A stretch of 64,000 nt of DNA from Ulota crispa (taxonomy: Eukaryota; Streptophyta; Bryopsida; Orthotrichales; Orthotrichaceae), in NCBI GenBank assembly GCA_963920765.1, contig OY987243.1, positions 6,076,001-6,140,000 of the forward strand, read 5' to 3'. Within the stretch, counting starts at the first letter, position 1. Every line of letters starts with the position of its first letter. This document shows positions 1 to 64,000 of the stretch, piece after piece. The notes under the pieces were generated by a model, which was not told the DNA's origin, made no database searches, and was given only the letters and a program-made list of their open reading frames with translations. Made by a program: the position numbers and the translations under genes.

Positions 1-1307
1 ACCTTTGAGGATAAGTGTACGGGATGTATAACTTGAGGACAAAGGCATGGTATATACACTGGATGACAAGACAAAGAGTGGAACTTGGAGTTACACAACT
101 CCAAGTAAAAGATGAGATTTGATATAAGTTACATTTTAGAATAGTTCTAAATGTAACTAAGAGTTTTACCTTAGCGAAGGGTTGGAGATGAATATTAAAG
201 ATAGAAAGATAAAAATAGTTAAAGTGATTCTATTTTTATGAAAAGATTGATAGTACAAGATGGGGCTTGGAGGGTGAGGAGAAAAATTCTTGTTGGGAAT
301 TAATCTCTCTCTATGGTTGGGTGGTTGAGCTCCTTCTAGTTTTTATAGTTTATTGTGTATAGATTATTGTTTTTACATGAGTGTTTAGATGATTGAAGTT
401 ACGGACCTAAAGAGTTTTGTAACACATACTTAATAATTATTGGGCTTAGAGTGGGTACATTAGAAGCATGTGTGAAGAGTCTCTACCTCGTATGACTTTC
501 CTATTGTACATTACAAAACTATGAATAGAAAATGGCAATCTAGTACTATGTTACAAATTCTTAATTATTCTCCTACTATTGTACATAATCATAACTAAAT
601 GTTACCCTCACAAGTCCTAGGTTGAAGATTTTAATATAAAGAAAAGGGACCATGGTAATATGTACATGTAATTGTGATGCCTAATGAAAATTGGACATGT
701 CAATGTGAGTCATGATTGTAATCAAAGGTATAGTAGGGTGTAAGGAATTTTTGTTACTCCAAAGTATAAATTAAAACAATTGAGGAGACCCCTTGAAAAG
801 GATTCTTAGGGACCTTGTGGAGGGCTCATATTTTTTCTAATGCTTGGCATTTTTCTTATATGGGACAAGTATTTTAAACAAACGAGAAATCATTTTTTTT
901 TGTTGTATTCTTTCAATTATAGATGTTGAAATTGCCAACAATTCAATACATTTATGATATGTTGTCGTTTTATCATAACTGTTTTCATTAACAAAATACC
1001 CATGTTTTCACTTTGTTTTTTTGTTTCTTTTTGTGAACATACCAGTAAGTAACAATAGTACAATGTAAGTTACTCCAATTATTGTGCCCCACACTAACAT
1101 TGCAAACTTACATTAATTCAAGAAATACATGAAAATGCTAATCACACTAATAATGTAGTTCACGCTATTTATGATAGATTTAATAGATTGTAGGTTACAA
1201 CATTTAAATACTATCTTAAATAATGTGACTCAATTTGGATAAACTTTTGAAGAGATTTTGAGGACACCTATTGAGTGTACAAAGAACGTTGCATATCTAG
1301 CAAATCC
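1..1307. other. No recognisable gene
   Basis: AT-rich sequence with stop codons in all frames. I see no RNA gene, coding exon or clear element boundary. Confidence 0.6.
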
Positions 1308-1549
1308 TTAATCCTTGAACGATCGAGCAGCCCTTTGTGACCAACACATTACAAAGTACTTTTTTTGTATTTGGAGTGCACCCACACCTTTATTACATTT
1401 GAGATCAACAAAGAAGTTAGAATATAGATCAATACTGTTTTAGTGGGGTAGTCAAGATCCCAAATTAAAACTTTTTGTTGGTAGCAAATGCCAATTATAC
1501 AGCAACGTACATTCTATGTATTATAGTAACTCGGTTGTTCAAGGGTTAA
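1308..1549. mobile_element. TTAA-flanked MITE, piggyBac-like (copy 1)
   Basis: A TTAA at 1308-1311 and another at 1546-1549 bracket a 234-b body with terminal inverted repeats (TCCTTGAAC at the left, GTTCAAGGG at the right). The body is homologous to elements at 42.9, 44.7, 44.9 and 45.1 kb: all carry a motif close to TAGCAAATGCCAATTATA and a track near GGTATTTTT. It is non-autonomous, with no ORF of note. Assignment to piggyBac rests on the TTAA target and CCC-type ends. Confidence 0.7.
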
Positions 1550-1715
1550 CCTAAAATGGGCTTGGAAGTTCCCAAGCTAGTAGGAATTTGCTCCAATCTG
1601 AACAAAAAGCCAACATTTTTTGATAAGTTGTGTTATTTCTTTTTGAATTGTAACCGTATGAAATCAAACTAGACATGTTAGAGATCTCATTAGAAAAGAA
1701 AACACTACAATAAAC

Positions 1716-1958
1716 GCGATATTCGTTAATTTGGGAAAAATGGTACATTTTGGAACTTTTAGGAAGTGACTCAAGAAGTTTGAGGTGATCACCTCAAACC
1801 GAGACGTGCCCTCACCTGAGAGGAGGGATTTGCGAGGGAAAAAATCTTAGTGGCTTAGATTGAATCTGATACTTTCAAATCTGGTTTTAAAGTAATTTTT
1901 TGGGTTTGAGGGGAAAACAAAGTGGGACCCCTGTTTTTCCCAAATTAACAAACATCGC
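1716..1958. mobile_element. MITE with CGTTAATTTGGGAAAA ends (copy 1)
   Basis: The ends are near-perfect inverted repeats: GCGATATTCGTTAATTTGGG at the left and its complement, with small changes, at the right. The interior (AAAAAATCTTAGTGGCT and neighbouring tracts) matches a second copy at 54430-54687 inside a DGAT2-like gene intron. It has no coding capacity. The superfamily is unknown. Confidence 0.75.
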
Positions 1959-2902
1959 GTTAACATCTCTTATGGATTGAAAGATTATAATGTTTGATCA
2001 TGAGGATGTTAAAATTGTGAAAGTGGTTTGAAGTCTTTCAATCTTCTTTTCACATGTCAAATTTAAATTGTTGGTCACCAAAAACATATGAGGTTAAAGG
2101 GCCTAACATGCGTAACCCCAACCAATTTATGACTTCTCAAAATCTACTCTACAATTTTTTAAATGAATTTCTAATGTGATTTTTTCTTAAAGATCTATTG
2201 TATTTGAGGCTCATTCCCAAGAGCCCTCAACACTACATAAAGTCAAGATTGCAATGAACACCTGTACACTATATCTTGAATAGAAAAATCATAATTAGTC
2301 ATTTGCAAAATCAAATTATTGAATCTAAAACTAAGTTTTAAAAAGAACTTTTCAAACATATAATCTACTAAAATAGTAATTTGGTTGGGTTTTATTTAAA
2401 TTCAAAAACTAGTTGAGGACAATTTCTGTCTTCAATGACGCTTTGGGGTTAAAGAGTAGCACAAGGTTGTATCCAAGTCTCTACTTGGTGAACAAGAGGA
2501 TAAAGCATGCTACATCTTCACACTAATTAAACAAATTTTACCCAAAACTAATTTAAAGGATTTTACACTATTCAAAATCCTACTCTAATTGATTTAATTT
2601 GTGTACACTAAATGTTGCATTTAGATTGCCTTAACAATTAAGTTGTCATACTTTGAAAAGTTATCTCATGTCTCATTACTTGGCTTGGAGTCACATGCAA
2701 CTTCTCTACATGTTAGAATTTCACATGGTTTACAGCTTGAACAATGCTAGTTTGTTTTTCTACAACATTGTTGTTGTTACCAAGTCCTTATTGTTGTTAA
2801 AGTTTCTTAATTGTAATAATTATTAATGAAATTATTGAATTATCAATGTATAGTGTAAAATGTCAAGAAATTAGTGTCAGAGCAATCTAGAGGCACTATT
2901 TA

Positions 2903-3347
2903 GGCCCCCTTTACACTAGAGCTGAGAAGCTGTGGAGTGGAAAATTTTAGCCAATGAAAACTTCAAGAATTGAGAAAACCAAGAAACATCACTTTCAATG
3001 GGAATTTTTTTTCCAATGGACAAGAAAATGAGAAAACAAGGTGGACAACACTTTTGTCCTCCGTGGCAATGAAAAAGCACAAGTTTTGGGTCCCTTGGAA
3101 TCATAGTCAAGCCCGCCTAAAGAGGTGGGTTTGACTAAAATTCTGAAGGACCAGAACCCTTGCAACCCAAAAAAAAAAAAATTTAGAAAAAAAGTTCAAG
3201 AAAAAGTGGCCTCTTGTCATCTCGCTTTTCATTTTACACTACAATACAACCAAAAGCCACTATCTCCAAAGGCCAACCTTTCAAAGGCAAGCCATGGCCC
3301 ATGAGAGATTTTCTTCAAGGCTTCTCACCACTAGTGTAAAGATGGCC
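2903..3347. mobile_element. TIR element, non-autonomous, about 445 b
   Basis: The two ends are imperfect inverted repeats of about 28 b, sharing CTTTACACTAG and TGAGAAGC. The interior has no credible ORF, and the frame at 2916-3110 is chance. I could not establish a clean target duplication. The family could be hAT-like or Mutator-like. Confidence 0.6.
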
Positions 3348-3377
3348 TTAGTGTACTATACTCTACAATTACAATTA

Positions 3378-4027
3378 GGGAAAATATCAAAAATAGGCTT
3401 GACAATTGGCCATATTTTGAAAATAACCTTGACAATTAAAAAGTATAATAAATAAGCCTCATTGTACGTCAAAAGTAGGCCTTGCAACTAAGGTGACTAA
3501 AATTTTGTGCATGCTTATTTATGGGAATTTATATATGCACATAAGGGGTTAAATTTTAGATTTTTACAACCAAAATGTTGAATTTTGAAAATTTAAATTC
3601 AAATTTGGATTCAGAAACCTTGATTCAGCCTAGAACCACAATGGAGGTTACAATCAAACAATGCCCAATGGGAAAGCTTAGCTAGGGGGGGACTATTACT
3701 TTCACTCTTGTTTGTAAAAAAAAGCTAAGCTTCTCCATTGGGCATTGTTTAATTGTAACCTCCGTTATGGTTCTAAGCCGAATCAAGGTCTCTACATCCA
3801 ATTTTGAACTTAAATTTTCAAAATTCAACTTTTTGATGGTAAACATCTAAAATTTAACCCCTTATATACATATATAAATATACATAAATAAATATGCATA
3901 AAATTTTAGTCACCTTAATTGCAATGCCTACTTTTGATGCACAATGAGACTTATTTTTTATATTTTTTAATTGTCAGGGTTGTTTTCAAAATATGGCCAA
4001 TTGTCAAGCCTATTTTTGATACTTTCC
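3378..4027. mobile_element. Foldback element, about 650 b
   Basis: The left and right halves are long inverted repeats. The terminal stretch around ATATCAAAAATAGGCTTGAC is complemented at 3997-4019, and the arms meet near 3700. TTA flanks both ends (3375-3377 and 4028-4030), a possible 3-b target duplication. The centre (CCCAATGG, AGCTAGGG, TTTGTAAA) is shared with foldbacks at 23971 and 39072. Confidence 0.8.
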
Positions 4028-4286
4028 TTAAAAGAAATCCAAAAATTTCAGAAATCTAAAAATCTATAATTCCAAAAAAATCTAAGACGGGAAGGCCAGA
4101 TGGGGCTCGAGCGTTAGAGGAAGGTGCCAAATGAGAGCAGAACCAAATAAACCGGGGCCCGAAATGGGCGGCAATGAAGTACGGTCACGTCAAGTCAGAT
4201 TCAAAGCCAGCTCCCAACTCCCAAGTTCCAATTATTTGGGCGCGGCCACCGTCATTATCATCCATCTACCCCGCGCATTTCCATGC

Positions 4287-4323
4287 TTTACTAGTTTACT
4301 AGTTTACTAGTTTACTACTTTAC
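4287..4323. repeat. 8-b tandem repeat upstream of the PI-PLC-X gene
   Basis: About four copies of TTTACTAG in a row, the last degenerate. They lie about 1.2 kb before the PI-PLC-X start codon, in a locally GC-richer stretch that looks like promoter or 5' leader. Any regulatory role is a guess. Confidence 0.6.
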
Positions 4324-5560
4324 TGTGAAACAGCTTCTGCCGTCACTCTCAACACTCAACGTTGCACGGCTGCAGTAATGTAAGCTTAAGCTTAATTCCC
4401 GGAGGCTTTTACTTCGTCACCTCCGAACCTCCTCGCCCTCCAGCAATGCCACTCCAGCCTGTGCAAAGATCTCTTCACTTATTTCTAATTCAGTTCTAAT
4501 TGAACTGTTGCTGTCAACAGGAATCTCTCTTTTCTCCATACGCTACACTGGCTGCCGTTCAAATTATACTCAAAAAGAAAGTAAAGGTATGTGACTTCAT
4601 TGGCCTATTTTTGTTGTTTTCGCAATTGCATTCTTAATTTATGGCAAAAAAAACATACTTCTGTAAAGAAGACACACCAGATCCGTTGACGTGAGGCATG
4701 CCGACGTTCAACGGAAAAGGTGCAAAGCTACCTAATAATAATAGAGATGCCAGAGTACGGCTTGCAAATTGGTGGCTGATCATAGCGACGGATCGGACAT
4801 ATCGCGCACTCTGGTGTGTCCGGGCATAGCTGTGTCTGATCTATTAAGTTAAATCAAGCTGTGTTGATGGAGTGAGTTAAGTTAGAGAGCGATTTTCTTT
4901 TTAATCAAGGAGCGGCTCATTTGTTGAAAATATGAGTTCCAAGCTTCGTTAGGCTGGTGCCGAACTAAGTGTACTGTTGCTCTGATTGTTGCTTCGAGAA
5001 GTAATGCGATGGTGTAGCGAACTGGAAGTGACTCGATGGTGCGTTTTCGTTTGTTTTGTGGAGTGTCGGTGTTACGGTTTGATTTAGTGATGAACTTGGC
5101 ATTGTAGATAGAGAAGGTCAAGATTTGTGCAAATAATGCGAGGCGCTTGTGTTGCTGTAACTGTGATTGGAAGATCTGGAAATCAGAAGAATGCGGTGCA
5201 GGTTAATTATGATTTATTTCGGTTGAACAAGTCGATCCTTGATTGTTGTTGTTCTTCTTCTTTGATCTTGTTTTAGTTGTTCACGGTGTTGTATTCCTTT
5301 GCAATCGAGGACGTGTAGTATGGTTGTAAAACGTCTGTGCACGACAGGTTACACTTCAACAAAGGGCATAGTTTCTGTGTTTTCTAGAATGTCTTCTTCG
5401 TGATACGGGCGAGCGGTAACAAGGAATGTGTTTTCTGATTTGTATTTTTGGTGTTGTGCGTGAATTAGGTGGTTGAGGCACCATTGAGAACTTGTTCGTG
5501 CTCGACTTTTCTTTGGAGGAGAGACAGCGCCGAGCTGTAAATACAGGTTCTGGCGATAAA
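4324..5560 (+). promoter_or_regulatory. Presumed promoter and 5' leader of the PI-PLC-X gene
   Basis: This stretch is richer in GC than its surroundings and has no credible ORF on either strand. A good splice donor, AAAG|GTATGT, at 4587 suggests a 5'UTR intron, with a candidate acceptor at about 5469 (AATTAG|GTGG). A start-stop pair ATGTAA lies at 4378-4383 and a short upstream ORF begins at 4445. If transcribed, both would precede the main start. The transcription start cannot be located from sequence alone. Confidence 0.35.
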
Positions 5561-8500
5561 ATGGGGCGAGGTGACGTTATAATGCAAGCGGCCCTGGTTG
5601 TGACCTTGTCTGTGTTAGCCCTGCTACTCAAGGAGGTCACTGCACTTGGAGTGGTGAGTTTTCACATCTTGGATTCGTGAGACGCCCTTAGAATAAGTTA
5701 GAACGCGAAGTTGGCATGCACGACCTCACGGGCTTGTTGGATACAGATTTTGCATCTCTGTATTTTTATAAGAAATTGGAATGAAGTAATAAACCGGTTT
5801 GAGAATTTGGACTTCTGAATTCCTTTCCGATTGTTGCTCTTCTGCATTACCCTGGTATGCTAGCATTTGTTGCTCATCTTTCCACTCATATCGTTTCTCT
5901 TTGTCCACCTGTCTTTCTGACATGTTGTTCATCTGTCATATTTGTCATAACTTTCTGTCATGCTGTCATTAACCGTACTGCTGCCCCAAAGCCTGAACTG
6001 GCAGTCATCTTAAATGTTTGAGATCGCTTAAAATTGGTTTTAAGTAAAGTTAAGTAGTGACGGCCTGACGGGTACGAACAGTAAGGTAGTCTGCTCATAA
6101 ACCGCGCAGGCTCTAAATCCGCTCACCTCACCAAATGTACTCTTTTTGTACATGTATTTCATAGCCTTTCTATAATGTACACGCGATGCACATTTGAGGA
6201 GGTGGGCGGTTTTAGAGACCTATGGACTTTCCACTTCAAAATTTTGTAACTAATTCCACAAAGCTCCAAAAAATATGAAACAATTTGGGTTAAATGTCAA
6301 TTCTTCTTGTCTTTTAAAGAAAATTTACTGAGAAATAGTACAAGAAGTTTCACCTCCCCAAAATTCAGTTTCAGCCTTTAGATGAATGGTTTATGAGCAC
6401 AGTACCTTATTACATATCTGCCCACGTTTTGTGTGTTTGTTTATTCGCGTCAGGGTTCGGGGAGAAATTTAAACTTCACTGGCTAAAATTCGGCATATCT
6501 CAATTTGAATCGGATTTTTACTAGTATGTACCGGTTATTTCCTTGAAATTTCTATAAAGGTACTATAATTAAACTTTGGGAGAGAAATAACCGGTTTTTT
6601 ACCCGGTAGTTTCAAGTTTTAACTTGTTTTTTTGCAATTTGAATCGGCTGACAATACACTAACCGCTGGTTTTCCCGGATCATTGAATTTTGCATACCTG
6701 AATCCAATGATGTTTTGAGTATAAGGTAGGACGCTCATATTCCGCTCAGGCTCTAAAACCGTCCACCTTCTCAAATGTACTCCATTTGTACATGCTATTT
6801 TTCATAGCTTTCAACATTGTACAAACAATGTACATTCGAGGAAGTGGACAGTTTTAGAGCCCTATGCCATTTCAACTTCTAAATTTCATTACTAATTCCA
6901 CAAAGCTCCAAAAAGTATGAAACAACTTGGGTTAGATGCCCATTCCTCTTGTCTTTCAAGGAAGTTTTTTTGGAAAACATTTCAAGAAGTTTCACCTCCC
7001 CAAAATTCAGTTTCAGCCCCTTAGATGGTCGGTTCATGAGCCTCCTACCTTATTTGTAATCTTCTCACGGTGGAAGATGCCATTTGGAAACAAATATCCT
7101 GCGAGGCACATCGAAACCAAATACTGTAGTGGCTCAGACACAAAGGCACAGTGCAAGTGGAGGTCCAGATGTGGCTTAGAGTTAGGTCTGATGTGAATTG
7201 TAATTTATCCAACTCTGCAGCTTTCTAGTTCCTGCACGGCAGACGCGGAGTGTGGACCAGGCTTATACTGCTTTTCATGTGAAAGAGCTGCACCAGTTTG
7301 CACTGCAAATCAGGCTCTTCCTGTGTCCTCTTTTGCTAAGGTGTGCGGCTTTAATTGATACCTTCATATTGTATATGCAACATTTCTATATGGTCATAAA
7401 ATTGATGGTATGATGTATCCCATCATTCTCCTCTAGTGGTAGGACTAGTTACAGCGTTTCAGCAGACGATGCATTTATATCTTCTTGGAATTCCAGACGT
7501 ACTCACTACCGTACAACAAATATGCATGGATCACAACGCATAATGCTTATGCCATCCAAGGTGAAACATCGATTCTGGGGTCCGTCATAATCTCTCCCAC
7601 GAATCAAGAAGATACTGTCACCAGCCAGCTCAATGTAAAGTTCTTCTCCTCAAGTTGCACATGTACTGGTAACGCGGTGGATTCTTGAAATTCATCTATT
7701 CTGTGACTGCCTTTCAGTGGTGTAGCATCTAGTGTAAATTGGAACTGCACACGCCTAAAGAATTGGTGATGGCATGAATGCCGAAATTGTTATATTCTAT
7801 TAGATTCTCGCGCAATTCTGCTTGTTGTATAGGTTGCTTTTGAATTTGGAGTTCCTGGCTTCTTACATTCTCACCTTGTGTCACACGCAGAGGGGTGTAA
7901 GAGGGCTCATGCTTGATATTTACGAATTCGAAGGGGATTTGTGGCTTTGTCATTCAACTGGTACATGCTTTGATTTCACTGCTTTTGTAAGTTTACAAAT
8001 ACTACCTTATTGACTGCTACAACAACTATCAAAATTAGTCTCGTACTAATTCGATATCTTGGTCTGATATCTTATGGTCTGCTTCTAATTGTTTTTTTGG
8101 AGGTGTCACTAATTTGACTGCATTTTGGTTTTAGAAGGAAGGATCTAGAAATGTTAATGGATTCTAACTTGAGCCTCTGGTCTGTTATGTTTGTATCAGC
8201 GGCCACTCAATGCCACTTTCTTAGAAATCGCGTCGTTTCTTGGCACTAACCCAAATGAGGTGATTACGATCTTCTTCGAGGACTACGTTACCACTCCTAA
8301 CGCACTTAAGAACCATTTCGTAGCAACAGGGTTGATGAAGTACATGTTTCCCTTAGCCAACATGCCCAAGGATGGGAGTGATTGGCCAACTGTTGCTTCT
8401 ATGATTGCAAGCAATCAACGCCTTGTGGTATTTACCTCAGACAAGAAAAAGGAAGTCAGTGAGGGTATCGCTCATCAATGGAATTACGTGGTAGAAAATC

Positions 8501-10270
8501 AATGTGAGTGTCAGATAGAAACTCATCTCACAGTTGCTTCCTGGCTGATGTGTAATTGTATATTATTGTACATCCTAGTTATGTTGCATTGGTCAGCTTT
8601 GACAGTTTCTTTCATTCTTATTACATAGTATCGATTTGACTCTGCAGATGGAACACTGGCGGAAACGTGCGTAAACCGAGCAGAATCTGCTGTATTGACG
8701 GATAGGACCAAGTCTCTTGTTTTAGAGAACTATTTCCCCAATACGCCGAACAGCACAGCCGCTTGCGTAATTAACTCTGGCTATCTTGCAGAGGCTATCA
8801 CTGTGTGCTACGCAGCTGCTGGTAAACGATGGTCTAATTTTCTAGCCGTGGACTTCTACAAGGTATTTTCTCCAATTCTCATTGATGAGAGCGTTTAGAC
8901 TTGTATAAATTTATGTCCTATATATGCTAGTCAGTGCAGATTTGTTTATTTATTGTTTCAGATTAATTGTTATCTATGGTACGGACTATTTTATTGATGA
9001 GAGTTACAGTAAATATTTTGGAAAATCAGTTGTTGGCTACAAAAGCATAATGTAGAGAATCTAACATATCTGATTAAAAAATTTGCCACGACTCCTAGAG
9101 AAGTACTGCTGGAGGAGTATTTTCTGCCGTGGATTCATTGAATGGACAGCTTCACTGTGGTTGTAACGATATCCGTCAATGCCTGGTAAGTTTTTGTATC
9201 ATAGATCGTCCCATCTTTCTTCATGTTCTCCCTTCTTGTGAGTTCAGCATTCCATTGTTGCCTCGAATTTTCGTTTTCACCATATCTATAACAGATAATT
9301 TATGGCGATGTTTTCTTGTCCCAAGTACTTCAAATTTGTTGAACCGTGTTACAATGAAAGAAATATCCTTTTCTCTCTTCTGGTATTGGCATACATGTGC
9401 TCCCATGTCCTTCTGAAAGTATTGTCATTGTTTGAGGCTATGGTTGGAATTTCAGATAGATCATAAGGTAGGAGCAGCCTTTACCGTTAGTGTCCCCATC
9501 CCAATACCTATTTGTGTTAGTGATGTCAATGATTGACAATTTTAAAAAAATGGTTGTGAGTGACAAAGTGACGGTTTTGGGTGATTGGAATGACGGTTTT
9601 GGGTGATTGGAATGACGGTTTTGGGTGATTGGAATGACGGTTTTGGGTGATTAGAATGATGGTTTTGGGTGATTGGAATGACGGTTTTGAGTGCCCTATC
9701 TCACTATTTAAGAAATCTTCCAGTTAGTATTATGAGTGTATGAGCACACTAAAGTCATCTCCTACACACAACTATACATTTTCAATGATTTAAGACTTTA
9801 AAAAATCTTCGTGAACAAATGCTTGCAATTGGAACTTTTGAATTGATGCCAATATTTTTGGTTTCCTCTTCCTAACTTAACTCTATTTTTTTCAAAGTTC
9901 ATCAATTGATTTCCTATCCCAAAACCCTTAGTTTCACGCTTATGGGTGCTCCTACCTTACTACTTGAAGCATTCTATTTGGTTTTGTGATGAATAATACT
10001 CACTAAAGTTGCTAAATAAGTATTAAGTGTGACCTTTCATTGCAGGCTGCTCCTGATCAGACAAGTTGCGCTGTGAAGCCCCAGAGCAATGTCCAGAGCC
10101 AGAATCAGAACCAGAGCCAGCACTCAGTGCTTGGTCCAGCACCGGGACCTCAGTCTTCAGCATCGACTGCTACACCTGCACCAAATTCTTCCTCATCTTA
10201 CGTTTCAGCCGGCAAATTTATTTTATGTCTGCCCTTCCTCATTTCATTGATAGGCATTGTGCGTACTTAG
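5561..10270 (+). CDS. GPI-anchored PI-PLC X-domain protein (8 coding exons)
   Basis: Coding exons are 5561-5653, 7221-7340, 7497-7634, 7891-7986, 8200-8503, 8648-8862, 9099-9185 and 10046-10270. All introns are GT..AG and all phases agree, giving 425 aa. That is the length I recall for the plant family (Arabidopsis At5g67130 type). Residues 1-30 look like a signal peptide. A Cys-rich stretch follows (C36, C42, C48, C51, C58), then the X domain with TTHNAYA (His86) and WLCHS (His138), the two histidines expected for general acid/base chemistry on phosphatidylinositol. Further family blocks are FFEDYV, VVFTS, QWNYVVENQY and NFLAVDFYK. A Ser/Gln/Pro-rich linker and an 18-residue hydrophobic end (about 408-425) fit a GPI signal, so the protein is probably extracellular and membrane-tethered. 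There is no C2 or EF-hand, so it is not a classical PLC. The start was chosen as the ATG leading straight into the signal peptide; an in-frame ATG at 5492 is less likely. Activity of this plant family is not well established. Confidence 0.92.
6084..6407. mobile_element. TAAGGTAG-family MITE, copy 1 (PI-PLC-X intron 1)
   Basis: A 324-b element with ends AGGTAG...GTACCT, each flanked by TA, as expected of a TA target. The interior shares blocks with the copies at 6724, 52634 and 57138: CACAAAGCTCCAAAAA, AAGTTTCACCTCCCC and AATTCAGTTTCAG. It lies in intron 1 in the same orientation as copy 2. Confidence 0.85.
6724..7050. mobile_element. TAAGGTAG-family MITE, copy 2 (PI-PLC-X intron 1)
   Basis: A 327-b element with TA flanks and ends AGGTAGGACGCTCAT / ATGAGCCTCCTACCT. 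It is closely similar to copy 1 along its whole length. The frame at 6936-7196 that reads through it is not a gene. Confidence 0.85.
9466..9957. mobile_element. TAAGGTAG-ended element with internal minisatellite (PI-PLC-X intron 7)
   Basis: A 492-b element with perfect terminal AGGTAGGAGCA / TGCTCCTACCT and TA flanks. The ends match the four-member MITE family but the interior is unrelated and holds a 22-b minisatellite. It accounts for most of the long intron 7. Confidence 0.75.
9570..9691. repeat. 22-b minisatellite, about 5.5 copies
   Basis: Head-to-tail copies of GACGGTTTTGGGTGATTGGA(AT), nearly identical. They lie inside the TAAGGTAG-ended element in PI-PLC-X intron 7. Confidence 0.9.
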
Positions 10271-11020
10271 GACAATACCACTAAGTTTATTGAGCAAGTG
10301 TTTTTGGCAAGTTTCTTCCTTCAAAAGTTCCTACTCCATTGAAGGGCTCCTCTTAACACTTGCTTAATAACGTAATGGTTTTAACTAATTTTTTCCCTCA
10401 AGAGGAGTCTAGATTGTAGATTCATTTTTGAACTAACCGAGTTAATCATTGGGCATATGATTTGTATCACCCCATTTAGGGGCTTTAATTTTAGGACATT
10501 CATTCTGATCATGGATACAGTTTCATGATTTAGGCTCTGACAAAGTAAAGATCAGGTGCTATTAGCAGACATGAAGAAAACATTGTACTACAAGTTACAT
10601 AACTGCAATACTATTCTCTGAATTGAGTTCATTTGATGTTTCAAGTCTTGACACCAAATCGTTTATTGGTATCACCTAAAGTTTTCTACTCATCTTTAAG
10701 CAACGCTGTGCTCCACGCTTCCATAAAAAGCGGTACGTTAATGGATGTTGTTTGCGTTACTTCAAGCAGTTTAACATATGCAGGAGTAATTTTTGAGTGA
10801 TATTAGCTGTAAGGAAACCTTTAGATACAATAGCCAAATGTGTTGAGATGAAATTACTATCACTCTATATGAGATTCTTGTGCAGTGCGGAACGAAGCTG
10901 TAAGGGATAGTAAGCCACTCCTGTTTCCATTCATGGCTAAAGGAATCTAGACAAGTCGTGCTAACACCAGGTCCAATCAAGGGAACGAATGTCGGTAGAC
11001 CGCTTATTGGTAACTTGGGT
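10271..11020. other. PI-PLC-X 3' flank, no further gene seen
   Basis: This should contain the PI-PLC-X 3'UTR and poly(A) site. I see no coding exon and no defined element. The overlapping short frames at 10771-11180 are chance and partly lie in the next foldback. Confidence 0.5.
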
Positions 11021-11328
11021 GAGTACGGAAGACAATATATCCCCTGCGAGTGCCATGCACCACCTTTCTCGGTGTGGGGTCAGGGTCCAAACAGGAGTAA
11101 GAGTAATAATTTGCCTCCTATTTTTTGGTTGTTCAATCATAAATTTTTCCAAGGTTTATGTAGTAAAACATAGTTCTTGAATCCAAATTTGAATTCAAAA
11201 TTCCAAAATTCAATCTCTAAACAGTAAAATTCTGAAATCTCAGAATTTTTGAGATGTGAAAGAGCTCTCTGGCCCCACCCCACAAAAGGTGGTGCATGGC
11301 ACTTGTAGGGAATATTGTCTTCTGGTGA
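11021..11328. mobile_element. Small foldback element, about 310 b
   Basis: Inverted arms: GAAGACAATAT, GTGCCATGCACCACCTTT and a GGGTCAGGG tract on the left are complemented at 11240-11325. The loop is AT-rich. Short frames on both strands are arm artefacts. Confidence 0.75.
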
Positions 11329-11419
11329 GTAGTTTCAAATACTATTTTATTTTATACAATTCAGTGATCCGAATGTAAAGGAACTAGTTGGAGTTGGAAA
11401 AGGCAGATCTTGGCAAATA

Positions 11420-11700
11420 CTCCCTCCATCCCAAAATGATCTTCCTATTGCACAAAATGTTATAGATTATTCTCAAAAGAATCATTTTTCAAAAAAAAAT
11501 TGATCTATGAATAATGTTTGATGTCATCCTATTGGTTTTGTTTTTTTAGCTTATTTCAGTTCTTCATATATTTCTATCTTACTTAATTGATGGTTTAGAA
11601 GACATGCCATGAAAAAGTTTCATAGCATAGTCTCAAAATAAAATATAACACATAGGAAAAAAATTTACTCTATTCATTTCTAGGATCTTTTATACTTCAA
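11420..11700. mobile_element. Stowaway-like fragment
   Basis: It begins TA|CTCCCTCCATCCCAAAAT, close to the known Stowaway (Tc1/mariner MITE) terminus. The expected inverted right end is not clear. A degenerate direct echo lies at about 11667-11700. Confidence 0.35.
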
Positions 11701-12555
11701 TTTTGATTTTGGTTGGTTGTTTATTTTGATTTTTTTCTTGCTTTATTGCGGGCAAGTAAATAATCTATTGCGGCTTTATGAAAAATCATTTCTAAAAAAA
11801 TCTATATATTTTTTTGCTTCAAGTTTTTTGGATTTATCAAGTTTACCAAGTTTACGAGCTCAAATTAGTTAAATTCATAGCAAAGCACTCTGTAACATTT
11901 TAACATTTGCACTAGAGATGAAATGCTACATTGTATTCATTGTGCTGTGCTTTGCGCCCACTTTTGTATTTTTCTATTATGGTAATCATTTTTTAATTAT
12001 TCCTTGCCCTTGCTAGCTTGATCCCACGGTTTGTTTACTGTGGTTTTTCACCTCCATGGTAACTTAGCAATTTCTAAAAGCACCCTCCTAACAACTTCTT
12101 AGAAATTGAACTCTTGTGCAATAGAGGCTCTTCTTCTCTCCTCTTGGAAGAGGGCTCAAGTGAGTTAGGATTCTATATTTAGGTGACATTATAGAGCTTC
12201 CTAGAGGGGGATATTGGCACTAATGTTTGATGATGAAGAAGGTCATGTTTCTCAAGTGATCTTAGAGAGGGGTAAGGGTGGTTCTTCAATTTTTCCCTTG
12301 TAAATGCTTCTCAAATTTTGAAAAAAAAAAAAAAAAAAAAACTCAGAAATTTTCAATATCCAAAAACAAAAAATCTAGAAATTTATAAAAACACTCCTTA
12401 TAGCATCTACTAGCTAGCATCCCCCCAAAAATTAAAAGTACAAAATTAACATAAAAAATTAAATTGAACTTGACCCCCTCTCACCTTTTCCAAATTGCAC
12501 TCCAAAACTACTCACAGTCAGTGAGTAGTTCAGGAGCTACAATACAATGTCCTCC

Positions 12556-13640
12556 AACAAAGGTTGTTGCCCCCTTTTACTACTTAGCATGTTATAGAAT
12601 AAAATTGGCATCAATTGGCATTTATTTGTCTTGCATTTCTATGTTTTAATCATACCCCCAATCCCAATCAAGCATATCAAAATTCAACTCCAGAAAACTA
12701 AAATCCAATTTTTGGTAAAAACACCATATTCATTAAAAATGAGAGTTTCCATTGAAATGAGAGGTAATTTAAATGAAATTTGACAAGAGGCTTTATGTCA
12801 ATTTAACTCAAATCAAGCTGATATAAAACCTTTCAAATTTGACCTAAAATTGAAAGGTTTTAAGTTAATTCATCTTTAGGTTGAGATCAACATGTTTACT
12901 TTGAGAGGTCCTCAATCTCTCATTTTAATGAATGTGGTGTTTAAAATTTTTTGTGTCAGAATCATGGTTTCACAAGACAATTGATTGAAAAAAATTGGTG
13001 ATGAATTTTTGAGAATTAATTGCATGAGCATGTAAGAAACATCCATACACACATCTTGTATGCTAAAAAAATTCCCCTCAAGTAACAAAAATTTGATCTT
13101 CAAAAAATTTAATGTGACATGCAATATGCCCAAATTTGTAAAATACATGTTTTTATTTTTCAATTAGCTTTTCACCAAGTAAACATAACACCATGCTCAA
13201 AGGTACAAACTTAGTCAATATATGAGTCAAACGGCAAATTTTGATTATCATAGAGAAATATGTATTTTACAAAATTTTGGGCATATTGCATGTTGCATTA
13301 TATTTTGTGAAGATCAAATTTTTGTTACTTGAGGGGAATTTTTTTAGCATACAAGATGTGTGTATGGATGTTTCTTACATGCTCATGCAATTAATTCTCA
13401 AAAATTCATCACCAATGTTTTTCAATCAATTTTCTTGTGAAACCATAATTTTGACACAAAACAATTACCAAAAATTGGATTTTGGTTTTTTGGAGTTGAA
13501 TTTTGATATGATTGATTGAGATTGTGGTATGAATAAAATATAGAAAATGCAAGACAAATAAATGCCAATTGATGCCAATTTTATTCTATAACATCCTAAG
13601 TTATTTGAATGGTAAAAGGGGGACAACAATATTTGTTGTA
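12556..13640. mobile_element. Foldback element FB1 of a four-element array
   Basis: The arms 12556-13190 and 13205-13640 are complementary; TTGCCCCCTTTTA at the left pairs with TAAAAGGGGGACAA at the right. Both arms translate to the same peptide in mirror frames, which explains two attractive but false ORFs. The arm core (AAATTCATCACCAATG, CATGCAATTAATT) recurs in FB2-FB4. Confidence 0.85.
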
Positions 13641-13663
13641 TATCACAACATAGTCCCTAGAAA

Positions 13664-14502
13664 AAAGTCTAAACTTTTGCTTTTATGTCATTAAATAGCT
13701 TACATAATTCACAACAAAATGACACTTTATCATTTTGCATCACCAGTGTGGAATTCTTATCCAATCTTGATTAAACATACCAAATTCCAATTCCAAAAAA
13801 TCAAAACTTCATTTTTGGTGAGTTATTTTATATAGTATTCATGGTTTTACATGATTATTGAATAAAAAACATTGGTGATGAATTTTTGAGATTTGATTGC
13901 ATGGGTATGTTGAAAACATCCATATGCACATCATCTTATTACAAGCATCTCCAGAAGAGCTTCAAAATTTGTTTTTAGAGATTTCAATGTTGTGGTGACC
14001 ATGTCCAAATTTTGTGAAATATTTATTTCTTTATGACAAATAATTTTTTTGATTTGACTCATGCACTATGATTAAGTTTGTACTTTTGAACATGATGATA
14101 TATTTACTTTGCCAATAACTAGTTAAACTATAGAGATATCTATTTTACAAAATTTGATTATTGAATTCTTCATAAACTATAATTTTTTACTTAATGACAT
14201 TTTTCACATCTCATGATGTACGTGTGAATCTTTCCTACATACCCATGCAATCTAATCTCAAAAATTCATCACCAACTTTTTTTTTTTTTTTTGCAATGTT
14301 TTTAATCATTTTTCATGTAAAACCATGAATACCATGAAAAATAATTTACCAAAAATGAGGATTTGATTTTTCGAAATTGAAATCTGGCATGCTTAATCAA
14401 GATTGGATAAGAAATTCATACTGGTGATGCCAAAGAAAAAATGTTAATTACGCTGTGAGCTATGTAGGTTTTTAAATGACATAAAAGTAAATACTCAGTC
14501 TT
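13664..14502. mobile_element. Foldback element FB2
   Basis: The arms carry TTTTATGTCATTAAA (left) and TTTAAATGACATAAAAG (right), meeting near 14085. The core AAATTCATCACCAA is shared with FB1, FB3 and FB4. It abuts FB1 with only about 25 b between. Confidence 0.85.
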
Positions 14503-14511
14503 AATTTGTTC

Positions 14512-15388
14512 TGGGACTGTACCCGGCAACAGGGTATCGTCCACCCGTATATCAGTCAAAAAAATTAGCAAGTTGATTGGGGTCAGTTAGCATTTTTTTA
14601 TCTGGTAGTTTTTTGTATTTAATGCTTATCCTCAATTCCAATCAAGCATATCAAGATTCAATACAAAAAGTCAAAATTCATTTTTTGGTAAATGTTTTTG
14701 TGTCAAAATCATGGTTTTACATAAAAATTGATTGAAAAACATTAGTGATGAATTTTTGAGATTTGATTGCTTGGATATGTAGGAAACATTCATATGCACA
14801 TCTTTCATGCTAAAAAATCCCCTTAAGTAACAAAATTTTGATTTTCAAAAGGTCTTAATGTAACTTGAGATATGCTCAAATTTTGCAAAATACATGTTTT
14901 TATTTTTTAGCTAGCTTTTCACCAAATAATAGAATGCCATGTTCAAAAGTTCAAACTTTGTCACAATAAATGAGTCAAGTAGCAAAAATTCATTATCATA
15001 CAAAAAAATGTATTTTGCAAAATTTGAGCATATCTCAAGTTACATTAAGACCTTTTGAAAATCAAAATTTTGTTACTTAAGGGGATTTTTTAGCATGAAA
15101 GATGTGCATATGAATGTTTCCTACATATCCAAGCAATCAAATCTCAAAAATTCATCACTAATGTTTTTCAATCAATTTTTATGTAAAACCATGATTTTGA
15201 CACAAAAGCATTTTTCAAAAATTGAATTTTGACTTTTTGTATTGAATCTTGGTATGCTTGATTGGGATTGGGGATAAGCACTAAATACAAAAACTACCAG
15301 ATAAAAAAATGCTAATTGACCCCAATCAACTTGCTAATTTTTTTTTACTAATATAGGGGTGGAAAATTCCTTGTTGCCGTACAGTACC
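14512..15388. mobile_element. Foldback element FB3
   Basis: The left arm has AAAAATTAGCAAGTTGATTG and CTGGTAGTTTTTGTATTTA-like tracts, complemented at 15270-15350. The termini GACTGTACCCGGCAACA and TTGCCGTACAGTACC are inverted repeats. The arms meet near 14970. It abuts FB4. Confidence 0.85.
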
Positions 15389-16274
15389 AAAAAGAAAGAG
15401 TACATAACACCCTTTTATGGCATCCAAAGAAGTATGTATAACTCATGTATAACAAAGAATATAAGTAACATTTCATTCTCACATTTTTAATATGCCATCC
15501 TCATGCAATCTTGATAAAGCATATCAAATTTCAGTTACTAAAACCCAAAATCCTATTTTTGGTAAATGGTTTTGTGTCAAAATCATGGTTTTACAAGAAA
15601 GTTGATTAATAAATAGTGGTGATGAATTTTTGAGATTTGATTGCATGGATATGTAGGAGTCATCCATACGCACATCTCCCTTTCAAACAAACATTTCCAA
15701 AAAAATTCAATATTCCTTTTGTAGAGATTTTAATGTTAGGGTGATCATGACCAAATTTAATAAAATACATATTTCTTCATGGAAATTTGTTTCTATTATT
15801 TGACTCATACATTGTGATTAAGTTTGTAACTTTAAACATGAAAATATGTTTTTTTTTGCCAAAAACTAATTTCCATGAAGAAATATGTATTTTACTAGAT
15901 TTGGTCATGATCACCCTAACATTAAAATCCCTATAGAAGGAATTTTGAATTTTTTTGGAAATGTTTGTTTGAAAGGAAGATGTGCGTATGGATGACTCCT
16001 ACATATCCATGCAATCAAATCTCAGAAATTCACTATTGCTATTTATTAATCAACTTTCTTGTAAAATTGTGATTTTGACACAAATTTTTTTACCAAAAAT
16101 AGGATTTTAAGTTTTAGTAGCTGAAATTTGATATGCTTGATCAAAATTGCATGAAGATCGCATATTAAAAATGTGAGAATGAAATGTCAGTTATATTCTT
16201 TGTTATACATGAGTTATACATACTTCTTTGGATGCCATAAAAGGGTGTTACGTACTCTTTTTTTCAGTACTGTA
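15381..16274. mobile_element. Foldback element FB4
   Basis: The terminal ACAGTACCAAAAAGAAAGAG pairs with CTCTTTTTTTCAGTACTGT. The subterminal GGCATCCAAAGAAGTATGTA is complemented at 16215-16235. The arms meet near 15850. It shares terminal bases with FB3, as if one inserted at the edge of the other. Confidence 0.85.
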
Positions 16275-16460
16275 CAGACTACAGAGAGAGAGCGAGGGTT
16301 TTTTTATTTCAGTTCGGGAAGGTTTGTTGAACCTTTTGCCCCCAAAAAGCAAGTCGGAGGTGGGGGCCCGCCCTGGCCTGTCCGACGTCGAACGGAGGCC
16401 CCCGTACGCCTCAGCCTACTGAGAACAGGAATTGGATCGAGCACACTCACGTACACTTAG

Positions 16461-16783
16461 GCCTGGTTCAGACTAGCGACTAGCGGAAAACTTCTCAAAC
16501 GTGATTGGTTGAAATTTGGCTTTTCTCCACTGTTGGGTTTAGGCTACGGATTTGTCTGGTACTTTTACATCCAATTTCATCACCCTTGGGATCATCTTAT
16601 ATAATAGCCATGTCAGCGGCCAAGATAGTGAAAATTTGAGGCCTGTTCCAAGGGTGGTACCAAACTTGTTCAACAGAGGCACACTTTTGGATGACGCACG
16701 ACTATACAAAAAAGTTTCTATTGCGTGAAAAAGGTGCCAATTTCCGTGTCTCAATTGCTTGCTAGTCTAATCCGAGTTGGGCC
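16461..16783. mobile_element. GACTAGCG-ended MITE, copy 1
   Basis: A 323-b element with inverted ends GGTTCAGACTAGCG / CTAGTCTAATCC. The interior (AGGGTGGTACCAAACTTGT) is found inverted in the copy at 18849-19173. The ends resemble hAT MITEs, but no 8-b target duplication was confirmed. Confidence 0.7.
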
Positions 16784-17213
16784 GGTTCAGATTGGGAAGC
16801 AGTTAAGATTTAAGAGCATCTTATTGTCCGGTGGGAGGGTTTGATCACTCACAATGAAGCGGACAGCCGATAGATGGAAACGCCATGTCATCACCTTTTC
16901 CTGCCAAAATTAGAGAGGAGCTCACTTGTAGCGGTGAAGATTTGGGGTCACCTCCCAAAGTGTCCCCAAATCTTGGCCACCGGCCAAAACACTCCCTCTC
17001 ACATGAAATGAGGTAAAGACAAAATCATGTCAACTAAGAATAGAAGGAATAAAAGTGCTCTTCCAATGGAAGTCCAATGCCCATTGTGAAAACATGCATT
17101 AGACGGACAAATCCATGATGACATGACAAATTTCCCTCCAAACTCAACCAGATGAAGCACCAAACAAAGACTTTGGCCAGTGGCTCCAGACGTCCTAGTC
17201 TGAATCAGCCTTG
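16784..17213. mobile_element. Possible second TIR element abutting the first
   Basis: The left end GGTTCAGATTGGGA and right end CTAGTCTGAATCAGCC are imperfect inverted repeats. An internal hairpin lies at 16948-16978 (AGATTTGGGG / CCCCAAATCT). It may instead be part of a larger 16461-17213 element. Confidence 0.45.
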
Positions 17214-18175
17214 CACAATTGCAAGGATTTGCTCCAACGCTGGAGACCCTTGTTGCTCCTGCCCCATTCTCACTAGCACGCTCACCAATAGTTCAGTGAG
17301 CGTGAACACTATTCTACATGAGTCATAAGAGAATCTCATTCTCATTGGCAAGATGCGTTAGAGGAGAATATATGAGTAAAAGTATACAAACAAAAACTAA
17401 AAGTACAAGAAAGTTTCTAAACCCCACCACCAAGAAGGTCCCACATCATTACTACCACATTTTGAGGTCATACATGAAACCTTCTCATTAGTTGCTAGAA
17501 ATGAGGGAATGCGTCATATGAGAGAACGTGATTTACTAACACATTCTAAGGGCCCCCGACTCCACATGGAAGGGGGCCCTAAATACGTTTGAGAGACTCA
17601 TTTCAAAACCATGTTGGTGGACCCATGTTAGGGAAGAAGACAAAAAGATTCTCACCCAAACAAGTCCAACTGTTCAGTGGGAATGGGCCTTCTGTGACAT
17701 TGAGACTCCTAAAATGCTGCTTCAGGTAGGGGAGTTCTTGGCCGTCTGATATCAGCGGCAAACTATTGCCGTCAATCCGCATTGCAAACTTGCGAGGAGA
17801 ACAAGGGCGCACGGGCCCATCACAAAAATCTGCCAGGGCCGTTTCAGGTCGGGTCAGGATTGGAGAGGAATCCCACTTCATGCTGATTTGGGCTGGGTAG
17901 GCCCGATTCAGAGTCTACTGTAGGTGGGGGGCAAATTTGACTGGTCATTGCCAAATTGATTATTTTTTCAGAAAAAATCAATTTGGCACCAAATTTTATA
18001 ATAAAATAAGCTTAGGCACTTTCAAAAAAAATTGTTGTTATTTGGCATTCAATCAAAAAAAATAGTAGAATTAAGCCTTTTTCTAAGCATCTTCCACTTT
18101 CTAAAATTAGCCCTTGATAAGAAATTTGTAGTAGATTGAACCCTCTTGGAATCAACCTTGAGCTTCCATTGTTAC
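17214..18175. other. No gene seen; short inverted repeats only
   Basis: It holds a short GC-rich palindrome at 17550-17580 (GGGCCCCC / GGGGGCCC) and a hairpin around 17950-17985 (CCAAATTGATT / AATCAATTTGG). No supported coding sequence. Confidence 0.5.
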
Positions 18176-18423
18176 TTAACCCCTGAGTGCCCCAAGACCT
18201 CAAAATGGGGAGCACGTTTTGAAAAATGTCCACATTTGACTCCTATCCTCTTCTTAATGGTAAAATCAAAGGACTTGTACTTTTTCATGTACCTTTAGGC
18301 ATGTGTCTACTACCACTCAAAAAAAGTTCAAGCTATTTGACTCTACTTAGGTAATACTTTTATTGGACTAAGTACACAAGGATATGGATTTGAGTGAATG
18401 TGGCCTGGGCACTCAAGGGTTAA
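18176..18423. mobile_element. TTAA-flanked MITE, piggyBac-like (copy 2)
   Basis: TTAA at 18176-18179 and 18420-18423 flank a 240-b body with inverted ends CCCCTGAGTGCCC / GGGCACTCAAGGG. The end consensus is the same as in the 42.9-47.7 kb cluster. No ORF. Confidence 0.8.
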
Positions 18424-18848
18424 GCTTAATGACTTTTATAATATTCAACATTTCAATTTTTGATTTGTTTGACATTGGGCATTTTTGGAGAATAATTTAT
18501 AGAATAATTAGGCAAAATTTTGGAGAACTATTTTATGCCAAATTTGCTATCAAACCTATAGTAAACTTTTTTTTTGGCTTTCGGGTGCCAAATTACACCC
18601 AAAAAAAAAATCTTGCTAAAAAATGTCAAAAAAATGCCAAAAAAACTTGGATGAAATTTTCACAAGGCTTCAAATTTTAAAAAGAACCTAAATGAAATTG
18701 CCAAATTGTGGATGAAAACCAAATTCTAGACATGTAATATGTACTAATGTGATATTTTTTATCCAGTATGTGGATGAATGTTGAAATTTGGAGCATCATT
18801 ATAACATTTTAAATTGACACTTCCACACTTCTTAAAACGTGAAAAAAA

Positions 18849-19173
18849 GGCCATGGTTTAGACTAGCGGTTGGACAAGACACAAGAACTAGCACCCTGTT
18901 TGGTGTTTCATTAGCTAGGGTCATTTCTACGTCATCCAATTGTTGGGTATGCCATTTTAGGAATGTTTCTCTATCGGACAAGTTTGGTACCACCCTTGGA
19001 GCAAGCCCCAAAATCTCACTATCTTATCTGGTGACGTAAAAATTTAGGTTGGTGACTTGGCAAGTTGAAGTACCGGACAAACCCTAAGTGTGAACCCTTT
19101 GACAGACAAATTTGATATTTCAACCAATGATGTTCGAGATAAATTTGTCCAGTTGCTAGTATAAATTGGGCTT
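18849..19173. mobile_element. GACTAGCG-ended MITE, copy 2
   Basis: A 325-b element, inverted relative to copy 1 at 16461. Both contain ACAAGTTTGGTACCACCCTT or its complement. Inverted ends are GGTTTAGACTAGCGG / TTGCTAGTATAAATTG. Confidence 0.7.
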
Positions 19174-20900
19174 CACGCTCAGCCTTTAAATTTTGTTTTT
19201 TTTGTTGGTTAGGGTTAGGCACCTAACAATGAGAGCACGTAAGGAAAACTTGGATAAAAATGGATAGAATCCAAAACATGTGCACGTCCATTTATAAAAT
19301 CTACTAAGTTCAATAATTTTCATCCAAAATTTGGCAAACCTTGTGTTCCCTCTAAGAGGGACTTGGTGATTTTGTCCATCTTTTCACCTAATTTTTCTAG
19401 TGTAATGGTAGCCAATCTTGAATTGAGGTAAGCTTTTGGCAAAAAATCACCAAGAATTTAAAGGTTGCTCAGGCTTTCCCAAAATGGGAGGTTCAGAGTT
19501 GTGTGTCCACCTTGCAATTGCAATGTAGTAATTATGATGTCCTGTGCATTTGCATAACTATCAAAATGTATTTTTAGATACATTGTTTTGAATGCATAGT
19601 GAAATTAAAAGGGTTGTAAAAATGTAAAGTTTTGATTCAACAAAAAAAAATCATTAAAACCACACATAAAATAGAATTTCATTGATTTCAAAAAAATTAA
19701 CAAAATATGCATGAAACTTCAAACAAAAGCAAACACCCTAATGAAGCATTTGTAATCCATCAAAATGTAGGTATTATTAGTTTAATATGATCATTTTGAT
19801 TCAACTCAACTACTCTACTTTGTACCACTTCAAACATACAAAATGCTACACTAATTCATAGCTTTGATTTTGTTTCCACATGAAGATATACCTTTACAAG
19901 TGCATTCAATTCCTAAAGTAAAAGTAAAAGTAGAATTGTACAAGCAAGTTCCTTGAAGCTTTTGGGGTTTGATATTTAGGCCCTTTGTTGTCAAGTTCTG
20001 AAATAAATGTCCTAAAGCACTTCCTTCAAACGTGATTCATGTGTTGTACTTATGTATTGTTGTGTATCCCTTTTACCTTAGATTGCCCGCCTATTTTTCA
20101 TATTATCGACAATCCAAACACCTAAGTTTTAAAATAATTAATACCTCAAAGAGTCCTTCATTAGACCTTCAATTTGTAAGCTAGGCTTTCAAGTACAACT
20201 GTACAAGGTTGTATTTGTTTCCCACCAATTTTGATTGCAAGTTTAGTCTTTTTTTTTGAAAGGCGCTTGTTTTTTTCCTCCCCTCATAAAGAGGCTCTTT
20301 GCAATGTTTGGGGCATTTTCAATTTCAAAATACAACATTGCTTTTATTATATTTTCAAAGTTGTCAATGGCTAAACTAAAGCTCATGTTCATCATATTTC
20401 ATTTATTTCATGAGCTCCAAACTGAAAACCAACAAATCCATTTTCAAAATTTAATATAAATTCATATGTGATTTTTTTATTCATCTTCAATGATTTTATG
20501 GAAAATGCTTGAAAATTTCACTTTGGGGTTTAGGGGTGATTGAGAAGTCTTTAATGAGAAAGTTTCAAGCAAAATTATGGAATATAATAATGTAATAAGG
20601 AACAAGTCATTTACTTGCATCAAATGGAACACATATTAAAATTGCTCATTGTTATTTAGGGTGGTGATTTTACTATCTTTTTACTTATACATTAACAATC
20701 CATTTTCAAAAAATGCAAAAAAAATGTTAGTTAGGGAATTTAGGTTCATTGATAATTGAATTGAAAATAATCAAAAAACAAAGAAAATTTAAAGTATGCT
20801 TCAGATACATTGACTAAAATGATTTTACTTAAGACCATTTTTTAATAATTTATTTCATCCATCATTCATGTAGTTTGCACTAAATTTTGTGAAAATGACT
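19174..20900. other. AT-rich stretch, no feature recognised
   Basis: Only short chance frames, and no end repeats that I can pair. Confidence 0.55.
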
Positions 20901-21470
20901 AAATATCAAAAACACCCCTCAGTTCTTTCAAAATATCAAATATACCCCTATATTATTTGAAATTAAAAAATATATCCTTGGGTTTTTGTAGGAATATCAA
21001 TTAGACCCCTAGTTTTTTGGAACCCTCAATTATTATGAAACATCAAATATACCCTTGTATTATTTGAATTAGAAATCATATTCTTAACTTTCTTGTGCCT
21101 CTTTTTGCAAATTCTTGTGAATACTTGAATGATAATGGAAAGTACAAAAGCTAGCTAGATGTAAGTTGAATGTAAGCCAAATATTGGAAGCCAGCTCTTT
21201 AAGCTCTATATAGGGTGTTTGCATGTAAGTTTATTGTGGTCAAAGTCATTGTAATGATTACATAGTAATTTTTGTTGTCATTTTTTAATATTTTAAAAAA
21301 ATTGTAAAAAAGAGGCACAAATGACTAGGGGTATTAATGATATTCTCAAAGATTACTTGGGGTACATATGATTGATATTTCTATACAAGGCCAGTGGTAT
21401 TTTTAATATTTCAAATAATATAGGGGTATATTTGATATTTTGAAGAATTGAGGGGTATTTTTGATATTTT
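20901..21470. mobile_element. Foldback element of the CAAAAAYACCCCTCA family
   Basis: The left arm AAATATCAAAAACACCCCTC is complemented at 21450-21468, and further blocks (CAAATATACCCCTATATTAT) pair across the element. The same terminal motif is found in the CACTA elements at 28.8 and 39.8 kb and in the large palindrome at 35.5-37.6 kb. Confidence 0.8.
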
Positions 21471-23970
21471 CCCTTGATTTAATTATATAATGTGAGATAA
21501 TTTGAATAGTAAATGAAAAGTTTGTGATTATTTTCTTGTGCAAACCTTCAAATAAATGAAAGAATTGCATTTTTTATTTCCATTTAACTTAAAGTGAATT
21601 TCTTTGTGTGTATTTACTTCCAATGTTATATGTGTTGTGGGTATTTTGGAATTTAACTGAATTACTTATTTGAATAAATAAAATGTAATAAACAAACCAA
21701 AAAGTCATTTGATTCAACAAAGCTCATCATCAAAATCAATCATTACAAAATTGGATTCATATTAGTTGTTTCATATTGATTTGTCAGATCAAAGTCTTTT
21801 GCTTGTTTGTGTCGCAATATGGATAAAACCAAGTTTTATTCATTAATTAGTTATTCTATTAATCAATTAGATATCCATTCATTCAATATTGGATGCTCTT
21901 ATGCACATATGATTGTAACAACAATAATTTGTGAATTTGAAAAAATCATCTAATTGAAAATATTATCAATTTTTTCCATGATTCAAGAATTGGAGTATTT
22001 GTAAGATTTAAATAATGATCATTTATTTTAAATCAATTGATAAACTTTAGACAATTTACTCAAATTTTATTGTTGGTTTTGGTGTATTTCATTTCACCTA
22101 AAACATGATTGGTATAGTTCTAAATTTGTTGAATAATAGCATAACTTGTAAGATTTATGAAAGCCATAATGATTTTTTTCTCTACAGTGTGAACAAGATG
22201 AGATAACCTTTATAAAAAGAAAAGAAAAATGTCTTTCCTTTTTAAAATGTCATTAGTTTTTACATTAAAACATTCAATACAAAGTTTGGCAAAAATAACG
22301 GTAATCGGAATAAACGTCATGGTATGTTTAGTATAATTTTAAAACTAACTTACTTATATAAACATTTGATTAAAAAAATTCAACTCATTAATATTTGAAA
22401 ATAATAAATTCAAAATGCCATCGTCTTCACTTATTGGATGTCACATAATTCAAAATCTATATAATTACAATTAAAGAACACATTAGTACCATAAATAATG
22501 ATACAAAATGAACTAATTAGGTATAGACACATAAGATATGCATTTCAAAATAATATAATAATTAAGGTGATTAAAACCACTAGCACAATACGTTTGTTCA
22601 TTAAAATTATAGAATCATAAATATCATAAAATCAAAACCATATCCTTCTATTAAAAATAATAATGATTTCTCCTAAAAGCTTAATAGATGTCTAGCTCTT
22701 TAAAAACAAATTTAAATGTCTGATCTACCTCACTTTTTTATTTATTCACCACATGTTTATAAAATTTGAGGGTTATTACATATACACAATTTTTGCGTTT
22801 TATTGTAGTGACACCTTTAAAAAAATATGTTGAAATCTCCATACTTAAAACACAATTTATTAAACAACTTCGACAGTTTTACTCTTGTACATGATTTTTG
22901 TACAAAATATTTTTGTCATAATTTTTTTTCTCTACTGCATTGTGAAATTAGTTTTCATTCTTTAATAAAAATTATTATTCTTCTTTAAAGTTTTATGTCC
23001 AAACCTTGTATTAGTAACGTAAGCTTAAATTAGAAAAAATACTTCTAATTGCTATTGGCATTGAAAGTTGGACTTGGTCTACATTTTGGTTTCATCATAT
23101 TTTGTAGAGCTGCTAAAAAAAAATTTATTGCTTCTTTTACAATCTTTTATTATTTGAAATTTAAAGACTTAAATTTTTCTATTATCATCAAATTTGATAT
23201 AATGCCAAGAGATTCTTAAATAAACGTGTTTATTTCAGCATCACATTTAGCAATGAGGTTTCTATGAAATTATACTTTTTTTTTTTCAACATTTGAAATG
23301 TTAATAATAAAAACATCTTTTGTAAGGTCCTTTTTAAATTGATTAATGAAACTTTGACGCTCATATTCACTTGACAATAAATCTTGTAAATGCTTTAGAT
23401 TTTCATTTATAATTATTTTTATAGCCAACATATGCTTGCATATTGGGTTTATATGGTGCAACTACACCATAGCTCCCAAATGCGCTACTATTGCCATGTT
23501 GGCATCTTACAATGAGAAGTCTAAGCTAAATTTGCATCGCTTCTTAAACTTAAAGACTCAAACTAAAGACATTTTTAAGAAGAATATTCAAGGTGACCCA
23601 CAGATTATTATGAAAAATAAGTTTAAAACAAAAGAATACCAAAGCAAAGTTGACTATGTAACAATTTTGTATATGTCAATTTTGTACTAAAACCAAATTT
23701 AAGCTCAACACAAATGAGAATTTTTCCATTGATTGTTGATAACAAACTAAAGTCTAAAGCAATAAATTGACAATGTCTGATAAGTATGTATTATCATTGT
23801 AATGTTTCAAAAAATATATTTAGAGAATGTTTAGAACAATTCTTCATTTCGAAACTACAATTTTTGATTGTATGAACAATAGAAAAAACAACTTAGTGAT
23901 ATCTAGAAGATAGAAATTATACCAAGATAGCTTCAAATATGTATATAAACTTTTATTGTTTTATTTTATT
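21471..23970. other. AT-rich stretch, no feature recognised
   Basis: Very AT-rich with no plausible exon, RNA gene or element boundary. The 23270-23690 frames lack any recognisable motif. Confidence 0.5.
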
Positions 23971-24383
23971 GGGAATTGATATGTGTACCACACCCTTTCA
24001 ATTACTGTACCACACCCCAAAGTAAATTTTAGATTTCTATCATCAAAAAGCTAAATTTGAGAATCTAGAATTCAAATTTGGACTTAGACACCATGATTTA
24101 GTCTAGAACCATTAAAAAAAAATTGCAATTCAACAACACCCAATGAAAAAATTTAGCTAGGGAGAAAAGTATTACTTTTACTTTTGTTTGTAAAACAGAT
24201 AAGTTTTTTCATTGCGTGTTGTTGAATTGCAATTTTTTTTGTGGTTCTAAACTAAATGACAGTCTCTAAGTCCAAATCTAAATTCCAAATTCTCAAATTC
24301 AACTTTTTGATGGTATAAATCTAAATTTTACTTTGGAGGTGTGGTACAATAATTGAAAGGGTGTGGTATACATATCAATTCCC
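23971..24383. mobile_element. Foldback element, GGGAATTGATATGTGTACCA family (copy 1)
   Basis: Near-perfect 413-b palindrome. GGGAATTGATATGTG at the left pairs with CATATCAATTCCC at the right; ACCACACCCTTTCAATTA also pairs. It is the same family as 39072-39482 and shares its central module with 3378-4027. Confidence 0.88.
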
Positions 24384-25531
24384 TATTTTATTTTATTTTC
24401 AACAAATCTTGGACGCCCATAATTTAATTATTAATATTTTTACCTTGCAGTTGATTTACAACTAATAATCTCATGCAATAATCTAAAACTTTACTCACTT
24501 GCATAAAAACTTCAAGCCTTGTATGATTTGAAAATTTTATAGAAGAAATAGGAAAATGGCTATCATTTTTTCCTCGCTATTTCACTATCTTGTTATATGT
24601 ATTAAAATCAACAAAAAAATTATAATCCCTTAAAACAAACTCATCACTTTGACCTCTAAAACCACTATTTTGGCTAGCCAAAGTACCATTTTCTAAATAG
24701 ACTAAAGCAAAAATACTAAACATATAAGAATTGCAAGTTATATCTTTATTAAACAAGGTACTAAAGTTATTGTTTGTAAAAGCAAGATTACTACAAAAAA
24801 CTTCTATTTCATGATATGACTAGATTTTGTTTAAGATAAATTTGAAACATTTGTTATTTTTAGTTTAGTTTTTGTCTTTTCAAATAGGAATGGTGTCAGC
24901 ATACCAAAATTTTTGGCTTAAATAAAGGAAATATTGAAAACAAATTGTTGTTCTTATTTGCAATTTAACAAGTTTGATATATCTTATTGGACATCACCAC
25001 TTAGAACATTTCAGCCATTGTTTTATTTATTTATACCTCATTTTTATAAAACAACCACATACATTAATATCAATTTTGTAAAATTTATAATAATAAAATT
25101 ATCAACAATTAGAAAGCCAAAAAAAATCTAAAATAGTTTGTGTATATAAAATAAACATGCCATCTATCTGCATACATTTCACTTGTCTTTTTATGTCCAT
25201 CTTAAACCCTAAAGTAGCAAATTTTTTTATATTCATAAGAGAACAAGATAATTCTTTATTATCTTTGCTTCAAATATCATTTTGCCAAATGAAACACAAT
25301 TGACAAAAAATATTATTGCATTTGGAATTTTATTTTGCACAACTATTTTTCCACAAAAGTATATAATCATAACCAATTATACATTATAAGTCTAAAACGA
25401 TAACTTGTTATGGTTCTGCTTTTTCATTACTGATTTTTGTTGGTGTTGACAAGCAACATAAGAGCATATCCTCCATAAAATAAATCTCATTTGAGGCCTA
25501 AGCTTGCAGACGTAGAAAACAAAAATGATTG

Positions 25532-25576
<45 letters not shown>

Positions 25577-26960
25577 ATGTTATGTTAATAGTCAAAAAGT
25601 CCCTATGGAAGAATGTTCTTCTATTAAAAAAATTCTCATAGATGAAGGATTGCAAATCCATTAGTATCCCATTGGATACTAAGATGAAGTTAGACAAGTT
25701 AAGCATTAATATAGATAAGACCAAGAGAAATAAATTTTATAAAATAATTAATAGATTTTTAATTTTTTTATTGTGAATAATATAAGCATTTGCATAAAAT
25801 ATACAAAATTAGTAATATACAAATTTTAAGAAATTACATTGTTTTATAAAATAGTTTAAAATTATTTAAGTGATATTCTTTTATTAAATTTTAATGATAC
25901 TATCATCTCATAATATTAAATGTTTGCTTTGATTTTTTTAACAACTTTAAAAGACTTTACTAATTTCATACTTTTTTAAAAATTTCAAATTAAATTTTGT
26001 TGATGCATGATACTTGTCAGTTTTGCAAGAAACCTTATGTTTTGTCATATTAATAAACACTCTATTAGTTTGAAGTTCTTTTTCTTATTTTAAAAACTCA
26101 TGACATGATATAGATATATTTTGGATTTTTTAAATTATATTCTAGATTGTATTGAATAAAAATAAAATCAATATATTAATACAATTGAGTTTATTCATGC
26201 TTAAGGTTGGTCCATGTGTTTCTTGATAAATTGCCACAAAACATGGTCTACGCTTTTTATAGCCATAAAATATTATAATTTTTAATTTTTAATTGCGTTT
26301 ATATTTATAACATAGATGAAAATAATGCGTATGAAAATAATGAGAATTGCAAACCGTTGATTGTCTTTATTTTATGTTGTTTGTCTTGTATAAACGGAAA
26401 CATTTGTAGAAGTCCAATGATAACAAAAAGTAATTAAAAAACATTTGTTATTGCAAAGGTAAAATTTAAGCTAAAAACAAGTTATTGTTTTAAGATATGC
26501 TGCTACTTTATTGACAAAGTCCATAATGCTAGTATATATTGTTATTATACGTAGTCAATTGTCTGTTACAACTTGTGCTTTAAAGGAATATCTTTATTTT
26601 TTTTATTGAATTAAGTCTCATTATTTTATTAAAGCATGTAAAAAAAATTATTGCATTGTTAATAACTCCATATACTTCAAAAAGTTTAATGAGGCTAAAG
26701 AACCATCAATATATCTGTTTGCTACTTTTTTAAGCCACATCATAATTTTATCGACAATGTCATTCAACAATGTGACAATTTGCTCAACAAGTTTGGCTAA
26801 GATTCTTGCATCAATTTTGACTATTGGGATTGTAATCATTATCTACTTGGAATACGAGTTTGCTACGTTGGCTACGTTGATGGCCATCTTCTACCATAAG
26901 ATTGCAAACATCAATATCATGGCTACCACCACAATAGCCACATTTTGGGGGAATCCCTTT
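24384..26960. other. AT-rich stretch, no gene recognised
   Basis: It contains a TA microsatellite at 25534-25572 and may hold the rest of the decayed retrotransposon downstream of gag. No reverse transcriptase motif was found in any frame given. Confidence 0.45.
25534..25572. repeat. (TA)n microsatellite
   Basis: About 19 uninterrupted TA units. Confidence 0.95.
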
Positions 26961-27796
26961 TCATGAGGGACAATCTAATTTTAGATGCCCTTGACCCTTA
27001 CAATTGGTACACCATATGTTGGTTGTCCCGTTGGTGGGGCTTCCTTTATGGTTTGCAGCACCTGCTATATTGACTTTCAAATCATTCATTAAATTTGTTA
27101 ATTCTTGCATAACCGCATTAGGATTTGAACTAGATTCCTTTGATTGCATAACAAAAGGATTTATTGGTATAGCAGGTAGACCTTGGGCATAATTAGGTTG
27201 TGAAGACAGTGTCACATATTAAACTATTTGTGATGGAATAATTGGGTTAATATATTGCATACCATATGCTGTGGATATTTTAGGTGCCCTAATATACAAC
27301 TCAGGGTTACTCCAAATATTTTCATATAATTTAGCCCTATTATACGCTTCAAACAATGTAGCCAAGCCAACTTTTTTTCCTTAGCCTTTTAATTTGAAAG
27401 GACTAATCCTCTAACAAAGATTCTCAATTTCATAGAATCATTAAATCCATGGCCCCTAGGAAATCAGAGGATAATATCCTCCATCCTTCCATAATAACTA
27501 TCGATAGATTCATTGGTATTCATTTACAATTCATGCAAGTATTCACTCAATTGCTCATCATACCATATAGGTCTAAATTGAGCAATAAATGCATCACGTA
27601 GGGCAGCCCAATTAGGAAAATGCCATCCTGGTTGTCTATGGAACCATTGCTTTGCGTGATCTTCCAATGTAATTGGAAAGATTGCATACCAATAACTATT
27701 GGTTCTCGCATTATTTGCGGTTTATGTTGTTAAAAACTCGCTCACATGTTCATCTAGGTCACTTCTCATATGGCCATAGAATTTTGGCAATGGCAT
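26961..27796 (-). pseudogene. Decayed LTR-retrotransposon gag
   Basis: Read on the minus strand, it begins MPLPKFYGHMRSDLDEHV, continues through the retrotransposon gag core (ITLEDHAKQWF, NWAALRDAFIAQFRP, SIDSYYGRMEDIILRF) and ends with a CCHC zinc knuckle CTNCKGQGHLKLDC (C-x2-C-x4-H-x4-C). At least one stop interrupts it (after EYLHEL) and others lie between segments, so it is not functional. The order of gag core then knuckle fits a Ty3/gypsy-type element. No protease, reverse transcriptase or integrase was recognised after the knuckle, so it may be a gag-only derivative or truncated. The CACTA element at 27888-30527 sits just upstream and splits it from its 5' leader. Confidence 0.82.
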
Positions 27797-28049
27797 TAAA
27801 GAAATGGGCAGTCATCTAGTTGACCGATCTTCATGTTAATTAGCAATAGTGGATCAGCCATGTATTCTATAGGCCTACCTAAATTAACACTAATAGAAAA
27901 CTCTGTCCAAAACAACAGAAAATCAACAGTTTCTTGTTGTTTTGGGCACTTGCCCATGCTAATTGACTAATTTAACAAAATTTTGTAAAAAACTAAATAC
28001 GTTATGTTGATTTGAACACCCTTATATAAATCAATAGAAATTTTGGAAT

Positions 28050-28296
28050 CTTTGAGAATCTTTTGGAAATCCTTCTGAAATCTTTGAGAATTTTTAAGAA
28101 TCTTTTAGAAATCTTTTCAAAATTTTTAAGAACCTTTGAGAACCTTTGAAAATCTTTGAGAATCTTTTTGGAATTTGAGAATCTGTGAGAATCTTTTTGG
28201 AATCTGAGAATCTGTGAGAATCTTTGAGAATCTTTTTGGAATCTTTGAAAATCTTTGAAAATCTTTTTGGAATTTTTAAGAATCTTTTTGAAACCT
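28050..28296. repeat. CACTA subterminal repeats (copy L)
   Basis: Dense degenerate copies of GAATCTTTGAGAATC, near the end and mirrored in copy R at 40355-41040. In CACTA elements such arrays bind the transposase; that role here is by analogy. Confidence 0.8.
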
Positions 28297-28796
28297 TTAA
28301 TTATGAAATTTGTTTATAGACTTCAAAATCTTTATAAAAATAGAATCTCTTAGACTCAATTAGAGTTTTTTTAGAATCTTTTTGTAATTCATTAAAATAT
28401 TTTAAAATATTTTTCATAAAAAACTATTAGAATAGTTTGGGTTGTTTTTGAAGTCTTTCTAGAATCTTTTTGGACTACATGAAAATGTTTTGGATTTTTG
28501 AAAAATAAAAGAAGTTTTCCAAAAATTAGAATCTTTTATAATTATGTCTGGCTCTTTTCTTCATTTTCCACAATTTGGTATGGTTTAACATTAGTAGCCT
28601 TTAAAGTCTACTAAAAACACAACCAAAACAATAGAAACTCAACAATTTTTTGTTAATTTGGACACTTTTGGACATAACAAAACAACAAAAATCAACAATT
28701 TTCTGTTGATCTGGACACAACTTCATTAACTCAACAAAGTTTTATATAAAAAGTACAACATTTGTTGTTTTAAATACCAATATTTCTTTATGGAAA

Positions 28797-29563
28797 AACA
28801 TAAAAGATGCCCCTCAATTCTTTCATAAAATCATATATGTCCCTTAAAGATTAAGAGTATCAAAAATACCCTTGGTTTTTTGCAAAAATAGCAACAATAC
28901 CTCTAATCTACTAGGAAAATATTAAAAATGCTCCTCAACTATTTTAAATAATCAAATAAATCCTTGTGTAATTTGAAAAAAAAAAAAATCCATCTTTGGT
29001 ATTGTGTAAAAATGTCAATTTATCTTTGTTCTTAGATTTTGAAAAACCATAAATACCTCTAGTTTTTTTGTGCCTTTTTAGTGTAATTCTATTTTAAATA
29101 TCATATATAAAATAAAAATCACTATGCAATTGATGCAATAATTTTTGCAATAATAAAGCTATATGCAAAAATCCTACAAAAAATTTGAACAACTTGACTA
29201 TAAGATTGAGTTTGCAATTAAATTCCCTCTATTTTTAGTAATTTCCATTGTTGTTCTAGTAGTTACAAAAACTTATAATAAAAAGAGTGAATTATGGGAA
29301 CTTGCAATAGCCTCAAAAATAACTAAGAGTATAGTTTAATTGATATTCTTACATAAAACCAAAAGGGAATTTTTTTATTTCAAATAACACAAGAGTCTAT
29401 TTGCTATTTCAAAACAAAAGAGCATTTTTGATATTATCTCAAAATAATAGGGGTAGAGTTGATGCTATGACAAAAAAACAAGAGTATTTTTTATATTTTA
29501 AATCATTGAGAGATAAATTTGATATTTTGAAACAACCAAAGAGCAATTTTAATATTTCCCCTT
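28797..29563. repeat. Foldback remnant inside CACTA copy L
   Basis: The arms AAAGATGCCCCTCAATTCTT and the region around GATAAATTTGATATTTTG are imperfect inverted repeats of the ACCCCTCA family. In copy R the corresponding segment (about 39546-39880) has lost the loop and is roughly 430 b shorter. Confidence 0.6.
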
Positions 29564-30165
29564 CTTTTATGAATCAAATCAACAAAAAAATTAAATTCTT
29601 ATGAAATATTTTTGGAATTTTTAAAAAAGATTCAAAAGGCTTCAAAATATTATAGAATATTTTTTAATCTTTTGGATACTTCAAGATTTTGATTGTATGA
29701 TTACAACTTTTTAATTCCATAACTATTCAAAATTTGATATTTTTTGAAGCTAGCAAACTACAAAGGCTATTTTAACCTAATAAGAGTTTTGATTTCAAAA
29801 AAAATAAAACTAATGTTTTTAGAAATGAAGTCAACCCTCATTTGCAACAACTATTTTGAGATTATGTGTTTCAATCAAAAGTTATAAAAAAAATATCAAA
29901 GGAGTGAAAATAAATAATTTTTTAAAATTTCTAAACACCTTCTTTGATTTTTGCTCATAACTTTTGATTGAAGATCTCAAATCTAAAAAAAAATTGTTGG
30001 AGGTGAAAGTAGACTACATTAAGCAACTTTTTTTAATTTAAACTTTTTGAAAAAAAACCTTTTACAAGGCTGAAATAGGCTTCAAAGTCTAATGACTTTG
30101 CAAAGTAATTAATATGTAGTGTACAAATAGTTTAATTGTACCCTCATGTGCACACATGTATGAGT

Positions 30166-30246
30166 GTAGCCTAGTGGTAGTGGGCCTTGAGGCAAGGCAT
30201 GGCAGTGGGAGGCCGAAGGTCTGGGGTTCAACCCCCGGCCCTTGCA
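30166..30246 (+). repeat. tRNA-like module (SINE-type head) in CACTA copy L
   Basis: TAGCCTAGTGGTAG resembles a pol III A box and GGTTCAACCCC is a good B box (GGTTCRANNCC), 50-60 b apart, as in tRNA genes and SINE heads. A full cloverleaf is not obvious, so it is not called a tRNA gene. A homologous, diverged module lies on the minus strand in copy R. Confidence 0.5.
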
Positions 30247-30530
30247 CCCGCACCCGCAGCTGCAGTGATCGCTAGTTGAATTTGAGTTTTTTTAAAAAAA
30301 ATTGTTTTAAAAAATAAAATAAATAATTATGAAAAAAAAAACTTTTGATAAAAAAAATATTTAACAACACAAATTAACAAAAAAATAAGCAAAAATTAAC
30401 AAGAAACAACAAAAAAACAACAAACTCTTGTTGAAAAGTACCCAAATCAACTTGACCAAAGTCATAAATAAAATCAATAGATTCGAGTTGAATTTTTGTT
30501 GATTTTCTATAAAATTTTCTACGAGTGTAA

Positions 30531-31577
30531 CCAATAGATAGGGCTTATATGGTACAAGCTGTACGTTATCAACTAATGATAAAAAAATTTGTGTTTGGTT
30601 GAGGTCTATCAATCAAATTAAAAGAAGAAGTCCCACTTTGATCATCCAATATTAAAGGAATCTTATCATTATCTTGGAAACTGTTGGAGGTAGATTGTGT
30701 TCTACCTCCACCCTTCCATGAATTTATACAAACTCTATGGGTAAATTGTAGAAATATCTATACAACCCCATATAGTGGCTTGGGTATAGACATTGCCTTT
30801 ATCCAATAGAGTATTATCTTCCCTGCTACTATATCTTTCCTCTTTACTCTCTTCTATAACTTCAATCCCTTCCAAATTAATTTATTCAATGATAAATTTT
30901 GTTTTATATGAATTTCCTTATCTAAATTTTTCTTTGGAATTAAGAGTTTTGACGTGCAGATTCCCTCACAAAATATGTGAGTTATCTCGAAACCTTGGGA
31001 TAATCTATTGGAAGGTGATCTATTTCCCCCTTTAGGTAAAATTATAGATTCTATCACATCGATTTGATCTTCAGAAGTCTGGTCCTCTTGCCCTAGACTT
31101 AAAGCTTGATCAATAGAACCTGATTGATCTTCTTCTACTGTTGTAACTATTGGTTTGGAAGGGGGGTATCCTTCACATTATACAATAGATTAGATAAATC
31201 CCATGACCATCCTTGGCTTCGGGAATCACTCCCTTCTAGGACCTCTATTAATTTCTCTATTGACGTCTCTCTTGTCAGTTGACTTTCCTCACTTTGAGTA
31301 GGTTTCTTCAAAATTTGCACTAGACTTAGCCATAGGTTGTAAATCTATTATATTTCCCTTTTTGCTTTTTATCCCTTCTTCAAGCGCATTTCTCAACAAC
31401 CTTGCCTTAGCACTCTCGGATCTTGCAGCTTTTTTCCTTTCCTTACTGGATTTTTAGAATTAAATGGTCACCTTTGACTTATTTATAGCCATACAAAACA
31501 ATTGATTCCTTTTTTTGTTTGTTTTCAATTGCACTACCTCACAAAACCTACTAATTACTTTTTTTTTAATCAATTTC
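30531..31577 (-). pseudogene. 5' leader and gag start of the decayed retrotransposon
   Basis: Between the primer-binding site and the CACTA insertion. On the minus strand, about 31270-31460 reads KERKKAARSESAKARLLRNA and onward with several stops: a basic, gag-like N-terminal stretch. The rest is degraded. Confidence 0.5.
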
Positions 31578-31596
31578 CTCCTCGGCAGCAATGCCA
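31578..31596 (-). other. Decayed tRNA-Asp primer-binding site
   Basis: On the minus strand, TGGCATTGCTGCCGAGGAG follows the putative LTR end (..CTACA, then TT). It agrees at 13 of 19 positions with TGGCGCCGTTGCCGGGGAT, the complement of the plant tRNA-Asp 3' end. Four of the six differences (positions 6, 7, 9 and 15) are C-T or G-A changes, as methylated-cytosine decay would leave. Confidence 0.65.
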
Positions 31597-31598
31597 AA

Positions 31599-33300
31599 TG
31601 TAGATAGGTTTTTACATTCTAAAAGAATTAATAAAATCTATAATTTAAGTTTGAACACAAGGAGGAGGGATTCCTATAGTAGTTTGTAGGTTATTCTAAA
31701 CAACCCAAGAGAATGCTCAATAGAAAACCTTAAGGGAATTTAAGTCCTAACCCTCATCAATTGATAACCTAACATTTGTTATAATTAAGAGTAAGGTAGA
31801 ACTTATTAACAATTGTCTTTGTCTTCACTTTATTTTAGCTTTAGCTATTCCATCAATTTGCAAATCCAGCGTCTTTACTCCATTGCTCCTTCAATGCACC
31901 AACACTACTTCTATAGTGATTCTATCTAATTAGTTCTTCCTTTTCTATAAACTCACAATAGATCATTTTTTATTCTCTTGGAAACTTTATAGCTAATCTA
32001 TTCTATTTTTATTCACTTTGAAGAATTCCTCTCTATAGATTCCGGTTCTATCCTCTCAAAGATTCATGTTTAAACACCCATTGAATATAAATCAGCCCTC
32101 ATGGCCATAGCTATTGTCACTCATGATAATGTAGTCATGTCCTACTCATAGATGGCTATTGACGTTCTCTCAAATCGTCTTTGGATACTATAGATTTAAC
32201 CTTAAGCTTCCACAAAATTCTTTATAGATATTAATCTCTTAGTATAATACTTTCTCATCTCTCACTATCTATAGATTCCATTCAGATCTAAATCAAACAT
32301 TCTCATTATATTGGTTATTGTATTTAATTAATCCCTATGACCTTCATTTGACTTACTATAAATCTCTCAAGTAATTCTTTAATTCAACTATAGATTTGCT
32401 CTCTTTACTTTACCAAGTACAATTTATTTTTTCTCTATATCTTATCTCCAATCCAATCTCTATAGATTCAAACCCAAGTCTTATAGTAGCTCTCAATAAC
32501 CAAACATTAATAAACCAGGCATTCACAATTCAAAGCCAAGTCCATAAATTCAAATAGCCATAGGTTAAACTCTCATCCCAAAATTCCAATCACTACAAGG
32601 AAAATTGTCCAAAATGACAAATATTTGTCCAAATCAACATGGCCAAACCTACAAAAATTATCCAATTTGACAGTTTTTTTGTCATTTTGGACACATTTAG
32701 TCAATTCATACATGTCAATTAGGACACGGTTTCTTGTAGTGAATTGACTCACACATTTACAAATCACAATCAATCTAGTTCAATCCACATACACAGTCAA
32801 TAATAGAAAATATGAAGATTCATTATCTCAATCTCAATCTAGATTCTATTGATTCTATCTCAATCTCACCAATACTCATAAAATTCCAATTACCTTAAAA
32901 ACAACATTCACACATACACGAGCCACAATTGATTCCAATTCAAATTACACGCACAATAATCACACAATAGACAATTTCATACACAAACACCCAATTGCAA
33001 TCTTTTAGAAAAGTATCAACTATATTCAACCGCTCACAAGCATACAAAAATCCTATTGTACCTTCTGCCAACCTTTGCCCTTCAAGAGCCTCTCCTGCTC
33101 ATTCTTTTTCTGCCATAGATTCCATCTTTCTACCCTTTTCCATAGCGGTTAAATAACCACCTTTGCATCCGGCTATAGATAGTAGTGCTCTATTGATTTA
33201 CTAATCAGCCCTTACACAACAAAACCCAGCAATTAACCCATACATTCCAATCGTATTATAGAAAACTGAAGATTACCAAAAAAAAAATTAGCATTCACTA
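31599..33300 (-). mobile_element. Putative 5' LTR of the decayed retrotransposon
   Basis: This lies directly upstream (minus strand) of the primer-binding site and ends in CA at 31599. It is AT-rich with no ORF. The other LTR was not identified in the window, so the left limit is approximate. A CACTA MITE (32591-32741) is inserted in it. Confidence 0.45.
32591..32741. mobile_element. 151-b CACTA MITE
   Basis: Ends CACTACAAGGAAA / TTTCTTGTAGTG with a perfect 3-b duplication AAT (32588-32590 and 32742-32744). The interior repeats TTGTCCAAA-type tracts in inverted order. The ends match the common plant CACTA terminus CACTACAAGAAA. Confidence 0.9.
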
Positions 33301-34143
33301 TATTATCACCATAGATTCTAGACTACACCCACTAAAGCATACACAAGCATTCTAAAAAGTCAATTTAGATTGAAATAAGAAGATATATAAAGCTTGTCAA
33401 CAATCTTGGAGAAATTACTATTTTATTAGTTGATGTTTCACATTAAAATCAATTAATTACAATAGTGGAATCGTGTGTGTTTGATGTTTTATATCAAGAT
33501 TAAGTCATTAAAGAATTCCATTAACTTATTCATTTCATTTCAAAAAAATTAATTTAAGGCTTAATTTTTTGTTATTTTAATTTTTTCGTTCATCTGAGGC
33601 CTATGACATTTTTTTACTCAATTTTTTTAGAATTTGATAAGATTCATATTGCATAAATCTTATTCTATTTGACATTTAACTTAAATGTTGTGCATTACGT
33701 TACTAATATTTAATATTTTCTTGGATTTTTTTTAAAATTTCTTTTAGTATAATGTTGTGTCATTTGCATATAACTTGTCAATAAACTTTGTATCTTTAAA
33801 TATGAAAAAATCATAATTTCATTATTGTAAATATTTTATTATATACTTTAGCACATTCAACACAACAATAAATAAAAATAATGTTAATAGATATTTTTAT
33901 ATTATATTACAAATAAGTTCAAAGATATTTATTATCTCTCCATTTTTTATTAGTAAAGAAGCTGCACTTTTATATAATGACATGATATTTTTCACAAAGT
34001 TTTGATAGTAGTCTATTTTGTATGTAACAACTTCTATGTAACTCCAATTGATTTGATCATATGTTTTAAAAATAAAAATAAAACAAAATAAGATCTTGAT
34101 TATTTTTTCCATGTAACATATGGTTTTTAGATCAACAAAATGT

Positions 34144-34148
<5 letters not shown>
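33301..34148. other. No feature recognised
   Basis: Very AT-rich with only short chance frames. Confidence 0.5.
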
Positions 34149-34211
<63 letters not shown>

Positions 34212-34272
34212 ATATGTATATATGTATATATGTATATATGTATATATGTATATATGTATATATGTATATATG
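34149..34272. repeat. Compound microsatellite (TA)n then (TATATG)n
   Basis: A pure TA run of about 50 b changes into about ten regular GTATATAT-type units. The frame encoding repeated IYI/MYI is an artefact of this repeat. Confidence 0.95.
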
Positions 34273-34719
34273 TGTCAACTTAGACAAAATCGATTTAATT
34301 TGAATGCATAATCTCCAAAAAGAATTTGCTTGTAAACATCATTCAAGTAATTTATTTGTCAGTTATAAAATAACACCAAAGAACAAAATAAAATATTATT
34401 TACTTAATAAATAAATCTAATCTGAATACACTTTATATAATTCATTTTATTTGAATAAAGTAAAAATGATTTTTGTTTGGCATAAACTTTCTACTAACTG
34501 CGGCTGCTTACATCCGTCATTGACGATTGTAATTTTCACTTTTTCTAAAATAACAAGAGCAAACAAAATCCAAGCATTGTTTATGTATTCTAATAATTTA
34601 CTACAAATGATCTTGACATTTTGTGCGTCTGGTTCTTTATAATAGTGTTATTCTTTCAGAAATAATTCAATGAGATTTTGTATTAAATAATTGATTTATA
34701 ATTTTATCTTTTATTTTTT

Positions 34720-35105
34720 AATAAGCTTTTGGCAAAGTAAAGATATCATCATGCTCTAAAGTACAAACTTAATCATAGTGTATGTGTAGTTAGCAAAATC
34801 TAATTACCATAAAGAAATATCTATTTTACTAAATTTGGTTATGATCACTTCAACATAAAAATCTCTATAGGAAGAATTTTGAAACTTTTAGAAGTTTTTT
34901 GTTAGAAAGAAAGATGTGCACATGGATGTCTTCTACTTACCCATGCAAGCAAGTTTTTAAATATTCATCACCAATGTTTTTTAATCAATTATCATATAAA
35001 ACCATGAATTTCATCTAAAGTAATTCACCAAAAATAAGATTTTGAATTTTTGGAACTCAAATTTGGTATGCTTGATTAGGATTGTGTAGGAATTAAAGCT
35101 TAGTG
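34720..35105. mobile_element. Single arm of the FB1-4 foldback family
   Basis: It contains the family core: GATGTGCACATGGATGT, AATATTCATCACCAATG and GGTATGCTTGATTAGGATTG. It matches the right arms of FB2 and FB4, but no left arm is present. The large palindrome is inserted just after it. Confidence 0.7.
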
Positions 35106-35220
35106 ATACAAGATACAAAAAGCAGGACGTTCAATGTTGCCCTTGAAAGTTGCCCAAGCCAACGTGGCGTGCGGGGTGGGGCAAGGGCCCGGGTCTGACC
35201 CCGTCGCATGGTTGGTCAAC

Positions 35221-35360
35221 CTTGTCCTACATCTTGCATCCTGCATCCCGTGTTTTGCATCCCATGTTCTGCGTCCCGTGTTTTGCATCCCGTGTTTTGC
35301 GTCCCGTGTCCTACATCTTGCGTTTTGCGTTCAGTGTCCTACGTCCTGCGTCCTACGGTT
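35221..35360. repeat. Subterminal tandem repeat of the palindrome, left arm
   Basis: Degenerate 15-b units such as TGCATCCCGTGTTTT and TGCGTCCCGTGTCCT, about nine in a row. The mirror array lies at about 37770-37905. It is GC-rich and CpG-rich against an AT-rich background. Confidence 0.85.
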
Positions 35361-36261
35361 TATACTAAGCCCGTTTTATTCAGAAAACCACTTGTAAGGA
35401 AGAGTGGGGGGGTTGTCCCATATTGTTTGGAGCTCGGGGTGAGTTACTTTGCGTACAAGAAGGGCCACTTGAGAGAGAAGAAATACACAACCTCATTTCT
35501 TTCTAAGTGAAAAATGTAGGGAAAATACCAAAAATACCCCTCAATTCATCAAAAATACCAAATATAACCCCTAGAGATTTGAAATATATAAACACCCTTG
35601 AACACAATATTTGTTAATTTGGGATAAACACTTTCCCAAAATAGATTTTGGGATACTCAAAATTTCATTTGTGAAAATATTTTGGAGATCTAAATTGAAT
35701 TTTTTGATATTTCCTTCAAGATTTTCCTCATTGATGTAAGGTCTTGAAAAAATTATAATAAAACCCAATCTAAATCACCTCAAAACTCTAAAAAATGGAA
35801 ATTTCAGAAGTCCCAAAATCAAAGATTTCTCCCAAAACTAATGAATATTGCATTCTGGCTTTGTGTACAAATATCAAAAATACCCTTAGCTTTTTGTAAG
35901 AACATAAATTATATCCATGGTTGTCTTTGAGGATATCATTAACACCCCTTGTTTTTTTTTTTAGAAGAATACAAAAAATGCCCCTCCATCAATTTGAAAT
36001 ATCAAATATGCCCTTGTGTTATTTGAAATTTTAAAAGCCGCTTTAGTTTATGTAAGAATATAAATCTTATAAACTAGACTATACTCTTATTCATCTTTGT
36101 AAACATCACAAATACCCCTAATTTCTTTGTGATTTTTTATTGAACTTTTTTGTAAGTAATGAAATGACAACAAAAAATTCTATGTAATATATGCAATGGC
36201 TCTGGCTTCAATAATATTACATGCAAAATTCCTTTATATAGCTCAAAGAGCTTGCATTCAG

Positions 36262-36809
36262 CTCTTGTCTAATTTTGTAATTTCCATTTTTGTCCTAGTA
36301 CTTATTGAATTTGGCAATAAGAGACACAGAGAACTAAGGGCATGTTTGATATTTCAAATAATACAAGGGCATATTTGATATTTCAAATTGATGGAGGGGC
36401 ATTTTTTATATTCTTCTAAAAAAAAAAAAACAAGGGGTGTTAATGATATCCTCAAAGACAACCATGGATATAATTTATGTTCTTACAAAAAGCTAAGGGT
36501 ATTTTTGATATTTGTACACAAAGCCAGAATGCAATATTCATTAGTTTTGGGAGAAATCTTTGATTTTGGGACTTCTGAAATTTCCATTTTTTAGAGTTTT
36601 GAGGTGATTTAGATTGGGTTTTATTATAATTTTTTCAAGACCTTACATCAATGAGGAAAATCTTGAAGGAAATATCAAAAAATTCAATTTAGATCTCCAA
36701 AATATTTTCACAAATGAAATTTTGAGTATCCCAAAATCTATTTTGGGAAAGTGTTTATCCCAAATTAACAAATATTGTGTTCAAGGGTGTTTATATATTT
36801 CAAATCTCT
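36262..36809. repeat. Sequence before the gap, repeated after it
   Basis: 548 b ending at the N run are repeated at 37010-37557 with only two 1-b indels seen (ACAGAG/ACAAGAG; GATATTTC/GAATTTC). This looks like two contig ends that overlap but were joined with Ns. Confidence 0.9.
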
Positions 36810-37009
36810 NNNNNNNNNNNNNNNNNNNNNNNNNNNNNNNNNNNNNNNNNNNNNNNNNNNNNNNNNNNNNNNNNNNNNNNNNNNNNNNNNNNNNNNNNNN
36901 NNNNNNNNNNNNNNNNNNNNNNNNNNNNNNNNNNNNNNNNNNNNNNNNNNNNNNNNNNNNNNNNNNNNNNNNNNNNNNNNNNNNNNNNNNNNNNNNNNNN
37001 NNNNNNNNN
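36810..37009. other. Assembly gap, 200 N
   Basis: Exactly 200 N, probably a fixed-size scaffold gap. Reading frames that cross it are meaningless. Confidence 0.98.
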
Positions 37010-38345
37010 CTCTTGTCTAATTTTGTAATTTCCATTTTTGTCCTAGTACTTATTGAATTTGGCAATAAGAGACACAAGAGAACTAAGGGCATGTTTGATA
37101 TTTCAAATAATACAAGGGCATATTTGAATTTCAAATTGATGGAGGGGCATTTTTTATATTCTTCTAAAAAAAAAAAAACAAGGGGTGTTAATGATATCCT
37201 CAAAGACAACCATGGATATAATTTATGTTCTTACAAAAAGCTAAGGGTATTTTTGATATTTGTACACAAAGCCAGAATGCAATATTCATTAGTTTTGGGA
37301 GAAATCTTTGATTTTGGGACTTCTGAAATTTCCATTTTTTAGAGTTTTGAGGTGATTTAGATTGGGTTTTATTATAATTTTTTCAAGACCTTACATCAAT
37401 GAGGAAAATCTTGAAGGAAATATCAAAAAATTCAATTTAGATCTCCAAAATATTTTCACAAATGAAATTTTGAGTATCCCAAAATCTATTTTGGGAAAGT
37501 GTTTATCCCAAATTAACAAATATTGTGTTCAAGGGTGTTTATATATTTCAAATCTCTAGGGGTTATATTTGGTATTTTTGATGAATTGAGGGGTATTTTT
37601 GGTATTTTCCCTACATTTTTCACTTAGAAAGAAATGAGGTTGTGTATTTCTTCTCTCTCAAGTGGCCCTTCTTGTACGCAAAGTAACTCACCCCGAGCTC
37701 CAAACAATATGGGACAACCCCCCCACTCTTCCTTACAAGTGGTTTTCTGAATAAAACGGGCTTAGTATAAACCGTAGGACGCAGGACGTAGGACACTGAA
37801 CGCAAAACGCAAGATGTAGGACACGGGACGCAAAACACGGGATGCAAAACACGGGACGCAGAACATGGGATGCAAAACACGGGATGCAGGATGCAAGATG
37901 TAGGACAAGGTTGACCAACCATGCGACGGGGTCAGACCCGGGCCCTTGCCCCACCCCGCACGCCACGTTGGCTTGGGCAACTTTCAAGGGCAACATTGAA
38001 CGTCCTGCATACAAAAAGACCAATTGCATTCTAGAAAATCCTAAATCCTTTGAATAGGAGAATGGGGTGAACAAAAACTTATTCAACCCCACTATACAAA
38101 TTCAAGTAGATGTGCAATAAGTTTAATAAAATGTTTAGATTAATAAAAACTTGGAAGAAGAGGGCTTTTTACACTAGTAGAAAATTCAGCACAAAATCAA
38201 CAGAATTTCAACCAAAAATAGTTGATTTTTTTTTGTAAATTTGGTCAAGTTGATTTGGGTACTTTTCTGTTGATTATTTACAGTTTTTTGATAATTTGTT
38301 GTTGATTTCTATTACGTATTTTATGTTGTTCAATTCTATTTCTTT

Positions 38346-38349
<4 letters not shown>

Positions 38350-38379
<30 letters not shown>

Positions 38380-38380
38380 C
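38350..38380. repeat. Poly(T) tract
   Basis: About 30 consecutive T inside CACTA copy R. Confidence 0.9.
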
Positions 38381-38454
38381 ATAGAATTTGTTTTTATTTT
38401 ACAAAAATGTGAACTTTCTAGGAGATGGGTAGCTACTCAAGCCCCGGGCAGCTG

Positions 38455-38545
38455 CCCAAACCCCCGGGTAGCTACCGGTAGTGGGGTTTGAACCCTCAAC
38501 TTCTATCCTCATACTCCACAACCTTATCACATGCTCAAAGACCAT
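38455..38545 (-). repeat. tRNA-like module in CACTA copy R
   Basis: On the minus strand GGTTCAAACCCC fits a pol III B box, and a weak A box lies about 50 b upstream. Its position corresponds to the module in copy L. CCCGGG / GCAGCTGC palindromes lie next to it. Not a canonical tRNA gene. Confidence 0.4.
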
Positions 38546-39071
38546 TAGAGAATATGCAAATACACATGCACACATTGGTATCTTGATTCTATTTGTACAT
38601 TAAATGTTCATGTTTTTAGTTATCCAGTAGACTTTGGAGGCTATTGCCGCCCATTAAAGAACTTTTTTTCAAAAAACTTAGAACCAAGAAAAGTTGGTAA
38701 ATGTATTTTACTTTCACCTCCAACAATTTTTTTTGGATTTCAATCTTTTTATCAAAAGTTATGAGCTAAAATCAGAGAAGGTGTTTAGAAATTTTAAATA
38801 AATTGTTTATTTCCATCCTTTTAATTTTGTTTATAAATTTTTTTTTGGAATTCACAAATCTCATACGGATTGTTGCAGGCAAAGGTTGGATTCATTGATA
38901 ATTATTATTTAGTGCTAGTTTTTTTGTAAAAAGAACCTTATTTTGTTAAAATAGCCTCCATAGTTTGATAGCTTCAAATAACATGAAGTTGTGAAAAGTT
39001 ACGGAATTAAAACCTTGCAATTATAAAATCAAAATTCTATAGACTTTTGAATAGTTTTGGATATTTTTAAG

Positions 39072-39482
39072 GACATTAATATGTGAACCACACCCTTTGA
39101 ACTATTGTACCACACCCCCGGGGTAAACTTTAGATTTCTACCATCAAAAATTTGAGTTTGAGAATTTTGAATTCAAATTTGGACTTAGAGACCATGATAT
39201 TGTCTAGGACCATAAAAATAGTTGCAATTCAACAACACCCAATGACAAAGCTTATCTTTTCTTACAAACAAAAGTAAAATTAACAATTTTCTCCCTAACT
39301 AAACTTTTTCATTGGGTGTTGTTGAATTGCAACTTTTTTTATGGTTCTAGACAATAACATGGTCTCTAAGTCCAAATTTGAATTCAAAATTTTCAAATTT
39401 AGCTTTTTGATGGTAGAAATCTAAAATTTACCTCGTGGTGTGGTATAGTGATTGGAAGGGTGTGGTACACATATCAATTCCC
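39072..39482. mobile_element. Foldback element, GGGAATTGATATGTG family (copy 2), nested
   Basis: Inverted arms ACCACACCCTTTGAACTA and complement, 411 b, same family as 23971-24383. It is absent from the matching place in CACTA copy L (near 29690), so it inserted after the two CACTA copies separated. Confidence 0.85.
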
Positions 39483-40354
39483 ATCTTTTAAAGCTTATAA
39501 AAATATTTTATAAGATTGTTTTTTTTTAATTTATTTGGTTAGTAATAGAAGGAATAATACTAAAAATCCCCTTTAAGTCTTTCAAAATATCAAATTTACG
39601 CCGAAAATATGTGAAACATAAAAAATAGTCCTTATTTTTTGTAGGAATATCAATTATACTCCTCTTATTTTGGAAAATTAATAAAATAACTCTTCTATTT
39701 TGAAATGTTAAATATATCTTTGTGTTATTTGAAATGTAAAAATCACCTTTGGTTTCTTGTAAGAATTTGCATTAAACTATACACTTGGTTATCATGTAAA
39801 ACAAAGATATTTTTGGTACTTTTAATCCTTAAGGGACATATATGATTTCTTCAAAGAATTGAGGAGCATCTTTTATATTTGTTTGTAAAGAAATTTTGGT
39901 ATTTAAAACAACAAAATGTTGTACTTTTTATATAAAATTTTGTTGAATTAGTGAAGTTGTGTCCAAAAGTGTCCAGATCAACAGAAAACTATTAATTTTT
40001 TTTGTTATTATGGTCATGTTTTTACTTGACTTTAAAGGCTACTAATTTTAAATCTTACCAAATTGTGAAAAGTAAAGAAAATAAAACCAGTCAATGTACA
40101 CGCAAACTTCTAAAAGATTTTGTTTTTTTTGAAAACTTCTTTTATTTTTGAAAACTTCAAAAAAATTTAATGAGGTCCAAAAAGATTTTAGAAAGATTTC
40201 AAAAACAAACCTAAACTATTGTGATAGTTTTTTTGTTAAAAATATTTTAAAGTGTTTTGATGAATTACAAAAAGATTCCTAAAGGACTCTAATTTAGTCT
40301 AAGAGATTCTATTTCTATAAGTATTTTGAAGTACTTTAACAAATTTCATAAAGA

Positions 40355-41040
40355 TTTTAAAAAGATTCTCAAAGATTCCAAAAAGATTCTTGAGAATTCT
40401 CAGAGATTTTCAAAGATTTTTTGAATTTCAAAAAAGATTCTCAAAAGATTTCCAAACATTCCCAAAGATTCTTAAAGATTCTCAAAGCTTCTCAAAGCTT
40501 CTCAAAGCTTCCAGGAAGATTCCAAGATTATTCATAAAGATTTTCAAAAATTCTCAAAAAAATTCAAAATTCCTAGAACATTTCCAAAGATTCTCAAATA
40601 TTCCAAACTATTCTCAAAGATTCTCAAGAATTCTCAAATCTTCCTAAAAGATTCTCAAAGATTCCTAAAAGATTCTCAAAGATTCTCAAAGATTCTCAAT
40701 TGTTTTCAAACATTCTCAAAGATTCAAAAAAAACTTGAAAAGATTCCCAAAGATTCCAAAAGATTCTCAAAGATTCTCAAAGATTCTTGAAGATTCTCAA
40801 AGATTCTCAATTGTTCTCAAACATTCTCAAAGATTCCAAAAAAACTTGAAAAGATTTCCAAAGATTCCAAAAGATTCTCAAAGATTCCTAAAAGATTTTC
40901 AAAGATTCTAAAATCTCGAAAAGATGTTTAAATATTCTTAAAAATCTTGAAAAGATTCTCAATGATTCCCAAAAGATTCTTGAAGATTCTTAAAGATTCA
41001 CAAAAAATTCCCAAAAGATCCTCAAAAGATTCCAAAATTT
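40355..41040. repeat. CACTA subterminal repeats (copy R)
   Basis: More than forty degenerate AAAGATTCTC units. A reading frame at 40390-40647 rich in Phe, Ser, Lys and Ile is a by-product of this repeat. Confidence 0.85.
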
Positions 41041-41399
41041 CTGTTGATTTAGATAATGGTGTCCAAATCAATAAAACGTATTTAGTTTTTTACAGGATTC
41101 TGTTAAATTAGTCAATTAGCGTGGGCAAGTGCCCAAATCAACAAGAAACTGTTGGTTTTTTGTTGTTTTGGAAGGAGTTTTCTACTAGTGTTAGAGTAGA
41201 AGTAACTACAAGTTCTTCATGAGGTAAATCTCCTGCATCATTTTTCAAAGAAAGATTTGAAAAAACATTTATTGCTTCAATATGTATGAGAAGATTGTTG
41301 ATTTTCCATGTTTGAATTTGATCTTATTAGCAAAGGATGTAGTTGGTTGATCACAATATTTGGTTGAGTGGATATAGTTGGTAAATAGGAAGGTTTTGA

Positions 41400-41850
41400 A
41401 CTTTTCATAAAATTTAAGGAATTGCTAGATCCATGACACTTTTTGCATAATTCACCACATTGCACCATGTTTAGAAGTTCCATGATGAAAAGAAGGGTGA
41501 ATTTCATATTTATTGGATGATCATACAATAATGACAGCAAATATACTTCACTCTTCCTTTTCTTCTTTCTTTTCTTTAGTCACTCTTTCTTTTCTTTATG
41601 CAGTCTTCCTTTTTCTTCTTTCTTTTCTTTGTCCACTCTTCCTTATTTTCTTTTTTTAAAAGGCTTAACTTTTAAAACTATGAATATGTTCCTAATAAGG
41701 ACATTTTCATCACTATTGAATGGTATTTCAATAACTATGAAATTCACCCTTCTTTTCTTTGTGGAACTCCTAAACATGGTGCAATGTGGTGGATATAGCA
41801 AAAAGTGTGGTAGATTTAGCAACTTTCAAAATTTGTTGGAAAAGAGAAAT
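41400..41850. mobile_element. Foldback with polypyrimidine centre
   Basis: GCACCATGTTTAGAAGTTCC and GAAGGGTGAATTTCATA at the left are complemented at 41742-41790. The centre (41545-41640) is a CTTTTCTT-rich pyrimidine track. Both arms give similar peptides in mirror frames, which are not genes. Confidence 0.65.
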
Positions 41851-42870
41851 GATTTCTATGTAAAATAAAATTAAGCAATTTCTTTTCCTTTTCATTTGTA
41901 ATGATCGGTTGTTGAATGTGAAAATTCTCATCAAATACAACATCTTATGATATGATAATTTTTGACTTTTAGTGTTTATAAAGTGACAGACCCTAACTCT
42001 TAAATGCCTAGGACACCAAATTTGGATGTTTGGAAAACTTTGAGACCTTGCTAACGGCATAGATTTTATTTTAAAATTTTTTTGGGAGAAGTTGCGGTTA
42101 AAGTTAGCTTCAATGTTTCATTTGAATGTCTTCCATATTACGTTCCATTTATTTTTGGTGGAAGCTAAACTACAAGCATGTCTATTACGCACTACAAAGT
42201 GTAATGAATAGTGTCACTAAAGAACCTATAACAAGTTGTTACATTGGAAAAATGGGCAAACAAGTTGAGCATAAAGTCAAGATCCCTTTGAGCACTCCCC
42301 TGGGCAATGAGTGTCCTTTTATTGAAATTTCATTTAACAAAATCCAAATGTGTTTTTGCACTAATTTTGCTTGGAGTATTTTTGTTGTACAAAATAAAAT
42401 TCATTTGTTGTTGAATTCTCTTTCATTAAGATTTTTAGTCAATAATTGGAACTAATTTTTTTCTGTATTAGGTGGTAAGTCTTTGACAATTGCATTGCAG
42501 GCTCATTTGTGAAATTGTGATTATAGATTTGGAAGGGGAGTCATTAGTTTTGAAGTAACAATAACAAATATTAAATCATCATAAATGGTTGTTTCCCAAT
42601 TTTGTACAAAAAAGTTGGCATTTTACATAACAAGTTTAGAGTAGCTCCAAAAAACTAAAAATTCCCATACTCATGTAAATACAATCACAAATATCTTCAC
42701 ATCCATGTGGCTTGTTTGGCTTTTTTTCGCAAATAACATCTAAACTTTGAAGTTTAAGATCCTAGAGATACAATTTTGTTTTAATGTTTAATAATGATCT
42801 TACAATTACAGTTTAAAAACTTCCAAAATACCTTTTTGAACCGCAAAAAGTGCCCTCAAGCATTTAGGAG
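41851..42870. other. No feature recognised
   Basis: A 109-codon frame at 42126-42455 has no recognisable motif, and its base composition does not differ from the surroundings. I do not call it a gene. Confidence 0.45.
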
Positions 42871-43864
42871 TTAATCCTTCATCGTTTGAGCGTGTTGATG
42901 TGACCAATATAATACAAGGTATTTTTTCTTATATTTGGAATAGATTCACACCTTTACTACATTTGTGATCATCAAAAATGTTGGAATACAAAACAATGCA
43001 GTTCTAGTGAGCTATTCAAGATCCCAAATTTAAACTTCTTATTGGTAGCAAATGCCAATTATATGGCAGCATATATACTATGCACTATGGACATTTAACC
43101 CGTGAGCGCCAAAGCCATTTTCACCAAAATTAGGGTTTTGGAAGATCTACAATTTTGATGCATCGTATTTTAGTCAATTGGATGATTCACAAAAAGTGAT
43201 TATTGAAAACAATGGAACATCCACTTTAAAAATGGATTGCAAATTTTGTGAACATTTGACCAAGGGATATGGGAGATTATAACAATTGATTAAACAACAT
43301 GTGATGGCAAAATCTCACTTTTTGGCAAGTAGTTGATATTTAGTGATCTGTACAAAATTCTATAAGCGCCTTATTAATCTCAAAATTTGTGAGTAGCAAG
43401 GTTAGATGTGAATGCATAGACTTGCAAATTATTAAAGATTGTACTTCTTTGTGTGTTAAGTTTTAGGGCTTCAAAGAGCTATTGCATACAAAACAATGAT
43501 TGGCACAATTGGTGAGGGTTGCCACAACAAGGGTTTAGAACATGTTTGAACCCTTGCTAACAAATTTTTTGCTACCACAAAGCACATGCAACAAAGTTTG
43601 CAAGGGGTATTAATTGGTTGCAATCTGTAAAACATTGCTTGCCTCCTTGCCTCTTATGGTGTTCTATCCAATTGAGACTCTTGAGGCACTCATACAACAT
43701 TTTGCTTGACTTGCCATTATTCCACTTACATGGATTGCTTGAATGTCTTCTTTAAGTGTAGTTTATATCAAGATCAAAAAATTAGATATAGTGCCTCAAA
43801 AAGGCTTGTGAAATCCTTGTAAGGACACTTTAGTCCTCTGGGGCGTCCAAGGGTTAAGGGTTAA
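42871..43864. mobile_element. TTAA element b, interrupted by element j
   Basis: The outer TTAA are at 42871-42874 and 43861-43864. The b body 42875-43093 belongs to the 230-b MITE family (see 1308). Its right terminal repeat contains an internal TTAA, into which element j inserted; the three left-over terminal bases GGG (43858-43860) and the outer TTAA follow j. Confidence 0.75.
43098..43853. mobile_element. TTAA element j, nested in element b
   Basis: A 756-b element with inverted ends CCCGTGAGCGCC / GGCGTCCAAGGG and TTAA on both sides (43094-43097 and 43854-43857). No ORF of note. Confidence 0.78.
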
Positions 43865-43871
43865 AATTTTG

Positions 43872-44186
43872 GGACAATTTCATGGATATCCCTGAAGTTT
43901 GCAATCTTTTCATAGATACCCTTGCTTTTTCAGAAATATCACAAATTCCCTTGGACCAAAATATTTACTTGTTTGTTTTGTTATGCATGTCACTTCCTTT
44001 TCCCTTTGTGTGCACACTACTTCTTTCTTCTTATGCGTGTGCACAAAGCAAGAAGAGAAGTGACATGCACAACAAAACAAACACCTGATTTTTTGGTCCA
44101 AGGATATTTGTAATATTTTTGAAAAAAGAGGGGTATCTATGAAAATATTGCAAACTTTAGAGGTATCCATGAAACTTTCCCTAAAT
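43872..44186. mobile_element. Foldback element, TGGATAYCC family (copy 1)
   Basis: Arms: ATTTCATGGATATCC, GGACCAAAATATTT and GCATGTCACTTCC on the left are complemented on the right. The same family recurs at 50131-50450. Confidence 0.8.
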
Positions 44187-44648
44187 TCTTTGCAAAACTA
44201 AAAATTTGCACACTAAGGTAGACACACTGTTCTCTGACCCCTCTCCAATTCTGCATCCTACTTTTGAGGGCTTCTCCACCCATTGTTGAATCCAAAGTGG
44301 AGCAATAAATGCCTTTTTCACAAGTATATTCTGCCACATATTAGGTGCCAAGCTACTTTGAGATGGCTAGGATTGGGACCCTCAAGTGCCATTACATTGA
44401 TTATAGGAACACATCCAAGCAGTTTCAAGGATAAACTAGAGTCGCTAATAAGGACCCTGTGAGTTGCAACTTTGCCCTTTAATATAAAATAATCTACAAT
44501 ACCTTTTTCCACTAAAAATATCTTTCACAACATCTTGTTGAAAGGCTAATCCTACTGATTTTTTCTTGAATTTTCCCAGACCTTGAGGTATCCCAAACCC
44601 TTAAATGGTTAGGTACGCGTGTGTCTACCTTAGTATTGCTCCTGGAGT
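44187..44648. other. No feature recognised
   Basis: Short frames only. May hold eroded ends of the TTAA cluster. Confidence 0.4.
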
Positions 44649-44876
44649 AATATCCTTTAAACATCATAAAGGCCCTTTGCGACCAATACAATATGGGGTA
44701 TTTTTCTTGTATTTGGAATGGATCCATACCTCTACTACATTTGAGATTAACAAAGAAGTTGGAATATAGATAAACGCGGTTGTAGTGAGTCATTTGAGAT
44801 CCCAAGTTGAAATTTCTTGCTAGTAGCAAATGCCAAATATACGGCAACGTATCTACTATGCCCTAGGGACGTTTAA
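44649..44876. mobile_element. TTAA element c (partial)
   Basis: Same 230-b family as copies b, d and e. The left end is eroded (TTTAAACATCAT). Its right end meets the TTAA where element d begins. Confidence 0.6.
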
Positions 44877-45103
44877 CCCTTAAATGACCATAGGGCATAG
44901 TATATACGCTGACGTATAATTGTCATTTGCTACCAATAAGAAATTTTAATTTGGAATCTCAAGTAGCTCACTACAACTGCATTGATCTATTCTCCAACTT
45001 TTTTGTTGGTCTCAAATGTGGTAGAGGTGTGAATCCATTCCAAATACAAGAAAAATACCCCGTATTGTACTGGTCACAAAGGGCCTTTTTGGTCGTTTAA
45101 GGA
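44877..45103. mobile_element. TTAA element d
   Basis: A 227-b element, inverted relative to element c. It begins CCCTTAAATGACC and ends GGTCGTTTAAGGA, with TTAA at 44873-44876 and 45104-45107. Confidence 0.8.
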
Positions 45104-45107
45104 TTAA

Positions 45108-45351
45108 CCCTTAAAGGACGAGGCTACTATAATACATACTATGTACCTTGTTGTATAACTCACATTTGCTACCAGCAAAAAGTTTTAACTTGGGATCTTG
45201 ACTACCTCACTAGAACAGCATTGATCTATATTCTAACTTCTTTGTTGATCTCAAATGTAATAAAGGTGTGGAAGCACTCCAAACACAATAAAAATACCCC
45301 ATATTATATTGGTTGTAAAGGGCTGCTTGGTCTTTTAGGAGTTACTGTAAC
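45108..45351. mobile_element. TTAA element e
   Basis: It begins CCCTTAAAGGACGAGG directly after the TTAA that ends element d. The body is the same 230-b family as d; the right end is slightly eroded near 45345. Confidence 0.7.
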
Positions 45352-45355
45352 TTAA

Positions 45356-45577
45356 CCCCTGAAGGGCCCAAACGCCCTTTGCAGTCGTATGTACAACCAT
45401 ATATATAGACAAATTTGAGCTGCTTTGAGGGCTTTTCAAAAAATTATGCACCTACCATTATACAACCCTTCAATATGTATGATTATAACACTTAATTTCT
45501 AGCTAATTCAAACTTCTAAATATTGGTTGCAACCGTATTTGGTACCGTAGCTCCAAAGCCTAAGGGCTCTTCAAGGG
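45356..45577. mobile_element. TTAA element f (intact reference copy)
   Basis: A 222-b element with ends CCCCTGAAGGGCCC / GGGCTCTTCAAGGG, TTAA at 45352-45355 and 45578-45581. It contains an internal TTAA (ACACTTAATTTCTAGC). That same site holds the insertion of element h in the sister copy g. Confidence 0.82.
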
Positions 45578-45581
45578 TTAA

Positions 45582-46739
45582 CCCCTGAATGTCCCGAAAG
45601 CTCTTTACGGCCGTATGTATGGCCGTATATACATACATATTTGAGCTGCTCTAAGGGCTTTCCAAGTTTTTTTATGCACCCACCATCATACAACTTTTCT
45701 ATATATATGGTTGTAACATTTAACCCCTAAAGGACCAAGCCCTCTTTTTGGCCAAAACCACTAAAAACTGCCACTTCTAGGAGGTTTAGAAAAATGGGAT
45801 TTTATATTTTGTTTTTGGGAAATCCAATCATAGGGTCTTGCCATAGACTAGAAGAGGTACTTGTGGGAAAAAATTCAGCTCATTCCAAACGGAGAGGAGT
45901 GAGATATTTACATCTAAAGTGAAAAAAAAAAGATTTTTCCATGCTGTTCAAAAGCTTCAAAAGCCTTTGACCACTCTTATAACAAAATAAATGCTCTACC
46001 CAAAGTTGCGCTTTATTATTTCCATATAGGAGATCAAGTTAGGTAGGTATGGGAGAATTTTCAAATCAATTGGAACTATAGAACACATGGGAAAAATCAT
46101 TAAATAAAAAGAAGTAGAGAATGAGTCAATACACTAAATTGTTAAGAATTTAATTATGGAAATGAAAAAGCTAATTCCAACGGTGGTAATGTTGTGATAA
46201 ACAATCTACTTCCTTAGGTTTAATTTTTTTTCCAAAATATTGAAAATTGAGTAAATTAAAGGACTTCAAAGTTTATTTTAGAGTAGAGATTCCATAACTA
46301 CCCACAAACAAAAACTCCTCATAAAATTCATGTCATTGATTGAAATCAAATGATTCAAAGCTTCTTGTGAATAAAAAAAATTTAAAGAACCAATTTCAAA
46401 GTTTTGTTTCAAAAAACGTAATTTAAAAAAAAGTTTTTGGGCTGCCCAGACGGGCAATCCTCCCCAAATTTTTATATATTCATGCATAACTTCTTTGTCA
46501 AATGTCGGAATGAAGAAAAAATTAGATGCCCGCGTAGATTTTTGAATTCCCCACCTTCAATAAAAGTTTCAAAAAATCAAACAAAGTAGTTTAGCCACAA
46601 GTACATGCCCAAATTCCAACCTATCCTCCAAAAGGACAATGGTCCTTTAGGGGTTAATTTCTAGCTGATCCAAACTTTTGAATATTGGTTGCGACTGTAT
46701 TTGGTACAATAGCTCTAGAGCCTAAGGGCCCTTCAAGGG
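45582..46739. mobile_element. TTAA element g, interrupted by element h
   Basis: A sister of element f (GTATGTATGGCCGTATATAC, TTTGAGCTGCTCTAAGGGCT). TTAA flanks are at 45578-45581 and 46740-46743. Its two halves, 45582-45719 and 46658-46739, are separated by element h. Confidence 0.82.
45724..46653. mobile_element. TTAA element h, nested in element g
   Basis: A 930-b element with exact inverted ends CCCCTAAAGGACC / GGTCCTTTAGGGG and TTAA on both sides (45720-45723 and 46654-46657). The uninterrupted site in element f proves that a single TTAA was duplicated. No transposase ORF. Confidence 0.88.
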
Positions 46740-46743
46740 TTAA

Positions 46744-47658
46744 CCCTTTAAAGACCACGCAACCATATTTTGGTTGCTGGGAGTGGTTTTTGGCTTGCAA
46801 GTTGAAATCGCTCAACAATTTGGAATTTGGTCTTGAAGTATGCATGTGATCACAAGAATTTTGCATCCATTTGAAAAAATAACAATGCAATTGGGTATGT
46901 GAGTTGATAAATAATGGTGTTTATACGACATGGCTTCAAAATACGTATCCATTTTTTGTCAAAGATGGATCAAAGCAACAACACAATACATCAATTATGC
47001 AAGAAGAATGTCAAATTTCAATTGCATAGTTATAAAAAATTCAAATTGCTTAAGAAATACGCTAGTATTGTTTTCATATATGGTAGTAGTATAATTGTAG
47101 TGTTTGAAGATCTACTAAAATGTTGTTGTCATTTTGGCTTTAAAATTTTTCATCTCGCATTTAAGGATTGTCTTGATTGTTTTCACCAATTGGATTTTCT
47201 AGAATAATTATCAAATTTCTTGTAGAACCGTTTTAGGGTAGCAAAGAAAGTGGGTTTTTTGACCCTTTTTGTCCACTTAGCTACACCTTGTGACTGCTAT
47301 TTTTGTTTATTTTGTGTGAAACTAGTCTTGTTGGAAAGGTGGGAAACCTTGCTTTCTAGAAATGTAAGGCTCTTCTCAATTAAAGCTTGCATGAAAGGTT
47401 AACATTCAAAACTAAACAAGAATGAAACACAAGAGATTTTCCGCATACGACTCACTCAATCATTATAATATTTCACCTCCAACGGTAGATTTAGCTGAAA
47501 TTTTGGTACTTTACAACAAACAAGATGTACTTCCCATTTGTACGGTTGGATTATTGAAAATGGGTCCATATTTGAGTCAATTCCAAATCTAAGCTTATCT
47601 AAGCTTACAGCTCCTGTTTTCAGTGAATTCTGTGAAAATGGGTGTGGTCGTTAAAGGG
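46744..47658. mobile_element. TTAA element i, next to the ZNRD2-like gene
   Basis: A 915-b element with ends CCCTTTAAAGACCAC / GTGGTCGTTAAAGGG and TTAA at 46740-46743 and 47659-47662. It ends about 100 b before the ZNRD2-like start codon, so it forms the gene's upstream region. Confidence 0.85.
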
Positions 47659-47758
47659 TTAATTGTCTTTCTTTCTCCTTTGCAAAATGTCTCCGTGTCT
47701 TTCTGAGCTTGAGCCTACTCTGTAAAGCATTTGTTGTTGCTCGTGGTTGCTCGTGGGA

Positions 47759-49344
47759 ATGGATGCCCCGGCCAGCCCCCCGCCCGACCAAAGCGCCCTC
47801 ATCGCCTCCAAGCTCTTGCAAGGGTGGACTCTGCTGGCCGACTCCTGCCCCGTCTGCCTCACCCCCCTCGTCCGCAATCGCCAGAAACAGCTCTTCTGCG
47901 TCTCCTGCTCGCAATGGCTCTTGACCGAGGACCAGCTCGCCCTTAAACTCCAGGCGCACCACGTCCGCGACTCGCCCCCCGCCAGCCCCACACCCGCCTC
48001 CCTCCCTCCCAAGCCCCATGGTTCCACCTCTGCCTCTGCCAATCACATGCGCGTCGCCAGCCAGCGCGACGACGCCCCCAATTCCGATGAGCGCAGCTCC
48101 AAGCGCCAAGCTAATTCCACCGAGTCACTCTCCGCTGGTCTGCCTCTATCCCTAAAACCTTCTTGCAAATCACGACTCTTTGATTCCTCAGCCCATTTGA
48201 GTTCTTGATCCATCAATCCCTAAACCCTAAACCCTATAATTTTGAGATGTCTTATAAAATTGCGCCGGTCAGAGTGTGCTCTTGATCAAAAAAACCCTAA
48301 ACCCTAAACTATCATGTAAATCATGCCTTTTAGAGCCTCCAGTCGATGTATGCAACTGATCAGCCAGTTTTAAAACGCACCCTAAACCCTAAATTCCGAT
48401 TTGTCTTGTAAAATTGCGCCGGTCAGAGTGTGCTCTTGATCAAGCAAACCCTAAATCCTGAACTATAATGTAAATGATGCCTGTTAGAATCTCCAGTCGA
48501 TGTATGCAATTGACCAACCAGTTTTAAACCGCCGGTTGATTTTTGGATCTGGCTAAATCATTGCTTCTCCTCATCTTTCTGAATTTTTATGAACATGTTC
48601 AGGAGTTTCTTCTAACATTTCTGAAGACACCAATATGACAGCACCTCCTCCGGGGCCATCAGACCAATACCTTCCTAAGGTGCTATTCTGTCTCCAATTG
48701 CTTCTTTGTAAAAACTGAAAAGAATATAGGACGTTTTTTTTTTTTAATGGATGTTAGGTCATTTACTGATTGAAGCAATTTCAAAGTAGTGATGAGAAGG
48801 TTTTGAGGTGCAGGTGCCGTCAACTGTCAATCCATCTGACGTACTCTCAAAAACCCTCTCTACACTGTATCAGAAACTTGAGGTAAGATTGATAAGACCT
48901 GATTTTGCAGAAGCTTAGGGTTTCTACGACTGTTTGCAATGTTTGGATCCAACATGCTTTGAACATTCTTAGGGCTGACTCCAGTGTATTGCATTTAGCA
49001 AGTGATTCTTTAATTTGTTTGTGGTATGAAGGAAATTCGCCAAGCTATTGCTGCATGTCAAGATGTTCGAGAACTACACCAGGTTACTTTCTGTTCCTTC
49101 AGTTGGTTCTGTTTTTCCTCTATCTTTTCAGTGCTGCAGTCTTGTCAATTGGTCTTATTGTTGTTAGCTTATGTCCAAACATACAATTTTGATTTTGAGG
49201 TTTTATATTGGACGTTACTGAGTTTAGTTTGGTGGGGGCATGCAGCTGCTCAGTGCATTGGGGGAGTGCATGCAAGCTATTCAAAGAGCTCAAAATCTTG
49301 CTGATTTACAACCATTGATAAGAGAGGAGTATCATTTGGGCTAG
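47759..49344 (+). CDS. ZNRD2 / p27 (SSSCA1-type) zinc-ribbon protein (5 exons)
   Basis: Coding exons are 47759-48137, 48603-48679, 48814-48882, 49032-49082 and 49246-49344. Phases agree throughout and the product is 224 aa. Residues 12-55 form the family's zinc ribbon: KLLQGWTLLADSCPVC leads into C30-x2-C33, then C47-x2-C50 (FCVSC). The middle is Ser/Pro-rich and low in order. The C-terminal third (VPSTVNPSDVLSKTLSTLYQ, then CMQAIQRAQNLADL) looks helical. In animals ZNRD2 (Sjogren syndrome/scleroderma autoantigen 1, p27) is a small zinc-binding protein of poorly defined role linked to mitosis and centromeres; a plant role is not known to me. Exon 1 is strikingly GC-rich beside AT-rich surroundings, which is why several overlapping false frames appear there. 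The donor of exon 1, G|GTCTGC, is weak but keeps the frame, so it is the least certain junction. The start is the first ATG after the upstream transposon; a TTG 12 b upstream is not needed. Confidence 0.85.
48222..48535. repeat. 154-b tandem duplication with telomere-like motifs in ZNRD2 intron 1
   Basis: Two diverged copies share TGCGCCGGTCAGAGTGTGCT (48261 and 48415) and CCAGTCGATGTATGCAA. ACCCTAAACCCTAAA runs occur at 48218, 48294 and 48381, resembling telo-box motifs of plant promoters and first introns. They may act in transcription; that is inference. Confidence 0.75.
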
Positions 49345-50130
49345 AATGCTATGGAAACCAAGTGTAGTAGTAAATTGTTGGCTCTTAGTATACAGCATGA
49401 GTTACATTTAGATGCACGTTCTTTGATCTCTCTGATCTATCAGTTGTTTTTGTTTTTTTAACAGACTTTACCAAATCCCATAGAACTATTTTTACGCGTG
49501 TAATATATTTTTCTCTACATTTTGGTCACGCCAAGAGGGTTCAATAACTGTAAGCTATTCCTTGAGGTAATTGAAATTTCGAAGGACCAGGGGATAAGTT
49601 AACTTTTCAAAATTTTGAAGAATAGTGCAATGTAGAAAGATATATATAAATGATAATTTTTAAACAAGACTTAAAGATCCATAGATTATAACCTTATGTA
49701 TGGATCAATTCACCAATGTTTATCAAGAAATTTTTAAACGCATGATTCAAAATTTCTGATGAATATCGATCACGGATTAAACATTATTTGATCTTTGCAA
49801 GGATTTTTTCCTCTAAAGAGTGTATTGTAAATTTTTTATTGTACTCATTTGTTAAAATGTTTTTAATACTTACTTATGAAGGGGTTTCAAACTTCAATTT
49901 TTATCACTAAAGACACATGATTTGGCATACATTATGCCACAGATTTTATCATGGTAAAATGAATTCTGTTGCGGAATAAAAATTGCATAATTCACCCCTT
50001 ACGAACCAAGGGTACAAATTTTGATTGATTGACAAATGTAACAAGTTCCCATCCAGATAAAATTGTGTATTTTTTCATCCATCTACTTGGATTCTTGTGC
50101 TTCTTTAATATTTGTGTTTAATTCTTTTGT
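49345..50130. other. ZNRD2 3' flank, no further gene
   Basis: Probably contains the 3'UTR. Otherwise AT-rich with no feature. Confidence 0.45.
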
Positions 50131-50450
50131 GGCAAAATTTTATGGATACCCTAAAGTTTGCCATATTTGTATAGATACCCTTGGTTTCCAAGAATTGCAC
50201 AAACACCAGTGGACCATAATTTTTAGAGGTTTATTCTATTGTGCATACCACTTCTTTTTTCCTTGTGTGCATGTTGCTTCTTTTTTGTTCAATTGCACTC
50301 CTTGCTTTAACATTGGTGATGAAGGAAGTAGCTTGCACAACAAAACAAATGCCTAATATTATGATCCAAGGGTATTTGTGCAATTTCTGAAAAACCAAGG
50401 ATATCTATATAAATATGACAAACTTCAAAGGTACATCCATAAAATTTTCC
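50131..50450. mobile_element. Foldback element, TGGATAYCC family (copy 2)
   Basis: Arms: GGCAAAATTTTATGGATACC and GATACCCTTGGTTT on the left are complemented at 50380-50450. Homologous to 43872-44186. Confidence 0.75.
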
Positions 50451-52633
50451 CTTACTTTGTAATTCAAAAAATACAAGCTTGTTTCAATTAAAATAATTAA
50501 CTTTCTCAATTCAAACAACGATTGTTCAAATTCACTTTAAACTTTTGTTTGGCTTTAAACATTTTATAAATCACAACAATTAGAATCTCACATCATAAAC
50601 ATAGAAGGAAAAAGCACTGTGAAAATCATTATTTTTGATTCTGTAGTCAGTTATAGAAGGAATATCGAGCTCGTAGTTTCAAGCTTTATTTTTGAGAAGT
50701 GCAATGGAAAATCCAACCATATAGGTGCTATCTTTGATCATATTATACAACTGTTTTTTGAAAGTCAACATTTAGTTATTCTTTACGACTTATCGTCACA
50801 CTTTTGAGAGTCTAGAGTATCCCTTGTTCCTTACGAGATTATTTTCTTAAATCAAAATAATAACATGTTACAATTATGCATGCTTAGGGTTCCTCGCTTA
50901 GAGATCTTGCTTGCCCATATACATTTGTAACTATTGTAAGGTAATTTCCCTCACATACTATAAGTGATGAAAACAAGTGAATAATAAAATGAGGTGTCAT
51001 CAAGCTATTTTATGATCTTACAATTAATATGTTTTCCTTGATAAAATTTGTGTGATAATCACAAGTTTTACTTTGAAACAATCTATCAAATCCAAATTTA
51101 AAGGGCCCCCTTTTTATTTAAAAAGTTAGTTTAGATTTGAAGCATATTTGTGCTTTTTAAATATAAAATTTTGGAGGTTTTTCTTCTACAAATATTAAAA
51201 AACTAACACAAGAATATAGTAACATTGAAAAGATTAGGTTTTTGTATGAGTGGGACCTATTTACATTCACTCATCCTTCAAAATCTGAATAGCAAGACCC
51301 CTGATAATTTTTGGCAAAGAAATTGCTTGTCACACATAAAGAAATCTCAATTGATGGGCAAGATTTTTCAAGTTGTTGTAGAAATCACCAATTTGAAAAT
51401 TTACCAGTCACATGACCACTTGAGAAAAAATCACCAATCCAAAACACTAGTTGAAAAATGAAAAATTACCAATCCAAAAACACTAGTTGAAAAAGAGCTA
51501 CCGGTCATTAATATTTGGATAGCATGAAAACCTAATTATGTATGTTCTTTCCTCCATAGTTTTCTTTTGATTCCCAAAATTTTCCCAAAATTTATGTACT
51601 TGGAGCTAGATAGTAAGGCAAAGCAGCAAGGGCACAATTGAGCAAAGCAAGATGGTGAGGGCACAATGGGGCCAAGCAAGGCAAAGGTAATGCTATAGTT
51701 GTGGAAAACATGGGATTTTGCAAGCACATCTCCGAAGTGATTTACAAATCTATCAAGGTTGTATATATTGTAAAGTAAGGTGATGGTAATTCCTTCTAAT
51801 ACAATTGTGTGAGAGAGGGGATTTTCTAAGAAAAATCTGATAAAAAGTCAATTGCATCCTAAATTAAAATTGGAGATTTTAGATGCATTACAGCATTAAT
51901 ATCGATCCCTTGTGCAAATACTCCTATAAACAACTTTGATTGGAAGGCTATCATGATTGTGTGGAGGAACATGGAAAATCCAAGGATCCATCTTCTTTAG
52001 TAACATTTGTAAGACTTTCCAAATAATTGAAGACATTTATTTTTTATCTTTTATTGTAACCTGTCCTTTCTTAGTTATGAACGTCCAAAAAATTACTACA
52101 TTTTTGAAGTACACGTCACAAGACATTTTCATGCAGGGTTTAAATTTATGGCAAAATTTGACAAGATTCCTCCACTGCTGGTACTCTTCATTCCCTCCGG
52201 ACTTTTTCCAATGTCGAGGGGACAACGAAGCAATCTTTTGCCAGAAATTAAAACCCTGTTTTCATGTGTAAGGAACACGTCAAAAAAAAGAGCTAGCTGA
52301 GATGCTTGTCAAAAACCATCATTGAGCAGGGGTATCTACTTTGAAGATAAGACTGAGCTCAGAAGAACGTAAGGCCACATTCGGAAAGAAGAAGTGAAAT
52401 CTCGCAGCACAAATGGCAAGCTCCAGCACCCTAGATTTTGCATTCGAGAAAGCTCCATGAGGTGTTCGGCAACTTTCGCACCATGAAATCCATCATGCTT
52501 CCGACGCTAATAGAATCTGACAGTACCTTTCTTCTGAACCACTGGTAAGTTACTCTCCAGAAGTTCCACCATACAAGTTCCAACACCTGCCATTTGTTTC
52601 CAAAATCGTGGACCATAAAGAACCGGGGAGCTA
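50451..52633. other. No feature recognised
   Basis: Several 60-100 codon frames, none with recognisable motifs and some overlapping on both strands. From about 52300 base composition becomes more balanced, as near genes. Confidence 0.45.
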
Positions 52634-52949
52634 AGGTAAGAGGCTCATAAACCGACCATCTAAGAGCTGAAACTGAATTTTGGGGAGGTGGAACTTCTTG
52701 AAATATTTTTCAGTAAATTTTCCTTAAAAGACAATCTAGCTCAGGTTATTTTGTATTTTTTAGAGCAATGTAGAATTAGTTATGAAATTTTGAAGGGAAA
52801 AGATCATAGGGCTCTAAAATGGATCACTTCATCAAATAATACGCCCGTTTTACATTTCTGAAAGACTATGAATAAAGTCATGTACCGATGGAGTTCATTT
52901 GGGGAGGTGAGCGGTATTACTGCCCTAACGGAGTTCGAGCCTCTTACCT
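52634..52949. mobile_element. TAAGGTAG-family MITE, copy 4 (inverted)
   Basis: A 316-b element with ends AGGTAAGAGGCTCATAAACC / GAGCCTCTTACCT and TA flanks. It carries the complement of CACCTCCCCAAAATTCAGTT. It lies about 380 b beyond the DGAT2-like stop codon. Confidence 0.82.
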
Positions 52950-53327
52950 TAATGGCTTAACTGTGAGTCTTGTGACCAGTTCAAAAAATCCAATGAACAC
53001 TGACACATTTAGTAAGTTCTGAAGTGGTTCAGTATAAATTCAGTGTACTGAAGATCTAACCGCAATTCCCAATGAAGACGAATGCCACGAGAAACACATA
53101 TTGCAACTGCTCTGTTCTGCACCATCTCCGGCTACTCTCGACAGCATTATTCGGTCAACAATTGTGAAACTTCAGAATGTATTCTAAAGACCTGAGTTAC
53201 GGTGCTAGCATGAATGTTTGATGGTTCCTTTTTTCTACAAAGCACATGCTGCGGACTTATTTTGGTTGAGGACTTGAAAATGGCGTAATAAAAGAGCTAA
53301 ACTAAATAAGTATGCCCACTGTGATGT

Positions 53328-56300
53328 CTATTTGATGATGAGCTTGTGGTTGGGATCTGGCGAGAACCTCACATAATCGTGGAATAGTTTTGTCACGCTT
53401 TCGATATACCGTTCATGAAAGTCCTCAATACTTTCTCCATCTTTCGAAAATAAAGCGTCGCCGAAGACAAGAAGAATCTCCCTGCGAATTCCAAGCAGGT
53501 ATCAAGATACACATCTTGAAGACGACCACAAATGCTGTAAATTTGCGTTCCACGAAAAAGTGTTTCTATAGACTAGCCGGAGAGAATGAGCACATATGTG
53601 ATTGCTTTCTAAAGCGTGAGCAAATGGATGTCTAGTGTAAATTGGAGATGGTAGTAGCTAAATGCTTACTTGCGATATGGCATGGGCAAGTTGAACATTC
53701 CCCGCATGAAAGGGACGCCAATCTTGGCATATTTGTTAACCCATTGCCAAAAATTCAGTACCGCTTGAGGATCGTGCTTGAATAACTGCAAAATTCACGC
53801 CAATATGAGGCATCGCTCTCCAAAGATTCTATTTGATACAAAAAGCTGTGTTTAAGCAATTTAGTGTATGAAGAAAAGTGCCAATAGCAACTCTCATGAG
53901 AGGGACATGAACCAATCTGCACAGTTTATACCTGATTTTCGTTGAACGCGTAAACAGGCAATACACCGGCACCCTCATCCATAGCTATTTGAAGAAATCC
54001 TCTCCTGCATGCCCGATCAGCTCATGTGAGAATGTGGTAACCACACAATCCTTGAATACGAAGCACACAATTAGCAGTCTCGTTGTTTAGTTTAACAGGA
54101 AGAAATAGTATCGCAGATCAGAAACCCGCCTCTGGAGCATCTACATTGACGGTTGATGCCATCGGCAATCACGGACATAAGCAGTAAATAGCAGATAATG
54201 CTAAATTTGTATGCAGAAAAGATAAAGAGATCATGAGTGAAGTACCTCATCTTGAGATATAACAAATCCGCATCGTCTTGCGTGCCTAAACACACTTCTC
54301 TTACACCGCCTACTGCAATTGACACCTGTACATTCAAAATCGAACACAGTTGTAAGTTTCTCTGACGTAGCTTCCTTCGCTCTCTAGAAACTGAACACAA
54401 AGTTGCAACGAAAGAAAAGCAGTGAACGCCATATTCGTTAATTTAGGAAAATCGGTACATTTTGGGACTTTCATATTTTGATCTATAAGTTTTAGGAGGC
54501 CTCCTAAAATTGAGCTCAACCTTTCTTTTTGTACATGTATCCTCACCTGAGTGGAAGAATTTGTGAGGGAAAAAATCTTAGTGGCTCAGACTAAATCTGA
54601 TACCTTCAAACCTGGTTTAAGATAACTTTTTGGGTTTAAGGTGGAGTACAAAGTGGGACACCTGTTTTTCCCAAATTAACGAATATGACCACTGTGGTCA
54701 AGCTTGCAATTGGACAAGCTGGCTAACGAACTCTCGACAAACAATTTGAAAAATTAATAAGAAGATTTGCAGAGCTACGATAGAATCCAAACAAGCTTGT
54801 GCAGAGGGACACTTTACATGGTTCTTGTTCCGTAGCTTGTCAACAATGTTCTTCTTGCTGGCTGGCATGACTCCAATCAAGTAAAACCAGTTTCTCGCAA
54901 TTGGCACATCGAAGAATCCGCCAGCAGCAGTTTGGAAAAAATCCCCTGCATTCACGTCAACAATTTTAATGAAATTTCTAACAAACATGCGCTTATGCAC
55001 AATATCACCTTTCTGCTCGTTAGTAAGGAACATCGTCGTTGTCTTGTCGTTGTCCTGTTGTCTGTCTAACCTCTAATGTCTAATGTCGCGCATGACAAAT
55101 GTCAAGTATGAGAGACATATTGTTTAATAAGGCCACATTTAACAAGCTGAGATAATTTGAAAATCTACTTTAAATATGATTCAAAATGTAAAATTTAATA
55201 AGTGTATCTCAAATTGAGATACTTTAATAAAATGAAACATTAATATTTCAAGAGTAGAAATAGAGAGTGCTTTATTTGGAAATCAACATTAAAATTGACT
55301 TTACTAGACAAACGAAGCTCTTGTCAGACATTTGTCTAGTCGTTATTTTGTCTAATTTGTTTGATGTTTGACGTCCAATGCCGCGCATGACAAATGTCAA
55401 GTATAAGTGACATTCTGTGTAATAAGACCACATTTAACAAATTAAGATAATTTGAAAATCTACTTTAAATATGATTCAAAATGTAAAATTTAATAAGTAA
55501 ATATCAAATTGAGATACTTCAATAAAATGAACCATTAATATTTCAAAATTGAAAATAGAGAGTGCTTTATTTAGAAGTCAATCTTAAAATTGACTTTACT
55601 AGACAGACGAAGGGGCTCTTACTTGTTTATTACATTGTGTTTGTCTAGTTGTCACCATATCGAGAAAGACAACACTAGTAAGGAATCCAACATCCAGCCT
55701 ACTTTTAGTTTTAAACATCAACCGTATATTTAACGATAGGACAGTCTCAACTCGTGTAGATTTCAATTAAAACACAAAGCAACGGAAAATTTTAAACAAG
55801 TAAAAAGTCACGCGCAGTACCATACCGTGTGTGAGCTTCAGAGGCGCTCTCCAAATCTCGTGCAAATGTGAGAACAAGGCGTTGGAGTAAAACATACGGC
55901 CATGCGGATGGATTGCAAAGATGTATCCCTTATCTTCAGGAAGAGGTTCTGTAGGAACAATAATAAACTTCGCACTAGGCAGGTAAACAGCCAACTCTTC
56001 ATACAATCCCCGGACCTTCCGACGGACGTTCTTGGAGTAATGAGGCGGAACAGCAAGAAGCAAAAGCATCAATCCTAAGTAGACGGTCAATTCTATGTAA
56101 GCGGATCTCTTGTAAAAGAAAAAAACAACATACACCAGGCCTAAATTAGGAAGCCCGGTGAACGGGAACATGTGGTAGAAAATTAGTATGAGAACAGTCC
56201 TAATTGTCGTAGAATTCGGTTTCGCAAAATAGTGAATCTGCGGCGATAATTCTTTTCCTTCTCCGTCGCTATTTCTAATTGCGCCGGGCCGCTCTTCCTC

Positions 56301-56330
56301 TCTCACTCCATCGCTATCAAATTTCTCCAT
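53328..56330 (-). CDS. DGAT2-family acyltransferase with HPHG motif (6 exons)
   Basis: Minus-strand coding exons are 56330-55826, 54945-54818, 54325-54246, 54004-53932, 53785-53670 and 53481-53328. All introns are GT..AG and phases agree, giving 351 aa. The family (diacylglycerol acyltransferase 2 / monoacylglycerol acyltransferase) moves a fatty acyl group from acyl-CoA to a glycerolipid at the ER. Hydrophobic segments at about 43-57 and 63-95 fit the usual ER membrane hairpin. The active-site block is YIFAIHPHGRM (HPHG at 141-144). Then come AAGGFFDVPIARNWFYLIGV, the VSIAVGGVREV block, RRGFLQIAMDEGAGVLPVYA and FNENQ. Seed-plant DGAT2 normally has EPHS there, so this is another branch, perhaps algal/animal-like or MGAT/wax-synthase-like; the substrate cannot be told. 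The start is the ATG at 56330, since the upstream in-frame codon is GTG. Intron 1 holds a tandem duplication and intron 2 a MITE. Confidence 0.88.
54430..54687. mobile_element. MITE with CGTTAATTTGGGAAAA ends (copy 2), DGAT2-like intron 2
   Basis: Ends CATATTCGTTAATTT / AAATTAACGAATATG. The interior matches the copy at 1716-1958 (CACCTGAG, AAAAAATCTTAGTGGCT). It lies wholly within intron 2, so it does not break the gene. Confidence 0.82.
55082..55615. repeat. 295-b tandem duplication in DGAT2-like intron 1
   Basis: Two copies starting at 55082 and 55377 share CGCGCATGACAAATGTCAAG, TTTAAATATGATTCAAAATG and TTGACTTTACTAGACA. They are roughly 90% alike by eye. Neither has an ORF. The duplication makes intron 1 much longer than the others. 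Confidence 0.88.
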
Positions 56331-56742
56331 AACGACCTTCAAAAATAACCTCACAGCTCTATCTCTCTCCCCTGTCCTTCCTAAAATTTCTCTATTCTGT
56401 GGCTATCATTGACATTTCCATCTCTCTCAAGCTTTCAGATGCGGTTTCAATAGCAGCTCTATTCAATCCGCGGCTTTGACACGCAAAATTCAAATGACGA
56501 CGACGGAGTTTGTTTTAAACGGCGACTAAAAAGAACCTGCTCGTTCACCTTCGAGCTAAATTTCTTCTCTACTAAAGTGGACACTATAAAGCAGCGGTTC
56601 ATGAAATGTCCGTCGGTTTTTCCTCACGTTTCGACACTTCTATTTCTAATTCTGGATTTCATATTATGCAGTTCTCCAGCAATTAAATGACTCGGATTGG
56701 ACCTAAATAACAATTCGTATGAAGCTTAGCACTCCAGTGAAA
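56331..56742. promoter_or_regulatory. Presumed DGAT2-like promoter and 5'UTR
   Basis: Balanced base composition upstream of the minus-strand start, rich in CT-tracts on the + strand near 56345-56460. There is no clear TATA box in a fixed place. Confidence 0.35.
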
Positions 56743-57011
56743 ATGAATCAATATGAGGACGACGACGCCGCGAACATTGCTGTTTAGACTGGCAGGCGGA
56801 AACGTCGAAGATGACTGTTCTTTGCGAGAGAGACGAACAAATTCCGCAATTGTTTCAGAAAATCAACAGCCTCAAAATCCTCGACTACCGGAAGGACGAG
56901 GAGTGCATGTGGACCGGTTGCCACGTAAGCAGCCACGTGACTTTCGAAATGGCACGTGGTGCAATAAACTGGTTAGAGCAACTCCAATGGAACGGACTAA
57001 CGGAGTTTTGA
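56743..57011 (+). other. Possible small divergent coding region, unrecognised
   Basis: Two in-frame pieces: MNQYEDDDAANIAV then a stop, and MTVLCERDEQIPQLFQKINS continuing to CMWTGCH and WNGLTEF (56811-57011). The composition is gene-like and the position is divergent from the DGAT2-like gene. A fair splice donor (CCAC|GTAAGC) follows CMWTGCH. It could be a first exon whose continuation was lost or lies beyond the transposons, or chance. I do not recognise the protein. Confidence 0.25.
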
Positions 57012-57137
57012 AAGCATGGAGATGGAGCCTTCCTCTGGTCTGTGGTTTTCAAAGCTTTTGTTTCCATGCAATTGCCTTTGTGGTGTGGGTGATACAATAA
57101 TTGCCATAAAAGAGAAGTACACTGCATCATTGCTATA

Positions 57138-57447
57138 AGGTAGGAGGTTCTAGAATGGTGCACTTCCTCAAATGTACTCAATTTGAACATGTTATTTTCA
57201 TAGCCCTTCAATAATGTACAGGTGACGTACATTTGAGGAGGTGCACCACTTTAGAGCATCTATGGGCTTTTCACTTTAAAATTTCACAACTAAGTCCACA
57301 AAGCTCCAAAAAATATGAAACAACTTGAGTTAAATGCCAATTCCTCTCGGCTTTTAAAGAAAACTAACTGAAGAATATTTCAAGAAGTTTCACCTCCCCA
57401 AAATTTAGTTTCAGCCCTTAAACACTCCATTTTAGAACCTCCTCCCT
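57138..57447. mobile_element. TAAGGTAG-family MITE, copy 3
   Basis: A 310-b element with ends AGGTAGGAGGTTCTAGAA / TTAGAACCTCCTCCCT and TA flanks. The interior block CACAAAGCTCCAAAAAATAT is shared with the other copies. Confidence 0.85.
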
Positions 57448-57452
57448 TAGTT

Positions 57453-57800
57453 ATCCTTGATTGCAACTCTACTCGCATTCGTCATTGTTGCAATGCTATT
57501 TGTTGAGAAAATTTTGACTTGTCGCTTGTTACACCTTCAACTCGGCAAGGTATATAATCTCTGTTGTACAACGTTAGTGAATCTTGGCAACTTGTCACTG
57601 CGTACATTGGAGCACTCGCATGTTGCAAACACCCATTTCTTTGCGCTTGCACAATGATGAATAACAATGCAACGCGACAAGATTTCCTAACATTGTACAA
57701 CAAGAATTTTTGTAGCTTGACAAGTTGAGGGTGCGATGAGTCAAAATTTGTTTGACAAACAGTAGTGTAACAATGACAAGTAGAGTTGCAATCAAGAATA
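57453..57800. mobile_element. Foldback element, about 350 b
   Basis: ATCCTTGATTGCAACTCTAC at the left is complemented by GTAGAGTTGCAATCAAG at the right. AAATTTTGACT and TTGTTGTACAA blocks also pair. It starts five bases after the MITE copy 3. Confidence 0.72.
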
Positions 57801-58315
57801 TTAAATATTGTTTCATTAAAATTCAAAGAATTGCTTGATAATTGGCTAGATTGAATGAAGCCTTGGCAAAACTTCAATATTGGACAATCTTGCAAGTCAA
57901 GAAGTTGGTTTCTGGTTTTTTTGTTTTGCAATGACAAATAGCACTATTGCAAGCACGGGGATTGCTATTTAGTAAGCACAGAGCATAGAGCACAGAGCCG
58001 TGAGCCTAAATTATTGAGAATTTTTTATGAAAATCCTATTTCCGTGGATAGAAGTACCTAAAACCGTGGGAAAACTTTGGGCAAAGACTTAGATGATTTA
58101 TGCCCAAAAAATTGGATTGTGCAAGTGGTTTATTTGAATAAATTGTTTGCAAAAATGGAATTCTTCAAATCGTGGAAGGTGGTACCTAAAAGCGTGGGCT
58201 TGGGGTGGGCATTGGAATAGAAGATGTAAGCTAAAGAAATTGTAAGGTTTAGGGTAGAAATTAGGGAAAAATCATTTGTATAAAATGGACAAATTGCATA
58301 CAAACAATGGTGAAG

Positions 58316-58436
58316 ATCTTACAAGAAAATGGGCATTTTATGACTCTAACTTATGACTGTCATGAGTCATTTAGAATTATGAATGACTCACAATAGTCAT
58401 TACTTAGAGTTATAAAATGCCCATTTTCTTGTAGTG
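58316..58436. mobile_element. 121-b CACTA-like MITE
   Basis: Inverted ends TTACAAGAAAATGGGCATTT / AAATGCCCATTTTCTTGTAG, with the right end TAGTG typical of CACTA. The left end reads CTTACAAG, so its first bases are mutated, and no clean 3-b duplication remains. Confidence 0.72.
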
Positions 58437-58508
58437 AGCAAAGACATAAAATTTAAAAATCAACCCATAATAGTGGTTGTGAGCATATTCGAGATATTGA
58501 AGTGAGTG

Positions 58509-58523
<15 letters not shown>

Positions 58524-58545
<22 letters not shown>

Positions 58546-58546
58546 T
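58524..58546. repeat. (TA)n microsatellite after poly(A)
   Basis: An A run followed by about eleven TA units. Confidence 0.9.
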
Positions 58547-58783
58547 AAAAGGCCTTATACAAGAGCAAGCTTTAGAAGAAAAAATCACCAAATGAACAAA
58601 ACTAAGAAAATTTCAAGAGCAAAGAAAAAGTAATATGATGTAGTTCTAATGAGCAAATGCAAGTTTCCAAAACTAGTGATCAACACAAGAAATAAAGAAA
58701 AAATCAAATGAGAGCATACTTAACATAGTTAGAAACACCCAAAAAAACTCATTGAAAACAAAATAAGGGAGTTTCTGAACTCT

Positions 58784-60373
58784 CTAATATGAGGTTGATG
58801 AAGGAAGAATCTCCAAATCATCACAACTGCTGTCCAAGTTCACAATTGAAAGTGATAGGGAACTTGACAAAGAGATTCCTCTAACACTCAAGCTAGCTTC
58901 CACATAAGCTTCCACCTTGCTTGAATTAGACTCCATTGCAAAAATTTGGAGAAAACAACGCATTCTAAAATCTCCACAAAAAGGCCTCAAAGATTTTTTA
59001 ACTACGCCATATTTTTCCATGACATGGACTGTGGCCTCTACATAACGAGGCATCACAAAATTGTCATTTATGCTTGGGCTGCAAAAACATGGTTTAGAAT
59101 TTAGAATCAAGAACAAATTCACATGATAAAGAATCAAAAAAGAAAAAACATTAATAAAGGAAGGGAGAAACTTACTTGCAGAATTGATTGAGGAAAACAT
59201 GTACATCTTCTTTGTCAAAATTTGCCTCCTTGGAATCAATTGAAGGAGTCGGTGAAGATACTCACTGCCTCTTAGCAGAACCAATTGCAGCCTTTCATGC
59301 TAATGGCAACAAATGATTGTCAAAAACAAGCTTGTCTTCCTCCATTGCAACTATGTGCCGACCTGAGTCACAATAAGCTTGAATGCTACCTCTTGCAAAC
59401 AACAACAAGCAAACATTGGTAAAGAAACCACATACTACAAATATAAAGTATATCAAAAGACATAATATATAGAAGATTAATAAATGACATACCGCATGCA
59501 GCTGTACAATCAATCACAACATCTCCAAGGAGAGTAGTAGCCTAGACTAGCAGCTGCAAGAGGACCGCGCCCCTTAAGGGTTGACCCTTGAAATGAACTT
59601 GTGTATCCTTTATGACATAATTCAGGACAATGTTGTCTTTGCCAACATTAACACATGTAGTCTTAGCCTCAGGATTCATCTGAATTGAAAGTTGGACCGC
59701 AGCGGCGCTTTCAAATTATGCACAAGTAACTTGGAAGTAAATTGAAGTGTTTGCAAGTACATACAAGAAGTTCTTAGTATCCAAGCATGTAGAAGAACAC
59801 CTTAAATTCAAACATTGAAAAATCAATAGAAGAATCCACATATTGTTTTTGCATAGTCACTTGCATTTGTGAGATGCATTCAGTTTGCTCCAAACCACTC
59901 TTTGAGTAATTTGGACCCAAATGTCTTGAGTAAGCACTTGACATAGTGATCCATCTCATCAGAGGAGGCATGAAATAATATCACAGCTCCATAGTTGTGT
60001 AAAAAAATTGCATCAAAATCCAAAATACTTTCTAGATACCTAGGTTTCTTGACATTCCATAATGGAACCTCAAAATTGGGTCCAGAAAGCCTTGGAATTG
60101 GAAGGTCATCCAAAAGATCTGGAATGATAAGATCACAACCATTCTTCAAACCTGGAACTCCATCAAATACTCAAGCGTGGGTACCTTGTATTCTGCAATC
60201 ACAACAAATTTGCTGCAATGAGTACATAACATCAAAATGATTTGCTTCACTCCTACAATTTGGCCATGCTTATACTCTAGTTCTTGTTTTGCTAGATAAC
60301 ATTGCATACATGGACACACGCTCTTGCTAAGACTATGCTGTCGGCAATCATGCCGTCCTTGAACTCTTATCAA
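58784..60373 (-). pseudogene. Broken methyltransferase-like coding region
   Basis: The minus strand gives conserved-looking pieces in different frames. Near 60146-60300: CSKFVVIAEYKVPTLEYL. At 59880-60149: DFDAIFLHNYGAVILFHASS and LKEWFGAN, then a TGA where Arg is likely (CGA to TGA). Around 59300-59540: VVIDCTAACGSIQAYCDSGR followed by HIVAMEEDKLVFDNHLLPL. At 58784-59090: VMPRYVEATVHVMEKYGVV with an acidic end. The VID-x5-GS...GR-x2-(V)AMEED pattern resembles the SAM-binding motif of N4/N6-type DNA methylases, placed after the hydrophobic strand as in the beta class. Frameshifts and stops suggest decay, though some breaks could be introns. Probably transposon cargo. Homology is from motif shape only. 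Confidence 0.42.
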
Positions 60374-60424
60374 CTATGCTATCACAGTGGGTCCAAAATT
60401 GACCATGTGACCCATAAAGGCAGA

Positions 60425-60960
60425 AGGTCTTGAACCGCCAAGGCTCCCCTCTCGTGCACAAGAGTAATCTCCTAGAGAGCCAAGTTGTGCCATGGTGGAG
60501 ACGACAAGCAGGATACGCTCCAAGACTTGAAGGTTCTGGATCCCTCTCTTGCAAATGAGAGTGAATTTTCAAAGAGCCAAGTCTTGCTGAGGCGGAAGTG
60601 GCAGGCAAAAGACAGTCCAAGACTTGAAGGTTCTGGACCCCTCTCATGCACACAAAAGTAATCCCTTGGCTTCCCATGTCGTGCCACGGTGGAAGTGGCA
60701 GGCTAGAGGCGGTCCACAACTTGAAGGTTCCGGACCCCTCTTTCGCACATGAGAGTGATTCCCCGGCGTGCCAAGTTGTGCAACAGTGGAAGTGGCAGGC
60801 AAGAGGCGGACCACAACTTCAAGGTTTTGGATCCCTCTCTCGCACATGAGAGTGATCCTCTGGCTTGCCGAGTCATGCTACAGCAGGACTAGTTGACAAT
60901 AGTTGTTCTAAGACTTGAAGGTTCCCTACCCCTCTCTTGTGCACAAGAGTGCCAAACATA
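60425..60960. repeat. 97-b tandem repeat, about 5-6 copies
   Basis: ACTTGAAGGTTCTGGA-type starts recur at about 60524, 60622, 60719, 60816 and 60913, with a degenerate one at 60429. Each unit also has CCCCTCTC and GTGGAAGTGGCAGGC. A period of 97 is not a multiple of three, so the overlapping frames are not protein repeats. Confidence 0.88.
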
Positions 60961-62699
60961 ACTCCTAAGTCGTGTAGTTATTGGCGGTAAGTAATGCAAA
61001 TGATCTCGGACTTTGGTGCTAAGAGACCATCTTGTTCACAAGACTCGTCTTCTTGCTTCTAAACTTGTGCAAAGATCGGATATACAAGATGAAAATGACT
61101 TGAGTTGAAAAGTTATGAGAAATTGCTCAAACTTTGCTAATTCCAAACTATCATATTTCATTAACAATTCAATTTTAGTTAATTTTTGCACAACTTCACG
61201 GCACAAAGATCCTATCTCGGGTACGAGAGCAGCCCCATGGTGCTCAAAGTCGTGTTGCGCATTTGAACATTGCTAAATCACGCTCAAATTTTATTTGGAG
61301 ACTTACAAGCAAGATCTACCTTGTCATGAAATATATTAGGCGTTGTCTGGATCAGCTTGTCTATCCTCCTTTTGTGGCACAACTTTTAACAATGCAAATC
61401 CTATCTCATGTATGAGAGCGTCACTTCCAAGCCAAGAGTCATGACGTTGGTTTTCATCCTCCTAAATTTATAAGCATCAATGACAAAAACTCAAAGTCAC
61501 TATCTCTCACTATCCATACAAACCCTGAAAAACCAAATACTTATTTTTCTCTTTCCAAGTTGAAATCTCTAGAAATCCCAAACACTAATTTTGGTTCAAG
61601 ACGCACCTCTAAATCTTGCAGCAGTTTTAAATGTAATCCAGGTTGCTAGATTCTAGGTAACTCACATGGCATGCCATGTGTATGATTTCACATTATGTCG
61701 GGTGCAGCTTTGTGATATGCAATCAAAAGACACTGCAACTCAAATACTTTTTTGGAAGAATGTGAACTAAATTTGCTACCAAAACGGTGTCTTCCTTGCA
61801 AATTTTGAAGGGTTCATGGTAGACAATGCTCAAGCAAATTAGAATGATGTTTGTCAAGTTTACAATTCTGGTGATCCAAAAGTTCCCATGCTAGACCTTG
61901 AGCGCACTTGTTTACTCCAGTGGATGTAGTCTTTAAAAAAACATACAAAGGCGGACATTTGCTTTGACCTGCAACACCAACATTGTCAACTTTGCAAACA
62001 ATACAAGAACTCACCCAAGCTTGCCGAAGTGGAGACAAGATATTATGCAATCCGGGCGTAGTGGCTTTCCTTTGGCGCTGGAACCCATGAGGCAATTCCT
62101 TGTCTTGACTTGTGGTTGGCATTCTAGTATTTTTATTATTGCTAGAGGGGTGGTTTCATGCATTTGGTACGTAATTTGGTCCCTCCAACTTAACCTTAAT
62201 TTTATCTTCTTTCTTGTCTCTAATTCTATTAGCCAAATATTTGTATTACCCTGAAACACATCCGTTATGTTTTCTCGGTGGCTTTAAGACCTAACCGTAT
62301 AGGTCAGTTGCCTCGCCCAAGAGATACTCCATTTATTGCCAAATTTTCTCATTAAGCAGTGGACACACAACTTAGTTGTGAGGATGAGCCCTCTTGGCCC
62401 CGAGACCCTTCCTTAATTGACAAATGTCCTCACTTGGTGCACAATTTTGATGCCAAGGCCAACCCTCTCGGCCTCCAGACCCTTCTTAGAACGCTAGAAG
62501 TCGTGACATGAAACTAAGTCACCCTTGTAGTTGTCCTCACGCTAACCCTTGTGGTCTTGTACATAATGATAAACCTTGCCGCTGTAGACTCTAGTATATT
62601 CTCTTTAGCTAAAAGACCTGCTTGTAATTTAGCTTCTTCTCAAAATCTTCTTCTTGGCTTTTTCATTTGGATATTTACTAATATTCTAATGTTTTTCCT
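60961..62699. other. Repeat-derived spacer, no gene recognised
   Basis: Echoes of the 97-b repeat occur near 61210 (ATCCTATCTCGGGTACGAGA) and 61388. Frames at 61814-62259 overlap on both strands and have no motif. Confidence 0.45.
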
Positions 62700-64000
62700 G
62701 CAAAATCTAAGTGATGACAAATGTGTTGAGATGCCATCTTGTAATTTGACAAAGTCAATCCACAACAAGTGGTTCCAGCAATCAAGAAATTGTAGTCTTG
62801 ATCTGTATGTTGCAACTGTGGACAATTATGTTTGTGCTTCTCTACAGGTTGTACAGTACAATCAATTTCTGCAAGGTGACCATGGTGGACAATGGCTAAG
62901 TAGAAAGGAGTTGCAAATGCATGCCGCTCATTGTTTTGCCATTCAATCATGAGACCTTGCAAGACTAAATGTCATGATAGATCAAGTTCCCGTTGCAAGT
63001 GAGTTTTGCACTTGTCAACCGCACTTTGAATGGGAGGAAGTTTTTGGGTCCTTGAAGCAAAAGGCCCACATTCCTCATGGGTTAGAGTCAGAATCCCACC
63101 GTCTAGACAAAGTGAACTACTCACAATCTCGAACTGGAATTCAGAGGATAATTGTGCATGCTAACAATAGCATATTATCACATATCTCTGAAAATTGTTC
63201 TTCACATGGTTTGCCTTCTAAGCTTGTTTTAGGTTCTGCAACCAATAATTGTCTTCCACTTCATGTAGGTGATGTGATTTCTATCATGGAGACTACATGT
63301 GATGAGAGCGAATGGCACATAGCTTGTTTCTCTAGATGTTCAACAAAGGCATGCTTTGCACAACAAACCAATACAAAGAAGAAGTGCACAACTCAAATTG
63401 TGCAATAAAATTGTAATACAGCAGCTCCAACATATACTGGTGGCATGACAAACTTCAGAAAGAACAAGGTGGAAGTGATGCAAATTTTATTTCTGCAACG
63501 ATAACATCAATTGTTGTGTCAAAGGTACAAACCGGAAATCTGGCTAGTGAAATTTGGTACAAATTTGAGCACCAAGAAGATTCTGGAGTTTGAGCAAGTT
63601 AGATTTCAACTCCCTCAATGCCAAGAGATTTCTTCAAGACTTATTTTTTGCCAATCATCAGTAACCATTGACTTGTCAGGGCACCCATCTCTTGCACTTC
63701 TAGATGAGCACCCTAAAACAAGGTTTGGAAAGCCTACACAACGTAGTCTAAAGGAGTGTACAACCAAACAATCAAATAATTGTGCATTAGCCAATTTGAT
63801 TTGTGGTCAAATTTAGAAGGTCATCCTCATTCCTCATTCAAGATTTGGGTGCATAGTTACATTGCAATCAGAATCAAGAAACAAGATAGAGCAGTACTTG
63901 CTAACCATTGAGTTGTTTCTTGAGTGCACATATCTTTTATTTGAAAGAGATGCCTATAGGGACGCTTGGCAAATGTGATCAATGGGTGCATTGTAAGTAC
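62700..64000 (+). pseudogene. Long broken ORF, transposon-like, running off the window
   Basis: One + frame can be followed from about 62701 to 63978 through five stops (62950, 63406, 63502, 63814, 63976). It gives SDDKCVEMPSCNLTKSIHNK, LYVATVDNYVCASLQ, EFCTCQPHFEWEEVFGSLKQ, LVLGSATNNCLPLHVGDVIS and SRFGCIVTLQSESRNKIEQY. Conserved-looking sequence continues after each stop, so this is one decayed coding region, not several small genes. The SCNL-x3-(I/V)HNKW stretch recalls proteins of repetitive elements in non-seed plants, but I cannot name the family. Confidence 0.55.

Follow-up and report, generated by a model that had tools for sequence, protein, structure and literature searches.

A probable nest of short piggyBac-superfamily elements in the nuclear genome of a moss

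Elements resolved at positions 42871-47662

The window, i.e. the whole stretch of 64,000 nucleotides analysed, contains between positions 42871 and 47662 a cluster of TTAA-associated elements. Nine have been resolved, with h lying within E and j within a, in agreement with the original prediction of at least eight elements and of nesting among them. Without inserts, six of the nine (a, A2, B, C, D and E) measure ca. 230-242 b, and j, h and i are of 763, 938 and 923 b, compared with the five of 220-240 b and the three of 0.76-0.93 kb originally described. Element a (42871-43864; 235 b without its insert) begins with TTAATCC, and its right end, once the flanks of j are joined, is TTAACCCTTAAATGTCC, 36 of 40 bases being identical to the left end of B. 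Element j (43095-43857; ends TTAACCCGTGAGCGCC and TTAACCCTTGGACGCC) sits in the internal TTAA of a terminus of a. A2 (44647-44876), with a decayed left end, is complementary to B (44873-45107; 235 b; ends TTAACCCTTAAATGACC and TTAATCCTTAAACGACC), with 84% identity over 225 nt, and B has one TTAA in common with A2 and another with C (45104-45345; 242 b), whose right end is decayed. Further on are D (45352-45581; 230 b) and its sister E (45578-46743; 232 b without its insert), which contains h (45720-46657), an element with perfect 18-b ends (TTAACCCCTAAAGGACCA); the interior of D, at 45444-45553, provides the empty site for h. The last element is i (46740-47662; ends TTAACCCTTTAAAGACC and TTAACCCTTTAACGACC), of which a full copy (81.5%) was found at L033:229-1137 and a partial copy in L030, two of the loci retrieved from the genome.

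Bracketing by TTAA, which had been claimed for every element, fails at the left end of A2 (GTAATA) and at the right end of C (GTTAC). The row described as nearly end to end is interrupted by other sequence at 43865-44646 and by the 6 b that separate C from D. Five TTAAs are common to two elements. Three of the shared TTAAs are tip to tip (45104, 45578 and 46740), and the one at 43095 was resolved as lying seven bases inside a terminus; by analogy, 44873 could be a second of this kind, and the remaining tip of A2 was not found. An inverted repeat at 43865-44187 is unrelated to the elements.

When up to three mismatches were allowed, the terminus pattern matched 17 times in the window, against 0.92 expected and a maximum of 3 in 100 shuffles. 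Twelve of these matches are located in 44873-47662 and none in 42871-44872; elements a, j and A2 were called from homology and TTAA, not from the pattern. In the cluster there are no open frames of 120 aa or more, except two that enter from outside at 47651 and 47659, and a search of the whole window against Rfam at gathering cut-offs gave no match. The dispersed copies announced at 1308 and 18176 are indeed present: k (1308-1549; 242 b) belongs to the B/C class and is 84% identical to C over 232 nt, and m (18176-18423; 248 b) has an empty site at L029:7845-7944. Conversely, a repeat on the minus strand at 18012-18131 is the empty site, with one TTAA, of an element at L029:8002-8654.

Termini, target site and transposases

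The terminal inverted repeats begin with CCC, as those of piggyBac do. The terminus TTAACCCYTNANNGNCC was counted 31,318 times in the host genome of 275 Mb, and its reversed control 9 times; this corresponds to some 15,600 or more recognisable termini on each strand. The commonest inner terminus, CCCCTAAAGGACCA, has 8,876 exact copies, 7,555 of them preceded by an exact TTAA and 1,321 lacking it, so that the TTAA flanks on which the original prediction depended are found in most copies. A search for empty sites was carried out with 16 end pairs, some of them overlapping or false pairings. Five joined-flank matches passed the filter, of which two trivial neighbour matches were excluded and three were kept, and these are related sites with a single TTAA (for h, for m and for the element at L029:8002-8654). 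Together with the a/j nest they show that the insertion target is exactly TTAA; the flank counts, the empty sites and the nest all conform to the insertion at, and duplication of, TTAA that define piggyBac.

A search of the genome with the PF13843 profile (piggyBac transposase) rendered 120 matches (best E 1.3e-73), present on every one of C1-C11, and no match in 14 control genomes of unstated kind. With phmmer, matches were obtained to 6x67 ('Transposase', 4e-20, aligned over 307 residues) and to 9c0f ('piggyBat transposase', 6e-17); judging by this alignment, the moss transposase would be a distant relative of 6x67, which we take to be Trichoplusia ni piggyBac. Only 10 of the 120 matches are free of internal stops. 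Four putative catalytic Asp columns, the DDD(D) residues of piggyBac, have Asp in 19, 14, 18 and 17 of 21 aligned copies, columns 1-2 lining up with 6x67 and columns 3-4 being placed by motif. In L033 the third column is Asn, and such losses fit the decay of old copies. A C-terminal Cys-rich motif was seen at 5 of the 30 transposase places scanned, in some cases interrupted by a stop, and Pfam did not report this domain in the fragments tried. Pfam matches to UBact, ScsC, DUF2380, PRT6 and zf-C2H2_12 were discarded as far below cut-off.

Neither h-type ends nor TTAA-bounded inverted ends were seen in the first 20 transposase loci when these were read with flanks of 1.5 kb, because the flanks did not reach far enough and the ends were more diverse; wider loci resolved the ends. 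Wide flanks were read for 20 loci of the 116 scored transposase candidates, and an element was called two-ended when termini scored at least 11/13 on both sides. Inward-facing termini bracketed the transposase in 14 of the 20 loci by score alone and in 13 after exclusion of L033, whose 5' match, L033:229, belongs to a copy of the MITE i and was for that reason not accepted as a left end for the transposase element there. Because the genome abounds in termini of other copies, which makes a shuffled control too lenient, an outward-facing control was added, in which termini bracketed 3 of the 20 loci. Of the remaining wide loci, six had one accepted end and one had none. On single sides, inward termini matched in 15 and 18 of the 20 loci and outward ones in 10 and 7, so a single end proves little with other copies' termini common nearby, and in some loci the end was chosen among several candidates.

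The transposase-bearing elements span 5.0-7.5 kb, and for one of them two copies were found (L029:963-5989 and L031:897-5922, 90.5%) whose homology limits are the termini. Five end pairs lie 5-10 kb apart in a stretch of C1, of which three were retrieved (L051, L052 and L053); no transposase was found on examination of L051 and L052, while the element in L053, 7,179 bp long and chosen by its ends alone, contains one, although broken. PF13843-type transposases are hence located inside elements with such ends, the kind of match that the original check called for. Two stretches of the L053 element, of 213 b (84%) and 361 b (74%), align with h; by this homology h is a piggyBac relative in shortened form, and the L053 element is its long form. 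Being short, devoid of coding capacity and with ends in common with a transposase element, h conforms to a MITE.

Origin of the cluster and alternative explanations

Very probably, the cluster represents a nest of transposons of the piggyBac superfamily, non-autonomous and situated in the nuclear genome of the moss. What has been demonstrated is the type of ends, the targeting of TTAA, the presence of transposases and their position between ends of this kind, and the kinship of h with an element that bears a transposase; these results uphold the piggyBac-like identity first proposed. The longer elements of 5.0-7.5 kb elsewhere in the genome would supply a DDD transposase that recognises ends of the form TTAACCCYTNANNGNCC, and short copies that keep these ends would be moved by it and inserted at TTAA, with TTAA then on both flanks. 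Known piggyBac biochemistry comprises hairpin excision through TTAA, seamless repair and mobilisation in trans, and by analogy the same steps may operate here. A TTAA marks the tip of every terminus, and in the CCCTTAAA variants another lies seven bases further inside. Old copies would therefore be target sites themselves; nested and end-to-end rows would follow from the TTAAs that old copies carry.

TTAA is also the target of Kolobok and Sola3, and one of these superfamilies might own the elements, with the piggyBac transposases as bystanders. We regard this as very improbable, because the transposases between such ends are of the PF13843 type, and for h it is contradicted by L053, selected by its ends alone, with its PF13843 transposase and the two stretches in common with h. 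Conceivably, piggyBac is represented by the 0.75-0.95 kb classes (h, i) alone, another transposase with similar ends having moved the 230-bp classes (a/A2/B/C/k and D/E). These classes have only the terminal consensus in common with transposase elements, and blastn searches with B, C, D and k rendered short matches, with no long partner beyond that consensus. Nevertheless, consensus and TTAA target are identical, including the resolved terminus of a, and the parent was sought with wide flanks read for only 20 of the 116 scored candidates, so that a separate transposase seems rather unlikely.

The direct neighbours B/C and D/E belong to one class each, as would result if the rows had arisen by tandem duplication or circle re-insertion rather than by independent insertion. 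However, these neighbours are only 77-85% alike in their aligned pieces, and in a list of 50 exact back-to-back junctions from C1 that extends to 28.4 Mb, the 17-nt ends of the two sides are identical in just 2, which makes such an origin improbable. That the assembly is contaminated or includes foreign sequence, which might be thought of because piggyBac is mainly known from animals, is refuted to a degree close to certainty by the dispersion of 31,318 termini, by PF13843 matches on each of C1-C11, and by copies interleaved with other genome repeats, one of them separated from the exon of a host gene by ca. 100 b.

Known relatives, the host and self-nesting

piggyBac, a main genome-engineering tool, is known above all from animals and is as a rule treated as an element of theirs. 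The moss elements resemble the solved piggyBac (6x67) and piggyBat (9c0f) in TTAA target, CCC-type ends, PF13843 transposase and kept Asp residues and possibly, in some copies, in the C-terminal Cys-rich motif, but differ in the moss host, the 5.0-7.5 kb length, the terminal consensus CCCYTNANNGNCC and the thousands of gene-less relatives. Insects and other animals have piggyBac-derived MITEs, which are likewise short, non-autonomous and TTAA-flanked; here the host is a land plant and a transposase-bearing relative has been identified for one class. Plant Stowaway MITEs, which duplicate TA, and Tourist MITEs are also small, abundant and nested. The duplication of Tourist is TAA/TTA according to PMC10004981, whereas the moss elements duplicate TTAA.

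Among the papers listed by literature searches, none treats native moss piggyBac. Rows labelled PiggyBac appear in repeat tables of a fern (1,230 copies; PMC6890710) and of feather grass (1 copy; PMC8319324), each with 0.00% of the genome; these table rows share with our results the label and a land-plant host, but are counts, whereas for the moss the evidence comprises ends, empty sites and transposases. The superfamily is a known one, land plants are little described as its hosts, and its amplification here is large, the cluster elements being mostly short, gene-less piggyBac-type copies present in many thousands per genome. The moss can serve as a native plant system for work on piggyBac control, target choice and history (vertical inheritance or transfer), and repeat annotators can classify short elements with TTAA flanks that abound in a moss.

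With regard to self-nesting, GGG is found beyond the TTAA, on its far side, at 2,436 of the 31,318 termini (7.8%). TTAA sites within 30 b of termini are occupied in roughly 6-10% of cases, against about 0.7-1.1% per TTAA side genome-wide, using the TTAA density of the window (8.1 per kb; 5 and 6 were also tried); the density in the fetched loci, rich in transposase genes, is 3.2 per kb. At 0.7-10 kb, clustering is only 1.4-1.8-fold. Sharing of a TTAA is not clearly commoner than occupation of another TTAA within 30 b, and for this reason no recognition of element ends is claimed. We tentatively suggest, as a possibility that is rather less than even, that mosses have undergone a large, old piggyBac radiation, with many families, one terminal code and tens of thousands of TTAA-flanked copies, in which new copies prefer the sites or surroundings of older ones. 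Self-nesting would then be a property of the moss piggyBac lineage, and the above figures make the question of target preference directly testable. As to the host, a LEAFY exon in the genome is identical at 60 of 61 positions to PDB 4bhk, presumably Physcomitrium LEAFY, which points to a moss and not to a seed plant.

Elements of the cluster and their target site

Sequence reading and a repeat search resolved nine elements in positions 42871-47662. Of these, six form a short class (about 230-242 b) with two sequence groups, namely a (42871-43864), A2 (44647-44876), B (44873-45107) and C (45104-45345), with which the dispersed copy k (1308-1549) is grouped, and D (45352-45581) and E (45578-46743). 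The longer ones are j (43095-43857; 763 b), inserted in a, h (45720-46657; 938 b), inserted in E, and i (46740-47662; 923 b). The original prediction of at least eight elements nearly end to end, each bracketed by TTAA, holds for the number, the three longer copies and most of the flanks, but the row is broken between 43865 and 44646, TTAA has been lost at the left end of A2 and the right end of C, and the short class has six members rather than five. At five places two elements have a TTAA in common: in three cases their tips meet there, and in the other two the TTAA lies within a terminus. The terminus pattern gave 17 matches in the window against 0.92 expected, 12 of them within 44873-47662.

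Related sites lacking an insertion keep a single TTAA. Element h lies within E, and the sister element D represents the h-free sequence (110 b, gapless, 84.5%); the dispersed copy m (18176-18423) is absent from a related repeat in locus L029 (100 b, 89%), and a related repeat at window positions 18012-18131 lacks the element L029:8002-8654 (120 b, 86.7%). Insertion of j took place at the internal TTAA of a's terminus: when its flanks are joined, the terminus TTAACCCTTAAATGTCC is restored, with 36 of 40 bases identical to the end of B. Exact CCCCTAAAGGACCA occurs 4,405 + 4,471 times genome-wide and is directly preceded by exact TTAA in 3,781 + 3,774 cases (7,555/8,876; missing before 1,321), in line with the TTAA flanks expected. 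The motif GGGTTAAGGGTTAA / TTAACCCTTAACCC recurs at 43851-43864, where an insertion that split a CCCTTAAA-type terminus at its internal TTAA accounts for it, and among the genome-wide near-terminus matches listed.

Between a/j and A2 lies an unrelated element (43865-44187) with 100-nt inverted arms, 85% complementary and 123 nt apart. An open frame at 47726-48205, with its first Met about 100 b from i, matches Auto_anti-p27 (PF06677). Elsewhere in the window, the 2-kb bin 32001-34000 has a strong GC skew (-0.35), and a run of 200 N, either a gap in the assembly or a withheld stretch, occupies 36810-37009.

Transposase genes and the ends that bracket them

A profile search of the host assembly with PF13843, the piggyBac transposase domain (cut-off E 0.001; 528 candidates at first look, of which 116 were scored), rendered 120 matches, the best with E 1.3e-73 and 10 of them stop-free, and none in 14 control genomes of unspecified kinds. 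The protein of locus L033 matches PF13843 and the sequences of the structures 6x67 and 9c0f (piggyBat). Asp is retained at four columns in 19, 14, 18 and 17 of 21 aligned copies, respectively; columns one and two align with 6x67, and three and four are assigned by motif. Of the 30 transposase places scanned, 5 have a cysteine-rich motif after the domain, but Pfam searches of the fragments tried reported no such domain.

For 20 transposase loci, wide flanking sequence was read as well, and termini were accepted if they scored at least 11/13, a score reached 0.0085 times per kb in shuffled sequence. Inward-facing termini were present on both sides in 14 loci by score alone and in 13 after removal of L033, whose 5' match is a copy of MITE i; in some loci, the choice among candidate ends rested on how well they matched one another or a second copy. 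Six further loci had one accepted end and one had none. Since other copies are frequent in the flanks, outward-facing termini are a fairer control than shuffling, and these occurred on both sides in 3/20 loci; single-side counts were 15 and 18 inward and 10 and 7 outward. The stretches L029:963-5989 and L031:897-5922 represent the same element (90.5%), and homology between them stops at the termini. L041 and L042 have terminal stretches in common with the short element L029:8002-8654 (19-42 b, 79-100%) and with commonest-class copies in L001 and L006 (27-30 b, 87-93%).

An independent test used exact TTAACCCCTAAAGGACCA end pairs on contig C1, chosen regardless of genes. At least five pairs 5-10 kb apart were present among the C1 matches listed, and one of three examined, L053:274-7452 (7,179 b), holds a broken piggyBac transposase, of which pieces some 110-120 residues long share 56-59% identity with L025 and L026; no transposase was found in the other two. 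The ends of L053 align with 213 b (84%) and 361 b (74%) of window element h, which identifies h as a shortened piggyBac relative. A transposase-bearing element whose ends match those of h, of the kind that the original prediction proposed to search for, is thus present in the genome. L051:279-5369 (5,091 b) has perfect TTAACCCCTAAAGGACCA ends, no piggyBac match and a minus-strand 175-aa open frame of unassigned kind, and is possibly captured sequence or a nest. In L005:1501-2248, a foldback-type relative, both ends show homology to one and the same end of L053, the 5' one (193 b).

Abundance and clustering in the genome

In the host assembly (274.8 Mb, 157 contigs), TTAACCCYTNANNGNCC occurs 15,685 + 15,633 times, against 4 + 5 for the reversed control, and the h-type 24-mer end (at most one mismatch) 2,511 times, against 0. 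The elements would number at least about 15,600 if one forward match is taken as one element, diverged copies being missed.

Of these 31,318 termini, 2,436 (7.8%) have GGG beyond the TTAA and 462 have GGGTTAA 1-30 b off, and occupancy per available TTAA 1-30 b away is roughly 6-10%, as compared with 0.7-1.1% per TTAA side genome-wide. Distances between the 100 left ends listed for C1 show 1.4-1.8-fold clustering at 0.7-10 kb and a value of about 1 beyond 10 kb. These figures fit recognition of existing ends and general local hot spots alike, and do not separate the two. There are 1,421 back-to-back junctions (at most one mismatch). Of the 50 exact ones listed, 2 carry the same end sequence on either side, so that most of those listed reflect independent insertions by different families.

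Mechanism, age and occurrence in plants

The ends, their TTAA target, transposases enclosed by ends of this kind and the relation of h to L053 were observed. Beyond these, known piggyBac biochemistry would imply cut-and-paste via TTAA hairpins, with the transposase acting in trans on the short copies. Divergence among the compared copies, roughly 10-26%, suggests that activity is mostly old.

No paper on native piggyBac in moss was found among the literature matches listed, Repbase and most subscription papers being outside the scope. Passages of other sources place PiggyBac among angiosperm MITE superfamilies (PMC10004981), superfamilies in plants (PMC10794571) and those found in all groups studied (PMC4438587), and repeat tables for a fern (PMC6890710), feather grass (PMC8319324) and a brown alga (PMC12477816) contain a PiggyBac row; a passage of PMC5505980 describes insect piggyBac as not yet tried as a tool in Physcomitrella.

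As to the host, a single marker points to a moss: two LEAFY (PF17538) exon matches lie about 1.2 kb apart on contig C4. The LEAFY exon in L036 is identical at 60/61 residues to 4bhk (FLORICAULA/LEAFY homolog 1), which we take to be the Physcomitrium patens protein, and scores 130.7 bits with it, 111.9 with the next chains and 94.4 with 2vy1, presumably Arabidopsis LEAFY.
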